DNA of 64,000 bases, taken from Roseobacter fucihabitans. Its GTDB lineage: Bacteria > Pseudomonadota > Alphaproteobacteria > Rhodobacterales > Rhodobacteraceae. The notes beneath the pieces were generated by a model, which saw only the letters and a program-made list of their open reading frames with translations, was not told where the DNA came from and made no database searches. The stretch's first letter is position 1; every line of letters begins with the position of its first letter. The translations under genes were made by a program, and so were the position numbers. Positions 1 through 64,000 of the stretch are shown here, piece after piece. The stretch lies in contig NZ_CP143423.1 of assembly GCF_014337925.2 (NCBI RefSeq), positions 3,998,501 through 4,062,500 on the forward strand, written 5' to 3'.

Positions 1-443
1 AAGCCCCCCGAGGACGCCGTGATGGCAGAGGCATAGCTGCGCCCATACCCGCGCTGGATCATGGCGGGGATCATCAACATGCCGACAGCCGCTGTGGTCG
101 CCGGACCCGAGCCTGAGATCGCACCAAAGAAGAGGCAGGCAAAAACCGTCGCCGCCGACATACCGCCCGTGAAGGGTCCGGCAAAGCTTTCGGCCACGTT
201 GATCAGACGCCGCGACAGCCCGGCAGCCTCCATCAGCGCCCCTGCGAGGATGAAGGCAGGCAGCGCCATCAACGGGAACGATCCCACCGAAGTGAAAGCG
301 ATTTGCACAAACTTGATCGGGTTTTCGCCGAGATAGAGAAAGGAGAGCAGTGTGGAGACACCAAGGGCAACCGTAATCGGCGCCCCGATGGCCATCAACA
401 GCAGAAACCCACCAAACAGGATGAGGATGATTTGAGATTCCAT
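1..443 (-). CDS. dctM: TRAP transporter large permease DctM (N-terminal part; gene runs off the window)
   Basis: The 12-helix membrane subunit of a tripartite (TRAP) carboxylate uptake system. The visible 147 residues begin MESQIILILF and carry the family's hydrophobic start, a PLMALPAFILAG segment and the GAISGSGPATTAAVG loop typical of DctM. The start codon overlaps the dctQ stop by one base (TAATG), so the two are translationally coupled. The 3' part lies beyond the left edge. The substrate cannot be read from this fragment; sialic acid, C4-dicarboxylates and other organic acids are all used by the family. Confidence 0.93.
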   Translation of the reverse strand, partial: MESQIILILFGGFLLLMAIGAPITVALGVSTLLSFLYLGENPIKFVQIAFTSVGSFPLMALPAFILAGALMEAAGLSRRLINVAESFAGPFTGGMSAATVFACLFFGAISGSGPATTAAVGMLMIPAMIQRGYGRSYASAITASSGG

Positions 444-991
444 TACTTCTTCTCCTGTTCGGGATTTGCGGTTTCGGCGCGGATTTCTTCCAGATCAATG
501 GCGTCAGGGTCGCGCAGATCTTCGCCCAGAACGATCTTCTTGTAATTCACTTGCAGCACGCGGAACGTCATCAGTGAAAAGGCGATCGGCAAAACGATAT
601 AGACCCAGCTGAGGTGGAAGCCCATGGTTTGGGAGGACTGGAACCGGTTCATTTTATTAAAGATAAAGTCGATCGACAGATAGACGAAATAGACGTTGAA
701 AAAGACCCAGAACAGATCGGCAAAGGCCTCGATATATTTGATGTAACCGTTCGGCAGGAACTTGAATTGGAACGTTACCCGGTTATGCGCACCCTTTTTG
801 GCGGCGTAGCTGGCGCCAAAGAACACGAACCAGACGAACATGTAGATCGACAGTTCCTCGACCCATGAAAACGAAAAATCGAACAACGTGCGAACGATCA
901 CCTGCAAGAACAACAAGCACACGAATATCGCGAGCAATGTGCGGCAGATGTAGCTCTCGATGTTATCGATCACATACCAGAATTTTGTCAT
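443..991 (-). CDS. dctQ: TRAP transporter small permease DctQ
   Basis: Four-helix small membrane subunit of the TRAP transporter, 182 residues from the chosen start. Helices are visible at about residues 13-35, 46-66, 85-108 and 126-146, with the family motif SWVEELSIYMFVWFVFFGAS in the second. I chose the ATG at 991 because AGGGAGGGG lies just upstream; an in-frame ATG 21 bases earlier has no such site. The C-terminus is charged and cytoplasmic. It sits between dctP and dctM in the standard dctP-Q-M order. Confidence 0.93.
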   Translation of the reverse strand: MTKFWYVIDNIESYICRTLLAIFVCLLFLQVIVRTLFDFSFSWVEELSIYMFVWFVFFGASYAAKKGAHNRVTFQFKFLPNGYIKYIEAFADLFWVFFNVYFVYLSIDFIFNKMNRFQSSQTMGFHLSWVYIVLPIAFSLMTFRVLQVNYKKIVLGEDLRDPDAIDLEEIRAETANPEQEKK

Positions 992-1054
992 GAGCCCCTC
1001 CCTTTCGATCAAGGGAAGCGCCGGTTGGCGCCTCCCGATATCTTGTGTTGCGAC

Positions 1055-2071
1055 TTATTGCGAGACCGGGTCACGTCCGATTTCAGCCAAAACAGCGTTC
1101 ATCTTTTCGATGCCGCCGATGCTGTCATAGAACTTCGGCCAAACCGCTTCGGTCGCCAGTTTGATGAACTCTTCTTCGTTGTTTTCCGGGTCAGAGATCT
1201 CCATGCCTTCATCCAGCAGGATCTGTTTGATTTCCGCTTCCTTGTCGCGCAGGAACTGTGCAGAGGCGGCGGTCGCAGCTTTCCCAGCGTCCAGAATGAT
1301 CTGTTGATCTTCGGCGGAGAGTTCTTGGAAAACCTGCTCGGAGATGATCAGCGGCTCAATCGAAAAGATATAACGGATGTTCGTGACGTACTTTTGTACC
1401 TCATAGAATTTCATCGCGTTGATCGTGGTATAGGGGTTGTCCTGACCGTCAACAACGCCGGTTTGCAGACCCGCAAAGGTCTCGGACCACGCCATCGGTG
1501 TCGGGCTGATGCCCCAGGCCTTATAGGTGTCGATCATGATTTCGTTCTTGGGAACGCGAATGACCAGACCCTGAAGGTCGGCGACCGATTTAACGGGCTT
1601 TTTGGAGTTCGTCAGAACCCGGAAACCTGTGTATGTCCAGGCGATGATGCGCACGCCAGCGTCGTTGATTGTGTTCTCGGTCAATTCCGCGCCAATCGGA
1701 CCCTGGGTCAGCTTTTCCGCATCTTCAAGGCTCAGGATGACGTAGGGCAGCGAGAAAACACCAACCGTGGGCGAAAACGGCGTGACGTTGTTGATCGCGA
1801 GGATGGACATGTCGAGCGTGCCGATGGCGGCTTCGTTGACAGTGTCCTGCTCGGAGCCAAGCTGGCCGTTCAGGAACAATGTTGCGGTGTGTTTGCCACC
1901 AGACAGCTCTTCAAGCGCAGAGACGAAGCCCAGGCCGGTCGCTTCTTGGCTGCTGCCGCCGCTATCGCCAACCGCAATTTTGAAGTTTTTTGCATCAGCC
2001 ATGCCGACGCTCATGATCGTGACGCTCAGCGCGACGGCCGTTGACGCCATGAATCGTGAAAAATATGACAT
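1055..2071 (-). CDS. dctP: TRAP transporter substrate-binding protein DctP
   Basis: Periplasmic solute receptor feeding DctQM, 338 residues. The start at 2071 gives a clean signal peptide (MSYFSRFMASTAVALSVTIM, then MADA) and has a GGGAGAA site seven bases upstream; the longer open frame upstream is not needed. Family features include the central RVLTNSKKPVKSVADLQGL block and the conserved arginine in GLVIRVP that usually clamps the substrate carboxylate. It is the first gene of the dctPQM operon and is transcribed away from the MocR regulator at 2229, which may control it. Confidence 0.93.
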   Translation of the reverse strand: MSYFSRFMASTAVALSVTIMSVGMADAKNFKIAVGDSGGSSQEATGLGFVSALEELSGGKHTATLFLNGQLGSEQDTVNEAAIGTLDMSILAINNVTPFSPTVGVFSLPYVILSLEDAEKLTQGPIGAELTENTINDAGVRIIAWTYTGFRVLTNSKKPVKSVADLQGLVIRVPKNEIMIDTYKAWGISPTPMAWSETFAGLQTGVVDGQDNPYTTINAMKFYEVQKYVTNIRYIFSIEPLIISEQVFQELSAEDQQIILDAGKAATAASAQFLRDKEAEIKQILLDEGMEISDPENNEEEFIKLATEAVWPKFYDSIGGIEKMNAVLAEIGRDPVSQ

Positions 2072-2228
2072 AAAGTTCTCCCAATGTTTTTCGGCGCCGC
2101 AGCGCTCTGCTTGTAGGGAATGCTTGTCATCCACCCCCAAGCTGGCCGAGCGATAAGAGGATTCGTTAACCATGCGTTAGGGCCAGATTTTCTATTGACT
2201 TAGACCAGCTTTACCCAAAACTTATGCA

Positions 2229-3701
2229 ATGGCCAAAATTCGCATCGCAGCAGACGTCTTTTTCCTCGACCGCGCTTCAAAGCGCCCGTTACAGACACAA
2301 ATCCGCGAGACCGTGATCGCGTCGATCCTGTCCAAGCAGGCCATGCCCGGTGCCTTGATGCCCTCATCGCGCAGGCTCTCGCAACATCTTGGCGTGGCCC
2401 GGATGACTGTCACCTTGGCTTATCAGGAGCTGGTCGATCAAGGGTATCTGGAGACCCAGAGCCGCAGCGGTTATCTCGTCGCCGACACCGGTGCGATACC
2501 CCGTCTACCCGTTGGGGACGCGATAGAGGCGATCGGAAACAGCGATGTGTGGAAAGATGTGTTGTCAGAGAACCTCACATCGCGGCGGCGGATTTCCAAA
2601 CCCAAAGACTGGCGCTCCCTGCCCTATCCGTTTGTTTATGGCGAGATGGATAGTACCATTTTCAAACACTCCGATTGGCGGGAATGTGCGCGTCAGGCGA
2701 TGGGAAAGCGCGATTTTGATTTGATGGCGAGCAATGATGCGACAGATGACCCTCTGCTCGTGAACTACGTCCTTTCCAGAATGCTGCCGCGGCGCGGGAT
2801 CGCGGCCCATCCTGACCAGGTCTTGATTACGGTGGGGGCGCAAAACGCGATCTGGCTTGTGGTTGAACTTCTCACCCGCGGCCCCTTGCGGGCGGTCTGC
2901 GAAAATCCGGGCTATCCCGATACGCTGCAGGCCTTGCGGTGGTGCGGTGCCGACGTCACCACAGTCGATGTCGATGAACATGGGCTACCGCCCGAGAAGA
3001 TACCCAAAGGGACCCAGGCGGTTTTCGTAACACCCAGCCATCACGCGCCCACCGGTGCCACAATGTCACGGGCGCGTCGCATCGAGCTGCTGGAGCAGGC
3101 GCAAGCTCAGGATTTCGTCGTGATCGAAGACGACTATGAGTTCGAGATGAGCTTTATCGAACCACCAAGCCCCGCCCTCAAAGCCATCGATAAGGATCAG
3201 CGCGTCCTTTATGCGGGCAGCTTTTCCAAAGCACTTTTTCCCGGATTGCGGCTCGGTTATCTCGTCGGTCCCGCGCCGGTGATCGCCGAAGCACGCGAAT
3301 TACGGTCGATGATGCTGCGCCATCCCCCGGGGCAATTGCAACGTACCGCAGCCTATTTCCTGGCACAGGGCCATTACGATCTGCTGATCCGTGATATGCG
3401 CAGAGAATTTGCGAAGCGCCGTACAGCACTCATTGCTGCGCTTGAAGAAACAGAGCTGGAAATGGCCGGCGCGGCGCGGTTCGGAGGTACAAGCCTGTGG
3501 ATCAAAGCACCGGATGGGATTGATACCGAAATTCTGGCCAGGGATCTTTTGGCCGACGGTGTTGTGATCGAACCCGGTGCCCCCTTCTTTAGCGGCACCG
3601 ATCATCCCAAACAATTTGTCAGGCTCGGCTATTCGTCGATCCCCGTTGACAGGATTGCAGAGGGTGTTCGACGGATTTCACACAGGGTTGGGCGGGGCTG
3701 A
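2229..3701 (+). CDS. MocR-type GntR regulator with aminotransferase-like domain
   Basis: 490 residues, the usual MocR length. Residues 15-80 form a GntR winged helix (MPSSRRLSQHLGVARMTVTLAYQELVDQGYL). Residues 120-485 form a fold-type I aminotransferase-like domain with a PLP lysine in GSFSKALFPGLRLGY and the DDYEFEM motif. Such proteins bind PLP and either a vitamin B6 or amino-acid/amine effector, and act as activators or repressors. It is divergent from the TRAP operon across about 150 bases, so regulation of that transporter is the natural inference. It is not clearly PdxR, since no pyridoxal synthesis genes are adjacent. Confidence 0.9.
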   Translation: MAKIRIAADVFFLDRASKRPLQTQIRETVIASILSKQAMPGALMPSSRRLSQHLGVARMTVTLAYQELVDQGYLETQSRSGYLVADTGAIPRLPVGDAIEAIGNSDVWKDVLSENLTSRRRISKPKDWRSLPYPFVYGEMDSTIFKHSDWRECARQAMGKRDFDLMASNDATDDPLLVNYVLSRMLPRRGIAAHPDQVLITVGAQNAIWLVVELLTRGPLRAVCENPGYPDTLQALRWCGADVTTVDVDEHGLPPEKIPKGTQAVFVTPSHHAPTGATMSRARRIELLEQAQAQDFVVIEDDYEFEMSFIEPPSPALKAIDKDQRVLYAGSFSKALFPGLRLGYLVGPAPVIAEARELRSMMLRHPPGQLQRTAAYFLAQGHYDLLIRDMRREFAKRRTALIAALEETELEMAGAARFGGTSLWIKAPDGIDTEILARDLLADGVVIEPGAPFFSGTDHPKQFVRLGYSSIPVDRIAEGVRRISHRVGRG

Positions 3702-3886
3702 ACACCGGCCATGTGCGATACAGGGATCGGAGCGCGCGGGGGGCCGTTTTGAGGATTTTCTACCTGCATCTGGCCTGATCCGAGGCTTGCCAAAATATGG
3801 TCAAGGTACGTCTGGTCATGGCGTTGGCCACTGCGGGGGGCAGACATTCCCGCAAACGGCCCTTTCTGTCGCCAATACCTTCCTTG

Positions 3887-4756
3887 TTAACCGGACAGGA
3901 GCGACCAGAATCTGAAAACCGGGCCCCGCACAAGCTCTTTGTCTTGCTTGATCTTGCGCAATTCCCGCTGCTGAATTGATCGGCTCGGTACGAAAAACTC
4001 CACCCCATCGGGTTGGTTCCTGACCGCGTCGAATGGCAAAATGCTGGCCCCGAAACCGCGCCTCACAAAGGATAGGATGGCCGTCGTGTTGCGCGCCTCC
4101 AATGTGCTGGCCAGAAGCAGATCGTTCACAACAGTATCATCCACCAATTCACAAAGCGGATTGCTGATCAAAGGTTCCAGGCGCAGTAACGCCCAATCGG
4201 ATGTCCCCACGGATTCCAAATGCGCCGCATGAATTGGACCGCCTTCCGCGCATACAATACCCAGATCATCAGAGCGGATAAGTTCGCCTTCCAACAGGTG
4301 ACCCGGCGCGGCGGATAGAATGCCGATATCGGCTTCGTCGCGCTGAATACGGCGGCGCACTGCGGCAGTGTCCACATCGCTTATTTCGATGCGAACATCC
4401 GGATGATCGACACGAAACGCGGCGATCACATCCGGTATAATTGCAACCGTCGCGGAAGGCACCGCCGCAATCCGCACGATGCCCGCGGTGGACATCACAT
4501 GACGACGGATTGCGTCAACGCTTTTGTCAAAGACGTCAGTGGCACGCAGGCTCTCTTCCAGAACGAGATGTCCCAGCGGGGTCAGTCGGCTTTTGCGATC
4601 CGTTGCAAAGAGCGGCGCGCCAATGTCATCTTCCAGCTGCGACAGCATCATCGAGACCGCCGATGGCGTCCGCCCAAGGACAGCAGCCGCCCCCGCCAGC
4701 GTGCCCTGTTGGGCCGCCACTGAAAATGTTCTCAACATCTCGAGCTTGATCGACAT
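3887..4756 (-). CDS. LysR family transcriptional regulator
   Basis: 289 residues. The N-terminal helix-turn-helix covers residues 1-60 (MLRTFSVAAQQGTLAGAAAV then GRTPSAVSMMLSQLEDDIG), followed by a LysR substrate-binding domain from about residue 90. It is divergently transcribed from the aldehyde dehydrogenase operon, with 90 bases between starts and a palindrome there (4785-4801), the classic arrangement for a LysR protein that autoregulates and activates its neighbour. The inducer is unknown but is presumably a substrate or intermediate of the 4847-11361 operon. Confidence 0.92.
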   Translation of the reverse strand: MSIKLEMLRTFSVAAQQGTLAGAAAVLGRTPSAVSMMLSQLEDDIGAPLFATDRKSRLTPLGHLVLEESLRATDVFDKSVDAIRRHVMSTAGIVRIAAVPSATVAIIPDVIAAFRVDHPDVRIEISDVDTAAVRRRIQRDEADIGILSAAPGHLLEGELIRSDDLGIVCAEGGPIHAAHLESVGTSDWALLRLEPLISNPLCELVDDTVVNDLLLASTLEARNTTAILSFVRRGFGASILPFDAVRNQPDGVEFFVPSRSIQQRELRKIKQDKELVRGPVFRFWSLLSG

Positions 4757-4784
4757 TCAGAACTCCTAAAGATAAGTTCAATTT

Positions 4785-4801
4785 ATTCAGAATGACTGAA
4801 T
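4785..4801. promoter_or_regulatory. Palindromic LysR-type operator in the divergent promoter region
   Basis: ATTCAG-AATGA-CTGAAT is a perfect 6+6 inverted repeat with a 5-base centre. It contains a T-N11-A core and lies 46 bases upstream of the aldehyde dehydrogenase start and 29 bases upstream of the LysR start. Position and form fit a LysR recognition site; the assignment is inference. Confidence 0.6.
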
Positions 4802-4846
4802 TCACTTTAATCGTCTAGATGGTCTCCAAACAAACAGGAGACTGCC

Positions 4847-6298
4847 ATGACCGATCGTACACACCTTTTTATTAATGGCGCATGGGAAGATGGTGCCACG
4901 CAGATCGAAAATCGCAACCCATCCGATACAGCAGACCTGATTGGCATGTATGCGCAGGCCGACGCGGCGCAATTGGACGCGGCATTATCCGCCGCCCGAC
5001 GCGCGCAGCCCCAATGGTGGGCCGCTGGCATCCAGAAACGGCACGATGTGCTGATGGCGATCGGCACCGAATTGATGGCGCGCGCCGAAGAGATCGGACG
5101 CATATTGTCGCGCGAAGAAGGCAAACCAATCGCCGAAGGCAAAGGAGAGGTGTACCGCGCGGGGCAGTTCTTTACCTATTTCGCCAGTGAAGTGTTGCGC
5201 CAGCAGGGTGATCTGGCAGAAAGCGTGCGCCCCGGCATCGAGATCGACGTGCGCCGTGAAGCGGTTGGCGTCGTGGCGATCATCTCCCCCTGGAACTTCC
5301 CGGTGGCCACGCCCGCATGGAAAATCGCGCCCGCACTTGCCTTTGGCAACGCGGTGGTCTGGAAGCCCGCAAATGTGACGCCCACAAGCGCAATCGCCCT
5401 GACGGAAATCATCGCAAAGCAGGACATTCCAAAAGGGCTGTTCAACCTGGTTGCAGGTCCGGGTCGCGAGGTCGGTCAGCGTCTTGTGGAAAGCGCGCAG
5501 GTCGATGCGATCAGCTTTACCGGCTCCGTGCCTGTCGGACGCGGCATTGCCGCTGCGGCTGTGCAAAATATGACCAAGGTGCAAATGGAGATGGGGTCCA
5601 AGAACCCCCTGATCGTCATGGATGATGCGGATCTTGATCTGGCCGTGATGCATGCTGCTGGCTCTGCCTTTGGCGGCACAGGTCAGAAATGCACCGCAGC
5701 CAGCCGTCTGATCGTGCACAGCAAGCTACATGATGCCTTCGTTGAGAAACTGGTCGCAGCGGCCAAAGCGATGAAGGTCGGTCACGCCCTTGAAGCAGGC
5801 ACGCAACTTGGCCCCGTCGTCAGCGAAAGCCAGCTGAACCAGAACCTGGAATATGTCGGCATTGGCAAGGATGAGGGCGCGGAATTGCTCTGTGGCGGTG
5901 ATCGTTTGGAGCGGGCGACACAGGGGTATTACATGGCCCCTGCCGTGTTTGCGAACACCCGCAACGACATGCGGATCAACCGCGAAGAGATGTTCGCGCC
6001 CATCACCGCCGTGCAACGCGTGGACAGCTATGAAGAGGCGCTGTCCGTCGCCAATGATACGCAATTCGGCCTGACCGCTGGTATCATGACGCGCTCGCTT
6101 GCCCGCGCCAGCCATTTCCGCGCCAACATGCGCGCCGGCTGCGTCATGGTGAACCTGCCCACAGCAGGGACGGATTACCACGTGCCCTTTGGCGGGCGTG
6201 GTGCGTCCAGCTTTGGTCCGCGTGAACAGGGCAGCTATGCGGCTGAATTCTACACCACTGTAAAAACCGCCTATGTGGCCGCAGGAGAGCCGCTATGA
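4847..6298 (+). CDS. NAD(P)-dependent aldehyde dehydrogenase
   Basis: 483 residues, full length for the ALDH superfamily. The motifs are present: SPWNFPVATPAWKIAPALA for cofactor binding, GFTGS-type SFTGSVPVGR, the general-base glutamate in MEMGSKNPLIV (usually LELGGKNP) and the catalytic cysteine in GGTGQKCTAASRL. It resembles the semialdehyde dehydrogenase branch (succinate or 2-oxoglutarate semialdehyde) more than betaine-aldehyde dehydrogenase, but the substrate is not certain. It is the first gene of the operon and overlaps the next by four bases (ATGA). RBS ACAGGAGACTGCC precedes the start. Confidence 0.93.
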   Translation: MTDRTHLFINGAWEDGATQIENRNPSDTADLIGMYAQADAAQLDAALSAARRAQPQWWAAGIQKRHDVLMAIGTELMARAEEIGRILSREEGKPIAEGKGEVYRAGQFFTYFASEVLRQQGDLAESVRPGIEIDVRREAVGVVAIISPWNFPVATPAWKIAPALAFGNAVVWKPANVTPTSAIALTEIIAKQDIPKGLFNLVAGPGREVGQRLVESAQVDAISFTGSVPVGRGIAAAAVQNMTKVQMEMGSKNPLIVMDDADLDLAVMHAAGSAFGGTGQKCTAASRLIVHSKLHDAFVEKLVAAAKAMKVGHALEAGTQLGPVVSESQLNQNLEYVGIGKDEGAELLCGGDRLERATQGYYMAPAVFANTRNDMRINREEMFAPITAVQRVDSYEEALSVANDTQFGLTAGIMTRSLARASHFRANMRAGCVMVNLPTAGTDYHVPFGGRGASSFGPREQGSYAAEFYTTVKTAYVAAGEPL

Positions 6299-7305
6299 GC
6301 TTTTTGATTGATGGGTTGCAATACGCCAACTGGTCCGAAAAGATCTTTCGCCAGATGCGCGCAGGGGGCGTGGACGCGGTCCATGTGACCATCACCTATC
6401 ACGAAACCTTTCGCGAAACCGTCTTGATCATCGAAAAGTGGAACCGCTGGTTTGAACAACACCCCGACGTGATCTTTCAGGGTCGCACGGCTGCGGATGT
6501 GCAACTTGCGCGCGACACCGGGCGTACGGCGATCTTCTTTGGCTCGCAAAACCCCTCCTGCATCGAGGATGACATCGGCCTGGTCGAGGTGATGCATACG
6601 CTTGGCCTGCGGTTCATGCAGCTGACGTATAACAATCAATCTTTGCTCGCGTCGGGATGTTATGAGGACGAGGACACCGGCTTGACCCGCATGGGCCGTC
6701 AAGTTGTCGCGGAGATGAACCGTGTGGGTCTCGTGGTTGACATGAGCCATTCTGGTGAGCGCTCAACCTTTGAAGCGATCGAGCACTCGACGCGGCCCAT
6801 CACCATCTCTCACGCCAACCCCGCCAGTTGGCACGCAGCGCGGCGCAATAAATCCGATGCGCTTTTGCGGGCTTTGGGGAAAAGTGGCGGATTTCTGGGT
6901 CTGTCGGCCTATCCGCATCACCTTAAAGACGGCGGCGGTTGCACGTTGCAGTCATGGTGCGAGATGGCGGCTTTGGCCGTTGATCTGATGGGGTCACAAA
7001 ACGTCGGGATCGGCACGGACCTGTGCCAGGATCAGCCCGATAGCATTGTTGAATGGATGCGGGTTGGCCGCTGGACCAAAGCCATCGACTATGGCGAAGG
7101 CAGCGCGGACAACGCGGGTTTCCCCGCGATGCCCGACTGGTTTCACGATAACCGCGATCTGGCCGCTATCCGTGCGGGCCTGCGCGCTGTTGGCCTCGAT
7201 GAAGCCACGGCGAACGGCATTATGGGCGACAATTGGTTGGCCTTTTTCGACAAGAGTTTCGGGGCGCAAGATGTGTCCAAGAAGATTCGAAACGCGGCTG
7301 AATAA
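6295..7305 (+). CDS. M19 membrane-dipeptidase family protein with altered metal site
   Basis: 336 residues matching the renal dipeptidase (M19) barrel: VVDMSHSG and ITISHANP supply the two conserved histidines and VGIGTDL the conserved aspartate. The N-terminal HxD pair of classical M19 enzymes (DGHND) is here DGLQY, and the bridging glutamate region reads FGSQNPS, so several ligands of the first metal appear to be missing. It may hold one metal or act on a non-peptide substrate. It is coupled by ATGA overlap to the aldehyde dehydrogenase and followed by the BCCT transporter. A dipeptidase role should not be assumed. Confidence 0.85.
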   Translation: MSFLIDGLQYANWSEKIFRQMRAGGVDAVHVTITYHETFRETVLIIEKWNRWFEQHPDVIFQGRTAADVQLARDTGRTAIFFGSQNPSCIEDDIGLVEVMHTLGLRFMQLTYNNQSLLASGCYEDEDTGLTRMGRQVVAEMNRVGLVVDMSHSGERSTFEAIEHSTRPITISHANPASWHAARRNKSDALLRALGKSGGFLGLSAYPHHLKDGGGCTLQSWCEMAALAVDLMGSQNVGIGTDLCQDQPDSIVEWMRVGRWTKAIDYGEGSADNAGFPAMPDWFHDNRDLAAIRAGLRAVGLDEATANGIMGDNWLAFFDKSFGAQDVSKKIRNAAE

Positions 7306-7336
7306 GCCGCGTATCATCGCTTAGGGAGGAATAATA

Positions 7337-8896
7337 ATGAGCGATACGCGCAAGACCACGAACCATGCGTCCGGCACTACAGACAAGGCGCTTTTTGCGA
7401 TCACAGGCGGTTTTATCGCCTTGTTCTGCGCCTATGCGTTCTTTGACATCGAGGGTCTGTCGGGATTGGTCGACAGCAGCTTTGCGTTCTCGGCAAAATA
7501 CTTTGGCCTCTACTGGCAGGTCCTGCTGCTCGCGACCTTCCTGATCGGGCTGGTGCTCTGTGTTTTGCCAGGCAGCAAGACCCTGATGGGCGGGCTGAGC
7601 ACGCCTGAATTCAAGACCTTCAGCTGGGCCTCGATGATCATGTGTACCCTGCTTGCAGGCGGTGGTGTCTTCTGGGCCGCAGGCGAGCCGATTGCGCATT
7701 TCCTCTCGACCCCGCCGGTATTTGGCGATCTGAGCGGTGATACCACCGCGCGTGCCAATGCGGCATTGGCCCAGAGCTTCTTGCACTGGGGCTTTCTGGC
7801 ATGGGCTATTCTGGGGTCGCTGACCACCGTGATGCTGATGCATTACCACTATGACATGGGCCTGCCGCTGGCCCCACGCACCCTGCTCTATCCATTGTTC
7901 GGGGAGCGCGCGTTGCACGGGCCCATCGGCCTGATCGCCGATGCATCCTGCATCATCGCCGTTGTTGCCGGCACCGTGGGCCCAATCGGGTTTCTCGGGC
8001 TTCAAATGTCTTACGGCCTCAACGCGCTGACGGGAATTCCCGATAATTTCACCACCCAGGCCATCGCCATTCTGGCGCTCGTCGGGATCTATACGATCTC
8101 TGCGATCACCGGGCTGGCCAAGGGGATCAAGGTGCTGTCACAGATCAACGTGATCCTTGCCGTCGCCTTGTTGGTGTTCATGCTGTTTGCCGGGCCAACC
8201 CTCAATATTTTCGCGGGTTTCTTTGGCGGCATGCAGCTGTACCTGTCGCATTTCTATGAACTGGCGATGTATCGTGGCGAAGCAGGCCTGTTCGGCGATC
8301 CGGGCTGGCTTGGCTGGTGGACCGTGTTCTTCTGGGGCTGGTTCATGGGGTATGGTCCCCTGATGGCGATCTTCATCGCGCGCATCAGCCGGGGTCGTTC
8401 GATCCGTCAGATCATCCTGACGCTGTCGGTCGTCGCACCGCTGATCACCAACTTCTGGTTCACGATCATCGGCGGTTCGGGCATCTTTTTCGAGATCGCA
8501 GAGCCCGGCATCATTTCCGGCCCTTTTGAAGGGTTCAACCTGCCCGCTGGCCTGTTGGCGATCACACAGGCGATGCCCTTGGGAATGCTGCTGTCGGTGC
8601 TGTTCCTTGTCCTGACGATGTGCTTTGTCGCCACGACCAGCGACTCGATGAGCTATGTCATCTCCACAACGATGTGTGAGGGTGAGCCCTCCACCGCCAT
8701 GCGCGCCTTCTGGGGTCTGGCGATGGGCGTCATGGCCTTGATCCTGATCTCAACCGGGTCAGGTGGTATCGGCAAGCTGCAAAGCTTCATTGTCGTCACC
8801 GCCGTACCGGTATCACTGATCCTGCTCCCCTCGCTTTGGGATGCGCTGCGGATCACATGGATGCTGGGCCGCATACCGCAGAAAGCACAGGCTTGA
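7337..8896 (+). CDS. BCCT family transporter
   Basis: 519 residues with about 12 membrane segments, the size of betaine/carnitine/choline transporters. The BCCT signature region is clear (WWTVFFWGWFMGYGP followed by IFIARISRGRSIRQ). In the tryptophan box that cages quaternary ammonium groups, one tryptophan remains but the next two positions are F and Y, so the ligand may differ from glycine betaine. No long C-terminal osmosensor tail is present, which favours catabolic uptake over osmoregulation. The start ATG follows GGGAGGAATAAT. It lies inside the catabolic operon. Confidence 0.93.
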   Translation: MSDTRKTTNHASGTTDKALFAITGGFIALFCAYAFFDIEGLSGLVDSSFAFSAKYFGLYWQVLLLATFLIGLVLCVLPGSKTLMGGLSTPEFKTFSWASMIMCTLLAGGGVFWAAGEPIAHFLSTPPVFGDLSGDTTARANAALAQSFLHWGFLAWAILGSLTTVMLMHYHYDMGLPLAPRTLLYPLFGERALHGPIGLIADASCIIAVVAGTVGPIGFLGLQMSYGLNALTGIPDNFTTQAIAILALVGIYTISAITGLAKGIKVLSQINVILAVALLVFMLFAGPTLNIFAGFFGGMQLYLSHFYELAMYRGEAGLFGDPGWLGWWTVFFWGWFMGYGPLMAIFIARISRGRSIRQIILTLSVVAPLITNFWFTIIGGSGIFFEIAEPGIISGPFEGFNLPAGLLAITQAMPLGMLLSVLFLVLTMCFVATTSDSMSYVISTTMCEGEPSTAMRAFWGLAMGVMALILISTGSGGIGKLQSFIVVTAVPVSLILLPSLWDALRITWMLGRIPQKAQA

Positions 8897-8902
8897 TAAA
8901 TA

Positions 8903-8932
8903 GGATGTGGCGCATTTTACTGCGCCACATCC
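8903..8932 (+). terminator. Strong hairpin between BCCT gene and next gene
   Basis: A perfect 12-base-pair stem (GGATGTGGCGCA / TGCGCCACATCC) with a 6-base loop lies seven bases after the transporter stop. There is no U tract after it, so it is more likely an mRNA-stabilising or attenuating hairpin than a full terminator. The next gene starts 31 bases later with its own strong RBS. Confidence 0.6.
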
Positions 8933-8962
8933 ATGCGAACAGCAATTTTGGGAGGAACTACG

Positions 8963-10639
8963 ATGTCTACAATCGAGAAGAAACGGTCGCCTGATACGGC
9001 ACCCTATCGTCGTCCTGCCCATGAGGTCATGCGCCTGAGCCGGATGGGAAGTGGCCACCCTACGCGGTTGTCGTTTCTGCGGGTTCTCCTGCGCCGCCTG
9101 AGCCGCGGCAATTGGCAGATTGACCGCCCTGTCTGGAAGGTCGATGCCAAAGGTGTCGGTCACGGTGTTTACCGTGTCAAAGGCCCCGAGCGGACCTATA
9201 GCCTTGTCGCCTTTGCGCATGACCTGCCCGATGAAATGCGCTCGGATCGGGTGATCGCCACCGCCTGGGACGCCACCTTTACCCTGTTTGACGGCGATCC
9301 GACGCCCGAAGACATCGCGCGCCTGGCCGATAACGTACCCTATCAGGAAGCCGGTCGGATCAGCCCGGCGGAGCTGACACTTGCACGTGCCAACCGCTCC
9401 GTGCGCCTTTTTGACCATGTGGTCGATGCCTTGTCGCAGGGCAAACAGCCTGACCCGGATGAAATCGCGGCCGTTGGCTATCTGATGCGCACGACGGCCG
9501 TCTATGGATCGGGTAAATTCGGCGCGTCTGACCGCGCCGATATCGCGACACGGCCTGAACTTGCCGCCCCGTTTCAGGTTGAAATGCTGACCGTCTGGCT
9601 CATTCGCGCTTTCACCGTGGATATTGTGGAACATATGGCCGCCGCCAAAAGCGGGGAGCGCGCAGTCAGGTTGAATCCGCAAACCCGCCGTGCCTTAGGT
9701 GTCGGCAATTCCACTGGCCTTGGCATGGCACCGTTCATCGTGCGCCATCCGGTTTTGCTCAATAACTGGATGATGGCGCGCGAAGAGGCTCTGGCGCGGG
9801 TGCGCGCGCAGCAAGATGCGCAGGACGCAGCCGTTCGCAGGATACACGCCGCTCTTGACGCAGCGCATGCAAACGCTGAAATCTGGCATTCACAGCACCC
9901 GGTTCAAGTGCGCAAACTGCATGATCTGCGCCGTGATCTGACCCTGATAAAGGCGAAACTGCGCGATTGGGACACGGCGGCCTCCCATCCCTGGGACGCC
10001 TTGTGGACCTGGGGAACCGAAACATTGACCTATGAAGGGCAAGAGGCCCTGCTGTCCCTGATGCTGGAACCGCATGGCGCATTGATCGACGATCTGGCCG
10101 ATCACATGGGGGCCGATGAAGCGGCCAGTTTCCGCATCAACGGTGCCATGTCGGTTCGGGAGCTGAAGAACATCCTGGAAACCGACTATAATTGGGCGCT
10201 CTCCATTGATTTCGCCACGCCCGATAACATCGCGCGGTTCTGGTATGTTTCCGAGGAGAAACTCGAGCCGCGCCTGGGAGAGCGTGCCTCCGAAGAGGGC
10301 GCAACGCTGGAACAGCCCTTATGCATCGCCCGCCTGATGAGCGAGCTATACGCAACCTTGCAGCAGTATGACGTGGCAAAGCCTGTGGCCGCATTACTGT
10401 TGGACCATCCCGAAAATCGCTACGCGGTGCGCCGCGCACAGATTGCGCAGAACCATCCCTTTGCCGAAGTGCATGACAACCTGATCGCCGCGGATATGCT
10501 GCCGATTGATCTGTTGCGGTGCAAACTGGCGTTCTTCGGGGCCAGCCAGTTCGATCCAAGGTCCGACCGATGGGTGCGCATCAACCTTTTTGCCGGGGCA
10601 CCCTTCCCCGATGAACTGCGAGCGGAGGGCGCGGCATGA
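8963..10639 (+). CDS. Conserved protein of unknown function in the BCCT/ALDH operon
   Basis: 558 residues from the ATG at 8963, chosen because GGGAGGAACTACG precedes it; an ATG 30 bases upstream lies in the hairpin region. Mostly soluble and helical, with no signal peptide or membrane segment. Features include the segment KGPERTYSLVAFAHDLPDEM at about 80-100, a helical charged stretch at 270-330, and a C-terminal SQFDPRSDRWVRINLF. I do not recognise the family. It overlaps the DUF3726 gene by four bases, so the two are probably made together; a role in the same degradation pathway is inferred from context only. Confidence 0.85.
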   Translation: MSTIEKKRSPDTAPYRRPAHEVMRLSRMGSGHPTRLSFLRVLLRRLSRGNWQIDRPVWKVDAKGVGHGVYRVKGPERTYSLVAFAHDLPDEMRSDRVIATAWDATFTLFDGDPTPEDIARLADNVPYQEAGRISPAELTLARANRSVRLFDHVVDALSQGKQPDPDEIAAVGYLMRTTAVYGSGKFGASDRADIATRPELAAPFQVEMLTVWLIRAFTVDIVEHMAAAKSGERAVRLNPQTRRALGVGNSTGLGMAPFIVRHPVLLNNWMMAREEALARVRAQQDAQDAAVRRIHAALDAAHANAEIWHSQHPVQVRKLHDLRRDLTLIKAKLRDWDTAASHPWDALWTWGTETLTYEGQEALLSLMLEPHGALIDDLADHMGADEAASFRINGAMSVRELKNILETDYNWALSIDFATPDNIARFWYVSEEKLEPRLGERASEEGATLEQPLCIARLMSELYATLQQYDVAKPVAALLLDHPENRYAVRRAQIAQNHPFAEVHDNLIAADMLPIDLLRCKLAFFGASQFDPRSDRWVRINLFAGAPFPDELRAEGAA

Positions 10640-11361
10640 GCGTGCAACCCCACGATCAGACACGCGGCGAGTCGATGCCGGTTTTCAATGACCAGCGCTC
10701 CGCGCCCCTATCGTGCAGCGAAGTCGCCGCACTCTGCATGAAGGCCGCACGCGGGGCGGGGATGAGCTGGGGCATGGCCGAAGAAGCCGGATTTGCCGCT
10801 GCGTGGCTGGTGTCACATGATGTTGACGGACCCTCACATCTGCGCGCGCATCTGGAGCGCGTGGACGGTCGCAGCTGGTCCGATCTCTGTCCCTCCATCA
10901 CGCCGGGTATCTGGCAAAACACGGCGGGCCAAGCGGCTTGTCCGATCATCCTTGGTGCCACGATGTGCGACTACGCGAACCTGCCCGAAGGTCCGACAGC
11001 CGGCGCAATCGTCAAGCTCGGCAAGGTCAGCGCGCCTATTCTGCTGGTCCCGTTTCTGGCCAGTATCGCACAGGACGATCACCTTGCGATTACGCTTTCA
11101 TGGGACGGTGGCGCATTTTGTCTGGAGCAATGTGAAGCTAATATTCGCACAGCTGAAAAAGCGCTTTGCGCGCCCGATTTGGAACTCACCCTCACGGCCA
11201 AGGCCGCAACGCCCTCCCATGCGCCCGTCGCCCTGACCCGAAAGGCCAATATCAGCGCCGAAACGATTATTGCCCTGAACACCCTTGCCATGCGCACAAC
11301 CGTTCCCGCCTCGGATGCATCGCGTGCGGGGGCCGGATCCGCGCTCAGCGATAACGATTGA
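10636..11361 (+). CDS. DUF3726 family protein
   Basis: 241 residues. The N-terminal block SCSEVAALCMKAARGAGMSWGMAEEAGFAAAWLV and the later motif typical of DUF3726 are recognisable from memory of the family, not from a search. No catalytic residues are known for this family. Its start overlaps the preceding gene's stop (ATGA) and it closes the operon; a convergent PabC-like gene follows 44 bases later. Conserved linkage to a BCCT transporter and dehydrogenase suggests an auxiliary catabolic role. Confidence 0.75.
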   Translation: MSVQPHDQTRGESMPVFNDQRSAPLSCSEVAALCMKAARGAGMSWGMAEEAGFAAAWLVSHDVDGPSHLRAHLERVDGRSWSDLCPSITPGIWQNTAGQAACPIILGATMCDYANLPEGPTAGAIVKLGKVSAPILLVPFLASIAQDDHLAITLSWDGGAFCLEQCEANIRTAEKALCAPDLELTLTAKAATPSHAPVALTRKANISAETIIALNTLAMRTTVPASDASRAGAGSALSDND

Positions 11362-11404
11362 CAAAAGACCTGTCACGACCCTTTGCCGCCGCAACCCCGG
11401 CTCA

Positions 11405-12037
11405 TTACATGTCAACGCGTGTCACCGGGATCAGACCACGGAGCGAATTCCCGATCAAAAGGGCGTTTTGCGAAGCCTTCAAATCCGGTTCACAAATGCG
11501 CCGCTCTTGTGCCTGCCCGGACGTGATCAAAGACTGGCGTAAAATACCCGGAAGGGCTCCCGCCGCCAGGGGAGGCGTGAACATTTGCCCGGACATGCGC
11601 AAAAAGACATTTGTGATGGTTCCTTCACAAACCTCTCGCTTGGTATTCAGAAATATCCACTCATCAATCCCGGCTGGCAGGCTGACGCGGGCGACATCGG
11701 GAACCTCGCGACGGTTTGTTTTATGCGCCCGCCAGATCTCGGTTTCATCCACCCGGTCTTTATGTATCGCAACCCTCCAAAGGTCCTTGTCACCCGGCAG
11801 ATCGAAATACGCGATCTTTGGTATCGCCTGGTTTTCTGTCACTGAAATACGGACGCGGACCGCATGATCAGGTGCCGCGTCCTTAAGCACCTGACGCAGG
11901 TGATTTTCACACAGCCGCAGATTGAAAAACCTGCGACTTCTGGTCAGGCGCGCAAGATGAAGTTCCAGCCGAACATGCCCGGTATTGCGTTCAAATCTCA
12001 GTGTTTCAAACACCTCCAGTGGGGCTTGTGACGTCAT
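11405..12037 (-). CDS. Aminotransferase class IV (PabC / aminodeoxychorismate lyase-like) protein
   Basis: 210 residues, shorter than most fold-type IV PLP enzymes but with the key parts: the PLP lysine in HKTNRR, the NTKREVCEGTITNVFL block (matching NERGEVTEGTxxNxF) and the C-terminal LIGNSLRGLIPV. It is probably a 4-amino-4-deoxychorismate lyase or a related branched-chain/D-amino acid transaminase. In Rhodobacteraceae pabC often follows pabB; here the upstream neighbour is only a pseudogene, so the operon context is lost. The first ATG is used. Confidence 0.82.
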   Translation of the reverse strand: MTSQAPLEVFETLRFERNTGHVRLELHLARLTRSRRFFNLRLCENHLRQVLKDAAPDHAVRVRISVTENQAIPKIAYFDLPGDKDLWRVAIHKDRVDETEIWRAHKTNRREVPDVARVSLPAGIDEWIFLNTKREVCEGTITNVFLRMSGQMFTPPLAAGALPGILRQSLITSGQAQERRICEPDLKASQNALLIGNSLRGLIPVTRVDM

Positions 12038-12039
12038 CA

Positions 12040-12553
12040 GCGGTGCTTTCCTTCGATCTCGAAAAACCCTTTCACCGAAAAATCCCGCCGCCCAAAATTC
12101 CGGGCTTTGGCAGCAACGGTTTTAACCACGGTCACGTTGAAGGGGGGCCGGATTTGCCAGCGCCATTATACGCACGAAATTGCCGCCAGAAAATGATTTG
12201 GACCGCGAGAACCATGCCGATTCTTGGAGTTTCCCGCTGGTCAGGAAATAATCTGCCCGAACCGGGACCAATTGATCCGATGTGACCCAAAGATGGATTT
12301 TGGCATAGGTCGACATGCGCTTGGTTGCCTAAAGCTCCAGCTTTTCAATGGAACCGCCCGCTGTGCGGAACCCGACGTTGGCGGGTGGCCCGGCTGGCGC
12401 TGCACGCGCGGAGCGGCTGACGATCTTGTAACTGCCATTAAACGTCAACCGTCCGATATCGCCGAAATTCGCGTCCCCGACCAGGCGTTGCAACGGGCTG
12501 ATCCGCACAGGGCGGCTGGTGGAGGGGATGTAGAGATAGAAGGAGGTGTGGAT
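12040..12553 (-). pseudogene. Degraded outer-membrane lipoprotein-sorting (LolA-like) gene
   Basis: Reading the minus strand gives YLYIPSTSRPVRISPLQRL then VGDANFGDIGR, a TAG stop at 12329-12331, then YAKIHLWV and LVPVRADYFLTSGKLQESAW in the same frame. This pattern (YLP...RR, GSDF-like, YxKIxLWVd, PvraeyydxsGkl) is that of the LolA-like family often found with RND exporters. A TGA interrupts the 5' side at 12554 and the 3' end changes frame. Recognition is by eye, so family assignment is moderate; that it is not an intact gene is clear. Confidence 0.6.
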
Positions 12554-12864
12554 TCACCGTGTCTGAAAGCTCGTCGGTTAGTCTTGGAGCCAATGATCAT
12601 GTGCGGTCAGGTGTCCGGCCTCATTGATGCCGCAACACATGGCGGCGGGCCTTTATGGAGATACGCTCGTCGGTTCCCAATCACTTATGCGGTCTGCAAC
12701 GACCAACCTTATATTCTGGGTTTTCCGAATGATCTCGAGATCTGTGTTTCGTAGGCATCTTGGGCAAATCGTCGGTCAGCGGATGTAGCGACTTTCAAAA
12801 AGCGCCCACTGCAAGCATCACCAGCCTACCAAAATGACCGCAGCTTTGTTATGGACGCGACATG
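12554..12864. other. No gene seen
   Basis: This stretch lies upstream of the LolA-like remnant and shows no frame with convincing protein character. It may be the decayed 5' part of that gene. Confidence 0.5.
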
Positions 12865-13026
12865 TCAATAAACGTGCCAACCCAAGAACAAGCCCGACTT
12901 GAGATCAAAAAATTCTGCCAAAGTATGATGGAGAGTGATATTCGTTTCATCGACGGCACTTACCGTGATAAGCGCTAGTGATACAGAGGCTGCGTACAGC
13001 ACTCTAAAACTTCCTGATATAAACAT
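12865..13026 (-). CDS. Small hypothetical ORF (53 residues) with one hydrophobic segment
   Basis: The ATG at 13026 is preceded by CAGGGGAGACATC, a good ribosome site. The product starts MFISGSFRVLYAASVSLALI, which looks like a signal peptide or membrane anchor, followed by about 30 polar residues. It could be the start of a truncated secreted protein, perhaps of the neighbouring LolA-like remnant, since the frame ends soon after the leader. No family recognised. Confidence 0.3.
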   Translation of the reverse strand: MFISGSFRVLYAASVSLALITVSAVDETNITLHHTLAEFFDLKSGLFLGWHVY

Positions 13027-13192
13027 GATGTCTCCCCTGACTTTATCGCCGCAAAGAACCAAGTGTGGTGCGTTGCGGCCTCCCCGCGAGGGTAAAAACG
13101 AAGTCATCGATAAACAATCAAAACCATTGCATTCATGTGACGCTATTTGCAAACTATAGACGACATCTGCTTACAAAATTGGAAGCAGGGCC

Positions 13193-14015
13193 ATGCAAAA
13201 CCATCTGCCCGAGAACCTCAAGCTGTTATGTAGCTACTGCCCATCCGTATCATATGTCTGCCGGTCAATTGGCATCTCACGCCAACAATTTACCAAATAT
13301 CTGTCAGGAAAGGGTTCGCCTTCACTGAGCAGCCTTCGCAAAATATCAGACTTCTTTGGCGTTGAAGAATCTGAACTCTTAATGCCCTCAGTTGAATTCA
13401 AGGAACTGATCGCATTGCGCCCCCCCCTCGATCGGCGCTGCCTTGCCAACGCAAGATTTCATTTCATCCAGCGTTTACAGTCGGTCGCAGTCACGGCGCG
13501 AAATCAAACCCTTTCTTGGCTACTATTATTCGTATTTCATCATAGGTGACATGCCAGACAGGATCGTGCGGGCGCTGGTCCACATCTACGAGCATCGCGG
13601 GGCGGTTCTGACCCAAAATTTTGAGCGGTATCCAGATCACAACGACAAAGCGGCCAAAGTCAGTAAATTTGATGGTGTCGCACTCTACAATGCCGAACGC
13701 CTTTTTATCTATGAGAAAGAGAAGTTGGCCGGTACGCGCATCTGGCAAACAGTTGTCTATGCAACGGATCTGCAGTCATCGAAATACCTCTCGGGACTGA
13801 CCATGGGGATCGCCACAAAAACTGTTCGCGACATCGCATGTTACCGCGTCATTTACAATTTTCTTGGCTGCGAAATCGACCTGCGGACCGGTCTGTCAGG
13901 TTGTGGAACATTCCCTTTGGATTGCTCTGAAATTCCAAAATACATCCGAGATCGCGTAACCAATCAAATGCACCTTGGCGATACGGCATTTAGACCGAGC
14001 AGTGATGTCATGTGA
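13193..14015 (+). pseudogene. XRE family transcriptional regulator, frameshifted at a C8 tract
   Basis: The first frame (13193 on) encodes an N-terminal Cro/CI-type helix-turn-helix (SVSYVCRSIGISRQQFTKYL then GKGSPSLSSLRKISDFFGV). The next frame (to 14015) encodes a ligand-domain-like C-terminus beginning near KPFLGYYYSYF and IVRALVHIYEH. The two join if one base is gained or lost, most simply in the run of eight C at 13420-13427. Joined, the protein would be about 270 residues. It is either a pseudogene, a phase-variable gene or a sequencing error in the homopolymer. Located upstream of the dimethylargininase locus. Confidence 0.75.
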
Positions 14016-14152
14016 TCAAACAGGTTACTTGAGGCTAGCCGCGGCTAAGGGTTCTGCATATTCGAGTTCGCCCCGTGACCGGGATCACCAACCAGATCGG
14101 CGGTTGCACCTCCCAGCGCGATTTCGCCGCTGGCTTCTTTTGAATGTGTTAT

Positions 14153-14935
14153 TCAAAACCGCAACGATAAACATGACATACCGCCATCCAGCTTGGCGCA
14201 TTCCGTATTGCTGATCTCAACCACTTCATACCCCGCTTTGCGCAGCTTTTCTGCTGTGCGCGGAAAGCCTGCGGGGGAAAGCACGTATTGATTAAACCGG
14301 ATGCTGTTCGCCGCGGCCTCTTCGCCCTCGGCCACATGAATGACACGGTAGCCGTCAAAGCAACCCGATGCATCCAACCGTTGGGTGGATAGGATCGTTT
14401 CGGCGTCCAAAAGCGAGCAATCGGTTTTAAAATGCAACACACCGGGAGGGGTGAAAACTTCGCGCAGTGTGTGACCCCATTCGGTCATGATCGCGGACAG
14501 TTCAGCAACACCCTCAGCATCGGTACGATCAGAACGCCCCACCAGAACTTCGCGGCCGGTTACAAGGATGTCGCCGCCTTCAATATGCCCTGGCCCTTTG
14601 ATCTGGCGTACGTCGTCGTAAGCCGCGCGCAGGGTAGGTGCCATCTCGGCCACTTCACCCATCCGGCTGGGCGCACCGGGCCGCATAAGCACGGCCCCCT
14701 GCGGCAGACAAAGGGCTGTATCCTCAACAAAAACACCGTCTGGATAACCGTCCAGCGGTGGCAATTCTATCACTTCAGCACCGGTTTTTTGCAACGTGGC
14801 TACGTAAGCCGCGTGTGCCGTCAGCATCTTATCCAGATCAGGGGTTCCAAGATCTTTGGCACGCAGCCCATCGACAATGCTGGACGAAGGACGGCGAGTG
14901 ATGGCTCGGGAAAATTCGAAGCTGGGATTGGTCAT
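14153..14935 (-). CDS. ddaH: Dimethylarginine dimethylaminohydrolase (dimethylargininase)
   Basis: 260 residues, the normal DDAH length, from the ATG at 14935. It hydrolyses N-omega-methylated arginines to citrulline and methylamines. Guanidine-modifying motifs are visible: VFVEDTALCLP, GPGHIEGGDILV and the C-terminal catalytic cysteine in GGMSCLSLRF. It is divergent from an amino-acid ABC transporter operon at 15155, giving a self-contained methylarginine uptake and degradation locus. Other guanidino-group modifying enzymes such as arginine deiminase are much longer. Confidence 0.88.
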   Translation of the reverse strand: MTNPSFEFSRAITRRPSSSIVDGLRAKDLGTPDLDKMLTAHAAYVATLQKTGAEVIELPPLDGYPDGVFVEDTALCLPQGAVLMRPGAPSRMGEVAEMAPTLRAAYDDVRQIKGPGHIEGGDILVTGREVLVGRSDRTDAEGVAELSAIMTEWGHTLREVFTPPGVLHFKTDCSLLDAETILSTQRLDASGCFDGYRVIHVAEGEEAAANSIRFNQYVLSPAGFPRTAEKLRKAGYEVVEISNTECAKLDGGMSCLSLRF

Positions 14936-15154
14936 GCATGGCTCGTTTCGTTGTTTTGGAGGTAGATGTGTAGGGGTCTGATTGCGCGAAAGGGTCATCG
15001 TCAGGAGCTGCCAACGCAAGCTTTGACGGACAGGCAATCACAATCACGCTAAGCCTGCAACAAAAGAGCGCTGCGTCTGTGTGGTGAACAAGCAACCGTC
15101 TTGCCTAATTCGCAAAAGCGGGCTTAGCTATGTCCTGAACGACAAGGAAACCTG

Positions 15155-15955
15155 ATGGCAATCGCAGAATCGGCCACCGATACGTACGCAATATCCGAAG
15201 TGCACGACGAGGCGATCCGGGTCACTGATTTGCATAAATCCTTTGGCACGCTTGAGGTGTTAAAAGGTGTTTCGATGACGGCCCATAAGGGTGACGTGGT
15301 TGCAATCATCGGTGGGAGCGGGTCCGGTAAATCGACCTTTCTGCGCTGCATCAACTTTCTTGAGACGCCCAGCTCTGGTCGTATTGCTGTGAATGGTGAA
15401 GAGATCGAGATGCGGGCGGATGGATCACCCGTCGATCGCCGCCAGATCGAACGTATCCGCACGCGGCTTGGCATGGTCTTTCAGGCGTTCAACCTTTGGA
15501 CCCATCGCACATTGCTGGAAAATGTGATCGAGGTGCCAATCTATGTGCTGAAAATGCCTCGTGCCGAGGCGACTGCGCGGGCCAAAGTCTTGCTGGACCG
15601 GGTTGGCTTGGGCGACAAGGCGGATATTTTCCCATCGTTCCTTTCGGGTGGCCAACAACAGCGCGCCGCCATTGCGCGTGCCTTGGCCGTTGATCCCAGT
15701 GTGATGCTGTTTGATGAGCCCACCAGTGCGTTAGACCCTGAGCTGGTAGGCGAAGTTTTGACCGTTATGCGTGATCTCGCCGCTGAGGGGCGCACGATGT
15801 TATTGGTCACGCACGAGATGAAATTTGCACGCGAGGTGGCAAGCCACGTTGTGTATCTGTTCGAAGGCCAGATCGAAGAACAGGGGCCGCCGGCAGAGTT
15901 GTTCGGCAATCCAAAATCCGCCCGTCTGAAGCAATTCCTGCAAACAGTCGGCTAA
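15155..15955 (+). CDS. Polar amino acid ABC transporter ATP-binding protein (HisP/GlnQ-like)
   Basis: 266 residues with Walker A GGSGSGKST, Q-loop VFQAFNLWTH, signature LSGGQQQRAAIARAL and Walker B VMLFDEPTSALDPE, plus the H-loop VTHEM. The VFQxFNLWxH form is that of the basic and polar amino-acid (PAAT) importers. First gene of a four-gene operon (ATPase, binding protein, two permeases). Next to ddaH it probably imports methylated arginine. Confidence 0.93.
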   Translation: MAIAESATDTYAISEVHDEAIRVTDLHKSFGTLEVLKGVSMTAHKGDVVAIIGGSGSGKSTFLRCINFLETPSSGRIAVNGEEIEMRADGSPVDRRQIERIRTRLGMVFQAFNLWTHRTLLENVIEVPIYVLKMPRAEATARAKVLLDRVGLGDKADIFPSFLSGGQQQRAAIARALAVDPSVMLFDEPTSALDPELVGEVLTVMRDLAAEGRTMLLVTHEMKFAREVASHVVYLFEGQIEEQGPPAELFGNPKSARLKQFLQTVG

Positions 15956-15978
15956 GAAACCAAAATGGGAGAAGACCA

Positions 15979-16752
15979 ATGACATTCAAGAAACTCGTGA
16001 TCGCGAGCGTGACAACGGCTGTTCTGGCAACAGGTGCCGCCATCGCTGAAGAAGTGAAGATCGGCATCGCAGCAGAACCCTACCCGCCATTTGCCTCACT
16101 GAATGCATCGGGTGAATGGGTAGGTTGGGAAGTCGAAGTCATCGACGCTGTATGCGCGGCCGCAAAACTTGATTGCGCGATCACACCAGTGGCTTGGGAC
16201 GGCATAATCCCTTCGCTCATGGGCCAGCAAATTGACGCCCTGATGGCCTCCATGTCGATCACCGAAGAGCGCCAGAAAACTATCGACTTCAGTGACCCGT
16301 ACTACAACACCCCAGCCGTAATTGTGGCGGACAAGTCCATGGATATTGACGCGACACCAGAATCCTTGGCGGGTAAGATCATCGGCATCCAAGCGTCAAC
16401 GATCCACCAGGCCTATGCCAATGCTTACTTTGGTGACGCTGCTGAAATTCGCGTCTATCAGACGCAGGATGAGGCCAACCAAGACCTTGTTTCGGGCCGC
16501 ATCGACGCGACCCAAGCTGACAGCATTGCGATGGCTGACTTTGTCGCGACAGATGCCGGTGGCTGCTGCGAAATCAAGGGCCCCGTTGCCAATGACGAAG
16601 CGATCCTTGGCCGCGGTGTTGGCGCTGGTGTGCGCAAAGGTGACGATGCGCTTCGCGAAAAGCTGAACGCTGGGATTGCTGCGATTTTGGCTGATGGCAC
16701 TCATGCGGAAATCACGTCGCGGTACTTCACCACCAGCATCTACAGCGAATAA
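15979..16752 (+). CDS. ABC transporter substrate-binding protein, family 3 (basic/polar amino acid)
   Basis: 257 residues with a signal peptide (MTFKKLVIASVTTAVLATGA, cleavage after AIA). Family-3 motifs include IGIAAEPYPPFASLNASGEW, MASMSITEERQKTIDFSDPYY and the C-terminal YFTTSIY. The RQKTIDFSDPYY block is the standard opine/arginine/lysine-binding signature. It lies 23 bases after the ATPase gene with GGGAGAAGACC as RBS. Confidence 0.92.
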   Translation: MTFKKLVIASVTTAVLATGAAIAEEVKIGIAAEPYPPFASLNASGEWVGWEVEVIDAVCAAAKLDCAITPVAWDGIIPSLMGQQIDALMASMSITEERQKTIDFSDPYYNTPAVIVADKSMDIDATPESLAGKIIGIQASTIHQAYANAYFGDAAEIRVYQTQDEANQDLVSGRIDATQADSIAMADFVATDAGGCCEIKGPVANDEAILGRGVGAGVRKGDDALREKLNAGIAAILADGTHAEITSRYFTTSIYSE

Positions 16753-16758
16753 TATTGC

Positions 16759-17511
16759 GTGGTTCTGATCCTCGAAACACTTGGTTTGAGCGAGAGCATT
16801 GCACTGCTTTCGCTTGAACCTCCCGGTTGGGGCGGAAACCTGTTGCGCGGGCTTGTGAACTCGTTGCAGATTGCACTCGGGGCCTTCGGCTTTGGCCTGC
16901 TGATCGGATTGTTCGGGGCATATGGAAAACTATATGGCGGGGTGGTCGTGCGCGATCTCCTTGCCATTTACACCACTGTGATCAGGGCCGTGCCAGAGTT
17001 GGTGCTGATCCTGATCCTCTATTATGTCGGCACTGATCTGATTAACCAAGCCGCGCAGGCCATGGGATATGGGCGCGTCGAAATCAGTGGCGTCGTGGCG
17101 GGAATCGCAGTGCTTGGTATCGTTCAGGGTGCCTATTCCACCGAAGTATTACGCGGTGCCATTCAAGCCATACCCGCCGGACAGATCGAGGCTGCGCGCG
17201 CCTTTGGTATGCCGCCCCTCATGTTAATGCGCCGTGTCACGATCCCTGCGATGATGGCTTTTGCAACACCCGGATTGGCCAATCTGTGGCTGATTGCCAC
17301 CAAAGACACCGCGCTTCTGGCCATCGTCGGCTTTAGCGAACTCACCCTTGAGACCCGTCAGGCGGCCGCGAGCACGCGGGCCTATTTCACCTTTTTCCTC
17401 GCCGCAGGTGCGCTGTATCTTATGGTGACGCTTTGCTCGGGGTCGGTGTTTGCCCGCATTGAAAAATGGGCGCGACGCGGACAACCCTCACTGCGCAGTG
17501 GTGAGCGATAA
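16759..17511 (+). CDS. Amino acid ABC transporter permease (HisQ-like)
   Basis: 250 residues with five to six membrane helices and the family EAA loop GQIEAARAFGMPPLMLMRRVTIP split as EAARAFGMPP...RRVTIP. The start is GTG at 16759, seven bases after the binding-protein stop; the initial MVLILETLGL is short, so a slightly later start is possible. It forms the channel with the 17511 permease. Confidence 0.9.
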   Translation: MVLILETLGLSESIALLSLEPPGWGGNLLRGLVNSLQIALGAFGFGLLIGLFGAYGKLYGGVVVRDLLAIYTTVIRAVPELVLILILYYVGTDLINQAAQAMGYGRVEISGVVAGIAVLGIVQGAYSTEVLRGAIQAIPAGQIEAARAFGMPPLMLMRRVTIPAMMAFATPGLANLWLIATKDTALLAIVGFSELTLETRQAAASTRAYFTFFLAAGALYLMVTLCSGSVFARIEKWARRGQPSLRSGER

Positions 17512-18281
17512 TGACCGTGCGTGAGTTGATGCAACCGCACCGTATTGTGCTCATGGCGCTGTTCGCCGGGTTGGTCCTGTGGTGCGCGGTTTCCCTGCGT
17601 TGGGATTGGATTCCAGAATACACACGCCTCGCGATCGAAGGGATGTGGCGCACCATCTGGATCATGGTTGTCACAACGGTTTTGGGTTTCTTGTTGGCGG
17701 TCCCGCTGGGCCTCGCGCAAGCAGTGGGACCCTGGTATCTGTCCGCGCCCGCACGCGCGTTCTGCACGGTCATTCGTGGCACACCGTTGCTGTTGCAAAT
17801 CTGGCTGCTCTATTATGGTCTCGGCTCGCTTTTTCCACAAATACCTTGGATCAGAAGTAGCGAGTTGTGGCCCTATCTACGCCAAGCATGGCCCTATGCG
17901 GTGCTTGCCCTGACCTTGTCCTTTGCGGGCTATGAAGGCGAAGTCATGCGCGGTGCCTTTGCCAGCGTGAACAAAGGTCAGCTTGAGGCCGCGAACGCCT
18001 TTGGCATGCCGCGTTTCACAATGTTCCGCAGGATCTGGTTGCCACAGGCCATCCGCAACGTCCTGCCCACTCTCGGAGGTGAGACGATCCTTCAACTCAA
18101 GGCGACACCGCTCGTGGCGACCATCACTGTGGTCGAGATTTATTCGGTTTCATCGCGCGTGCGCTCGGACACGTTTATCGTTTATGAACCGTTGCTACTG
18201 CTGGCTGTCTTTTACATGATCATCGCGGGGTTGATAACATTGATGTTCCGTCGCTTTGAGAACAGCGTCCCGAACCGATAG
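17511..18281 (+). CDS. Amino acid ABC transporter permease (HisM-like)
   Basis: 256 residues, with the HisM-type IRGTPLLLQIWLLYYGLGS segment and an EAA loop (QLEAANAFGMPRFTMFRRIW). The start overlaps the previous stop by one base (TAATG). Last gene of the putative methylarginine importer; a decayed region follows. Confidence 0.92.
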   Translation: MTVRELMQPHRIVLMALFAGLVLWCAVSLRWDWIPEYTRLAIEGMWRTIWIMVVTTVLGFLLAVPLGLAQAVGPWYLSAPARAFCTVIRGTPLLLQIWLLYYGLGSLFPQIPWIRSSELWPYLRQAWPYAVLALTLSFAGYEGEVMRGAFASVNKGQLEAANAFGMPRFTMFRRIWLPQAIRNVLPTLGGETILQLKATPLVATITVVEIYSVSSRVRSDTFIVYEPLLLLAVFYMIIAGLITLMFRRFENSVPNR

Positions 18282-18366
18282 GCAGCCCAGACAGGTTGTC
18301 ATCTGTAACGGCCCGTACCTAAGCAAACTTTCTAGCCACTCCGATCTAAGTGTTTTTGGCACAAAC

Positions 18367-18728
18367 ATGAAAACAACAATTTTTATGCTCAATGCTCAGT
18401 TTTCTACTTTTTATAATATCTACGTCAGCAGGCTAATTTGCTTAGCATATCCTGGCTCAGACAGCGATACCCTTCTGCTCGATGTGCAGGCGGATCTGCT
18501 TGACGCGTTGAATACACGCATGATCGTGCCTCTGATCGCGATCAGCAAAGCACCGGTCCCGGCAAAACGACTTAATCCGGGTTCGTGATCGACGGCAATG
18601 AATATGTCATGGTGACACACTTCATGGCGGACGTACCCAGGTCGATCCTGGGGGACCCGCAGACCAGCCTGAAAGATAGATTTAATGATATCACAACGGC
18701 GATTAATATACTGATACAGGGGTTCTGA
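18367..18728 (+). pseudogene. Frameshifted CcdB-type toxin
   Basis: In the first frame the segment LLLDVQADLLDALNTRMIVP is very close to CcdB, the gyrase-poisoning toxin; it ends RLNPGS-stop at about 18588. In another frame from about 18585 follow DGNEYVMVTHFMADVPRSIL and NDITTAINILIQGF, which match the CcdB C-terminus. One missing base near CCGGGTTCG (18576-18584) explains the break. The N-terminal 25 residues look abnormal, and no CcdA antitoxin is visible upstream, so the system is dead. Confidence 0.8.
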
Positions 18729-18883
18729 AGTCGATGAATTTAGCCCTCTCTATTCTACGCAAGACTATTCAATTGACCCGGTCTTTGTCAGGCAACTCGC
18801 TGCCTCACCGATTTTTCGTCAAGATTTCATTATCTCATACCCCATGATTCTCCTTCACATCCGCCCATTCAATACCAACAGCT

Positions 18884-19132
18884 CTAGTATGGCTCCGACC
18901 CGTCGCCGTTATTCCAGACCAACTTGTCGTCCTCACTGTCGCCGCCCTGAACAATGTCTTTGCCGGGGCCACCAACGATCTTGTCATCACCGAACAGGCC
19001 AAAAACGATGTCATCGCCGTCCTTGACGTTGATGTTGTCGTTACCAAACGAGCCGAAAACAAGGTTGTTATTGATCGTTCCGTGGATAGTGCCGTTACCA
19101 AAAGTCAGGTTGAAAAAGTTAAAGCGTGACAT
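18884..19132 (-). pseudogene. N-terminal fragment of an RTX-type calcium-binding protein
   Basis: 82 residues from an ATG with AGGAACACCTC upstream. It contains degenerate RTX nonapeptides (GNDNINVKDGDDIVFGLFG, GDDKIVGGPGKDIVQGGD) that bind calcium in secreted proteins, then stops at DGSEPY where further repeats would be expected. The 5' side is interrupted 23 bases upstream of the ATG by the IS1595-type transposon. The remaining piece lacks a secretion signal and is probably a remnant; a tiny intact protein is less likely. Confidence 0.55.
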
Positions 19133-19162
19133 GAGGTGTTCCTCCGAAGGGTACTAAAAAAA

Positions 19163-19186
19163 GGCGATTATATACTTGACAAACCC
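19163..19186 (+). repeat. Left terminal inverted repeat of the IS1595-type transposon
   Basis: 24 bases identical to the reverse complement of 22619-22642. Confidence 0.92.
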
Positions 19187-19255
19187 ACAGGCAAAGCGTA
19201 GTTTTATCTCAACAAGTTAGAGGTTATTCCAATATCCGTTCTTTCCGCCCCTTAC

Positions 19256-20197
19256 ATGCATGACGAAGCAGCAGCGTTTGCGCACGTTGAATCCATGCTC
19301 TGGGCTGATGGTCCAGTTTGCCCGCACTGTGGTGTGGTAGATAGCGCGTACCTCCTTACAGGTGTTCGCACTAAGGCCAGCAAGAAGAACCCCGAAGGCA
19401 AAGAGCGCCACGGCCTGTGGAAGTGCCGCGAGTGCCGCAAGCAGTTCACTGTCCGCAAGGGCACGATCTTTGAAGAAAGCCACCTGCCGCTTCACTTTTG
19501 GCTGCAAGCCATTCACCTGATGGTGTCCAGCAAGAAGGGTATCAGCAGCCACCAGCTTCACCGCGTGCTGGGCATCACGTACAAGTCTGCATGGTTCCTG
19601 ACACACCGCATTCGCGAGTGTATGCGTGACGGTGCGCTGGCACCATTCGGCAGCAACGGTGGCACGGTTGAGGTAGACGAAACTTTCATCGGCACAAAGC
19701 ACAAGAAGGCGGAAGGCGCGCGCGGCTATGCCCACAAGAACGCGATGCTGACACTTGTAGACCGCGACACCAAACAAGCCAAGTCCATCGTAGTTGATAA
19801 TATCAAGAAGGACACACTGGTGCCGATCCTGCGCGAGAACATCGCCAAGGAAGCGGTGATCTACACCGACGAGGCCAAGCAATACACGCACCTTGGCCGT
19901 GACTTTGCAGACCACGACTTCACCACGCACAGCAAGGGCGAGTACGTAAAGCGCGAGAAGCCACAGGTTCACACCAACACGGTTGAAGGCTTCTACAGTA
20001 TTTTCAAGCGCGGCATGAAGGGCGTGTATCAGCACTGCGGCAAACAGCACCTTCACCGGTATGCGGCTGAGTTTGATTTTCGTTATAACAACCGCGTTGC
20101 AAACGGCGTGGACGATGTGGAGCGTGGCCAGATTGCGCTGCGCGGTGTCGTTGGCAAGCGTCTTACATATCAAGGGCCTAACGAAAAAAACGTCTAA
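19256..20197 (+). CDS. IS1595 family (ISXO2-like) transposase
   Basis: 313 residues. An N-terminal zinc ribbon (CPHCGVVDSAYLL...CRECRKQF) is followed by the ISXO2 DDE-type catalytic domain: VEVDETFIGTKHKK (first D/E), VIYTDEAKQY (second D) and HTNTVEGFYSIFKRG (with the N/E). The frame is open upstream to about 19202 (NKLEVIPISVLSAPY looks native), so the true start may lie before the ATG and use a rare codon. It appears intact. Confidence 0.92.
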   Translation: MHDEAAAFAHVESMLWADGPVCPHCGVVDSAYLLTGVRTKASKKNPEGKERHGLWKCRECRKQFTVRKGTIFEESHLPLHFWLQAIHLMVSSKKGISSHQLHRVLGITYKSAWFLTHRIRECMRDGALAPFGSNGGTVEVDETFIGTKHKKAEGARGYAHKNAMLTLVDRDTKQAKSIVVDNIKKDTLVPILRENIAKEAVIYTDEAKQYTHLGRDFADHDFTTHSKGEYVKREKPQVHTNTVEGFYSIFKRGMKGVYQHCGKQHLHRYAAEFDFRYNNRVANGVDDVERGQIALRGVVGKRLTYQGPNEKNV

Positions 20198-21036
20198 ATG
20201 ATGAGGTTTCCGTTGAATAATGGCACTAAATGCGGTAGGTTCCTCGCAGAGCGATCATGCATCGAATATCCTGATGAGGTCAGGAGAGCGCCTTGAGCGT
20301 ATGCTGTTACAAGCTGTAGGTGTATGGGGTTCTGCCTAGGAATTCGGTTCCAGGCTGTAAAGCCGGAAGCTTCTGATGGGGAATCATTTTCCAAACCTGT
20401 CAGTTTTGAGTTTTTCAATACGAGTTTGGCCAACTCAACCTTTGGTTTGCGGGTCAAGGTACCGTGAGTTTTTTACGGATGAGGTGACGCCTAAAATCAC
20501 ATCGTTTAGTTGGAGTAAGTCATCAGTTTTTGAGTCTCGCGCTTCCATCCCAGTTAATGGGCCAAAAGTGAGCCCGTAATCTTTCCCCGCACCATTGTTC
20601 AGGATTTTCTGTAGGTCTGGGATTTTGGTGGTGCTATGCCTTCTGTCGAGGCACACGAAGCAGGACGCTTGCTCACAGTATCTTGCGATAAATTGGTGGA
20701 GAATGAGCTGATAGTAGTTTTTTGAGAGCCCTAGATCACGGTCGCCATCATTATATAGATGGTGCTTCCACTTTGAGTTGTCGAATGTGGCGCAATGGAA
20801 GGCGATCATGCCGCTGTCAACCATCTCAAAATATAGATTTATCAGATCCCGATAGGCATCAACTTTCTGATTTGATACCTTGCTCCACTTTAGTTCTGCA
20901 AACATGTTATGCCGCTTCCGAAATTCGAATACCCTTTGATAAATTTGCCTAAGATTAGATGAGACAGACTGGACCTGTCGCGCTTTTGTGCCGCCCCAGG
21001 TGCTCGTTTAAGCCACTTTCCGTTCAAAAGCGTACC

Positions 21037-21077
21037 ATTGCCCGGCAGGCGATTGCAAAGCAATCTGCCGAGAGGGG
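21037..21077 (+). repeat. Palindromic element family A, copy 1 (41 bp)
   Basis: Starts ATTGCCCGGCA, ends GAGAGGGG, with the hairpin GATTGC-AAA-GCAATC inside a GGCA/TGCC stem. In orfB of the IS3 element, in opposite orientation to the gene. Gene sequence between the two flanks is missing. Confidence 0.9.
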
Positions 21078-21189
21078 GCGGCATTATCATAGCAATTTCC
21101 TTTGCCGCTCATCGATACCTTGAAGCCATGCTGGCGCAGGACCTTCTGATAATCATGAGAACAATATTGGCTGCCGCGATCCGTGTGGT

Positions 21190-21230
21190 GCCCTCTCGGC
21201 AGATTACCTTGTAATCGCCTGTCGGGTAAT
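21190..21230 (-). repeat. Palindromic element family A, copy 2 (41 bp)
   Basis: Minus-strand copy with ends ATTACCCGACA and GAGAGGGC; the stem carries compensated changes (GATTAC/GTAATC). Excision restores the orfB codons I-Y-H-T-D. Target flank CATTT, the weakest match to the CATCC consensus. Confidence 0.88.
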
Positions 21231-21486
21231 AAATGCAGTCTTTCGGCGGTAACCGGAATGCAATCGCCATCTTCAGCGCCCTAATTGCCAGATCGCGCTT
21301 CATGCGATTACTGACGGCCCAACCAACGACGCGCCTTGAATGCAGGTCGAGGATGACAGCCAGGTACAACCAACCCTCTCGGGTCCAAACGTAGCTGATG
21401 TCACCAGCCCACTTCTGATTTGGCGCATCTGCGGTGAAGTCCCGATCCAGCAGGTTCGGCGCTATGTTGAACTTATGGTCGCTGTC

Positions 21487-21527
21487 CCCCTCTCAGCAGA
21501 TTGCTGTGCAATCGCCTGCCGGGCAAT
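21487..21527 (-). repeat. Palindromic element family A, copy 3 (41 bp)
   Basis: Minus-strand copy with ends ATTGCCCGGCA and GAGAGGGG and stem GATTGC/GCAATC. Inserted after CAACC in orfB; excision restores V-T-T-D-S-D-H-K. Confidence 0.9.
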
Positions 21528-21685
21528 GGTTGTGACCTTGTGTTTACGGGTCCTGACCACGGTTATTCCGTTCTGACGCATCAGACGACCAACACGACGA
21601 TGGCCAACATTCAGACCGATCTCCTTCAGCTCTTCAGTCATGCGCGGTCGACCATAGCTGCCCGGGCTGAGACGGGACCGCTCCT

Positions 21686-21721
21686 TCCCTCTCATGTATT
21701 TTCAATACACTGCCGGGCAAT
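21686..21721 (-). repeat. Palindromic element family A, copy 4 (36 bp, short hairpin)
   Basis: Minus-strand copy with ends ATTGCCCGGCA and GAGAGGGA but a different hairpin, TGTATT-GAA-AATACA. Inserted after CATCC in orfB; excision restores A-H-I-Q-E-R-S-R. Confidence 0.88.
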
Positions 21722-21856
21722 GGATGTGCGCAAGCGTGACCAAGTCAGACCGCCGTCTTCGGCTGGCAGGACGGTTGCGGAATGCGCGTAGCCCGCTTGT
21801 GCTGACGCCCACAACATTGCACAACCGGTTGGCTGGGAAGCTGCACCTGTGTTCTT

Positions 21857-21892
21857 CCCCTCTCGTGCATTTTCAATGCACTGCCGGGCAGT
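21857..21892 (-). repeat. Palindromic element family A, copy 5 (36 bp, short hairpin)
   Basis: Minus-strand copy with ends ACTGCCCGGCA and GAGAGGGG and hairpin GTGCATT-GAA-AATGCAC. Inserted after TATCC near the orfB start; 36 bases keep the frame. Excision restores R-F-I-Q-E-H-R. Confidence 0.9.
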
Positions 21893-21907
21893 GGATAAAC
21901 CTAAATC

Positions 21908-22183
21908 TCATTGCTTTAGGCCCGCGAAGAACTGGGTGGCCCTTTTTAAGATCTCCCTCTTCTCCTTCAGGAGTCGGTTCTCCCGTCGAAGTCGATCATT
22001 CTCTTGAGCGAGGCTCAAATCCTCTTTCGACACCACGTCTGTATCTCGGTGCGCGGTGATCCATTTGTTCAGCGTCGACATCCCGACACCCAGATCGCCA
22101 GCCACCTGCTTGCGCGTCAGCCCACTGGTCAATGCGATACGCATTGCATCTTGGCGGAATTCGTCCGTTCGTTTCAGTCCCAT
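21908..22183 (-). CDS. IS3 family OrfA (helix-turn-helix protein)
   Basis: 91 residues: LTRKQVAGDLGVGMSTLNKW is the helix-turn-helix, and DLSLAQENDRLRRENRLLKE is the leucine-zipper coiled coil that joins OrfA to OrfB. It ends ATGA, overlapping the orfB start, as needed for frameshift or coupled expression. It is intact although orfB is not. Confidence 0.88.
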   Translation of the reverse strand: MGLKRTDEFRQDAMRIALTSGLTRKQVAGDLGVGMSTLNKWITAHRDTDVVSKEDLSLAQENDRLRRENRLLKEKREILKRATQFFAGLKQ

Positions 22184-22370
22184 AGTCCGTCTCCTTTGGT
22201 GCAGTAAATGCTATCAAAGGAGCGGCATCAAACCGCGACAGGTCCAGCTGCCGTGCCACCTACCAATGAGAACTTGGCTGAGGTAATGTCGCTCTCATCC
22301 GCAAAAAATGCATACCTTTGAATAGGCAGCGGAAGGAATCTGAGTTTCTTTTCAGTCATAAGGAGATTAC

Positions 22371-22604
22371 ATGCCTGACGCCGACAAGAGTCAACTAGAC
22401 CGCTTCAAAGAAGCCGCCCGCGAGATCGGGACGGACGACGACGAAGCGAAGTTCAACGAGAAGCTAGGCAAGCTGGTCGCGCGTGAAAAGGTCAAATGCC
22501 TCGCCTGCGGTGGCACAGGCGTTATGCCCGTCGAAGACCGCAAGCACTTTCAAGACAGCGAAGACACGACCTGCAAAAACTGTAAAGGCGCAGGCGAAGT
22601 CTAG
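22371..22604 (+). CDS. Small zinc-ribbon (DnaJ-type CxxCxGxG) protein, transposon passenger
   Basis: 77 residues, acidic N-terminus followed by two CxxCxGxG-like knuckles: CLACGGTG and CKNCKGAGEV, separated by about 27 residues, as in the zinc-binding domain of DnaJ. It begins with AAGGAGATTAC as RBS, only 11 bases from the divergent DUF3800 start, and lies just inside the right end of the IS1595-type transposon. Function unknown; similar small proteins are seen as cargo of this type of element. Confidence 0.75.
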   Translation: MPDADKSQLDRFKEAAREIGTDDDEAKFNEKLGKLVAREKVKCLACGGTGVMPVEDRKHFQDSEDTTCKNCKGAGEV

Positions 22605-22618
22605 CCCTGCGTCACATC

Positions 22619-22642
22619 GGGTTTGTCAAGTATATAATCGCC
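22619..22642 (-). repeat. Right terminal inverted repeat of the IS1595-type transposon
   Basis: 24 bases identical to the reverse complement of 19163-19186; it sits 14 bases after the zinc-ribbon passenger gene's stop. Confidence 0.92.
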
Positions 22643-22649
22643 AAAAAAA

Positions 22650-22840
22650 GGACCTCGTCAACCTGTCACTGACGTAATTCAGTGCGTCTCAAGCCGCCGA
22701 GATACCCCCTGGTCGTGGCTTGTTGAAAAACGGTTCAAAAAACGATTTTGGGATTTCACGATAACCTTGAATGTTGGGCGCGCGCGCCGTTGTGCCCGAG
22801 CAGTTTTTCACGCTCTCACTGACAAAAAAATCCGGACGCC
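22650..22840. other. Gap between transposon end and prophage remnant; no gene seen
   Basis: Low-information sequence with no convincing frame. It presumably held the 3' part of the truncated phage peptidase gene or other prophage DNA now decayed. Confidence 0.5.
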
Positions 22841-23101
22841 CTAGCGCCCAGGGTATATTCCTTGAATGTTCTCTAACAAGCAGGCAAATAAACCAAGCAA
22901 GCAAACGCCACGAACTTTCTTGCCGCAACACCAGCTTAGTGTGTTACCGTCCTTCATGTAAGCGCCAAGCCAATCATCGGCCCATCCTTCGCCGTGAAGC
23001 TTGTGAAAACATGTGTTCGTGAAGGTCAGGCAATCGTGATCACCCCATGCGAAGGGCCTATCTCTCACGCTATCAAGATACGCGTTCAAGGCGCGCATCA
23101 T
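22841..23101 (-). pseudogene. Phage NlpC/P60-type cell wall peptidase, truncated
   Basis: Begins MMRALNAYLDSVRDRPFAWG then DHDCLTF, the DHDC motif holding the catalytic cysteine of the tail-associated NlpC/P60-like (DUF6950-type) peptidases found next to tail tip genes. Similarity ends after GAYMKDG (about residue 52); the rest of the frame looks unrelated. Its start overlaps the stop of the upstream tail gene (ATGA), the normal lambdoid and GTA order. Confidence 0.65.
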
Positions 23102-23577
23102 GGCTGCCGACCCCATGCGACTTCTTTGTCAGCCAGGTCAGCAACAAAGCTGAACCCCGTGTCACCGGGGAAAAGTGCCTGCTGGCTTTCATGCGTGTAC
23201 CGCTTGGCACGCGCGCGCTCCAACTCCACGAGCTTGCTGTCCACCAGCAAAGTAAATGCGCTTGTGTCGCCTGAATCCACCCCGTTCAGAGTATTCATAA
23301 GGCCGCTGAATACCTCGACAACATCGGCAACCCCGATCACCCCAAACATCACCCGGCACGCCCGGCCTTGATACGGTTCAATCAGCGCGAGTGAGACAAC
23401 TTCACTGGAGATACCAGACAGTGTTATTTCAGCGCCAATCGCGGTCAGATCTCCGGCCTCGCCAAATTCGCCTATGCCAAGAAAGCCACCCGCCCCGGCG
23501 TATGTCTCACCTTCTATGGTTAGATCATTGTAACCCGTCCATATCCGCAGGGGCGACCATGAGCGGAGCACGAACAA
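23098..23577 (-). pseudogene. Phage tail assembly protein, 5' truncated
   Basis: 159 residues in frame. It contains RIWTGYNDLTIEGETYAGAG, LSGISSEVVSLALIEPYQGR, FSGLMNTL and KRYTHESQQALFPGDTGFSF, a pattern I recognise from a tail protein that precedes the NlpC/P60 peptidase in Rhodobacterales prophages. The N-terminus is missing: the frame runs into the integrase fragment at about 23565. So a large internal deletion joined the tail module to the integrase. Confidence 0.65.
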
Positions 23578-23908
23578 GCGCCGCTTGCCCGCCCCAATAC
23601 CGCACCAGTTGTTGGCCCACCTTAAGCGATGGAAGTCTCAAGGCTCGGTGTGGGCTGTGGAATACGAGGGCGCGCGCGTTGGTGATGTAAAGCGAGCTTT
23701 CAGCAAGGCAACAAGATCCGCCGAGCTAGAAGGCGTCACGCCGCACACGCTAAAGCACACAGCAATCACTTGGACCCTACAGGGTGGCGCTACTGTCTGG
23801 GATTGCGCAGGGTTCTTTTCGACCAGTGCAGAAACAGTAGAGCGCACTTATGGGCACCATGCTGCGGACTACCAAGAATCGGCCCTAAGAGCCGTGGAGA
23901 GACGGTGA
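23567..23908 (+). pseudogene. Phage tyrosine integrase, C-terminal fragment
   Basis: Reads RRLPAPIPHQLLAHLKRWKS, then VTPHTLKHTAITW (catalytic HxxK/R region) and AETVERTYGHHAADY, which contains the last histidine and the nucleophilic tyrosine of site-specific recombinases. The N-terminal half is gone and phage tail sequence abuts it. It ends 69 bases from the 3' end of tRNA-Arg, the usual place for the integrase of an element integrated in a tRNA gene. Confidence 0.8.
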
Positions 23909-23976
23909 AAATGGGTGTTTCTGTTACGCGTAACAGAAATTCTATTGCGCAAAGAATTCAAAACCCCTTGTTTATA

Positions 23977-24053
<77 letters not shown>

Positions 24054-24186
24054 ATACCGTTCGCGAGATGCTTACGCCATGCTTACGCAAAATTTTCGTC
24101 GGCATGAAGAGCAAACCCGATATTCGCTCAAACCGTTGTTTAGTCACTTCTTTTTTCAACACCCTAAGACATCGCCAGATTTGACT

Positions 24187-24231
24187 TCCGCCCTCGGAGG
24201 GCGGCGCTCCATCCACCTGAGCTATGGGTGC
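24187..24231 (-). pseudogene. 5' part of a second tRNA-Arg (CCG-like), truncated
   Basis: The minus strand from 24231 reads GCACCCATAGCTCAGGTGG through an anticodon arm CCGCC-CTCCGAG-GGCGG, paralleling the intact tRNA-Arg 178 bases away. The variable loop, T arm and acceptor 3' strand are missing. Its anticodon stem has paired differences from the intact copy, so it is a related but distinct gene. Probably the host tRNA cut by integration, with the downstream copy brought or restored by the element. Confidence 0.7.
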
Positions 24232-24521
24232 CTCACAGTATCGAACTGACTGAACTGCGCTTACCGGACCTTCAACCTTATTGCATCAGAAACCAAGCCG
24301 TCTGCAAGGCGCTTTTCGCGTGATGACCTCCGAATTTTCGTTTTTCCATAGTAGGCAATAAAATTCGGAGGTCAATTTTGATGCAACTGCGCTGCAAACG
24401 CTTTTACTCGACGGCAAATACGTATGCGATCAACGCGTTGAAGGCCTGCAAATGCAAATCGCGGTTTGATAGCATAGGGCCTTCTGGCGAAAAACAGAAC
24501 GTGTTGAATGTCATTGAGAAC
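24232..24521. other. Non-coding stretch with one strong inverted repeat
   Basis: No gene seen. It contains the 14-bp inverted repeat described separately (24325-24373) and ends at the IS21 terminus. Confidence 0.5.
24325..24373. repeat. 14-bp perfect inverted repeat with 21-base loop
   Basis: GACCTCCGAATTTT at 24325-24338 pairs exactly with AAAATTCGGAGGTC at 24360-24373; one further T-A pair extends it. It could be a terminator-like hairpin, a regulator site or the ends of a tiny non-autonomous element. Confidence 0.6.
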
Positions 24522-24721
24522 TGAGCCGGTATTTTCACCGAGATTTGACCCGCTGTTAGTTATGTATCGGTAGCTATGCTTTGGTCAATGTGGTGGCCTC
24601 CTTTGTGGTTTTCTTTGCGGCCTCTGAGCTGGTCTTGAAGCGGTAGCTGTCGTTGCCTGTTTCGAGGATGTTGCAGCGGTGGGTAAGCCGGTCGAGCAAC
24701 GCTGTTGTCATCTTTGCATCC

Positions 24722-24763
24722 ATTGCCCGGCAGTCGTTTTGTGCAGCAAAACGATGAGAGGGG
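24722..24763 (+). repeat. Palindromic element family A, copy 6 (42 bp)
   Basis: Ends ATTGCCCGGCA and GAGAGGGG with hairpin TCGTTTTG-TGCAG-CAAAACGA. After CATCC in istB; 42 bases keep the frame and excision restores V-F-G-D-A-K-M. Confidence 0.9.
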
Positions 24764-24898
24764 CCAAAGACCTGGGCCCATTCACTGAAGCTGAGGTTGG
24801 TTGTGATGATGACACTGGTGCGCTCATAGAGCTTGCTCATAAGGTGGAACAGCAGTGCGCCGCCTGACGGGCTGAACGGCAGGTAGCCAAGCTCGTCC

Positions 24899-24935
24899 AT
24901 TGCCCGGCAATGCATGTTTACATGCATGAGAGGGG
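24899..24935 (+). repeat. Palindromic element family A, copy 7 (37 bp)
   Basis: Ends ATTGCCCGGCA and GAGAGGGG with hairpin ATGCATGT-TT-ACATGCAT. After CGTCC in istB; excision restores the Walker B sequence L-V-I-L-D-E-L-G-Y. Confidence 0.9.
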
Positions 24936-24975
24936 AGGATGACCAAGTCGATTTTTGTGAGCATCTCAGCCATTC

Positions 24976-25015
24976 ACTGACCGGCAGGGTATCGCGACGC
25001 GATGTCCCGAGAGGT
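24976..25015 (+). repeat. Palindromic element family A, degenerate copy 8 (about 40 bp)
   Basis: Ends ACTGACCGGCA and CGAGAGGT with hairpin ATCGC-GAC-GCGAT. It follows CATTC in istB between K-A-G-K and M-A-E-M. Ends are partly mutated, so it looks older than the others. Confidence 0.75.
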
Positions 25016-25175
25016 TTCCCGGCCTTTCCGAGGGCCTTTTCCTGTTCCAATGCATTGACCAGTTCGACGGTGGAATAGAAGCGCACTTTGCGTCTGTGGT
25101 GCTCACCGATAGCGGTGGCAACATGGCTTTTGCCGGTTCCAGGTCCGCCAATCAGAACCACGTTTTCCGCATTCT

Positions 25176-25216
25176 CCCCTCTCGGCAGATTGCTTCGCAA
25201 TACCCTGCCGGGCAAT
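25176..25216 (-). repeat. Palindromic element family A, copy 9 (41 bp)
   Basis: Minus-strand copy with ends ATTGCCCGGCA and GAGAGGGG and hairpin TATTGC-GAA-GCAATC. After CATAC in istB; excision restores E-F-I-Q-N-A-E-N-V-V. Confidence 0.9.
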
Positions 25217-25440
25217 GTATGAACTCACTACGATGGAGTTGACGAACTGTGGCCTCATTGATGTCGCTCGACGCGCAGTCAAAACCCGTGAGGTCCTTAT
25301 AGGATGGGAAGCGCGCCACCTTGGTGTGATAGGCAATGGATCGCACTTCGCGTTCCGCCATTTCCGCCTTGAGCAGTTGAGACAACATCGGGGTGGCCGC
25401 CTCAAATGCTGGAACACCTTGTGTAACCAGACCGTCAACC

Positions 25441-25480
25441 ACTGCCCGACAGGGTATTGCGCAGCAATGCACGAAAGGGG
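25441..25480 (+). repeat. Palindromic element family A, copy 10 (40 bp)
   Basis: Ends ACTGCCCGACA and CGAAAGGGG with hairpin TATTGC-GCA-GCAATG. After CAACC near the istB start. Confidence 0.85.
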
Positions 25481-25493
25481 GCATGCGCCATGT

Positions 25494-25537
25494 CGCACCA
25501 AAGGTGCGCAATTATAGATGCTCGCCTTTGGCGAGAC
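25494..25537 (+). repeat. Palindromic element family B, copy 1 (44 bp, double hairpin)
   Basis: Two hairpins in tandem: CGCACC-AAA-GGTGCG and CTCGCC-TTT-GGCGAG, joined by an A/T-rich spacer, ending GAC. It lies in istB between the codons for K-L and H-M-A-H-A. A second copy sits at 55195-55242 in an unrelated transposase. Confidence 0.85.
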
Positions 25538-25584
25538 GCAGCTTGAGACTGCGCAGCATGATGATAATGGAAGCTCCTGCAGGA

Positions 25585-25982
25585 TCATGACGCATTGCGC
25601 TTGCCTCCTGCCTGTCTGAGGTCGTCATAGCGATCCACATTTGCCTTTGGGGCGGTTTCCAATGCAAGAGCATCCATTGCCCGACAGGCGATTGCAAAGC
25701 AATCTGCCGAGAGGGGGGCGGATCGATCTCTGGGTGATCTGTCTGCTTGGGATCGATCAGTCTATGCAACGGGTTCAGGATATGTGTCTTCGTCGGCACC
25801 CCAGCTTCCAGCGCCAGCTCAACTGCACGCAGGACGGCGCTTTCGTCGTGGTGTAAATGGCGCCAATCATAGATGACTTTGCCTGGCTTGCGATGGGATC
25901 GGTCAATGATGCGCTCATGTGTGCAGACGGTTTGGCCTTGAGCCACAATGACCAACCGTTCTGGGTAAACGCCTGATGTCAT
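25585..25982 (-). pseudogene. istA: IstA transposase of IS21, C-terminal fragment
   Basis: Contains GVYPERLVIVAQGQTVCTHE, IIDRSHRKPGKVIYDWRH and, after an apparent small deletion, AVLRAVELALEAGVPTKTHI, the C-terminus of IS21 transposases. The DDE catalytic domain is absent. A 41-base palindrome at 25676-25716 interrupts P-P-D-A-L-A-L. It ends 26 bases before the istB start in the normal istA-istB order. Confidence 0.82.
25676..25716 (+). repeat. Palindromic element family A, copy 11 (41 bp)
   Basis: Ends ATTGCCCGACA and GAGAGGGG with hairpin GATTGC-AAA-GCAATC, nearly identical to copy 1. After CATCC in istA; excision restores D-P-P-D-A-L-A-L. Confidence 0.9.
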
Positions 25983-26143
25983 GGTACCCCTAATTGTTGG
26001 ATGCTCGTCCCAAAAAAGTTAAGTAAATATGAGCTCTAGGCTGTATCGCTAATTACTGGACGGTTCATTCTGTGGATAAGATAAGCTCGCAGTAAACACG
26101 AAACTTACAGGGAACCGGACTTCTTGAGTGATAGATCGCTAAA

Positions 26144-27775
26144 TCAGAAATTGGACAAAATGAGCGAAGCGATATTTGCACTGGATGCGGTTTCAAACCC
26201 TTGCGCACTGCTGGACAACAGATAGGTTTGTCTCAGGTTGTCCAGCCTATCGGGCTCAAGGAATTGATCAACTTCATTGGTGCCAAAAAACGTTTCTGAT
26301 CTGTCTTTTAATATCGAAAGTTGTTGATCCACATCAATACTGCCGAAACTGGATGGCAATCGGAGTGCGCCTTCAAAGGCTTGTCGCAACGGTGGTGAGG
26401 CCATGATCGAAAACCATTTGCTATCGTTGCTGGACCCCCCCTCGGCTAATTGGGTCAACTCGCGTTCGAGTGAAAGAGCCACTCGCATCGCGGGGTCACG
26501 TTCACCCACTTGGATCTCAAATTGCCTGTCAAGATAGTTCCGCGTGACCTGTTCGACAAATCCCTCGGGATAAGTCCGTGTCGTTACAGGCTCTTTGAAG
26601 TTGAAGAGATTGAACAGCGCCGAATATGGTTCGGCAGTAAGAACATTCACTGCAGAGTTTGGGTCTTCAGGGTCGGAGGTCAACACTCTCTCGACGACCT
26701 GTTTAGAAGAAAGTGTACTCGGAATTCCGTACAGGTCTCTAGACGCTTGCAATAGCGCTTCAGCATCCAGAACCTGTTCCGGGGTATCGAGCAGATTGTC
26801 ATTTTCCACTGCGGCGTTAACAAATGCCTCCAACGTTCCTTGTTTGAACACAGGATCGCCTGCCGTATCGACAACAGGATCACCGAGGTCGTCCAGCACA
26901 GGCGTATTGAAGTTGAACGCGGCGGCGAACAAGGCAAACCGCTCATCCTCCAAGGTATTGGCAAAGGATGCATCATCATTCAGATCCGACTGCAAGACAT
27001 CCGTCAAAAAATCTGCAGTATAGACGTCGTCCAAATCGAATATTGCGAGCGCTTCCTCAAGCATTTCGGGTTCTGCAAGCAGTTGTTCTGTTGTCGTGAC
27101 GTCATCGAAAGTGCCGGAAAAAACATCAACGATGTCATCCAGCCGGCTCCGGTCTTGTTCCTTCTGAAAGAAATTGAAGGTTTCTGCAAAATCAACAAGT
27201 CTTGAATCAGGCATTCTATTTGCGAATGAATTCTCGTCCGACAGGTCCGATTCCAATACCTGCTTGAGAAAATAGGTATTGGATATATTCCCTTCCAGGC
27301 CGAACTTCTCAAGTGAGGCGCGCAACAAACCCCTGTCAGCCAACAGATCATCTGCACTCTGGAGTCCCTGCATACTCACTGTCAATTCATCAGCGCTCTG
27401 GGCCTCCAGCAGGCGCGCACCGCCTTCACCTGCAAAGTTAAAGGTTTCGGCAAAGGCAAGATATCTTTTGTCCGCCAGACGGTTTGCCAACGACCTGTCG
27501 TCTTCGAGGTCGGAATCGAGAATTCTTTTTAGGAAGGCGATGTTGCCGAGATCTTCATCCAGACCGAAGGCTCCCAGCGCGACTTTCAACAGGGTTCGGT
27601 CTTCCAGGAGTTCGTCGGAGGTCTGAACGTCTTTCATGCGCTCTGCGAATTGCGTTGTTTCACGCGTCGTCAGAGGGTTTTGCTCAAAGAGGCTTTGTTG
27701 TTGCTCGCGCGTTCGCTGCAAAAACGCATAGCCTGCAACGCCGGACCCGAAAACTGTTGGAACAAAAGTCACCAC
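26144..27775 (-). CDS. DUF1217 family (flagellum-associated) protein
   Basis: 543 residues, soluble, acidic. It begins MVTFVPTVFGSGVAGYAFLQ and contains four repeats of about 85 residues, each with a pattern like LLxxALxxFGL...FLKxxLxSDLxDxxSFANRLxDxR and ending AETFNF or similar. This is the DUF1217 family, usually encoded beside flagellar genes in Rhodobacterales. No flagellar genes are near, and mobile DNA lies on both sides, so it is displaced from its usual setting. The frame is intact. Confidence 0.85.
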   Translation of the reverse strand: MVTFVPTVFGSGVAGYAFLQRTREQQQSLFEQNPLTTRETTQFAERMKDVQTSDELLEDRTLLKVALGAFGLDEDLGNIAFLKRILDSDLEDDRSLANRLADKRYLAFAETFNFAGEGGARLLEAQSADELTVSMQGLQSADDLLADRGLLRASLEKFGLEGNISNTYFLKQVLESDLSDENSFANRMPDSRLVDFAETFNFFQKEQDRSRLDDIVDVFSGTFDDVTTTEQLLAEPEMLEEALAIFDLDDVYTADFLTDVLQSDLNDDASFANTLEDERFALFAAAFNFNTPVLDDLGDPVVDTAGDPVFKQGTLEAFVNAAVENDNLLDTPEQVLDAEALLQASRDLYGIPSTLSSKQVVERVLTSDPEDPNSAVNVLTAEPYSALFNLFNFKEPVTTRTYPEGFVEQVTRNYLDRQFEIQVGERDPAMRVALSLERELTQLAEGGSSNDSKWFSIMASPPLRQAFEGALRLPSSFGSIDVDQQLSILKDRSETFFGTNEVDQFLEPDRLDNLRQTYLLSSSAQGFETASSANIASLILSNF

Positions 27776-28010
27776 TTACCTCCATGCAATCAGAAAACTT
27801 CCAAAGTACACCTTAAACCATCTCGAGCCGACACGATGAAACCTGTGTCTTCTCCACCTGGAGCATGGTGGTACCGCAAATAAGTTAAGGTTCATTAAAC
27901 TTTATCGCTCGAATGGGATGACCGTTCCGAGCCCAAACTTACATATTGCAAGCTGACGATTTCGTTGTCTCTAATGGCATGTACGCTTGTAGCCCTGAGC
28001 AGCTTGGCCC

Positions 28011-28230
28011 TTAAAATCGTGCGAGGAAATTTCGACATGCCACTGCGCCATACCCCTCAGCCCAGTTTTCTAAATGTGACCAATTGGGAGTATATTTGGC
28101 AATAGCTTCTGAATTCCAAAACTTTAACATACCGTCACTCGGCACTTCATCTGTTTCGGATGCGATACCAATAAAGACAATTAAATCAGGGTCATCGTCA
28201 TTGAGTGCAGCATCAGAAGCAAGTATCAGT
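28011..28230 (-). pseudogene. C-terminal fragment of an unrecognised protein
   Basis: About 72 residues that look like real protein (LNDDDPDLIVFIGIASETDE, GMLKFWNSEAIAKYTPNWSH then AEGYGAVACRNFLARF) end in TAA. The frame upstream of 28230 becomes the antisense of the peptide-binding protein fragment, so the 5' part of this gene has been replaced. No family recognised. Confidence 0.4.
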
Positions 28231-28232
28231 AT

Positions 28233-28816
28233 TTGACGCGTGCCGCCAGCGCCGAAGACCTCAGCGCACAGGTTGAGGCAGATTTCGGGCAACTCGACCC
28301 GGCCTTTTGGCAAAGCACGTCAGATGTCAACGTGATCCACGCCATTTTCCCGAAATTGATCGAGTTCAAGAATAGTGAGACTTGGGATTGGGAGCTTTCC
28401 TCTGCTGAAAGCATCGAGCAGGTCGATGAGTTGACGATCCGGTTCAAGCTGAAGCCGGGGTTGATGTGGACAAATGGCTACGGCGAGGTCACAGCGGAAG
28501 ATGTTGAGTATTCATTCGAACGCTTCAATAACGAAGCACTTGCGGCATCAAATGCAGGCGACTGGGCACCTCTCAAAGACGTTGAAGTGGTCGACACGTA
28601 TACTGGCCTGATCCATCTGAATGAACCTTTTGCCCCGATCTGGTGGAGCACGCTTCCCTATGCAGCCGGGTCGATCATCAGCAAAAAGGCAACCGAAGAA
28701 CAAGGCGGTACTTTTACGACGGCACCGAAAGCCACAGCAGGCCCTTACAAAATCGATCGCTGGGACCAGGGACAGCGCACTGTCCTGGTTGCTCATGAGG
28801 GTTGGAACGGCGACAC
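28233..28816 (+). pseudogene. Peptide ABC transporter substrate-binding protein (SBP_bac_5), fragment
   Basis: About 195 residues of a family-5 binding protein without signal peptide: DPAFWQSTSDVNVIHAIFPK, LTIRFKLKPGLMWTNGYGEV, AEDVEYSFERF and GPYKIDRW. It begins with a TTG in frame at a junction with another gene fragment and runs without a stop into IS256 transposase sequence after HEGWNGD, giving a chimeric 277-codon frame to 29066. The C-terminal two thirds are absent from the window. Confidence 0.8.
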
Positions 28817-29365
28817 GACGGTCCAGACCTGCATCGTGCATCTTGTGCGCCATTCCCTGAACTTCTGCGGCTGGAAGGACCGCAAGAATGTCGCCAAGGA
28901 TTTGAAGCGGGTTTACTCCCCTGCCTGGCAGGTGATGTTTACATCACCGAGAAGGAGGCCACCGGTGACGGTGAGGCTGAAAAGGCTCTGGCTGACTTTG
29001 AGGCTGAATGGGGCCAGAAATATCCTTCAATCGCCCCAAGTTGGCGTCGGGCATGGCAAGAAGTGATCCCGTTCTTTGCCTTCCCGCCTGCCGTGCGCAA
29101 AATCATCTACACCACCAATGCCATCGAAAGCCTTAACCGCGTCATCCGAAAAACCACCAAAACACGCGGCAGCTTTCCAACAGATGATGCCGCACCCAAG
29201 CTGATCTATCTGGCGATCCGCAGCTTCGAGAAGGCTGGTAGGTGCGTCAGACAATTGGTGGACGCTCGAAATCGGTTCGCTATCCTATACCCAGAACGGT
29301 TCAGCAAATAACCCGTCTCAACCGCATGAGCTGAGCCTCATACACAGAGTTTCGGATACTCTCTG
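28817..29365 (+). mobile_element. IS256-family remnant (5' truncated, frameshifted transposase, right end present)
   Basis: Transposase C-terminal half: VQTCIVHLVRHSLNFCGWKD in one frame, then LADFEAEWGQKYPSIAPSWR, VIPFFAFPPAVRKIIYTTNA and IESLNRVIRKTTKTRG in another. The break is near 28920. A stop at 29311 is followed by CAGAGTTTCGGATACTCTC at about 29344, which resembles an IS256-type terminal repeat. The N-terminal half was lost when it fused with the binding-protein gene. Confidence 0.82.
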
Positions 29366-29658
29366 GCGAACCCGTTTTTGCCGTGACAATCCTCTTGGGT
29401 TTTCAGTTTATCCCCCGTATTCGGCATCTGCCATAAAAGCGTTTCCACCTCTTCGATACACGATCCTACACAAGTGCGGCTATCACGCCATCGGGAGCCA
29501 TGCCGCCAAGTCAAATTGCTGCGCAAATTCGCCGCCTATAAGTAGGTTTAGACGATCATGCACTCGCCCGATCTGAGCTTCGTCGATGCCTGCCCGTTAT
29601 GAAATCGACCGACGGAGTTCGCCGCCTCAGGCCCGCATCACGCCACCTGAAACTCCGT
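29366..29658. other. Gap after the IS256 end; no gene seen
   Basis: No convincing coding frame on either strand. It separates the mobile region from the CoA-transferase gene. Confidence 0.5.
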
Positions 29659-30777
29659 TCACGTGAGGGCGCCAGTCGCGCGCATGCGGGCGATTTCTGC
29701 CGCATCATAGCCCAAATCGCTCAAAATCGCCTCGGTATCTGCGCCAATTGGCTTGGGCGATGTTGGGCGTGACGGCGCGCTGCGACTAAAGCGCGGGGCG
29801 GGGCTTGCCTGCGGGACGTTTTGGTCTTGGTAAAAACCGCCCCGCTCTACGTTTCGGGGGTGCAACGGGGCCTCCCTAAAATCCAGAACCGGCGCGACAC
29901 AGGCGTCGCTTCCCTCAAACAGTGCCACCCAGGCATCGCGCGTTTTTGTCTTGAAAACTCTGGCAAATTCCTCACGGTCCGTGGCCCATCTGGCGCGATC
30001 ATTCTGCGCCGTTGGACCGGGATGAGGCAACCCAGCCTTTTCAACAAGCTGTGCAAAAAACTGTGGCTCCAGCGCTCCGACGGAAATAGATTTCCCATCT
30101 GCGCATTCATAACACCGATAAAACGGGGCACCTCCATCGAGCCAATTGGCCTCTCGTTCCGGGCGCCATGTTCCCTGTGCTTGCAAAGAATGCAGCAACC
30201 CCATCATAGCAGGTACACCATCGCACATGGCCGCATCCACCACCTGACCCTTGCCGGAAATACCGCGTTCAACAAGTGCAGAGAGCAGCCCGAAGATCAG
30301 AAACATTGCCCCACCGCCATAATCCGCGACCAGATTGAGCGGCGCGACGGGGGGATGACCCGCCGGACCGATGGCGTGCAACGCACCGGTCATCGCAAGG
30401 TAATTAATGTCGTGTCCGGCCGTCTGCGCCAAGGCCCCCTCCTGCCCCCAGCCGGTCATGCGCCCATAGATCAAATGATCATCACAATCTAGCGGGCCAA
30501 GACCCAGACGTTCCATCACACCGGGGCGAAACCCTTCAATGAGGATATCGGCCTTTGCGATCAAACTCTTGGCCGCGTCCCGCCCCTCAGAAGATTTCAG
30601 ATTAAGCGCGACGCTGTGTTTGCCCCGTCGGTTAATATCCGTGGGATCGGCGGGGGCGGAGGCGCGGTCGATTGTGATCACACGAGCGCCCATATCCACA
30701 AGAAGCTGCCCAGCCAGAGGTGCCGGCCCCAGCCCGGAAAACTCCACAACGCTCAGCGATGCAAGCGGACCACTCAT
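29659..30777 (-). CDS. CaiB/BaiF family (class III) CoA-transferase, racemase-like
   Basis: 372 residues from the ATG at 30777, which overlaps the upstream ATPase stop (ATGA). Hallmarks: LSVVEFSGLGPAPLAGQLLV then DMGARVITID at the N-terminus, NRRGKHSVALNLKS, ADILIEGFRPGVMERLGLGP (with the active-site region) and GQEGALAQTAGHDINYLAMT. The GHDINYLAMTG form is closest to alpha-methylacyl-CoA racemases. It is last in the long peptide-transporter operon; what acyl-CoA it handles is unknown. Confidence 0.9.
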   Translation of the reverse strand: MSGPLASLSVVEFSGLGPAPLAGQLLVDMGARVITIDRASAPADPTDINRRGKHSVALNLKSSEGRDAAKSLIAKADILIEGFRPGVMERLGLGPLDCDDHLIYGRMTGWGQEGALAQTAGHDINYLAMTGALHAIGPAGHPPVAPLNLVADYGGGAMFLIFGLLSALVERGISGKGQVVDAAMCDGVPAMMGLLHSLQAQGTWRPEREANWLDGGAPFYRCYECADGKSISVGALEPQFFAQLVEKAGLPHPGPTAQNDRARWATDREEFARVFKTKTRDAWVALFEGSDACVAPVLDFREAPLHPRNVERGGFYQDQNVPQASPAPRFSRSAPSRPTSPKPIGADTEAILSDLGYDAAEIARMRATGALT

Positions 30778-31736
30778 TCGGCCATATGACAGGCCACGCA
30801 TGCGCCGCGAATATCGCGCATTTCGGGGCGGGTCTGGCTGCATATATCAGCCGCCAAGGGGCAACGTGGATGATAGGCGCACCCTGTCGGCGGATTGATC
30901 GGGTCGGGGATTTCACCGGTCGGCGGGGGGACTTCGCGCCCGAACTGTCCCAATTGCGGTGCGGCGGCCAGCAACATCTGCGTGTAGGGGTGTTTGGGAT
31001 CATCAAACAGCGCATCCGGACCCGCCTCCTCAACCAGACGGCCGAGATAAAGCACACCGATCCTATCCGCCATATGCTGCACCACGGTCAGATCATGGCT
31101 GATGAACAGATAGGTTAGGCCAAATTCATCCTTCAGATCGCTCATCAGGTTCAAAACCTGCGCCTGAACCGATACATCAAGTGCTGAGGTCGGTTCATCA
31201 CAGACAATCAGTTTCGGCTCAGAGGCCAGCGCGCGCGCAATGCAAATACGTTGGCGTTGCCCCCCGGAAAATTCATGCGGGAACTTGCCCGCATCGCGCG
31301 CGGATAACCCGACCTGTTCCAACAGGCGTTCGGCCATCCCATCGGTATTGCCACCGCGCGCGGCCACGGGTTCAACAATCACATCGCGCACCCGCCAACG
31401 CGGATTGAGCGAGGCAAACGGGTCCTGAAAGATCATCTGGATGTCGCGCCGGACGGCGTCGACCTTGGCGGCATCCTTTTCGCGCGCGAGATCCGTGCCG
31501 CGTATCTCAACCGACCCCTTTGACGGGCCGAGCAGACCAACGAGCATTTTGCCGATGGTTGATTTTCCCGAACCACTTTCCCCGACCAGCGCGTAAACGC
31601 TGCGCTCTTCGATCTGGAAACTGACGTCGGAAACGGCAGTAAGATAGGCCTTCTCGCGCCGCTCCACTACCCGGTTGAGCCAGGGTTTAGAGACGTCAAA
31701 AATACGGGTCAGATTGCGAACATCCACAAGCGCCAT
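30774..31736 (-). CDS. Oligopeptide ABC transporter ATP-binding protein (DppF/OppF-like)
   Basis: 320 residues: Walker A GESGSGKST, signature FSGGQRQRICIARAL, Walker B LIVCDEPTSALDVS and the C-terminal oligopeptide extension with the cluster-binding cysteines (GCAYHPRCPLAADIC). It pairs with the DppD-like protein encoded just upstream, sharing a one-base stop/start overlap. Confidence 0.93.
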   Translation of the reverse strand: MALVDVRNLTRIFDVSKPWLNRVVERREKAYLTAVSDVSFQIEERSVYALVGESGSGKSTIGKMLVGLLGPSKGSVEIRGTDLAREKDAAKVDAVRRDIQMIFQDPFASLNPRWRVRDVIVEPVAARGGNTDGMAERLLEQVGLSARDAGKFPHEFSGGQRQRICIARALASEPKLIVCDEPTSALDVSVQAQVLNLMSDLKDEFGLTYLFISHDLTVVQHMADRIGVLYLGRLVEEAGPDALFDDPKHPYTQMLLAAAPQLGQFGREVPPPTGEIPDPINPPTGCAYHPRCPLAADICSQTRPEMRDIRGACVACHMAE

Positions 31737-32716
31737 CAGGCCACCGCCTCCCGTTCCATCGGGAACCAGCAGGCGGCGCGCCCTGTTCCATCCTCAATGC
31801 GCGGACCCGGCGCGCTGCGACATCGATCCTGTGCGCGCGGACAGCGTGGATGAAAAGCGCAGCCCTCCGGTAGCGCGTCCAATTGCGGCATCGCGCCCGG
31901 AATTTGATGCAAGCGATCCTTGCCGCGCGAGGCTAGCGGGGTCGAGCCCATCAGACCGTCGGTATAGGGATGATACGGCGTGGTCAGCACATCGCGCACC
32001 GCTCCAAGCTCGGCCAATTGTCCCGCATACATCACCGCCACCCGGTCGGCGGCCTCGGCAATCACACCCATGTCGTGGGTGATCAGCATCACCGCCGTGC
32101 CACGCTCGCGGCAAAGCTTTTTCAACAGCGCAATGATCTGAGCCTGCACGGATACATCGAGCGCCGTGGTCGGTTCATCCGCGATGATCAGCGAGGGTTC
32201 TGCACAGAGCGCCAGCGCGATCACCACCCGTTGGCGCATGCCCCCGGAAAACTCATGCGGGTAACTGCCTACGCGTTCACGGGCGCCGGGGATGCCCACC
32301 TCCTCCAGTGCGGCGACGGCGCGGTTTTCGGCCTCCCGGCGCGAGATATCAAGGTGCGCCAGCATGGTTTCGGTGAGTTGATCGCCGATCCTGAGCAGCG
32401 GGTTGAGCGAGGTGAGCGGGTCCTGAAACACCATGCCGATTTCCTTGCCGCGCAGACGCCGCATGTCTTCGCCCTTCAGATGGTCAACGCGCGTCCCCCG
32501 CACCCATATTTCACCCTGGGCGATATGGGCAGGCGGGCTGAGCAGGCCAATTACCGCGTTTCCGGCCATGGATTTCCCCGCACCGGACTCGCCCACCACG
32601 CCCAGCACTTCGCCTTCAGCGATGTCATAACTGACGCCATTGACGGGTCGTAAAATGCCGTGGCGCGTCGGGATTTCGACCGTCAGATCGCGGATGGAGA
32701 GGATGGTGTCTGTCAT
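31736..32716 (-). CDS. Oligopeptide ABC transporter ATP-binding protein (DppD/OppD-like)
   Basis: 326 residues: Walker A GESGAGKSM (T/S position is M, S is retained one earlier), signature FSGGMRQRVVIALAL, Walker B LIIADEPTTALDVS and the C-terminal GCAFHPRCPRAQDRC motif that binds an iron-sulfur cluster in OppD-type subunits. It overlaps the cupin gene upstream by four bases. Confidence 0.93.
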   Translation of the reverse strand: MTDTILSIRDLTVEIPTRHGILRPVNGVSYDIAEGEVLGVVGESGAGKSMAGNAVIGLLSPPAHIAQGEIWVRGTRVDHLKGEDMRRLRGKEIGMVFQDPLTSLNPLLRIGDQLTETMLAHLDISRREAENRAVAALEEVGIPGARERVGSYPHEFSGGMRQRVVIALALCAEPSLIIADEPTTALDVSVQAQIIALLKKLCRERGTAVMLITHDMGVIAEAADRVAVMYAGQLAELGAVRDVLTTPYHPYTDGLMGSTPLASRGKDRLHQIPGAMPQLDALPEGCAFHPRCPRAQDRCRSAPGPRIEDGTGRAACWFPMEREAVA

Positions 32717-33069
32717 GTGGGTACTCTGTCGCCATCTGCTCCGGGGGCAGAAATCACGAGGAACCGGACGTCGCTTTGGCTGTCGTTTCGGGCTTGATGC
32801 GCTTGCTGAGGCAAGACCGGCAGCGCGTCATTTGGCGTCAGCCGGTGCATTTCTCCTTCGACCTCCATGCTCAATTCCCCTTCGATTACATAGAATAACT
32901 GGTGCGCTTCTTGATGAAAATGTCTTACCTCTTCCGCATTGGGGGGCATCCTTTCCTCGATGACCGAAAGGCCTAGCGTGCCCATCAGACGCCACCCCTC
33001 ACAGACCTCGCCCCAAGTGTAATGGGGCGCGCTCTGCCGGTTGAGCACAGTCTGTGAAGCGGAGGTCAT
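32713..33069 (-). CDS. Small cupin-domain protein in the transporter operon
   Basis: 118 residues from the ATG at 33069 (one-base overlap with the permease stop). A single cupin barrel: EEVRHFHQEAHQLFYVIEGE gives the HxH..E metal-binding set, and LPVLPQQAHQARNDS the second histidine. Its placement between permease and ATPase genes is unusual. It could be a small isomerase, a dioxygenase-like enzyme or a ligand sensor for the imported compound. Confidence 0.85.
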   Translation of the reverse strand: MTSASQTVLNRQSAPHYTWGEVCEGWRLMGTLGLSVIEERMPPNAEEVRHFHQEAHQLFYVIEGELSMEVEGEMHRLTPNDALPVLPQQAHQARNDSQSDVRFLVISAPGADGDRVPT

Positions 33070-34025
33070 CACCGCAACCTCGGGTTCAGCGCGTCGCGCA
33101 ACCAATCACCCAGCAGGTTCACCGATAGCGCCAGTGCCAGCAGTGTTGCGGCAGGGAAGAGCAAAATCCACCATTCACCCGAGAACAGGAACCCCTGCCC
33201 GATGCGGATAAGCGTCCCAAGGGAGGGTTGCGTGGGCGGTGCGCCGACGCCGAGGAAGCTGAGCGTGGCTTCGGCGATGATCGCCAAAGCCAGCGAAATC
33301 GTCGCAATGACCAACACGGGACTAAGCACATTGGGCAGGATATGACGCAGCATGATCGCGCCCGAACCGCGCCCGATCAAACGGGCGGCCTGCACGTATT
33401 CCTTGTTCTTCTCCACCAGTGTCGCACCGCGCACCACGCGGGCAAACTGCACCCAATCGCTGAGACCAATCGCGATGATCAGCACCCAGATTGCCATCTG
33501 ATCGCGGTATTCTACGGGGGTGATACCCTTGGCGACGCCAAAGATCAGCATCGCCACAAGGATCGCCGGGAAGGTCAATTGCACGTCAGCCACGCGCATG
33601 ATGATCGTCTCGACCCAGCCGCCAAGATAGCCCGCGAGCAGCCCAAGCGTCACGCCGAGAACCATCGCAAACAGCACCGCGGCCGCCCCCACAAAAAGCG
33701 AAATCCGCATGCCATAGAGGATCGTGGAAAACACATCGCGCCCCTGATCGTCGGTCCCGAGCCAGAAGGTTTCACCGGTAAACGCGTTGGGTTCCATCGG
33801 GGCGGAAAACCCGTTCATCAGGTTCAGCGAGCCGGGATCAAACGGGTTATAGGGTGCAATCAGCGGGGCAAAAACCGCGCAGAGCATCATGATCAAAACC
33901 ATCGTTGCGGAGACGATCGCGACGGGGGACTTCTTGAACTGATAGGCGAAATCGCTGTCGAGTGCGACGCGCAGGCGCGAGCGTTCCTCTGGTTTGACGG
34001 GCGTATTTTGGGAAATGTCAGCCAT
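33069..34025 (-). CDS. Oligopeptide ABC transporter permease (DppC-like)
   Basis: 318 residues with an N-terminal cytoplasmic stretch, about six helices, FWLGTDDQGRDVFSTILYGM and the EAA loop (YVQAARLIGRGSGAIMLRHI then LPNVLSPVLV). The GTDDxGRDxxSR signature is diagnostic of DppC/OppC. It overlaps the DppB-like gene by one base. Confidence 0.94.
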   Translation of the reverse strand: MADISQNTPVKPEERSRLRVALDSDFAYQFKKSPVAIVSATMVLIMMLCAVFAPLIAPYNPFDPGSLNLMNGFSAPMEPNAFTGETFWLGTDDQGRDVFSTILYGMRISLFVGAAAVLFAMVLGVTLGLLAGYLGGWVETIIMRVADVQLTFPAILVAMLIFGVAKGITPVEYRDQMAIWVLIIAIGLSDWVQFARVVRGATLVEKNKEYVQAARLIGRGSGAIMLRHILPNVLSPVLVIATISLALAIIAEATLSFLGVGAPPTQPSLGTLIRIGQGFLFSGEWWILLFPAATLLALALSVNLLGDWLRDALNPRLR

Positions 34026-35005
34026 CAGTGCGCCGCCGTTCTATCCGCGCGCAACCGCGGATCAATTGCAAAATAAAGAAGATCCACCAGCAGGTTAATA
34101 CCCACAAACATCACTGAAATCAGCATCAGATACGCGGCCATCACGGGGATATCCACGAATTGGATCGCGTTAATGAACAACAGACCCACGCCCGGCCATT
34201 GGAACACGGTTTCAGTGATGATCGCAAAAGCGATGATCGAACCGAGCTGCAAACCGGTCACCGTGATCACCGGCACCAATGTGTTTTTCAGCGCATGGCG
34301 GAAATTCACCGCACGATCCCGCAAGCCCCGCGCGCGCGCGAAACGGATGTAATCCTGCCGCAGGACTTCGAGCATCTCGGACCGGACCAGACGCATGATC
34401 AGGGTCATTTGATAGAGCCCGAGGGTGATGGAGGGTAATATCAACGCCTTGAGCCCGCTTTCCGTCAGGAATCCGGTTGTCCACCATCCGATCTGGACGG
34501 TGTCGCCGCGCCCGAAGCTGGGTAGCCACCCAAGTTCGACAGAAAACAGATAAATCAGGAGAATCCCGATCAGGAAGGTGGGTAAGGACACCCCAATCAA
34601 GGAGACGGACATGATGGTATTGGCCGCAACGCCATTACGCCGGATCGCGGTGAAAACCCCGAGCGCAATGCCAATGCTGATCGCTAGAAATCCCGAGACG
34701 GCGGCCAGTTCCAGCGTTGCCGGTGCGCGTTCCACCAAAATGTCGGAAACCGGGCGGCCCTGGCGGTAGCTGACCCCGAAGTTCCCCTGCGCGGCCCCTT
34801 TGAGGAACTTGTAATATTGCACCGGAAACGGCTGATCGAGGCCAAGCTGTGTGCGCAACCGTTCGATATCTGCCTGCGTGCGTTCCTGCCCCAGCATGTT
34901 GTCCACCGGGTCACCAACAAAGCGAAACATGGAAAAGGCCACAAGCCCCACGACAAGCAGCACAATGGCAGATTGGAATACACGTTGGATGACATAGGCT
35001 AGCAT
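34025..35005 (-). CDS. Oligopeptide ABC transporter permease (DppB-like)
   Basis: 326 residues starting MLAYVIQRVFQSAIVLLVVG, with DPVDNMLGQERTQADIERLR, FGVSYRQGRPVSDILVERAP and an EAA loop (DYIRFARARGLRDRAVNFRH). This is the standard DppB/OppB N-terminus and loop order. Confidence 0.94.
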   Translation of the reverse strand: MLAYVIQRVFQSAIVLLVVGLVAFSMFRFVGDPVDNMLGQERTQADIERLRTQLGLDQPFPVQYYKFLKGAAQGNFGVSYRQGRPVSDILVERAPATLELAAVSGFLAISIGIALGVFTAIRRNGVAANTIMSVSLIGVSLPTFLIGILLIYLFSVELGWLPSFGRGDTVQIGWWTTGFLTESGLKALILPSITLGLYQMTLIMRLVRSEMLEVLRQDYIRFARARGLRDRAVNFRHALKNTLVPVITVTGLQLGSIIAFAIITETVFQWPGVGLLFINAIQFVDIPVMAAYLMLISVMFVGINLLVDLLYFAIDPRLRADRTAAH

Positions 35006-35057
35006 AGGGTCATATGTTTCCTGTGGCTGGCGGGGTCAAGCGCGAAACCCGCATGGC

Positions 35058-36623
35058 TCAATTGACGGTCACCCAACGCAGGATAAAGAAGTTGTCCGGA
35101 CGCTGTGTCAGATCGATATTCGCCTGTGTTCCCCAGACCAGCGGCTGCACGTAAAGCGGCACGTAGGCGACCTCATCCTGAAGGATCTTGGCGCTTTCAT
35201 CCAGCATGGCCTGTCGTTCCTTATCGTCGATTTCTGACTGGATCATCGGCAATAATTCATCAATGCGGGCGTTGGAATATCCACCGAAATTCCATGAACC
35301 CAACTTCTTTTCTTCATTCGGTGTGCTGGCCAGGAAGCGGATCGGGTGTTCGGCGTCAAAGGTCCCTGGAGACCAGCCAAGCAGGTACATGTCAAAATTA
35401 TCCGCGCGCAGTTCCGTCCAATAGTTCTGTACCGGCATGGCATCAAGTGTCGCCTTGATCCCGACCTGTGCCAGCATGCCCGTGACCGCCTGACACACGG
35501 CCTCATCATTCAGATAACGATCGTTGGGGCATTTGAGGCCCATCGAAAAACCCTCCGCATGTCCGGCCTCCGCCAACAGCCCCCGTGCCGTGTCAGTATC
35601 ATATGCGGGACGCGCCGCCAGCGCCGGGCTGAAACCGCGCATCGCGGGGCTGACCAATTGGCTGACGTCTTCGGCATTACCGCGCATGATGGTTTGCAGG
35701 ATCGCAGGCACGTTAACCGCATGGGCCACGGCCTCGCGCACCCTCACATCCGCGAAAGGGTTCTTGTCTTGCATTTCGACCGAGTATTTCAGCGTCGCCG
35801 CCTCATGGGGAAACCCCAGCATGATCACGCGCGCCTCGATGCCTTGGATCACCTTCACACCGTCATTTGACGCAAGCCGCGCCGTGTCCTGGATGGGCAC
35901 CGGATTGATGAAATCGACATCGCCTGAAAGCAAGGCCGCCACGGCCGTTGCGGAATTCTGGATCGGGGTCAGTTCGGCGCGGGTGATATTATGCTCGACC
36001 GTGTCCCACCATGCGTCAAACGGTTCCAAAACGGTGCGCAGACCGGGTTCGCGCGCCACCACCTTGAACGCGCCAGTGCCATTGGTATTGAGCGTGGCGT
36101 AATTGCCGTTGTCCTTGTCGGGACGCAGGGCGTTATTGGCTTCGGCCCAGCCGGAATCCAGGATCATCCAATTGGCAATGCTGTCGGGGAAAATCGGGTT
36201 AGGAGCAGTGGTCAGGATATCGACGGTGTAATCATCCACCACCCGAACGTCGGAGACAGGCGCGAACCAACTGCGCGTGTCAGCGGCCTCATCAGCGGCG
36301 CGCTCATAGGAAAACAGAACGTCCTGCGCGTCAAATGCGCTGCCATCGTGGAAGGTCACGCCTTGGCGCAGGGTAAATCGCCAGCCCTCGCCAGCGCCAA
36401 TCGGTTCCCAGGATGTGGCAAGGGCAGGCTCAATGCTCATGTCCTTGCCGCGCCGCACCAACCCCTCATAGACGTTGTTCAAAAACCCGAGCACGGGCGC
36501 GGAGTTGACGGCATGCGGGTCCATCGTCTGGGGGTCTGTCGTTTCGGCCCATTTGAACTCTTCCGCGCCCAGCGTCGGAGCAACTGCAACGAGAAAAGCG
36601 GCCAGTTGAACAGAGCGGAGCAT
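35058..36623 (-). CDS. Peptide ABC transporter substrate-binding protein (SBP_bac_5), first of two
   Basis: 521 residues from the ATG at 36623, chosen because it gives a clean signal peptide (MLRSVQLAAFLVAVAPTLGA). Family-5 motifs: TMDPHAVNSAPVLGFLNNVY, WRFTLRQGVTFHDGSAFDAQ, DVDFINPVPIQD and CPNDRYLNDEAVCQAVTGML. Pairs with DppBCDF-like genes downstream. A similar but distinct binding protein lies immediately upstream. Confidence 0.93.
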   Translation of the reverse strand: MLRSVQLAAFLVAVAPTLGAEEFKWAETTDPQTMDPHAVNSAPVLGFLNNVYEGLVRRGKDMSIEPALATSWEPIGAGEGWRFTLRQGVTFHDGSAFDAQDVLFSYERAADEAADTRSWFAPVSDVRVVDDYTVDILTTAPNPIFPDSIANWMILDSGWAEANNALRPDKDNGNYATLNTNGTGAFKVVAREPGLRTVLEPFDAWWDTVEHNITRAELTPIQNSATAVAALLSGDVDFINPVPIQDTARLASNDGVKVIQGIEARVIMLGFPHEAATLKYSVEMQDKNPFADVRVREAVAHAVNVPAILQTIMRGNAEDVSQLVSPAMRGFSPALAARPAYDTDTARGLLAEAGHAEGFSMGLKCPNDRYLNDEAVCQAVTGMLAQVGIKATLDAMPVQNYWTELRADNFDMYLLGWSPGTFDAEHPIRFLASTPNEEKKLGSWNFGGYSNARIDELLPMIQSEIDDKERQAMLDESAKILQDEVAYVPLYVQPLVWGTQANIDLTQRPDNFFILRWVTVN

Positions 36624-36725
36624 GGCGAGACCCTTAATTATTCTGAAAAACCGCAGGGCGCAGACTAGATCAGCCTGCGCCACTGCATAATGTGACAACG
36701 CGCCATTTGTAGGGGCGCGTCGGCC

Positions 36726-38306
36726 TTAGTTCATCTTAAAATATTTGATCTTTGGCGAATCTTCGGCCTCAACAACCGTATCCACGCCGGATTTCATGCC
36801 CCAATTCAGGACCTGATGGTGGATTGGGATGTAGATCTTTTCATCCTGAACAACCTGCCAAATTTCCGCAATGTCTGAATCCCGCGCGTCCAGATCGGTG
36901 TTGGAGGCAAGGCTCTGTATTTTGGCGTTCAGATCATCGTTGGTATATCGCGTCGCATTCCAGGAGCCGTATTTATCGTCACGACCGTGCACAAGGAAGT
37001 TAAACACGTATTCGGAATCATACGTCGGCACACCCCAACCCAGCATGTAGAAATCTGTTTCCAGATTGCTGAGCAGCGGGAAATGCTGCGCCTTGGGCTT
37101 GGCATCAAGGTTCACCGTGATCCCGATCTGCGCCAACATGCCGACCGACGCCTGACAAATCGCCTCGTCGTTGATGTAGCGGTCATTCGGGCAATCAAGC
37201 TGGATGGAGAAACCATCGCCATATCCGGAATCCGCCATCAGGGTTTTCGCCCTATCCAGATCGGTGACCGAAGAGGCATCCATCTCTGCGTCCCAACCGT
37301 TCACGAAGGGCGGTGCGATCATGCCAGCCGGCGCCGATTGGCCGCGCATCACGACCTGTTTGATCGCATCACGGTTGATGGCAAGGCTCATCGCTTCGCG
37401 CACACGCACATCGGCCAGCGGATTGGCACCCTCGACGTTGTCATTTTTCAGATCGGCGTCGCCTGAGTTCATCCCAAAGAAGATCACCCGGTTTTGGGGT
37501 GCTGTGCGCACGTCCAGCCCATCGGTGCTTGCGACGCGCTCAAGGTCCTGCACCGGCACGTCCTGAATGAAATCAACCTCGCCCGACAAAAGCGCTGCAA
37601 CACGGGTCGCGGCATTCTGGATCGGCGTGTAAATGATTTCGCTCACCTCGAGCGGGAATTCATCCGCACCCCAATAGGTTTCATTCAGGCTCAACACGGT
37701 CTTTACATCCGGCTCGCGGCTGACCAGCTTGTAAGGACCTGTACCATTTGCATTTTTCGCGGCAAACGTATCTTCACCGCCCTCGTAATCCTGCACTTTG
37801 GTGGCGTTATTTGCCTCTGCCCATTCCTTGTCCATGATGAACATATTGGTCAGGTTGTTGGGCATGATCGGGTTCGGACCGTCGGTCACGATTTCGATGG
37901 TATAAGCGTCAGGCGCGCGCACTTCGGAGACGGAGGCCAGCAGCTCTTTGTAATCTGAATCCTCGGTCATGGCGCGTTCGAGGCTGAATTTGACATCTGA
38001 ACTGTCAAAGGCCGCACCATCATGGAAGGTCACCCCTTCGCGCAGCGTAAAGACCCAAACATTCGGGTCCTCTTCAGACGGCTCCCATGCCGTGGCCAGT
38101 GCCGGAACGATGGCACCGGAATGATCGCGCATGACCAGCGGTTCCATAATCTGATGCGCCAAAGCGGAGGTCGGCCCTTCGTTTTGCGCATGTGGATCCA
38201 ATGTCAATGAATCGCCCGCACGCGCCCAACGCAGCGTTTCGGCGCTGGCCAAGGCGGTGCTGGACAGCAGGACCGCAACAGATAGCAATGAGGTGGTAAA
38301 TTTCAT
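36726..38306 (-). CDS. Peptide ABC transporter substrate-binding protein (SBP_bac_5), second of two
   Basis: 526 residues from the ATG at 38306 (signal peptide MKFTTSLLSVAVLLSSTALA, cleavage after ASA). Shares the layout and many motifs of the 35058 protein (SLTLDPHAQNEGPTSALAHQ, CPNDRYINDEAICQASVGML), so the two are paralogues serving one transporter, probably with different ligand preference. Confidence 0.93.
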   Translation of the reverse strand: MKFTTSLLSVAVLLSSTALASAETLRWARAGDSLTLDPHAQNEGPTSALAHQIMEPLVMRDHSGAIVPALATAWEPSEEDPNVWVFTLREGVTFHDGAAFDSSDVKFSLERAMTEDSDYKELLASVSEVRAPDAYTIEIVTDGPNPIMPNNLTNMFIMDKEWAEANNATKVQDYEGGEDTFAAKNANGTGPYKLVSREPDVKTVLSLNETYWGADEFPLEVSEIIYTPIQNAATRVAALLSGEVDFIQDVPVQDLERVASTDGLDVRTAPQNRVIFFGMNSGDADLKNDNVEGANPLADVRVREAMSLAINRDAIKQVVMRGQSAPAGMIAPPFVNGWDAEMDASSVTDLDRAKTLMADSGYGDGFSIQLDCPNDRYINDEAICQASVGMLAQIGITVNLDAKPKAQHFPLLSNLETDFYMLGWGVPTYDSEYVFNFLVHGRDDKYGSWNATRYTNDDLNAKIQSLASNTDLDARDSDIAEIWQVVQDEKIYIPIHHQVLNWGMKSGVDTVVEAEDSPKIKYFKMN

Positions 38307-38432
38307 GGTGTTCTCCCCTATTATTTTTCTGGCGCCAATGTTTGGGACGACGCGACATTTGGCAAGCCCCTTCTGCAAGCCAAACCCGAACGCCCTTGAT
38401 CACATTAAAGAAAATTTAGCGTTGCACAGAAA

Positions 38433-39404
38433 TCAGGCGGCGCCGGGGATCAGAATCTGACGGCTGCCTTCCTCAAAGGCTTTCATAGACAAAGGCCAGA
38501 CCGTTCCCGGCCAGCGCAATTCCATCTCCAGCTTTCGTGGACGATAAACGGCTGTATAAAGAGTTCCGAAACCCGCATGAAAAGCGGTCGAATAGAGCGG
38601 CGGGCGCAGGAACGCACCGATGAATTTCTCCTCCGGGTCGCGGTGCAGGGTGAGCCTTTGCAGCAGATATCTTTCCCGTTCCACAGTAGCCGTAAAACGC
38701 GCGTGGCTGACCCATTCGACGTTTTCCTGATGGTTCGTCGCCACGGCCGCATGGGTGATTAACGCGGGCCGGTCGGGCGCCATCATCGCCGTCAGATATT
38801 GCCGTTTTTTATCCAACACGGTCACGTTATAGCTCATATGTGTCGGCACGCGGGCCAGCACCTCGCCCGCTTCCTCAGCCGTGGTGCAGGTTTGCAGCAC
38901 ATAGCGCAGGATCAGCGGCACGCCAAAACCGTCCCCGACGACGCGCCGCCCGCCAAAGGTCAATGAAATCGCAAGTCCCGCACCATTGACCCCGTCCACC
39001 AACCCCCAGAGCCCGTCCGATGTACCCATGACCTGGCGGCCCTGCCATTTGGTATGCAAAACCAGACTGTCAAAAGCGTTGGGGTTATAGTCATAATTGC
39101 GCACCATCACGGGTTGTTTTCCCGGCCAGATCGCCTGTGAACACCCCGCCAGATAGGGGGGCGGGCAATAGAATGACAGGAACCGCGCGGCCAGATCGCC
39201 ACCGCCTGCCAATTCACACAGCTCTTCGTAAAGCGGGACGATTTCCGGCATATGCTGTTTCAGAGCGCGGCGGGATTCAGCATAGGTCGGGCGGGTGCTT
39301 TCGCCCTCCTTGAGCCACCAGCGCTTATAATCCGGCCAATACTGCGCGAAAAGCCCGGACCATTTCGGCCCGGGCATATCTTCACTAATTGCGCGCCATA
39401 ACAT
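38433..39404 (-). CDS. Peptidase C45 / acyl-CoA:6-aminopenicillanate acyltransferase-like protein
   Basis: 323 residues. Ntn-hydrolase of the AAT family: FYCPPPYLAGCSQAIWPGKQ contains the candidate nucleophile cysteine, followed by NYDYNPNAFDSLVLHTKWQG and LVDGVNGAGLAISLTFGG, which are typical. Family members cleave or transfer acyl groups on amides. If Cys110 is the nucleophile, autocleavage before it is expected. It lies 22 bases after the ATP-grasp gene in the same direction, so it probably belongs to the same pathway. Confidence 0.85.
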   Translation of the reverse strand: MLWRAISEDMPGPKWSGLFAQYWPDYKRWWLKEGESTRPTYAESRRALKQHMPEIVPLYEELCELAGGGDLAARFLSFYCPPPYLAGCSQAIWPGKQPVMVRNYDYNPNAFDSLVLHTKWQGRQVMGTSDGLWGLVDGVNGAGLAISLTFGGRRVVGDGFGVPLILRYVLQTCTTAEEAGEVLARVPTHMSYNVTVLDKKRQYLTAMMAPDRPALITHAAVATNHQENVEWVSHARFTATVERERYLLQRLTLHRDPEEKFIGAFLRPPLYSTAFHAGFGTLYTAVYRPRKLEMELRWPGTVWPLSMKAFEEGSRQILIPGAA

Positions 39405-39425
39405 GGGGTGCGCGATCCTTTCGCG

Positions 39426-40877
39426 TTACAGAATTTTGAACGCCGGGTCCGCGAATGCCGTCGCCGTTGGCAATGGTTTGGCGGTCACGGTTTGCTTGAT
39501 GCCGTGGATCCACTTTTTCGCACGTTCATTCAACTGGAAACTTTTCGTCATGGAACGACCGCGCGTCACCAGGATGCCGATGTCGGCCCCCTCATAGCGA
39601 TAATCCCCCGGTTGCAGGATGCGCAGGAAGAAAGCCTCGTTTTCGGACTCAACGGCGCGGCGGTGATAATCGAACCGATCATAGACCACCCGCCCGTCTT
39701 CCAGCATTTTATAGATGCCGGTTTCCGGTGCCTCCGTGCAGATGTCAACGCTGTCGTCCGTGTGTTTGATCACCATCTGCGACCAACTATCGATCATGCT
39801 CGGGTCCGCCCAGCGGTCATTCAACTCGGTCGTGTCCAGAGCGAATTTCTTCTTTGAGAACTCTAGCAGGTGGAACAGGAACAACGGCGCGTCCGCATGG
39901 GCAAAGGCCGCATGATTGGTCATCGACGACGCCCCGGTAATACGTGGGTTCAACTCTCCCAGCCAGAGATCACCGGTTTTCTTGTCAATCAGGAAATCCA
40001 ATTCGAAATACCCGCGATAGCCTTCCTTGCGCAGTTGTTCCCCGAATTTGAACGTCAATTCGCGGGCTTTCTGGCGGACCTTGGGCGGGAACGCGGTGGA
40101 GAGGATTTCATTGCCACACCAGCCTCCGCGGTAAGGCGTGAGTTCCTTGAACCCCACCAGTTCCGTCATCAGCGGGCCGACAATCGTGCCTTCCTTGGTC
40201 GCGCAGGCCTCAATCGCGGAGCCCCGGCAATCGATCCGCTTCATGATCTTGATCTCACCTTCACCGATAATCTCATGTTCGTGACGGCGGAAATCGGCCT
40301 CGGATTTGATGAAGAAAGTCGTGTGACCAGAATCGCCAAAGGCCGATTGCAACACCAGATCATGCCCGATCCCGGCCTTCTCGCAGGTCTTTTTCAGATC
40401 GTCATAGGATTTGACCTCGGCCAAAACGTTGGGCACGGAGGGCACACCCGCCTTGTTACCGATGCGCACGGTTTCGATCTTGTTGTCCATCTTGGTACGC
40501 AGCTTGGCCTTGGGGAACCAGACGTCCGCGCCCAACTCCTTGGACAGCCGCTCGGTCTCAGCGTCAAACATCAGAAACACGAATTTCGGCTTGCCCCCCC
40601 GGCGCTTGATGAAGTCGATGACTTCCTTGTGCTGGAGCAGATAGTTGTTGATGTCCTCAATGGACTGAAATTCCGCATGCGGTTGCTCGGACGGACAAAA
40701 CACGTTGGGGTGCTTGCCACCGTAGCAATCAATGTAGCAGATATATTTGAAATTCTTCACCCATTCGTCCAACCCCAGAAGGTTGAAATTCGTGGCTGAG
40801 ATGAAATAGACCGGGTCCTCGTTGCGGTGAAAATACCGCCGGATTTCCGAGATGTTCTTCAGAACCGTCGTGGTCAT
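39426..40877 (-). CDS. ATP-grasp enzyme (biotin-carboxylase-like)
   Basis: 483 residues from the ATG at 40877. The ATP-grasp fold is indicated by KLRTKMDNKIETVRIGNKAG, DLVLQSAFGDSGHTTFFI (loop over ATP) and YFELDFLIDKKTGDLWLGEL then NPRITGAS, which holds the Mg-binding E and N. No biotin-carrier domain is present, so it is more likely a carboxylate-amine ligase than a true biotin carboxylase. It follows the decarboxylase gene by 22 bases, suggesting that the amine made there is ligated here. Confidence 0.85.
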   Translation of the reverse strand: MTTTVLKNISEIRRYFHRNEDPVYFISATNFNLLGLDEWVKNFKYICYIDCYGGKHPNVFCPSEQPHAEFQSIEDINNYLLQHKEVIDFIKRRGGKPKFVFLMFDAETERLSKELGADVWFPKAKLRTKMDNKIETVRIGNKAGVPSVPNVLAEVKSYDDLKKTCEKAGIGHDLVLQSAFGDSGHTTFFIKSEADFRRHEHEIIGEGEIKIMKRIDCRGSAIEACATKEGTIVGPLMTELVGFKELTPYRGGWCGNEILSTAFPPKVRQKARELTFKFGEQLRKEGYRGYFELDFLIDKKTGDLWLGELNPRITGASSMTNHAAFAHADAPLFLFHLLEFSKKKFALDTTELNDRWADPSMIDSWSQMVIKHTDDSVDICTEAPETGIYKMLEDGRVVYDRFDYHRRAVESENEAFFLRILQPGDYRYEGADIGILVTRGRSMTKSFQLNERAKKWIHGIKQTVTAKPLPTATAFADPAFKIL

Positions 40878-40899
40878 GTGATCTGTCCTCTCTGTTGGT

Positions 40900-43653
40900 T
40901 TATTCTGCCACTTGGGCAAGTTTTTTTGTTATTGGTTTCGCGTCTACGAGCGTTTGAAGCGCTTCTTTTGTGAACACCCTGAGCCCGAGGTCAGGGCGGT
41001 ATCCGTGGATTTCGCTGACGTCCAGCGCCAGCATGAAGGCCAGGATTTCTTTACTCACAACCTGTCCCGGCACCAAGATCGGGAAGCCGGGGGGATAGGG
41101 GATGATGAAGCTGGCCGAAACGACCTCCTCGCCCGCCTCCAACGCCTCCCCCAGCGAGCCGTTGATATCGAGATAGTCACATTTCTCCTCGTCATAGGCG
41201 AGGAAGAAGGCGGAGCGAATATCCCCCTCCCCGGTCACATCACATTGACGGAATGCATCGTGGAACCGGCTGAAATCCGGCAGCGGCGGCAAATCCTGCA
41301 TCAGCGCTTTGACGCGGCGATCAAAGGACAGGCGCTCCATGCGGCTCGCGTCATCCAGACGTTCGTCGATGGATTTTGCAATCTCCACCAACACCTCAAT
41401 CAGATAGGCAACCGAGGAGCGCGTTGTGCCAATGTTGGTCATGAACAACACCGTATTGCGCGAGGTTTTATTGATCTGGATACCGTATTTATCCATCAGG
41501 ATATCGGTCTTGAACGTATCACCATCCCAACCGGTTCCGCCGACCGCGAGCGTCACGCGGGTGGCATCGAGCACGAAATCATCCTGCTCCCAGCAGTCCC
41601 ACATATCGGTCCAGCCCTGTTCGGCGTCATAGTAACTCGTGACACCGGATTGACGGTGATGATCGGGGATCATATCGCCCGCTGTCAGCACCTTGAAGTA
41701 TTTTTGCAGCAATGGATGGGTCGTGATCGCACGCCGCATGGACATAGCGGCTTCAATCTGGCGCTGTACGAATTCATACCCTTCAAGCTCGACCTGTCGG
41801 CGCCCCACATCAAGCGATGCGATGATCTGGTAGTTTGGGGAGGTCGAGGTATGGGTCATATAGGCTTCATGGAACGCCTGCTCCACTTCGCCTTTGAAAT
41901 CCTGATCGTTCACGTGGATCATCGAGCCCTGGCGCAGCGAGGTCAGCGTCTTATGCGTCGATTGCGTTCCGTAGGCCCGGACCCGCGCGTTGGGGGGCGG
42001 AATTAACCGCGTGTCCAGAAGCTTCTCGTCATCACAACCCTCAAGCAAGGATTGCTGAGCCTCATAGAGACGCGCATGCTGGTCGCTGCGGAATTTTACA
42101 CGTAAATTATTGGCCGCCGCCATTGCCGTGCGTTGACGGTACGTTGGATTGAAGCGGGCAAAAGCAAACCATGCCTCGTCCCACAGGAAGATCAGGTCCG
42201 GTTTGATCGCCAGACATTCTTCCATCACGCGCTCGACGTTGTATACCAGCCCATCAAAGGTGCAATTTGTCAGCAACAGCATGCGCACCCGGTCCAGCTT
42301 GCCTTCGGCTTTGAGCTTGAGCAGCTGGTGTTTGATCTCACGCAGCGGCACCGCGCCATACATCGAATATTCATTGAGCGGATAGCTGTCGAGATAACAG
42401 ACCTGCGCACCGGCCAATACCATCCCGTAGTGATGGGATTTGTGGCAATCCCGATCCACCAAAACGATGTCACCCGGTCGCACCAGCGCCTGCACCACGA
42501 TCTTGTTGCAGGTCGATGTGCCGTTGGTGGCAAAGAACGTCTGTTTGGAGCCAAACGCCCGCGCCGCCAACTCCTGTGCCTCCTTGATCGGACCATGCGG
42601 TTCCAGCAAACTGTCCAGCCCGCCCGAGGTTGCCGAGGTTTCGGCCAGAAAGATATTGGGCCCATAAAAGGCACCCATGTCCTGTATCCAGTGACTGCGC
42701 GTGATCGATTTGCCGCGGCTGATCGGCATGGCGTGGAAAACACCCGTGGGCTGTTTGGAATATTCCACCAATGCGGTGAAAAACGGCGTCTTATTGCGCG
42801 CCTGCACCCCCCTGATGATATTGAGGTGCAGCTCCATGAAGTCTTCCTGATTGTAGAAAACCCGCCGACAAATACCCAGATCCAAGCCCGCGATTTCCTC
42901 GACGGAACGCTCCGTCACAAGATAGGCGTCCAGTTCGGGGCGCACCTTGGCCACCAGACGGCACAATTCCGGGCCATAATTTTCCGGCTGCATGTTGTCG
43001 ATTTCTTCCTGCCCACCGGCGCGGTTGAGATAGCGCGCCAGCATATTCTGATCCATCTTGGATTTCAGGACCAGACCCGGACGCACCACAATCGCCTGGA
43101 TGTTATGGTTGAACAGTACCGCCACAAGCGCATCTTCAAGGCTCGGAACGACAACGGCTTCGTAGATAAAGGGATCTTCCGAGCGCCGCATCCGGGTGAC
43201 GTTGTTGCGCAACCAACGTTCCTGATGCTCGTTGACATTGTCGACGATCAGGATTTCGAAATACGGCTTGGCCATCGCGCGCGCTTCGGGCGGCAACATC
43301 GCCTCATCATCTTGTTCGTCTTTATCCACGCTGTCCCGTTCCAACGGGATGTGACGCCGCCGATACGCGCCGGTGGTCAGCGCGCGGGTGACGCGCCCGA
43401 CCGCAAAAGCCAGATCCTCGAAAGATCCATGGTCGAACTGGCGACGCAGATGATCGAAAGCCGACATGCCCGGAAACGCCCAATAAGGCTCGATCACCGC
43501 AAGCGAGGCAAAGAGTTCCTTGATCGTCTTGCGCAAGCTGGCCAGCTGTTTTGGTTTTGGATCCCGTGTGAGCGCCGCGGAGGCTTCGCGCAACGCGCTC
43601 CACCGGTCCGAGCGTAATTGTATCGCCGAAGAATAGTCATTCATCGCATGCAT
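40900..43653 (-). CDS. Orn/Lys/Arg decarboxylase, large form
   Basis: 917 residues, against about 715-755 for the E. coli inducible enzymes. Residues 1-130 are an extra helical N-terminal region; 130-260 a response-regulator-like wing domain (FEILIVDNVNEHQERWLRNN); then the fold-type I domain with ATNGTSTCNKIVVQALVRPG, FLWDEAWFAFARFNP and the PLP lysine in TQSTHKTLTSLRQGSMIHV. It should convert lysine, ornithine or arginine to the diamine or agmatine. MHAM at 43653 and MNDY at 43644 are both possible starts. It heads the enzyme part of the cluster after the amidase gene. Confidence 0.9.
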   Translation of the reverse strand: MHAMNDYSSAIQLRSDRWSALREASAALTRDPKPKQLASLRKTIKELFASLAVIEPYWAFPGMSAFDHLRRQFDHGSFEDLAFAVGRVTRALTTGAYRRRHIPLERDSVDKDEQDDEAMLPPEARAMAKPYFEILIVDNVNEHQERWLRNNVTRMRRSEDPFIYEAVVVPSLEDALVAVLFNHNIQAIVVRPGLVLKSKMDQNMLARYLNRAGGQEEIDNMQPENYGPELCRLVAKVRPELDAYLVTERSVEEIAGLDLGICRRVFYNQEDFMELHLNIIRGVQARNKTPFFTALVEYSKQPTGVFHAMPISRGKSITRSHWIQDMGAFYGPNIFLAETSATSGGLDSLLEPHGPIKEAQELAARAFGSKQTFFATNGTSTCNKIVVQALVRPGDIVLVDRDCHKSHHYGMVLAGAQVCYLDSYPLNEYSMYGAVPLREIKHQLLKLKAEGKLDRVRMLLLTNCTFDGLVYNVERVMEECLAIKPDLIFLWDEAWFAFARFNPTYRQRTAMAAANNLRVKFRSDQHARLYEAQQSLLEGCDDEKLLDTRLIPPPNARVRAYGTQSTHKTLTSLRQGSMIHVNDQDFKGEVEQAFHEAYMTHTSTSPNYQIIASLDVGRRQVELEGYEFVQRQIEAAMSMRRAITTHPLLQKYFKVLTAGDMIPDHHRQSGVTSYYDAEQGWTDMWDCWEQDDFVLDATRVTLAVGGTGWDGDTFKTDILMDKYGIQINKTSRNTVLFMTNIGTTRSSVAYLIEVLVEIAKSIDERLDDASRMERLSFDRRVKALMQDLPPLPDFSRFHDAFRQCDVTGEGDIRSAFFLAYDEEKCDYLDINGSLGEALEAGEEVVSASFIIPYPPGFPILVPGQVVSKEILAFMLALDVSEIHGYRPDLGLRVFTKEALQTLVDAKPITKKLAQVAE

Positions 43654-43730
43654 CAGTCGTTCTCCCCTGTGCCGAGAAAACCACCATTTGTGTCAGATGT
43701 GATCTTCACCACACGAACAGGTCAGGCAAT

Positions 43731-44780
43731 TTACCCGCTGGATTGTTTTTCGTTCCCCTGCGTTTTTGCATCATGGGGTTGCGTCGTCGGTTCCGGTATT
43801 CCGGTCGTAAGTGGTGTCGAAGCATGTGCCGTACCAGACAGCGTATCAAGAGTGGTTCCCTTGAAGGCGGGCGCCTCATGCATTGTATCCGCGGGCACAT
43901 CCACATGCAGCCCGGCGCGCGTTCCTTGTTGCGGTATCTCCAAAGGGCCTAACGTCTTCAGATAGGCGTCTGTTCCACTTTCTCTGTCATAGACTGAGAA
44001 ATCAACCGACCGGTCCCGGAAACTCTTGAGCACCTGACCCAGACCCTTCATGCCGGTCTCGCGCTGGCGGCGCACGGTCGAAAGGTCCACTTCAATCGGG
44101 AACATATCCTCCTGTCCGGCGGATTGATGCAAGACATGGGCGGAAGGATCCACCACAAGCGACTTGCCCACACCGCCAGCGCCCAAGCCGTTCACATCGA
44201 AAACGTAGCACTGGAATTGCGCCGCCGTTGCGCGTGCAATGGCCTGTTCCGCGTCGCGGTCCGTGGTGCCCGTCAAAACCGGATGCAACAACACCTCGAC
44301 CCCTTGCGCGGTCAGTTGCCGCGTGGTTTCGGGGAACCAGATATCATAGCAAATCGACAACCCAAAACGCCCGACATCCGGCACGTCGAACACGCAGAAA
44401 TCAGTACCCGCAGCAATGCCCGTTTCATAGGGCCGAAACGGGAACATTTTGGAATAGCGCCGAATGATTTCACCTTCCGGGTTGATCACCACGGAGGTGT
44501 TGAAGATCAGACCCGTTTCCGGATCACGCAGGAACATGGAGCCCGGTATCAACCAGACGCGATGTTTGCGGGCCGCCGCACAGAACGTATCGAGCGCCTC
44601 ATTTTGGGGAGCTTGGGCAAACCGGTCCAGGGGGCCATAAGGTGCCAGTTCCGAGAACAGCACCATTTGCGTCCAAGGGAATCGCGCCATCAGCACGTCA
44701 AGCCGCTGGATCATCCCCTCGACATTGGATTGCAGGGCGTTCACATACATCTGGACGCCCGCGATTGCGAATGGACTCAT
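43731..44780 (-). CDS. Carbon-nitrogen hydrolase (nitrilase superfamily amidase)
   Basis: 349 residues from the ATG at 44780. The Glu-Lys-Cys triad is visible: E in LFSELAPYGP, K in RRYSKMFPFRPYE, C in GLSICYDIWFPE. A C-terminal extension of about 70 residues (from SGTDAYLKTLGPLEIPQQGT) is unlike the compact N-carbamoylputrescine amidases. Beside an Orn/Lys/Arg decarboxylase, an amidase acting on an agmatine- or polyamine-derived amide is plausible, but the substrate is unproven. Confidence 0.88.
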   Translation of the reverse strand: MSPFAIAGVQMYVNALQSNVEGMIQRLDVLMARFPWTQMVLFSELAPYGPLDRFAQAPQNEALDTFCAAARKHRVWLIPGSMFLRDPETGLIFNTSVVINPEGEIIRRYSKMFPFRPYETGIAAGTDFCVFDVPDVGRFGLSICYDIWFPETTRQLTAQGVEVLLHPVLTGTTDRDAEQAIARATAAQFQCYVFDVNGLGAGGVGKSLVVDPSAHVLHQSAGQEDMFPIEVDLSTVRRQRETGMKGLGQVLKSFRDRSVDFSVYDRESGTDAYLKTLGPLEIPQQGTRAGLHVDVPADTMHEAPAFKGTTLDTLSGTAHASTPLTTGIPEPTTQPHDAKTQGNEKQSSG

Positions 44781-45335
44781 AACAAAACACTCCAAGGCGA
44801 CAAAGCGGGCCAATATGACCCGATAGAAACTTCGCGCAGAACTGCTTTACGCCCATCAGAGCGATGTTGAAATAGAGGATAGACCCGGATCAGAAGTTCT
44901 CTCGAAATTCCATCAGCGCCGCTGGACCAACCCACAAATTTTGCCACTTTAAAGCAGAGCTTCACAGGGGGCATAAGCTATTATTTTAAACATGATGTTC
45001 TTTCTCCCCGTCGCATGGCAAATCAGTCACCACTGCTTAGACCCACCTGCAACACGATCTTTATGACCACCTCACGCTGTTATTCGATCCCGCGCGACGC
45101 TATATAGAGCAGCTTGATACCTTTATTTTCAGGCGTATTCCTTTGACTTGGCACAAGCGTAAGCACCTTTTGATACTTGTTCAAGCACTATCCCAACTTC
45201 TAGGATTGCGTCACTGGGCATCGGGAAGCTTGCACCTGAACACACAATATCCGAGACTAGGCTTCGTTTAATTTATTATGATTCAGTACAGACCGAACGT
45301 CTGTTTTCTGAATATGCCCTGACAGGAAAAACTGC
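44781..45335. other. Intergenic region between divergent genes; no firm gene
   Basis: No gene supported. A stretch from about 45060 to 45272 on the plus strand is open (YIEQLDTFIFRRIPLTWHKR and on) but has no good start, and may be the end of a decayed gene. Promoters for the amidase cluster and the glutamate-synthase-like gene presumably lie here. Confidence 0.45.
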
Positions 45336-46973
45336 ATGCCCGACCTTGGTTCCATGATGCGCTTTGCAACATTCGCGGGTGTCATCGCCCTCAGTTTTCT
45401 GTCTCTGATCGCGGCACTGATCTGGACGGGTTGGATGATGATTCCGTTCGTTATCTTTGTTGGCATGTCGTTGCTGGGTCTGCATGATGTGCGCCAGCCG
45501 CAACACTCGATCCTGCGCAATTATCCCGTTTTGGGGCATATGCGCTTTCTGTTTGAGGGTATTCGCCCCGAAATTCGGCAATACCTAATCGAATCCGATC
45601 AAGACGAAGAGCCATTTTCCCGTGATGCCAGAAGCCTCGTCTATCAACGCGCCAAAGGCCAGGAGGACAAGCGCCCCTTTGGCACACGGCTGCGGGTCTA
45701 TGATGCCGGATATGCATGGGTCACCCATTCTGTCGTCCCGATTCACATAGAAGACACGGATTTCAGGGTCAAAATTGGGTCAGATAAGTGCAAAAAGCCC
45801 TACAATGCCTCGCTTTACAATATTTCCGCGATGAGTTTCGGCTCCCTTTCCGGCAATGCTATCAAGGCTTTAAACACGGGCGCCAAACTTGGTGGTTTTG
45901 CCCATGACACGGGCGAGGGTTCCGTCAGCCGGTATCACAAGGAAGGGGGCGGCGATCTGATTTACCAGGTCGCATCGGGCTATTTCGGCTGTCGCGCCGC
46001 CGATGGCAGCTTTGATCCGGATAAATTCAAAGAGACCGCCGCGCTTGAACAGGTCAAAATGATCGAGCTGAAATTGTCGCAGGGGGCGAAACCCGGCCAT
46101 GGTGGGATGCTGCCAGCCTCAAAAATAACTCCCGAAATCGCCGAAGCGCGCGGCGTTCCGATGGGGCAGGACTGCGTTTCCCCACCGGCGCATTCTGCTT
46201 TCTCGACACCCATCGAAATGATGCAATTCCTTGGCAGGTTGCGCGATTTATCAGGCGGCAAACCGGTGGGGTTCAAACTATGCATCGGACACCGCCGCGA
46301 ATTCATGTGTATGGTCAAGGCGATGCTGGAAACCGGGATCGTCCCGGATTTCATTGTCGTTGACGGGACTGAAGGCGGCACCGGAGCGGCCCCCGTTGAA
46401 TTTGCCAACCATATCGGCATGCCGATGGTTGAGGGTTTGACCTTTGTTCACAACACCCTGCGCGGTGCGGGTATTCGCGATCAGGTCAGAATTGGCGCCG
46501 CCGGCAAAGTGGTGTCGTCTTTCGACATTGCCCGCGCGCTGGCGCTTGGCGCGGATTGGTGCAACTCTGCGCGCGGTTTTATGTTTTCAATCGGCTGCAT
46601 TCAGGCACAGGCCTGCCATACCAACCACTGCCCCGTGGGCGTGGCAACACAGGATCCACTGCGCGCGCGCGCGCTTGATGTCGTATCGAAGAGCCAACGC
46701 GTCGCGCGATTTCATAGCAACACACTGAAAGCATTGGGGGAAATGACGGGAGCTGCAGGTCTGTCGCATCCAGGGGACTTCATGCCGCAGCACTTGATGT
46801 TACGCATGGGCGATAAAAAAATGGCCGAGGGCAGTGAGGCCTATCCCTATCTGCCAATTGGGTTTCTTTTGACCCAGAAAGAGGATGTCGGCGCTGATTA
46901 CCGCAATCGCTGGGCGCGCGCTGATGCACATTGCTTTACACCACCAACGACCGAAAAAAGGGGTGCCGCTTGA
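45336..46973 (+). CDS. FMN-binding glutamate synthase-like protein (GltB central-domain family)
   Basis: 545 residues. Two N-terminal membrane helices (residues 8-50) are followed by the FMN barrel of glutamate synthase: YNASLYNISAMSFGSLSGNA, HDTGEGSVSRYHKEGGGDLI, KPGHGGMLPASKITPEIAEA, DFIVVDGTEGGTGAAPVEFA and the iron-sulfur cysteines in CIQAQACHTNHCPVG. It lacks the glutaminase domain, so it is one of the stand-alone membrane-anchored forms, like those acting on methylated or secondary amines. Neighbours handle amines and 4-aminobutyrate. Confidence 0.9.
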   Translation: MPDLGSMMRFATFAGVIALSFLSLIAALIWTGWMMIPFVIFVGMSLLGLHDVRQPQHSILRNYPVLGHMRFLFEGIRPEIRQYLIESDQDEEPFSRDARSLVYQRAKGQEDKRPFGTRLRVYDAGYAWVTHSVVPIHIEDTDFRVKIGSDKCKKPYNASLYNISAMSFGSLSGNAIKALNTGAKLGGFAHDTGEGSVSRYHKEGGGDLIYQVASGYFGCRAADGSFDPDKFKETAALEQVKMIELKLSQGAKPGHGGMLPASKITPEIAEARGVPMGQDCVSPPAHSAFSTPIEMMQFLGRLRDLSGGKPVGFKLCIGHRREFMCMVKAMLETGIVPDFIVVDGTEGGTGAAPVEFANHIGMPMVEGLTFVHNTLRGAGIRDQVRIGAAGKVVSSFDIARALALGADWCNSARGFMFSIGCIQAQACHTNHCPVGVATQDPLRARALDVVSKSQRVARFHSNTLKALGEMTGAAGLSHPGDFMPQHLMLRMGDKKMAEGSEAYPYLPIGFLLTQKEDVGADYRNRWARADAHCFTPPTTEKRGAA

Positions 46974-46984
46974 GCACCCCTTTT
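46956..46984 (+). terminator. Rho-independent terminator overlapping the stop of the glutamate synthase-like gene
   Basis: AAAAGGGGTGC pairs with GCACCCCTTTT across a 7-base loop that includes the TGA stop. The stem is perfect over 11 pairs and ends in four T. It works in either direction and may also end the convergent gabT transcript. Confidence 0.85.
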
Positions 46985-47007
46985 CGCATCTAAAGCCGTC
47001 AACGCAT

Positions 47008-48414
47008 TCAGGCAGGTTGTTGCGCAATCGCATCCGCCAAAGCGGCCTCAAAAATCGCCAGACCTTCGTCAATGATCTCATCAGATGCCGTCAGCGGCAC
47101 CATGATGCGCAGCGCGTTGCCGTGCATGCCGCATCCAAGCAGGATCAACCCGCGTTTCAGTGCATGTGCGCAGATCGATTTCACCAAAGCAGCATCGGGA
47201 TTTGCGGTGTCGAAATCGGTCACGAACTCTATGGCCAACATCGCGCCCAAACCCCGAATATCCCACATCCGGTAGGGTGCCGTGCGCGCACCAATCTCGG
47301 CAAATCGGGCACGGAAGTGCTCGCCAAGCTGCGTGGATCGCGCAAGTAGCCCTTCATTTTCAATCGCTTCGATCGCTGCAAGTGCCGCTGCACAAGCCAC
47401 AGGGTTGCCGCCATATGTGCCGCCCAAACCACCTGGGATGACCGCATCCATGACATCGGCGCGTCCGATCACACCCGCAAGCGGATACCCCCCGGCCATC
47501 GATTTGGCCGCGGTGATCAGATCAGGCACAACGCCGGAATGCTCAATGGCAAACCAAGTTCCAGTACGACCAAAGCCTGCCTGAATTTCATCGGCGATCA
47601 ACATGATACCGTGTTCATCACAGATCGCACGCAGCGCGCGCATCATCTCGAATGGCACCGGGACGTAACCACCCTCACCCAGAACCGGCTCGATGATGAT
47701 TGCCGCAACTCGCTCTGGTTGCGCGTCGGTCAGGAAGAGATTTTTCAAACCGGTCAGGGCGTCTTCGACCGTGATACCATCGCGCACGGACGGGAAAGGC
47801 GCGCGGAAAATATCCGACGGGAACGGTCCCACGTCCTTCTTGTAGGGGCTGATCTTGCCGGTCATGCCAAGCGTCAGAAGCGTGCGCCCGTGATAGCCGC
47901 CGCTAAAGGCGATAACGCCCGGACGTCCGGTCGCCGCACGCGCTATTTTAACAGCGTTTTCAACGGCTTCTGCACCGGTTGTGACCAAGAGCGTTTTTTT
48001 ATCATGATCGCCCGGTGCCAGATCATTCAGCTTTTCCGCCAACGTCACATAGGTCTCATAAGGAACGACCTGAAAAGATGTATGCGTAAACTTGTCTTCC
48101 TGCGCTTTGGCAGCAGCAATCACCGCAGGATGACGGTGGCCGGTGTTCAAGACCGCGATTCCACCGGCAAAATCGATGTAACGCTTGCCTTCCACATCCC
48201 ACAATTCCGCGTTCTCCGCATAATCGGCAAAGATGGGTGCCGCCGAAGCCACACCACGCGGCACAGCAGCTTCGCGCCGCGCCACAAGTGCTGCGTTGCT
48301 TTGATTTTCGGGACTCGTCGAGACAACCGCGATTTTGGGTGTTTTGACCGCCCGGGGCTTGCGGGGCCTCCTGGTGCCGGTTTTGGAGGCCGGGGTTTTT
48401 GCGCTGGTCGCCAT
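47008..48414 (-). CDS. gabT: 4-aminobutyrate aminotransferase-type class III transaminase
   Basis: 468 residues. Class III PLP motifs: LLVTTGAEAVENAVKIARAA, FSGGYHGRTLLTLGMTGK, LIADEIQAGFGRTGTWFAIE and the PLP lysine in ITAAKSMAGGYPLAGVIGRA. The core matches GabT/PuuE. The first 40 residues are a basic Lys/Arg/Pro/Thr-rich extension not found in typical GabT; a later start is possible but no better ATG with RBS is evident. It converts 4-aminobutyrate or a similar omega-amine to the semialdehyde, and faces a PuuR-like regulator. Confidence 0.9.
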   Translation of the reverse strand: MATSAKTPASKTGTRRPRKPRAVKTPKIAVVSTSPENQSNAALVARREAAVPRGVASAAPIFADYAENAELWDVEGKRYIDFAGGIAVLNTGHRHPAVIAAAKAQEDKFTHTSFQVVPYETYVTLAEKLNDLAPGDHDKKTLLVTTGAEAVENAVKIARAATGRPGVIAFSGGYHGRTLLTLGMTGKISPYKKDVGPFPSDIFRAPFPSVRDGITVEDALTGLKNLFLTDAQPERVAAIIIEPVLGEGGYVPVPFEMMRALRAICDEHGIMLIADEIQAGFGRTGTWFAIEHSGVVPDLITAAKSMAGGYPLAGVIGRADVMDAVIPGGLGGTYGGNPVACAAALAAIEAIENEGLLARSTQLGEHFRARFAEIGARTAPYRMWDIRGLGAMLAIEFVTDFDTANPDAALVKSICAHALKRGLILLGCGMHGNALRIMVPLTASDEIIDEGLAIFEAALADAIAQQPA

Positions 48415-48610
48415 ATGCTCTGTCCTTCAATTAAAACGTAGGTGACGTGTTTAAAATACCGATACTTCGTTTAATTTAATTGTCAATCATGATTCTCAGC
48501 CGCATTTTCAATCGATTTTGAAACGAGGAGAGAAAGAGTGTGACTTGCCCGCGCCCAATGTCTAAATATGTCCCTGAAACCAATGCTCTTTAGACTTAGG
48601 GACCCAACTT

Positions 48611-49177
48611 TTGGACATCGGGAAACGACTTCGTACAATTCGCAAAAAGCGCGGGCTGTCCCAGCGCGAACTCGCCATGCGGGCCGGTTTGACCAATGGG
48701 ACGATCTCGCTGATTGAACAGAATAAGACCAGCCCTTCCGTTGCCTCCCTAAAAAGCCTGTTGGATGCAATCCAGGTGTCGATGGCTGAATTTTTTTCGA
48801 CGCTGGAAGAGCCACCGCGCAGCAAGTATTTCTATATCGCGTCGGAATTCACTGAGATCGCACCGCCTGAGCAATCAAGTGGTATTGCGCCTCTTTTGTC
48901 ACTGCGCCAGCTTGGCAACGCGCAGGATCATGCCTTGCAACTGTTGCATGAACACTACGCTCCGGGTGCCGATACGGGTCCGGAACTGCTGAGCCATGAA
49001 GCAGAAGAGGCCGGTATTGTGATTCGCGGTCATATCGAGATAACGGTTGATGATGAGGTCGAGGTCCTGGGCCCCGGAGATGGCTATCTGTTCAACAGCC
49101 GTCTGCCGCATCGCTTTCGAAATACCGGCGACGTGGAATGTGAGGTGATCAGCGCCTGCACACCTCCCAGTTTCTGA
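48611..49177 (+). CDS. XRE-cupin transcriptional regulator (PuuR-like)
   Basis: 188 residues: an N-terminal Cro/CI helix-turn-helix (RTIRKKRGLSQRELAMRAGL then TNGTISLIEQNKTSPS) and a C-terminal cupin (EAGIVIRGHIEITVDDEVEV, PGDGYLFNSRLPHRFRNTGD). This architecture is that of PuuR and relatives, repressors of putrescine and GABA degradation. It is divergent from gabT with about 200 bases between, so control of gabT and perhaps the decarboxylase cluster is likely. The start used is TTG at 48611 just before GGACATCGGG; LDIGKRLR is the normal beginning. Confidence 0.9.
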   Translation: MDIGKRLRTIRKKRGLSQRELAMRAGLTNGTISLIEQNKTSPSVASLKSLLDAIQVSMAEFFSTLEEPPRSKYFYIASEFTEIAPPEQSSGIAPLLSLRQLGNAQDHALQLLHEHYAPGADTGPELLSHEAEEAGIVIRGHIEITVDDEVEVLGPGDGYLFNSRLPHRFRNTGDVECEVISACTPPSF

Positions 49178-49223
49178 GCATCGGATCGCTTTGGATCACT
49201 GCTCGTCCGAGAGGCGGGCGCGA

Positions 49224-49334
49224 TCAATCATTGTCATTGTTGCGCGTATCGGTCTTTTCGCTTGTGACGAAAAAGACCAGCACAGCCACGACGCCTAAAA
49301 CGGATAGGCCGTAAATAAACACATCATTGACCAT
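49224..49334 (-). CDS. 36-residue membrane protein of the general stress response locus
   Basis: Translates MVNDVFIYGLSVLGVVAVLV then FFVTSEKTDTRNNDND: one membrane helix (residues 6-24) and a polar tail. AAAGGAAGGCATAA precedes the ATG and an EcfG-type promoter lies 34-58 bases upstream, so it is very likely expressed under stress. It lies downstream of the sensor kinase on the same strand. No family recognised. Confidence 0.75.
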   Translation of the reverse strand: MVNDVFIYGLSVLGVVAVLVFFVTSEKTDTRNNDND

Positions 49335-49367
49335 TTATGCCTTCCTTTCATGAGCGTTCACCGGATC

Positions 49368-49392
49368 AACGCGAAACCAGCTTCAATGTTCC
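49368..49392 (-). promoter_or_regulatory. EcfG-type promoter of the 36-residue membrane protein
   Basis: The minus strand reads GGAAC (49392-49388), 16 bases, CGTT (49371-49368), an exact match to the alphaproteobacterial EcfG consensus with normal spacing. Confidence 0.8.
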
Positions 49393-49399
49393 GTGCTCC

Positions 49400-51124
49400 T
49401 CAATAATCCAACGTCGGCTTGGCGCGATGCGGCACCGGAAAGGTCAAGATCAGATGATAGGTCTGATCCTGCTTGCCGCTCACGACCTGCGCATTCAGTT
49501 GTCGCGCAAAAGCATTAATAAGTTGCATACCCAACCCCGTACCCTCGACAGCAGGCGCCGCGTCAAAGCTGTTGGTGATGGAAAAACACGCGACCTCAGG
49601 CTCCGGCTGCGTCAGGGAAATATCAAGGCAGGCCCGCGTGTCATCATCGCCGGGACCGATGTATTTCATCGCATTCGTAACCGCTTCGGACACCAGCAAG
49701 GTTAGCGGTGCAGCGTCATCCGTGTCCAACATCACCGATGCATAGGATTGTTCGACCGCAACCTGAGAGCCAGCGGGGAGACCAATCACCAGCAGCTGCC
49801 CCACAATTTCTTCAATCAGCGCGCCCGCATCCACGCGGTCCAAACCCTCATTCTGATAGAGGTTCTTATGAACGGTTGCGAGACTGAGGATGCGTTCCTG
49901 CAACCTGCGCAACACCTGGCGGGAGGCTTCCGTGGGCGCGCGTCTGATTTGCATGTTCATGATGGACGAGATCAATTGAAGGTTATTCTTGACCCTGTGA
50001 TGGACTTCCTTGAGCAGGATATTCTTCTCGCGCAGGGAATTTTCAAGCGACGCTTCATCTCGAATGATGGAATCCGCCATGCTCATGAAAACCTTTTGAA
50101 TTTCGACAAATTCACGGGGTGCTGAGGCACTCAGAGTGGCGCGTGGCAAGGATCGGTTGAACGCAAAAATGCGCATCTGACGGCCGAGTCTGCGGATATA
50201 CCCGATGGCCAGACGGTTGATCGACCAAAAGGCGACAATCAGGCTCGCGATCCACATCAGCACCGGCAAGAACACACTCAATGCGTTGGCATGGCTTGTG
50301 CCCGCCAGCACCTCTTCCTGGCGCCAGATGCCGATCACGTAAACGAGATCGGGGACAATCGGCACAACGGTATAGACGCGCGCGTCCCCTTCGGTATTTA
50401 CGTCCTCAAAGACGCTCGTTGAATATCCCACAAAATTCTTGAGGCTTCTGTTGAGCGGCAAATCAGACAAGGATACCGATCTGGGGCGATCTGATGTGAG
50501 CGGTTCACCGGCACTGTTGAAGGTGATGATATCATGCGGTTGCGTCGTGGTTTCCGGGTCCGACATGTCGCGCAAAATTGCCAGCGGCACGGACAGCGTT
50601 GCAAAACCAACGAACGTGCCTTCCACGAAATGGGGGTGCATGATCGCAAGCATGGGTGCCCCGCTTAGCGGACCCATCGGATTGACAAAGACGGTCCGCT
50701 GGGTGGTTTCAACGGCTTTGATGAAATCAGGGTTGTCGCTGAAATCATGTACCCCGCCAGCAGAGGAACAGGTCATCACCCCATTTGCTGGCAAAAACCC
50801 AACGAGTGAGTACCGGTTTGACGCCTGCTGGTAAGCGTGCAGGAACGAGGCACATGCCAGCGGGTCATCCGCAAAAATGCCGACGATCGAGCTGAGCGCC
50901 TGAGCGGCACCCAATCCTTCCTGAATGATCGTACGTTCCGCACCGGAGGCCTGCTCGGTCAACCCGAGCAGGGAGAGTTCAGCGTTCGTATCCGCCTGCC
51001 GCGCCAATTCGCGGGTCTGCACGATGGCGATCAAGCCAAAGGGCAACAGTGCCAGAGATAGAAAAACAAGAATGCGAAAGGTCAGCCCGCGAAATAAATC
51101 GCCGTGCAGAAAACCGCCCGTCAT
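49400..51124 (-). CDS. HWE/HisKA_2-type sensor histidine kinase (PhyK-like)
   Basis: 574 residues. An N-terminal membrane helix (residues 13-35), a periplasmic sensor of about 235 residues, a second helix near 282-302, then the histidine box [20 protein letters not shown] and an ATPase domain with ND/G boxes ([28 protein letters not shown]). HisKA_2 kinases of this kind phosphorylate PhyR. Start ATG is three bases after the ecfG stop, so nepR-ecfG-kinase form one operon. The sensed signal is unknown. Confidence 0.92.
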
Positions 51125-51127
51125 GCT

Positions 51128-51685
51128 TCAGAAAGACGCCACTTTGGCGGCGCTCAAGACGGACATCGTCGCGTCATCCGTCATTTCCAAGGCATCGTCT
51201 TCGTCAAGATGCATCAACTCTGCGAGTCGTTGTCGGGCGCGGTTGGTTCGGCTCTTGATGGTGCCAACAGCGACACCACACATGTCGGCTGCTTCGTCAT
51301 ATGAAAAACCGGAGGCCCCGACCAACAACAAAACTTCGCGCTGCTCGTCACTGAGTTGCGCGAAAGCGTCGCGGAAATCAGTCATTTGCAAGCGCCCGTC
51401 ATGCGCAGGTTTCTCTGCGAGAGCCTCTGTATGGATACCGTCAACATCCGCCACTTCGCGCTTGGCCTTGCGTCGCGAGGAATAATAAGTGTTGCGCAGA
51501 ATGGTGAACAGCCAAGCCCGCATGTTAGTGCCGGCCTGAAATTTATCAATGTTGGTCCAGGCTTTGACCAAAGTGTCCTGCACCATGTCGTCTGCCGTGG
51601 CACCGTTTCGGGTCAGGCTGATGGCAAAGGCGCGCATCGCAGGCAGGTGGTCGACCAATGTGTCGCGGGGATCAGGATGGCTCAT
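51128..51685 (-). CDS. ecfG: RNA polymerase sigma factor EcfG
   Basis: 185 residues: region 2 (MRAFAISLTRNGATADDMVQ then DTLVKAWTNIDKFQAGTNMR) and region 4 (LSDEQREVLLLVGASGFSYD then EAADMCGVAVGTIKSRTNRA). It directs the general stress response and is held by NepR until PhyR is phosphorylated. It overlaps nepR by four bases (ATGA). Confidence 0.95.
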   Translation of the reverse strand: MSHPDPRDTLVDHLPAMRAFAISLTRNGATADDMVQDTLVKAWTNIDKFQAGTNMRAWLFTILRNTYYSSRRKAKREVADVDGIHTEALAEKPAHDGRLQMTDFRDAFAQLSDEQREVLLLVGASGFSYDEAADMCGVAVGTIKSRTNRARQRLAELMHLDEDDALEMTDDATMSVLSAAKVASF

Positions 51686-51840
51686 TTTGCTTGGCCTGTC
51701 GGAGCGTCCTGTTTTTTCAACGCGTCAAGCAGGTCTCTGAAACGGTCGGGCACGCCTTCCTCCAGCGCTTCCTCATAGACGCGCTTCAAATTCTCATCGA
51801 TCACGCTTTCGCGCTTCCCGTTCATCCCAGACTGAGCCAT
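51682..51840 (-). CDS. nepR: NepR anti-sigma factor
   Basis: 52 residues from ATG at 51840 (MAQSGMNGKRESV; MNGK six codons further is possible). The core VIDENLKRVYEEALEEGVPD and RFRDLLDALK is the two-helix NepR signature that clamps EcfG. First gene of the nepR-ecfG-kinase operon, driven by the minus-strand EcfG promoter at 51896-51920. Confidence 0.93.
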   Translation of the reverse strand: MAQSGMNGKRESVIDENLKRVYEEALEEGVPDRFRDLLDALKKQDAPTGQAK

Positions 51841-51888
51841 AAAGTCGATTGTTCCCCGAAAAGATTTAAGAAATTTCCTACCTGCAGC

Positions 51889-51920
51889 GGAACAAAACGC
51901 CCAAACGCGCGTTTGGTTCC
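51889..51920. promoter_or_regulatory. Interleaved divergent EcfG promoters for phyR and nepR-ecfG
   Basis: Plus strand: GGAAC at 51889-51893, 16 bases, CGTT at 51910-51913. Minus strand: GGAAC at 51920-51916, 16 bases, CGTT at 51899-51896. Both match the consensus exactly and interlock in one 32-base near-palindrome, so EcfG can activate its own operon and phyR from one site. Confidence 0.85.
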
Positions 51921-51948
51921 CAGAAAAGTGAAAAAAGAAAGGTCTCAT

Positions 51949-52758
51949 ATGTCGGACGGCACTGAAATTGCGGACGTTAGCGAAGAATTAGGCCGCCTAC
52001 TCCCCTATCTGCGCCGCTTCTCGCGCGCCATGACAGGAAGCCAGAGCAGCGGCGACAGGTTTGCCGCGGCGGCATTGGAAGCAATTCTGACGGATCGTTC
52101 GGTGCTTGACGGCGTCAGCACGAAAACGGGCGTCTTCCGCGTGCTTTACGGCATTTGGTCCAGTGCCGGTGCCCCCGTTGAGGATGGTGAGAGCGGGACC
52201 AAGGCGCGCGCGCAGAAACACCTGGCGCGTCTTACCGCCAACAGCCGTGAGGCACTCTTGCTGCATAGCGTGGAGGGTTTCAGCTTTGGCGAAATCGCCA
52301 GCATCATCGGGATTGATCAATCAGAAGCCGAGCAGCTGGTTCAAATCGCGCGGCGGGAAATGGCGGACGCCGTGTCAGGGTCCGTTATGATCATCGAAGA
52401 CGAAGCGATCATCGCGATGGATATCGAGAGCCTTGTCGGCGACATGGGCCACCGCGTCACCGGTATTGCCAGAACCAGAGACGAGGCGATTGCACTCGGC
52501 AACGCTGATGTTCCGGACTTAATCCTGGCGGATATCCAGCTTGCGGATAACTCCTCCGGGATCGATGCGGTCAATGATCTAATGGCGCAATTGGGGGAGC
52601 GCCCGGTCATATTCATCACTGCTTTCCCCGAAAGACTGTTGACCGGAGACAAGCACGAACCGGCTTTTCTCATCTCCAAACCCTATACCGAAGAACAAGT
52701 CATCACGGCTGTCAGCCAAGCGATGTTCTTCTCTTCGACGGAAACACTCAAAGCCTGA
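51949..52758 (+). CDS. phyR: Response regulator PhyR
   Basis: 269 residues. The N-terminal EcfG-mimic domain (LLPYLRRFSRAMTGSQSSGD, LLHSVEGFSFGEIASIIGID) is followed by a receiver domain from residue 145: IIEDEAIIAMDIESLVGDMG, phosphorylation site D in LILADIQLAD and the lysine in LISKPYTEEQ. When phosphorylated it sequesters NepR and frees EcfG. The ATG at 51949 follows AAAGAAAGGTCTCAT and is 36 bases downstream of the EcfG -10 element. Confidence 0.95.
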   Translation: MSDGTEIADVSEELGRLLPYLRRFSRAMTGSQSSGDRFAAAALEAILTDRSVLDGVSTKTGVFRVLYGIWSSAGAPVEDGESGTKARAQKHLARLTANSREALLLHSVEGFSFGEIASIIGIDQSEAEQLVQIARREMADAVSGSVMIIEDEAIIAMDIESLVGDMGHRVTGIARTRDEAIALGNADVPDLILADIQLADNSSGIDAVNDLMAQLGERPVIFITAFPERLLTGDKHEPAFLISKPYTEEQVITAVSQAMFFSSTETLKA

Positions 52759-52780
52759 CCACAGGTCTGCTGAGGGAAGC

Positions 52781-52811
52781 AAAGGGCGGCGCCGATTGCA
52801 CCGCCCTTTTT
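52781..52811 (+). terminator. Rho-independent terminator of phyR
   Basis: AAAGGGCGG pairs with CCGCCCTTT around an 11-base loop and is followed by T residues; it starts 23 bases after the phyR stop and can serve the convergent dps remnant too. Confidence 0.88.
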
Positions 52812-52823
52812 ACAAATACCCAC

Positions 52824-53048
52824 TCAACTTTTAACAAGGGATCGCAACATCCAGGCCGCTTTCTCATGGTGCGCGGCGCGTGCCATTGCCATATCCTCTG
52901 TGACAGGGTCGCCATCTTCACCGGCAATTTTGATCAGGGTACGCAGTCGATGCGCCACACGTTCATTATCATCTGCGAGGTCATTGCACATCTCGCCCGC
53001 CGACGTCTGCTTGGCATCGTCCTGCGCGGCTGAATTGGCGACAATGGA
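52824..53048 (-). pseudogene. dps: dps, C-terminal half (split by IS insertion)
   Basis: Reads SSIVANSAAQDDAKQTSAGE, MCNDLADDNERVAHRLRTLI and HHEKAAWMLRSLVKS, the C-terminal third of a Dps ferritin. The N-terminal half lies 3.2 kb away at 56275-56559 on the same strand. Both halves meet at SSI and share the hexamer AATGGA (53043-53048 and 56281-56286), so one insertion explains the break. Confidence 0.88.
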
Positions 53049-53195
53049 CGAAACCGCTCTCGCGGTATGGGTGCTTGTGGCGGTTGATGCGCGCTGATCC
53101 AAGTGCTGTGATTTTGTGAACTGACGATCCTGTTGGACGATTGGAACCTTCTCAATCTGACGATAGGAGGTTTCAATATCAGACCAATATATACC

Positions 53196-53865
53196 TGCAC
53201 TGCGCCAACGGTTTCTCGAAGACATGCGGATTAAGGGGCTGTAGTCGAAGATGCAGACGATGTATTTGCGAGGGATGCGCGATTTCACGCGGTTTCTGGG
53301 ACACGCGCCGGATAGCGCCACACCGTAAGAGCTGCGGGCGTTTCAGCTCGATATGAAAGAGCGCGGCGTTGGCGCGCCGACCTTCAACAACCGACTGACG
53401 GTGTTGAGTTTCTTCTTTGCAACGACCTGTCCCCATCCTGAGATGAAGGGGCACATGCGCTATCAGCGGGCGGCCAAGAAGATCCCGGCGGTACTGAGCG
53501 CCGAAGAGGTTTTGCGCATTCTTGAGGCGGCCCCAGAGCCAGGACTTAGATACCGAGCTGCCTTCAGCATGGCCTATGGCGGCGGGTTGCGGGCAAGTGA
53601 AGTCACGCATCTGAAAGTGTGAGACATCGACAGCGACCGGATGTTGATCCGGGTCGATCAGGGCAAGGGCTGCAAGGATCGCCATGTGATGTTGTCGCCA
53701 CGCCTGCTGGATCTTCTGCGCTACTATTACCGCGAAGCACGTCCAGGGGCTTGGCCTTTTCCGGGCCGTAATCGTGTCGATCCAATCTCGACACGGCAGT
53801 TCAATCGGGCGTTTAGTGTGGCCTGCGACTTTGCCGAGATCAAGAAAGCGGTATCGCCCATACGT
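53196..53865 (+). pseudogene. Tyrosine recombinase (XerC/XerD-like, IS91-associated), multiply interrupted
   Basis: In-frame pieces are RFLEDMRIKGL-stop, MRDFTRFLGHAPDSATP-stop, ERGVGAPTFNNRLTVLSFFF, MAYGGGLRASEVTHLKV-stop (with the first catalytic arginine) and RVDQGKGCKDRHVMLSPRLL. The catalytic HxLRH and tyrosine region is missing: the frame passes into IS91 transposase sequence after AEIKKAVSPI. Such recombinases commonly precede IS91-family transposases. Confidence 0.82.
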
Positions 53866-54032
53866 CGTGTCGAAGACGCGCTTCCAGCACGCTGCGGCAC
53901 AGGACAGGATGCAGGCTCGGATGGAAGACCTGTTGCCCGTCGAATACTTCCATGCGGTCTTTACCCTGCCGTCGCAAATCGCCGACATTGCCTGCCAGAA
54001 CAAGGCGGCGGTCTATGGATTGCTGTTCAAAG

Positions 54033-55143
54033 GGTGATGTTAGAAAATCGCGTTGGTAAAGCTTCGTTAAACCCTTTTATGGCTGATATAGTTTCTCCCC
54101 ACCATCAGGAGAAATCGTATGCCCATCGTTTCCAGCCATCAGCTTGCCGAACTGATAGATGTCGTTTCCAATCTACCGCCTGACCGCCTTGCGGATGTCG
54201 AAGCAGCGCTCGGTGATGCGCGCAGGCGTGCCGAAGCATCAACCGAGGTGGGTGGCGCGGCACACAAGCGGGCTTGCCCCCACTGTGGCGGCGTTGAAAG
54301 TATCAGATGGGGCAAGTGTCGCACGGGAATCCATCGCTGGCGATGCAAGTCCTGCGACAAGACCTGGACCGGTCGGACAGGTACCGCGATCGCGCGCATT
54401 CACCGTCCAGGGTTCCTGCTGGATATTGTCCGCAATATGATGGGCAATGCGCCCTTGTCATGCAGGAAGCGCGCAAACGATTTGAAACTCTCGCGTCATA
54501 CTGTCTGGCGTTGGAGGATGATGATCCTGGATAAACGCGATGTGGCACCATCCTGCCTGCTTCAAGGCATCGTCGAGACCGATGAAACGCGTCATCGCGA
54601 AAGTAGGAAGGGAAGTCGCGAGTGGGTCCGTCATTTCCGCGAACCAGCCCAACACCCCGCGCCGCCGAGAAAGCGTTGGAAAGACTGGGGTCGCAAGGGC
54701 CCTCCGGGCAATGTCTCAATGGCCTGGTGGGAGCACGTCCTGGCGACGACTGATCGCTCTGGTGCTCTTATGCTCAAGCATATGCCCGATAAAACTCTGC
54801 CTCGATCGACGCGGCTTTGGTGCCTTTGGCAGCAGTTGATGCAATGTTGCTGTTTGATGGCGCTCCGCAATACGAGAAAATCGCAAAGGTGCGGAAACTT
54901 GGCTACAAAGTGCTCATCGCTGGAAGACGGACACAGACGACACCAGCCTCATATCACCTGAACAAGGTCAATGGCATCCATTCTTCGTGGAAGGCATTCT
55001 TGCGACCGTTTTGCGGACCTGCCAGCAAGAACCTGAACGCCTATGCTCGCTGGTTCTTGGCTCGACGCGTCGGCTATCTTCCCGCGTTCGGGATGTTGCT
55101 ATCGTGATCCGATGTGCCACCAACACAATTTGCTGACATTGCC
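54033..55143 (+). mobile_element. IS1595-family insertion sequence nested in IS91, with 8-bp target duplication
   Basis: The 8-mer GTTCAAAG flanks the element at 54025-54032 and 55144-55151. Imperfect terminal repeats begin GGTGATGTTAGAAAATCGCG on the left and GGCAATGTCAGCAAATTGTG on the inverted right end, both followed by TTGGT. Length 1111 bases, holding one frameshifted transposase. It is of a different subgroup from the 19156 transposon. Confidence 0.9.
54119..55107 (+). pseudogene. IS1595 family transposase, frameshifted
   Basis: First frame: leader SSHQLAELIDVVSNLPPDRL, zinc ribbon CPHCGGVESIRWGKCRTGIH then CKSCDKTW, and KRANDLKLSRHTVWRWRMMI with IVETDET at the catalytic site. The frame breaks near 54820 and continues from 54817 as VDAMLLFDGAPQYEKIAKVR, NKVNGIHSSWKAFLRPFCGP (the HSxxK part) and ASKNLNAYARWF. 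One indel separates the parts. Confidence 0.85.
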
Positions 55144-55194
55144 GTTCAAAGTACCTCGGCGCAAAGATCGGCATGACATCGGTACTGCATACAT

Positions 55195-55242
55195 CGCACC
55201 GAAGGTGCGTTTTATTATGTTTGAGGCGCGCCTTTGGCGCGA
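55195..55242 (+). repeat. Palindromic element family B, copy 2 (about 48 bp, double hairpin)
   Basis: Hairpins CGCACC-GAA-GGTGCG and GCGCC-TTT-GGCGC in tandem with an A/T-rich spacer, ending GAC as in the 25494 copy. It is inserted in frame in the IS91 transposase between V-L-H-T and G-S-A-M-T-H-H-P-H, replacing or displacing the single tryptophan codon normally there. Confidence 0.85.
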
Positions 55243-56274
55243 CGGGGTCGGCCATGACCCACCATCCCCATGTCCATGTCATTGTACCGGGCGGTAGGTT
55301 ATCGCCGGATTGCACTCGCTGGATCGCCTGCCGTCCCTGGTTCTTCCTGCCGGTGAAGGTGCTGTCGCGGTTGTTCAGGCGCTTGTTTATCGAAGGTCTG
55401 ATCCGATTGCACAAGGCTGGCAAGCTGGCCTTCGTCGGTGATCTGGCAAATTTGGTTGACCCCGATACCTTCGCGGCACGCCTTGCCCCGCTGTGCAGAA
55501 CGAATTGGATGGTTTATGCCAAACCACCTTCGACGGGCCTGAGGCTGTGCTGGCGTACTTGAGCCGTTACGCGCACCGCGTGGCGATCTCAAGCCACCGC
55601 CTGATCAGCACTGACACCAATACTGTGGCCTTCCGCTGGAAAGACTATCGGATCAAGCGGGGGGATCGCCGATCGGTCATGCACCTGACCGCGGATGAGT
55701 TCATTCGCCGGTTGCTGATCCACGTCCTGCCCTCCGGCTTCCACCGCATCCGCCACACCGGCTTCCTCGCAAATGTCCTCCGGCGCGACAGGATCGCAAA
55801 GATCAGGCGGTTGCTTGATACAGAACCTGGCCAGACACCCGTTGAGGGAGAAAACAACAGTCCCGAAGATAAGGATGCCCGTCAGTCTTGCCCCAAATGC
55901 GGTGGCGCGATGATGATCATTGAGACCGTCTAGCGGGGGCAAACACCAAAGTCCCGCGCCCCGCCATGGGAGGCCGCCGCATGATACAACGCCCAAACCC
56001 GGCTCCCCTGCGCAGGCACCGGGCAAGTCGGTGCGGCCAAATCACCAAAACCTTCTCTGCAAAAAGCATGTGGCAGAAAGATGCGAGATCAATTGGCCAG
56101 GTCAGGCTAGCAAAAGCGATATACTTGCATTTCGCGTCGTCACTGCGACGGTCGTTATGCATAAGGATAACCGTAGCCCTAGACCACAATCCCCACAGCA
56201 TCGAAACCCGCCCGCGCTTTATTCCTTGTCGGATTTGTCGCCGATGCAGCTTACGCTAACAGCAGCCACAAACC

Positions 56275-56559
56275 TTAGATAATGGAGGACAATGTGCTTG
56301 GTGCCAATTGGACCAGAGCACGGATGCGTTCAGCAATGTCATCTGCCGCCTTGAAGAGGTCTTCATATTGCATTTCCGTCAGATTATGCACGGAAAAGAA
56401 CAGCGGGCCTTCCACGTTCCAATAGGTCGCGTGGGTTTTGAACAACAGCCGATATGTATCGGCCAAGGCATGTTCCAACCCTTGCGTCAAAGCTTCCACT
56501 TCACGCACGCCAGAGCTGATTTCATTCTCTTGCGGGGCGACGTTCAGTGCATTTTTCAT
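56275..56559 (-). pseudogene. dps: dps, N-terminal half (split by IS insertion)
   Basis: Starts MKNALNVAPQENEISSGVRE and carries LADTYRLLFKTHATYWNVEG, FFSVHNLTEMQYEDLFKAAD and DIAERIRAL, the first helices of a Dps ferritin with the conserved ferroxidase histidines and acidic residues. It ends at LAPSTLSSI followed by a stop supplied by foreign DNA. The remainder is at 52824-53048. DNA protection by Dps is presumably lost unless another copy exists. Confidence 0.9.
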
Positions 56560-56589
56560 GTTGTTCTCTTATTATCAGTGTCACCAATA

Positions 56590-56615
56590 AACGGGTGGAC
56601 GACCGAAAAATTTCC
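56590..56615 (-). promoter_or_regulatory. EcfG-like promoter of dps
   Basis: Minus strand GGAAA (56615-56611), 17 bases, CGTT (56593-56590); one mismatch to GGAAC. It lies 31 bases upstream of the dps start. Confidence 0.55.
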
Positions 56616-56636
56616 GAAAAACATATAGATTCCTCC

Positions 56637-57557
56637 TCAATGCGGCTCTTCTATCTCCTGCATCAAGGGCTGTTGCTCAGCCTGCTCTGCCTCGGTTGGT
56701 GATGCGCTTTCATCGACGAGTTGGCGCGCCTCAAGTTCAGCGTTCAGCGCCGCTCCGAGCAGCACCAGGAAGCTGCTGATCCACAGCCAGATCAGCATCG
56801 CGATCACAGCACCGATGGAGCCATAGACCTCATTGTAATTGCCGAAATTTGCGACATAATAGGAGAAACCGATAGACATCAGCGCCCAGGACGTCCCCGC
56901 CATCAATGCGCCGGGCGTCAACCATCCAATGCGGACCCCCTTGCGGTTGGGGCCAAACCGATAGAGCAGACCAATACCGGCAAAAATCACCACAACCGCA
57001 ACAGCCCACCGCAATACATCCAGAACCCAGGACGCAAAAGCCCCCAGCTGGAAAAACGACAGAATGATCGGCGCGATAACCACCGTCAGGAGTGAGATCA
57101 CACCCACACCAAGCAGACAGACCGTCAGAACAAGAGCACGAAAATAATGGCGCAGGCTCGTGCGCCCCTCTTGATCATAGACCAGATTGAGACCGTGCAT
57201 CATTGCTCCGACCCCGGCACGGGCCGACCAGAGCGCTACACCGAGAGAGATCACCCCGGCCCAGCCCAGTGTGCCGGAACTTGTGCTCACCAACCCCACG
57301 ATCTGAGCGTTCAGGATATCGTATACGGCTACGGGCATCAGCCCGCTGACCTGTTCAAGCTGGACCACAACCACATCGGGATTTGCGATCAGACTGAGAA
57401 TTGCGATCAGGGCTGCCAGGGCCGGAAAGACAGAGAGCATGGAATAAAAAGCAACCCCGGCCGCGATGAGGCCGAGGTTGTTTATTGCTATTCGCTTGAC
57501 CGCGGCGACAATTGCCGCCCAGCACATTGCGCCTCTCAACTGTGGTTTTACGCTCAT
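56637..57557 (-). CDS. YihY/BrkB family inner membrane protein
   Basis: 306 residues from the ATG at 57557, one base past the upstream stop. Six or so membrane helices with the family features AGVAFYSMLSVFPALAALIA at the N-terminus, LGVALWSARAGVGAMMHGLN and GGYxxVYGSIGAVIAMLIWL (here NYNEVYGSIGAVIAMLIWLW). The function of the family is not settled. It is co-transcribed with the small PLDc_N protein under an EcfG promoter, which points to a stress role. Confidence 0.9.
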   Translation of the reverse strand: MSVKPQLRGAMCWAAIVAAVKRIAINNLGLIAAGVAFYSMLSVFPALAALIAILSLIANPDVVVVQLEQVSGLMPVAVYDILNAQIVGLVSTSSGTLGWAGVISLGVALWSARAGVGAMMHGLNLVYDQEGRTSLRHYFRALVLTVCLLGVGVISLLTVVIAPIILSFFQLGAFASWVLDVLRWAVAVVVIFAGIGLLYRFGPNRKGVRIGWLTPGALMAGTSWALMSIGFSYYVANFGNYNEVYGSIGAVIAMLIWLWISSFLVLLGAALNAELEARQLVDESASPTEAEQAEQQPLMQEIEEPH

Positions 57558-57558
57558 T

Positions 57559-57750
57559 CTAGGCCGAAATTCGCCCCGATTTTGGACCTGCGACCAGCCA
57601 GACGATAAATCCAACGATCGGCAGGATCAGTACCAGGAGGATCCAGAGTACTTTGCTACCTGTCGTTGTACCCGATCCGACAATCGAAACGATAGCCCAA
57701 ATATTCAGAGCCAAGATAATCAGTCCACCAAATCCTGCATATTCAAACAT
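57559..57750 (-). CDS. Small PLDc_N-domain membrane protein
   Basis: 63 residues from ATG at 57750 (AAAGGAGATGAAA upstream). Two hydrophobic helices with the PLDc_N hallmark SKVLWILLVLILPIVGFIVW. Such proteins are often stress-induced in alphaproteobacteria. First gene of the operon with the YihY/BrkB protein. Confidence 0.85.
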   Translation of the reverse strand: MFEYAGFGGLIILALNIWAIVSIVGSGTTTGSKVLWILLVLILPIVGFIVWLVAGPKSGRISA

Positions 57751-57781
57751 TTTCATCTCCTTTATCATTTATTAGCAACCT

Positions 57782-57807
57782 AACGTCGCAACAGCCCTTT
57801 TTGTTCC
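57782..57807 (-). promoter_or_regulatory. EcfG-type promoter of the PLDc_N-YihY operon
   Basis: Minus strand GGAAC (57807-57803), 17 bases, CGTT (57785-57782), exact consensus, 32 bases upstream of the start codon. Confidence 0.8.
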
Positions 57808-57813
57808 ATGTCG

Positions 57814-58644
57814 CTAGTTGTTCTGCGGCAACTCATCACGCACTTGCCCCCACGCCATAAGGGTAAAGATCGCTGTGCCGCCAATAATATTCCCGCTCAG
57901 GACAGGTAGGAAAAACCCGCCAATCGCCGTGGCGGCCGTAATGTCGCCCATCCAGACAAGGACTGCCATTTCAACCGATCCGGCAACGATATGGGTAAAA
58001 TCGCCCGCCGCAATCAACCAGGTGAAGGTCAGGATGATAAAGAACTTCGCCGCTTCTGCCTGCGGCAACATCCAAACAATCAGAGCCACGATCACACCAG
58101 CCGGAATAGCGCGCCAGAATGCGTCATGCGCGCCCATGCCCGTAGCGTGATGCGACAGATCAACGATGGACACCAATACCTCGGGCGCAATCGCCGGGGT
58201 GAAGACAAAAAGAGCCGCAACCGCAAAGGCCCCAATGACATTTGCCGTCATCACGATCGCCCAAAGCCGCAGCATTGCGCCAAAGACCCCCCAAGTGCGT
58301 TCGACCATGACGGGCAACACGGTCGTGATGGTGTTTTCGGTAAATAACTGCATGCGGCCCATGATCACCGCCAGAAACCCCAGCGAATAACCGAGGTTTT
58401 CGAGCAAATAGCGGCTTGGCACATCTGGCAGGTAGGTGCGGAAAATCGCTTCGCCCAGCACCGACAGGCTGATCATCATCCCGGCAGCAATTCCCGACCA
58501 GATCAGCGATCTTTTTGGGCGGGCCATTTCCTCCTCGCCCTCCCGGCGGATCACCTCATAGATCAACTTAGGCGCGAGTGGTGTTGCTCCTTGCACCGAG
58601 GCTTCGTCTTTTTGCTTTTCCTGTTGCGCCGCATTGCTGGTCAT
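57814..58644 (-). CDS. Formate/nitrite transporter (FNT) family protein, YfdC-like
   Basis: 276 residues with an N-terminal cytoplasmic stretch of about 45 residues and six helices. FNT features include GMMISLSVLGEAIFRTYLPD, GFLAVIMGRMQLFTENTITT (FTENT is typical of the YfdC branch) and GNIIGGTAIFTLMAWGQVRD at the end. The transported anion is unknown. It is preceded by an EcfG promoter, so it belongs to the stress regulon. Confidence 0.88.
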   Translation of the reverse strand: MTSNAAQQEKQKDEASVQGATPLAPKLIYEVIRREGEEEMARPKRSLIWSGIAAGMMISLSVLGEAIFRTYLPDVPSRYLLENLGYSLGFLAVIMGRMQLFTENTITTVLPVMVERTWGVFGAMLRLWAIVMTANVIGAFAVAALFVFTPAIAPEVLVSIVDLSHHATGMGAHDAFWRAIPAGVIVALIVWMLPQAEAAKFFIILTFTWLIAAGDFTHIVAGSVEMAVLVWMGDITAATAIGGFFLPVLSGNIIGGTAIFTLMAWGQVRDELPQNN

Positions 58645-58689
58645 CGTGCCTCCAAAACTCTCCGGTGAAAATCATGCCGGACACGGGTG

Positions 58690-58715
58690 AACGCATGCTC
58701 CCCGGTGCAGGTTCC
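58690..58715 (-). promoter_or_regulatory. EcfG-type promoter of the FNT-family gene
   Basis: Minus strand GGAAC (58715-58711), 17 bases, CGTT (58693-58690), exact consensus, 46 bases upstream of the start codon. Confidence 0.8.
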
Positions 58716-58813
58716 AAATTTCTGTCGGGCCGCTCCTGTTTGAGCCAGTGTCCCTGCGCCACATCGCGACGCCGGGCTTGCCATTTGCGGCCCGCGGCTC
58801 GACAGTGCTTGCC

Positions 58814-60118
58814 ATGACCACACCGCTGAACAATGCCATAGACTCCAAACGCGACGCCATCATCGACCTGACCCGCGCGTTGATACGGATCCCGACCCTG
58901 AACCCGCCGGGCGAGAATTACCGCGAGATCTGCGAATTTCTGGATCGCCGCCTCAAAGCACATGGGTTTGAAACGCAATTGATCCGCGCCACAGGCACCC
59001 CCGGTGACAGCGCGAAATACCCCCGCTGGAACATCGTGGCGCGCCGCGCAGGGCGACATGCCGGGGAGTGCGTGCATTTCAACAGCCACACCGATGTCGT
59101 CGAGGTCGGGCGCGGCTGGAGCATGGACCCGTTCGGCGGGGAGGAGAAAGACGGCAAGATTTATGGCCGCGGGGCCTGTGACATGAAGGGCGGGCTTGCG
59201 GCCTCGATCATCGCCGCCGAAACCTTCATTGAAACGCATCCCGATTTCACCGGGGCCATTGAAATTTCGGGCACCGCGGATGAGGAATCCGGCGGCTATG
59301 GTGGTGTCGCCTATCTGGCGGAGCAGGGGTATTTCGACCCCACCCGCGTCCAGCATGTGATCATCCCGGAACCGCTCAACAAGGACCGCATTTGCCTGGG
59401 CCATCGCGGCGGGTGGTGGGCGGAAATCGAAACCAAGGGCGAGATTGCGCATGGTTCCATGCCTTTCCTGGGCGATTGCGCGGTGCGTCACATGGGCGCG
59501 GTGCTGAACGCCTTTGAGGATCGGTTATTCCCCGCCATGGCCGCGCGGCGCACGGATATGCCCGTGGTCCCGGACGGGGCGCGTCAATCAACCATGAACA
59601 TTAATTCGATCCACGGCGGCCAGCCCGAACAGAGCGATGATTTCACCGGCCTGCCCGCGCATTGTGTGCCTGATGCCTGCCGGATCGTGATTGATCGCCG
59701 CTTTTTGGTCGAAGAACCGCTGGATCAGGTCCGAGATGAGGTCACGGCGCTGCTGGAGGGTCTGAAATCGAGCCGCGCGGATTTCGACTATGAATTGACC
59801 GAAATCAACGCCGTGCTGCCGTCCATGACCGACCGGAACGCGCCCGTCGTACAAACGGTTGCCCGCGCCATCCGCGACGTGATGGGCAAGGAGGCGCAAT
59901 ATGTCGCCTCGCCGGGCACTTATGATCAAAAACACATTGACCGGATTGGCAAACTCAAGAATTGCATCGCTTACGGTCCGGGAATTTTGGAACTGGCGCA
60001 TAAACCGGATGAATATATCGGCATTGATGATATGCTGGACAGCGCCAAAGTCATGGGGGCCGCATTGGAGACATTGCTGCTGCCCTGTAACGACGTACAA
60101 AGGGACCGCAAGACATGA
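58814..60118 (+). CDS. M20 family metallopeptidase (ArgE/DapE-like)
   Basis: 434 residues from the ATG at 58814, where alignment with the family begins (MTTPLNNAIDSKRDAIIDLT). Zinc ligands can be read: H in HFNSHTDVVEVG, D in YGRGACDMKGG, E-E in SGTADEESGG, and H near GTYDQKHI. These enzymes remove acyl groups or cleave peptide bonds at a free carboxylate. Its stop overlaps the start of a peptide-binding protein gene by four bases, so it probably processes what that transporter brings in. Confidence 0.92.
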   Translation: MTTPLNNAIDSKRDAIIDLTRALIRIPTLNPPGENYREICEFLDRRLKAHGFETQLIRATGTPGDSAKYPRWNIVARRAGRHAGECVHFNSHTDVVEVGRGWSMDPFGGEEKDGKIYGRGACDMKGGLAASIIAAETFIETHPDFTGAIEISGTADEESGGYGGVAYLAEQGYFDPTRVQHVIIPEPLNKDRICLGHRGGWWAEIETKGEIAHGSMPFLGDCAVRHMGAVLNAFEDRLFPAMAARRTDMPVVPDGARQSTMNINSIHGGQPEQSDDFTGLPAHCVPDACRIVIDRRFLVEEPLDQVRDEVTALLEGLKSSRADFDYELTEINAVLPSMTDRNAPVVQTVARAIRDVMGKEAQYVASPGTYDQKHIDRIGKLKNCIAYGPGILELAHKPDEYIGIDDMLDSAKVMGAALETLLLPCNDVQRDRKT

Positions 60119-61599
60119 AATACTTCCTTATCCGCAGCGCTATGGCCAGCACCATCGCGCTCATGGCCAGCATCGGGGCCGCGCAAGCCAAGTCCGACAT
60201 CACGGTCGCGCTGCAACTCGAGCCGCCGCATCTGGATCCGACCTCTGCGGCGGCGGGGGCCATTGATTCGGTGCTTTATTCCAATGTGTTCGAGGGTCTG
60301 ACGCGGTTCATGGCGGATGGCTCAGTTGTTCCGGGTCTCGCCGAGAGCTGGGAAATTTCGGATGACGGGCTCATCTATACTTTTGCCCTGCGGGACGGTG
60401 TGACTTTTCACGATGGCACGACAATGGACGCTGAGGATGTGAAATTCTCGCTCGACAGGATTCTCGCCGAGGACAGCGCCAATGCGCAAAAGGCGCTTTA
60501 TGCGTCGATTGCCAGCGTCGAGGTTATTGACCCTTTGACCGTCAAAGTGACGCTGAGCGAACAGAACGGCAATATGCTGTTCAATCTGGCCTGGGGCGAT
60601 GCGGTGATCGTGGCACCAGAAAGCATCGAGACCATCAAACAGATGCCCATCGGCACCGGCGCGTTCAAATTCGTCAATTGGGTGCAGAGCGACAAGATCG
60701 AGTTGGTACGCAACCCCGAATATTGGGGCACTCCGGCGGCATTGGAATCCGCGACCTTCAAATTCATTTCCGAGCCCACGGCGGCATTTGCGGCGATGAT
60801 GGCGGAGGATGTCGATTACTTCTCCGCCTTCCCGGCCCCGGAAAACCTGCCGCAATTTGAGGCCGATCCCCGGTTTCAGGTGTTGGTTGGCTCGACCGAG
60901 GGCGAAACGATCCTCTCCACCAACAACAAGATGCCGCCCTTTGACAATCCGCTTGTGCGCCAGGCCATCGCCCATGCCATTGACCGTCAGGATATTATCG
61001 ACGGGGCCATGTTCGGATATGGCACACCCATTGGGACGCATTTTGCCCCGCATAACCCGGCCTATAAGGACCTGACGGAGCAATCGAATTACGACCCTGA
61101 CAAGGCACGCGCATTGCTGGCACAGGCCGGTCTGGCGGAAGGGTTTGAAACCACGCTTTACTTGCCACCCCCTTCCTACGCACGCCGTGGTGGCGAAATC
61201 ATCGCCGCGCAGCTTGCAGACGTCGGCATCACCGCGAAAATCAACAATGTGGAATGGGCGCAATGGCTGGAATCGGTCTTCAAAGGCAAGGATTTCGGCC
61301 TGACCATCGTGAGCCATACCGAGCCGATGGATATCGGGATCTATGCCAATCCGGATTATTATTTCCAATATGACAATCCGGATTTTCAGGCTCTGATTGC
61401 CAAACTCAACGGCACGACGGACCCTGAGGTCCGCCAGAATATGATGGGAGAGGCACAACAGATCATCGCGGATGATTACGTGAACGGATATCTGTTCCAA
61501 CTTGCGCAGCTTTCCGTCGCCAAAGCCGGATTGCAAGGGCTATGGGCAAATGCGCCGACACAAGCCACGGACCTTACGGCGGTGTCATGGTCAGAGTGA
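60115..61599 (+). CDS. Peptide ABC transporter substrate-binding protein (SBP_bac_5)
   Basis: 494 residues with signal peptide (MKYFLIRSAMASTIALMASI, cleavage after AQA). Family-5 motifs LEPPHLDPTSAAAGAIDSVL, TFALRDGVTFHDGTTMDAED and AIDRQDIIDGAMFGYGTPIG. Its permease is probably the one starting at 63554, with two genes between. Distinct from the two binding proteins of the 30774-38306 operon. Confidence 0.93.
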   Translation: MKYFLIRSAMASTIALMASIGAAQAKSDITVALQLEPPHLDPTSAAAGAIDSVLYSNVFEGLTRFMADGSVVPGLAESWEISDDGLIYTFALRDGVTFHDGTTMDAEDVKFSLDRILAEDSANAQKALYASIASVEVIDPLTVKVTLSEQNGNMLFNLAWGDAVIVAPESIETIKQMPIGTGAFKFVNWVQSDKIELVRNPEYWGTPAALESATFKFISEPTAAFAAMMAEDVDYFSAFPAPENLPQFEADPRFQVLVGSTEGETILSTNNKMPPFDNPLVRQAIAHAIDRQDIIDGAMFGYGTPIGTHFAPHNPAYKDLTEQSNYDPDKARALLAQAGLAEGFETTLYLPPPSYARRGGEIIAAQLADVGITAKINNVEWAQWLESVFKGKDFGLTIVSHTEPMDIGIYANPDYYFQYDNPDFQALIAKLNGTTDPEVRQNMMGEAQQIIADDYVNGYLFQLAQLSVAKAGLQGLWANAPTQATDLTAVSWSE

Positions 61600-62030
61600 T
61601 CTGACAGATAAACAAAAAATCATGCGCGGGGCGGCGGGAGCACAAACCTGCCGCCCCACCCAATCCGCGCAACCGCGTGAATCCGCGATATGGCGGGCAA
61701 ATAGCGCAGCGCGCTTTGGGCCTGTCCGGAATTGTGTCAGATCGGCGCTTAATCGGCTCAAATCTGCATCCCTGTGACCGGATATATTTCGTTACAAAGC
61801 GGTTTGCCGGTTTGTAGAGTCAAAGGGCGAACCATCCTTTGGGATAGACAAAGACCCCGGGGCACTGAGTGGGCTATGGAACTTCCGCCATCGCCCACTC
61901 AGACATCGCCATCCAAAAATCGCTCCCCAAAAGCCACATCAAAAACCCTTGCCAGAATTCTACCTTTGCGTGTATTCTGGTCCTGCACCCAAGTCGCCCA
62001 CCCTCGTTTTGTTCGAAAGGAGCCCCCCCC
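61600..62030. other. Intergenic region with a GC-rich hairpin; no gene
   Basis: GGGGCGGC at 61628-61635 pairs with GCCGCCCC at 61650-61657, a likely terminator for the binding-protein gene without a clear U tract. No supported gene in the rest; the last part carries the promoter and RBS of the 62031 gene. Confidence 0.55.
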
Positions 62031-62240
62031 GTGACCGACCTTGCCGAACGCGCCACCGAATTGGAACAGCAGATCGAGAATGCCTCGCCAAAAGAACGTC
62101 TGGCCCTGTTGCCAGCTTTTGACCGCGTGATCGCAACGCTGACCGCACATGGTGAAACCGTCCCGACCCGCCTGCGCCGTCTCAATACCACGCTAAAAGA
62201 AGAGGCCATCGAAGATTTGTTTGACAATATGCCAGTTTAA
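62031..62240 (+). CDS. Small conserved hypothetical protein
   Basis: 69 residues from a GTG at 62031 with GAAAGGAG eight or so bases upstream. Charged and helical (LAERATELEQQIENASPKER, LRRLNTTLKEEAIEDLFDNM), with no membrane segment. A terminator follows, so it is transcribed alone. Function unknown. Confidence 0.75.
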   Translation: MTDLAERATELEQQIENASPKERLALLPAFDRVIATLTAHGETVPTRLRRLNTTLKEEAIEDLFDNMPV

Positions 62241-62304
62241 CAGACCGGGCTAAAAACCATTGTCCGAACCTGCTCGGTTTTGCCACCATACTGCCTCCGG
62301 GACG

Positions 62305-62334
62305 CCGGCACCTTTTGGGTGTCGGTTTTCTTTT
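62305..62334 (+). terminator. Rho-independent terminator after the 62031 gene
   Basis: CCGGCACC pairs with GGTGTCGG (one G-T) around a 5-base loop, followed by TTTTCTTTT. Confidence 0.85.
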
Positions 62335-62352
62335 GCGGCCTGCGGTGTGGAA

Positions 62353-63477
62353 TCACCGCCCAAAGGTCCGCGGATTTTTGACCAGAAAAGCCACGCGATC
62401 CTTGATCTCATCGCGAACAGCACCCGGACGGGGCACATCACGCAACGTGGTGAACCAATGTTCCGGCGGATTCTTGCCGCGTCTGTTGCCCTCAAAACGC
62501 AAACCCCGCAGCACCGCTTCGGCCTCTGGTGGCAAACGCTCGGGCACGCGGTACCCGTTCAACGTCGCCCAGACACCTGTCCAGAGCCGCCCAACCGACC
62601 AGGGGTTATATCCGCCACCGCCCAACACCAGCAAGCGCGGGGCCATACCCATCAAGGCCCCCACCACCGCCCAATGCGCGTTGTTTGACAGGCTCAGATG
62701 CGCCAGAGGGTCCTCCTCCACCCCATCCGCCCCACACAGCAGCACAATCGCATCCGGGCGGAAGGCTGCGACCTGCGGCACGATCAAAGCCTCGCGGATA
62801 AACGCCATCTCGCTGTCGTTGAGCCCGCGCGGCACCGGCAGGTTCAACGCGGACCCTCCCGCATCGTCCTCCAACAGCCCGGTGCGCGGCCAGAGCCGTT
62901 CTTCATGCGTGGAAATCATCAGGCAATCGGGGTCGCCGTGAAAGCCCACCGCAACGCCATCACAATGATGCGCATCAATATCCACATAGGCGATGCGGCG
63001 CACGCCGTTGCGCCGCAGGCTGAGCATCGCCAGTACCGGATCGTTCAAATAACAAAACCCGTTGGCGCGGTCGGGCATCCCGTGATGTGTCCCACCAGGC
63101 GGGTTATAAATCACCCCGCCCTCGCGCAGCAGTTCCCCCGCCAGCAATGACCCCCCTGCCGCGGTCGCGGGGCGGCGGAAGATCTCCGGGTAAACCGGGT
63201 TTGTCACCGAGCCCAGATCATGGCGCGCGGTATCCTTAGCCGTGGCGTGCTGGCTGGCCTCGACCCGTTGCAGGGCAGCGATATAATCCGCCGTGTGCCA
63301 GCCAATCAACGCCTTGGGCTTGGCGCGCGGCGCGGTGATGAATTGCGCGGGCGGCAACCATCCCAGGGCGCGCGACAAATCCATGACCGTGCTGACCCGT
63401 GGCACGCGCAACGGATGCCAGCGCCCATAGCTGGAATGGCGGAAAATCTCTGCTCCGATAAAGCGTGGCTGGGTCAT
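62353..63477 (-). CDS. Histone deacetylase family amidohydrolase
   Basis: 374 residues from the ATG at 63477 (MTQPRFIGAEIFRHSSYGRW). Zinc-site motifs: GGTHHGMPDRANGFCYLND with the two active-site histidines, YVDIDAHHCDGVAVGFHGDP with the D and H ligands, and LLCGADGVEEDPLAHLSLSN with the third aspartate. In bacteria such enzymes deacetylate polyamines, acetoin-pathway proteins or other small molecules. It is divergent from a peptide permease gene, 76 bases apart. Confidence 0.92.
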   Translation of the reverse strand: MTQPRFIGAEIFRHSSYGRWHPLRVPRVSTVMDLSRALGWLPPAQFITAPRAKPKALIGWHTADYIAALQRVEASQHATAKDTARHDLGSVTNPVYPEIFRRPATAAGGSLLAGELLREGGVIYNPPGGTHHGMPDRANGFCYLNDPVLAMLSLRRNGVRRIAYVDIDAHHCDGVAVGFHGDPDCLMISTHEERLWPRTGLLEDDAGGSALNLPVPRGLNDSEMAFIREALIVPQVAAFRPDAIVLLCGADGVEEDPLAHLSLSNNAHWAVVGALMGMAPRLLVLGGGGYNPWSVGRLWTGVWATLNGYRVPERLPPEAEAVLRGLRFEGNRRGKNPPEHWFTTLRDVPRPGAVRDEIKDRVAFLVKNPRTFGR

Positions 63478-63553
63478 GGGTCCACAGGTAAACCATTGCG
63501 CTTCATCAACAACCCCTCTGGACCACGGCCAGACCACCGCCTAACGTCGCCAC

Positions 63554-64000
63554 ATGCTGCGCTATGTGCTCAAACGCCTGCTCTCGCTTGTCCTCAGCCT
63601 CGCTGTGGCCTCGCTGATCATCTTTGCGGTCATCGAAATCGCACCGGGCGATCCGGCCTCCTTTATGCTGGGGATCAACGCCCAGCCCGAAACGCTCGCG
63701 GCCCTGCGCAGCGAACTGGGCCTCGATGCCCCCAAGCTGCAACGGTATTTTGACTGGGTCGGTGGCATGCTCACCGGGGATTTTGGCACCTCCTATACCT
63801 ATCGCACGCCCGTGTCGGACATGGTCGCCGCGCGGATTGGCGTGTCTTTGCCGCTGGCCCTTTATGCGCTGATCCTTTCTTTGGTGATCGCTTTTCCCGC
63901 TGGGCTTTATGCCGCATCGCGCCGCGGGCGGGCGGGCGATCTTGGCGTCATGGGGGCCACGCAACTTGGCGTGGCGGTGCCGAATTTCTGGTTTGCCATG
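63554..64000 (+). CDS. Oligopeptide ABC transporter permease (DppB-like), 5' part
   Basis: 149 residues up to the window edge: MLRYVLKRLLSLVLSLAVAS, EIAPGDPASFMLGINAQPET, LGLDAPKLQRYFDWVGGMLT and GDFGTSYTYRTPVSDMVAAR. This is the standard DppB/GsiC start. It probably works with the binding protein at 60115. Confidence 0.92.
   Translation, partial: MLRYVLKRLLSLVLSLAVASLIIFAVIEIAPGDPASFMLGINAQPETLAALRSELGLDAPKLQRYFDWVGGMLTGDFGTSYTYRTPVSDMVAARIGVSLPLALYALILSLVIAFPAGLYAASRRGRAGDLGVMGATQLGVAVPNFWFAM

What the first reader, a model, noticed from the sequence alone, without database searches (positions are those of the whole stretch)
21037..25716. A family of 36-42 bp palindromic elements inserted precisely into two unrelated transposase genes
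Eleven copies share fixed ends (5' ATTGCCCGGCA, 3' GAGAGGGG) around a hairpin whose sequence differs between copies but whose pairing is kept (GATTGC/GCAATC, GTGCATT/AATGCAC, TCGTTTTG/CAAAACGA, ATGCATGT/ACATGCAT). They occur in both orientations, in an IS3 orfB and in an IS21 istA/istB. For at least eight copies, removing just the element rejoins the family's expected codons (for example FG-DAKM, VIL-DELGY, KVTT-DSDHK), so they are insertions, not ancestral sequence, and leave no target duplication. The bases just before the 5' end are CATCC in three copies, with CAACC, TATCC, CGTCC and GTACC in others. Insertion 3' of a fixed pentamer without duplication, with a subterminal hairpin, is how IS200/IS605 and REP/RAYT HUH transposases work. 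I infer a non-autonomous family moved by such an enzyme encoded elsewhere.
Basis: partly seen in the sequence, partly recalled or inferred. Interest (0 to 1): 0.88.

Follow-up and report, generated by a model that had tools for sequence, protein, structure and literature searches.

The report
Tiny hairpin elements riddling transposase genes

Summary
Against uninterrupted IS3 and IS21 homologues ten of the eleven are clean 36-42 bp insertions without target duplication; the other adjoins a 108-bp deletion. The inner stem covaries. The own genome has 97 strict-pattern matches, backward control 0. One 33-bp member occurs in 67 stretches of public genomes, about 40 sites, 63 of them Rhodobacterales. 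Insertion is directional, 3' of roughly CRTC, and this tag belongs to the target. One IS3 site is occupied in seven genomes with six kinds of stem. So this is a real family of non-autonomous, REP-like palindromic insertions; in this genome 26 of 27 host regions are mobile-element genes. The proposed resident Y1 HUH enzyme is not supported: 15 of 19 carrier genomes show no Y1_Tnp gene. Loop sequences suggest folded single-stranded DNA (inference). The closest described kind, CGTC-tagged REPs, also lacks a known transposase. The enzyme and the cause of the bias remain open.

The parts
20970..22246 (-). IS3-family element (1277 bp between its inverted repeats, orfA and orfB on the - strand) carrying five insertions; 108 bp of orfB with the catalytic Glu region (position recalled) lost beside the insertion at 21036
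21036..21076 (+). palindromic element, antisense to orfB, 41 bp, adjoining a 108-bp deletion
21191..21231 (-). palindromic element, sense, 41 bp, variant ends (TATTACCCGACA)
21488..21528 (-). palindromic element, sense, 41 bp, between KVTT and DSDHK codons
21687..21722 (-). palindromic element, sense, 36 bp
21858..21893 (-). palindromic element, sense, 36 bp, at the site (reference position 353) also occupied in six other genomes
24574..25982 (-). IS21 remnant: istB and the 3' part of istA, carrying six elements and one unrelated palindromic insert
24721..24762 (+). palindromic element, antisense to istB, 42 bp
24898..24934 (+). palindromic element, antisense to istB, 37 bp
24975..25015 (+). 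diverged palindromic element, antisense to istB, 41 bp
25177..25217 (-). palindromic element, sense, 41 bp
25440..25479 (+). palindromic element, antisense, 40 bp, variant ends
25495..25535 (.). 41-bp palindromic insert of an unrelated sequence family in the same IS21, also at this site in a congener (G012)
25675..25715 (+). palindromic element, antisense to istA, 41 bp (GCCCGACA variant)
28815..29311 (+). relic of an IS256-type (Transposase_mut) gene, fused to the end of a solute-binding-protein frame

Best explanation
A REP-like family of non-autonomous mobile elements of about 34-45 bp. Each is a hairpin with fixed flanks and a freely varying but nearly always paired stem. They insert in a fixed orientation 3' of roughly CRTC and mostly before G, without duplicating the target. 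SHOWN: insertion into formerly whole sites, spread of one sequence to many sites, repeated hits on one site, directional target choice, and in this genome residence in transposase genes and one integrase gene. INFERRED: the substrate is folded single-stranded DNA and an unidentified strand-transfer enzyme, supplied in trans, acts at the two flanks; insertion kills the transposase; interrupted copies are then mobilised in trans and by horizontal transfer, which would carry elements through the Rhodobacteraceae. Why they sit in mobile-element genes is not settled: tolerance plus carriage by IS is the simplest reading but does not fully account for their density there.
For: Insertion against uninterrupted homologues, 36-42 bp, no duplication. 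97 strict matches in the own genome, backward control 0 (at least one, at 3050388, has no hairpin); 124 and 1 with a looser pattern (list cut). 157 of 387 genomes hold the strict pattern; more than five matches only in the own family. A 33-mer (two positions of two bases each) in 67 stretches, 40 flank clusters. Target: YRHC before the element in 42 of 94 sites against 5.3% in the flanks; G follows in 69 of 94. At the IS3 sites a like tetramer is in the homologues without the element. Stem covariation. Loops, 89 of 101 sites: 51 of 56 triloops closed by C-G, 28 of 56 GNA; 13 of 18 two-base loops TT; 15 of other sizes; that such loops make very stable DNA hairpins is recalled. 84 of 94 lengths are not a multiple of 3. 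The IS3 lacks its catalytic region in all five full copies, which lie in different surroundings, so it probably moved in trans.
Against: No enzyme was identified. No occupied/empty pair among near-identical IS copies was seen in this genome, so current movement is not shown. Of the five full IS3 copies only one (L052) has equal 3-bp flanks, so their transposition as IS3 units is not well documented. Two interrupted IS have no other lesion in their frames (L234 with four elements, L280 with three), odd if long dead. DNA energies do not give one common fold. In other genomes the bias to transposase genes is less clear.
Confidence: 0.62

Rival explanations
1. Y1 HUH transposase (IS200/IS605 or RAYT) family: the elements are REPs moved by a resident TnpA.
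For: Hairpin, directional insertion, no duplication, an unpaired base in the longer stems, DNA-type loops.
Against: 15 of 19 genomes with pattern matches have no Y1_Tnp; 13 of 59 genomes of a broader sample have one; no Y1 locus of the own genome shows element ends around the gene. IS91-type Y2_Tnp is also missing from 10 of 16 genomes, one of which (G008) has no element.
Confidence: 0.12
2. Selective targeting: a process that preferentially places hairpins in transposase and integrase genes, for example a host mechanism that silences mobile elements or a parasite specialised on them.
For: Of 27 distinct host regions of the own genome, 26 have transposase or integrase evidence at or within about 350 bp of the element, one (L288) is unclear. 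Window: 12 of 12 in IS relics, which hold 104 candidate YRHC-G sites against 219 in non-coding DNA, about 1e-6 by chance if both were equally open; non-coding is defined only by frames of 100 aa. Unrelated palindromic families sit in the same genes.
Against: Another IS3 with 19 matches in the genome has none within the 14 copies examined. In other genomes only 10 of 23 sampled sites gave a transposase family, 3 lie beside cell genes and 10 are unresolved. G126 and G090 have copies between cell genes. No machinery was found; further hits in a dead gene bring no further silencing.
Confidence: 0.18
3. Elements removed at RNA level or bypassed by the ribosome, like mitochondrial byps (recalled) or mini-introns, so that the transposases stay active.
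For: Interrupted IS are multi-copy at 99-100% identity; L234 and L280 have otherwise clean frames; two IS3 lineages sharing sites differ with dN 0.059, dS 0.92.
Against: Both orientations occur (one of five antisense in the IS3, five of six in the IS21). The IS3 lacks its catalytic region after any removal. Occupied lineages are scattered on the tree, so the selection probably predates insertion; the ratio of the window copy to its nearest whole relative is 0.107, against 0.047-0.052 in two pairs of whole copies.
Confidence: 0.04
4. Pure safe haven: random insertion, visible only where it does no harm.
For: IS relics are neutral and dispersed; the target motif is common everywhere; some genomes do have intergenic copies.
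Against: Non-coding DNA of the window has none although it has more candidate sites; one IS21 has nine inserts, eight of this family, though it also has large deletions in istA.
Confidence: 0.22

Closest known systems
CGTC-tagged REPs (Di Nocera et al. 2013, PMC3733652)
   Same: Short palindromes, mainly of alphaproteobacteria, with a tag CGTC, TGTC or CCTC at one end, variable stems, and no dedicated transposase known
   Different: There mostly intergenic, predominantly head-to-head dimers, loops of 4-5, unpaired tail often CCA, stems beginning with AT. Here single units inside transposase genes, mostly 2-3 base loops, fixed flanks GCCCGGCA and GAGAGGG, and the tag belongs to the target. The word Rhodobacter does not occur in that paper's main text.
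GTAG REPs and RAYT/TnpA-REP (PMC8266576, passages)
   Same: Palindrome, a bulge in some, recognised as single strand
   Different: No GTAG motif; no RAYT or Y1 gene bounded by the elements; most carrier genomes examined lack Y1_Tnp
Rickettsia palindromic elements (RPE)
   Same: Palindromes inserted inside genes of alphaproteobacteria
   Different: RPE inside genes are described as encoding part of the protein (PMC3733652); here 84 of 94 lengths shift the frame and the genes are transposases
MITEs
   Same: Small, non-autonomous, many copies
   Different: No terminal inverted repeats of a transposase and no target duplication

Membership tests
IS200/IS605-type (Y1 HUH) non-autonomous element | No target duplication, insertion 3' of a short motif in one orientation | tested here: met
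IS200/IS605-type (Y1 HUH) non-autonomous element | Y1 transposase gene bounded by the same ends in the genome | tested here: not met
   10 Y1_Tnp matches in the own genome, none with the ends around it; 15 of 19 carriers have none
REP, GTAG superfamily | GTAG at the foot of the palindrome | tested here: not met
   consensus is C-R-Y-TGCCCGGCAG...GAGAGGG
REP, CGTC superfamily | CGTC/TGTC/CCTC tag at one end | tested here: inconclusive
   the tetramer before the element is CATC 12, GTCC 7, CAAC 7, CGTC 6, TGTC 4 of 94, and at the IS3 sites it is in the empty target
REP, CGTC superfamily | Mostly intergenic, dimers, CCA tail | tested here: not met
   in this genome single units in transposase genes; 3' end GAGAGGG
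RPE-like coding insert | Keeps the reading frame | tested here: not met
   length a multiple of 3 in 10 of 94
MITE of a DDE transposon | Target duplication and terminal inverted repeats | tested here: not met
Bypassing element or mini-intron | Removed before or during translation | not testable with these tools
   no RNA or protein data; sequence evidence is against

The most novel reading that the evidence does not exclude
A class of minimal mobile DNA that specialises on other mobile DNA: several unrelated families of 36-45 bp hairpins preferentially enter transposase and integrase genes of many kinds of element, using a target-derived CRTC tag and a single-strand strand-transfer enzyme that is not a Y1 HUH protein, and so act as inactivators of transposons across a bacterial family. 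The same reading would explain why CGTC REPs have no transposase of their own: their tag, too, may be target.
Probability: 0.2. Interest if true: 0.85.

Novelty: new variant of a known kind. Interest (0 to 1): 0.63.

Why it matters
It gives a natural record of insertion by a very small DNA with clear empty sites, a target motif and dozens of different stems (49 distinct), so the recognition rules (fixed flanks, structure-only stem) can be read from data. It makes the open question of what moves transposase-less alphaproteobacterial palindromes testable, and it raises the question why they gather in transposase genes.

Tried and rejected
Resident Y1 HUH enzyme: searched in the own genome, in a sample of 59 genomes and in 19 genomes with pattern matches; rejected as a general explanation. 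IS91-type Y2: 6 of 16; does not follow the carriers.

Purifying selection after insertion looked like evidence for splicing or bypass; the tree shows the shared sites to be repeated hits or local exchange, so I dropped that argument.

Rfam: one tRNA in the window and nothing else at gathering scores. Literature searches listed no description of this family; I did not open all listed papers. Papers seen: PMC3733652 abstract, passages and sections 6 and 15; PMC8266576, PMC5082802 and PMC2635572 passages; the rest search listings only. That I found no description rests on these searches of an open-access library.

Host genes outside the own genome: of 23 sites sampled 10 gave a transposase family (L216 only through HTH_32), 3 have a cell-gene family in the frame beside the element (L155, L181, L200), and 10 are unresolved, three of them (L175, L195, L223) with a cell-gene family 170-360 bp away. 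In the 40-cluster set 110 reading-frame pieces from 39 representatives were scanned (L321 had no piece long enough); transposase families dominate, and ABC_tran, Bac_DnaA, RadC, ResIII, GH43_C2, AAA_21, AAA_29 and RsgA appear once each, some perhaps from IstB; pieces are not sites, so I give no rate.

Rows dropped: of 101 unique sites seven were dropped (5' end did not fit). Three of the 94 kept (L151, L161, L163) look like chance matches; without them 42 of 91 have YRHC and 84 of 91 shift the frame. One search used 89 of 101 (stem of at least 4). In one search I had counted part of a solute-binding-protein gene as IS; one search replaces those numbers.

Full report
What is there. The window carries twelve members of one family of palindromic elements. 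All are in relics of transposase genes: five in an IS3 (20970-22246), six in an IS21 remnant (24574-25982), one in an IS256-type gene (28815-29311). A further 41-bp palindromic insert of unrelated sequence sits in the same IS21 at 25495-25535.

They are insertions. Against two uninterrupted IS3 homologues (L071, L074) four copies are clean insertions of 36, 36, 41 and 41 bp with no repeated target. The fifth is joined to a 108-bp loss in orfB that takes away the region of the last catalytic residue (position recalled). In two diverged IS3 copies of the same genome the same site has an insertion of 41 or 40 bp. The six IS21 copies are insertions of 37-42 bp against L073. The element is 5'-C R Y TGCCCGGCAG ... 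GAGAGGG-3'.

Structure. The inner stem differs between copies and keeps its pairs: in 16 aligned members of the 41-42 base class, chosen by me, 7 of 9 inner pairs change on both sides and 99.0% of cells pair; sliding the partner by one to three columns drops this to 33-51%. With RNA energies all 11 tested members give a CCC/GGG foot, a GGCA/GAGA internal loop and the variable stem; with DNA energies they do not all give that fold. The foot never varies and is not evidence. The loops are mostly C-NNA-G, or TT closed by C-G or T-A, which I recall as very stable DNA loops; this points to folded single-stranded DNA but is an inference.

Spread. The strict pattern matches 97 times in the own genome and 0 times backwards, a looser one 124 times against 1; a few of these have no hairpin. 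It is in 157 of 387 genomes tested. Low counts there are partly chance, as the backward control also matches in many genomes; more than five matches occur only in the own family. One 33-bp sequence (two positions of two bases each) lies in 67 stretches of named genomes, 63 of them Rhodobacterales by my reading of the titles, in 40 clusters of flanks. Three of the single clusters (L313, L323, L330) may be diverged copies of others. Some clusters join flanks only 65-85% identical beside the same element; as the search asked for that element, its identity is by design.

Targets. In 94 of 101 sites kept, YRHC precedes the element in 42 against 5.3% in the flanks, and G follows in 69. At the IS3 sites a tetramer of this kind is present in homologues without the element, so it belongs to the target. 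One IS3 site, reference position 353, is occupied in the same orientation in the own genome and in six others, with six kinds of stem, two being nearly alike. On the tree these lineages are mixed with empty ones; the window copy is sister to the empty L225 with support 0.98. They fall in six places (L242 and L248 are neighbours and may share one event); some nodes are weakly supported. Two IS3 copies of the own genome share a variant element with nearly identical bases around it, which may be descent or local exchange.

Hosts. In the own genome 27 distinct regions were examined and 26 have transposase or integrase evidence: IS3, IS21, IS66, IS1182, IS256, IS5, IS110, IS1595, IS630, an IS200-type gene and one tyrosine integrase. 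In five of them the family match is near rather than touching the element. L288 is unclear. Elsewhere the picture is less one-sided: of 23 sampled sites 10 gave a transposase family, 3 lie beside cell genes, 10 are unresolved. G126 has seven copies with a common leader; two of these, L255 and L258, lie between amidohydrolase genes and between an HNH and an ornithine-cyclodeaminase gene, and in G090 one lies between a PIN-domain and a peptidase gene. So the family is not confined to IS everywhere.

State of the host IS. Every near-identical copy of the window's IS3 has the same insertions over the part that it covers; no whole copy was found, only a relative with 19 matches at 67%, and in the 14 of those examined no element lies within the IS. 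Five full copies of 1277 bp lie in different surroundings, though all lack the catalytic region, which suggests movement in trans; but only one of the five has equal 3-bp flanks. The window copy has dN/dS 0.107 to its nearest whole relative, against 0.052 and 0.047 in two pairs of whole copies, as expected for recent loss of function. L234 and L280 have no other lesion in their frames, which I cannot fully explain; L038, L048, L240, L241 and L252 do have further lesions. 84 of 94 elements shift the frame.

Enzyme. IS91-type Y2 does not fit either. Carrier genomes may have received their elements inside IS, so absence now does not exclude such an enzyme in the past; it speaks against a resident one as the general cause.

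Known relatives. CGTC REPs are the nearest described kind: mainly alphaproteobacterial, tag CGTC/TGTC/CCTC, no transposase (PMC3733652, abstract, passages and sections 6 and 15 read). The elements here differ in place, unit, loop, tail and in a target-derived tag. Membership is therefore open, and I rate this a new variant of a known kind.

Noticed in passing
L229, L232, L252 (IS3), L281 (IS21): A second palindromic insert family (core CCATTGTCCTCGGACC...GGCGGACAATGG, about 36-38 bp) in transposase genes, twice at the same IS3 site in different genomes.
   Followed up: partly
L242, L250, L252 (IS3): A third kind of palindromic insert, 43 bp or more, with cores like GATCCGGGGGATC; two inserts of 43 bp share one site in two genomes.
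   Followed up: no
window 25495-25535; L281 and L282 position 1661 of the IS21 reference: A fourth 41-bp double-palindrome insert (CTCGCCAAAGGCGAG...GCGCACCTTTGGTGC) shared by the own genome and a congener.
   Followed up: partly
L254-L256, L258-L261 (G126): Seven copies of the element preceded by a conserved leader near TCATCTTGCCAAATAAACTC; those examined lie between cell genes: an intergenic, REP-like form of the family.
   Followed up: partly
L265-L269 (G090): Five copies, most with AT-rich stems, sharing a GC-rich stretch before the element; the one examined (L266) lies between cell genes.
   Followed up: partly
L168-L170: An IS200-type Y1 transposase gene present in three copies, each interrupted by the same element towards its C-terminal end.
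   Followed up: partly
window 23585-24233: A tRNA-Arg gene (23977-24053, - strand), what looks like a partial repeat of it at about 24176-24233, and a frame with a weak phage-integrase match (23585-23908, E 0.0084): perhaps the remains of an integrated element.
   Followed up: partly
window 55245-55777: Two pieces of an IS91-type (Y2_Tnp) transposase.
   Followed up: no
L038, window 21036: Deletions that end exactly at an element, as if two elements had recombined or the element end had been a break point.
   Followed up: no
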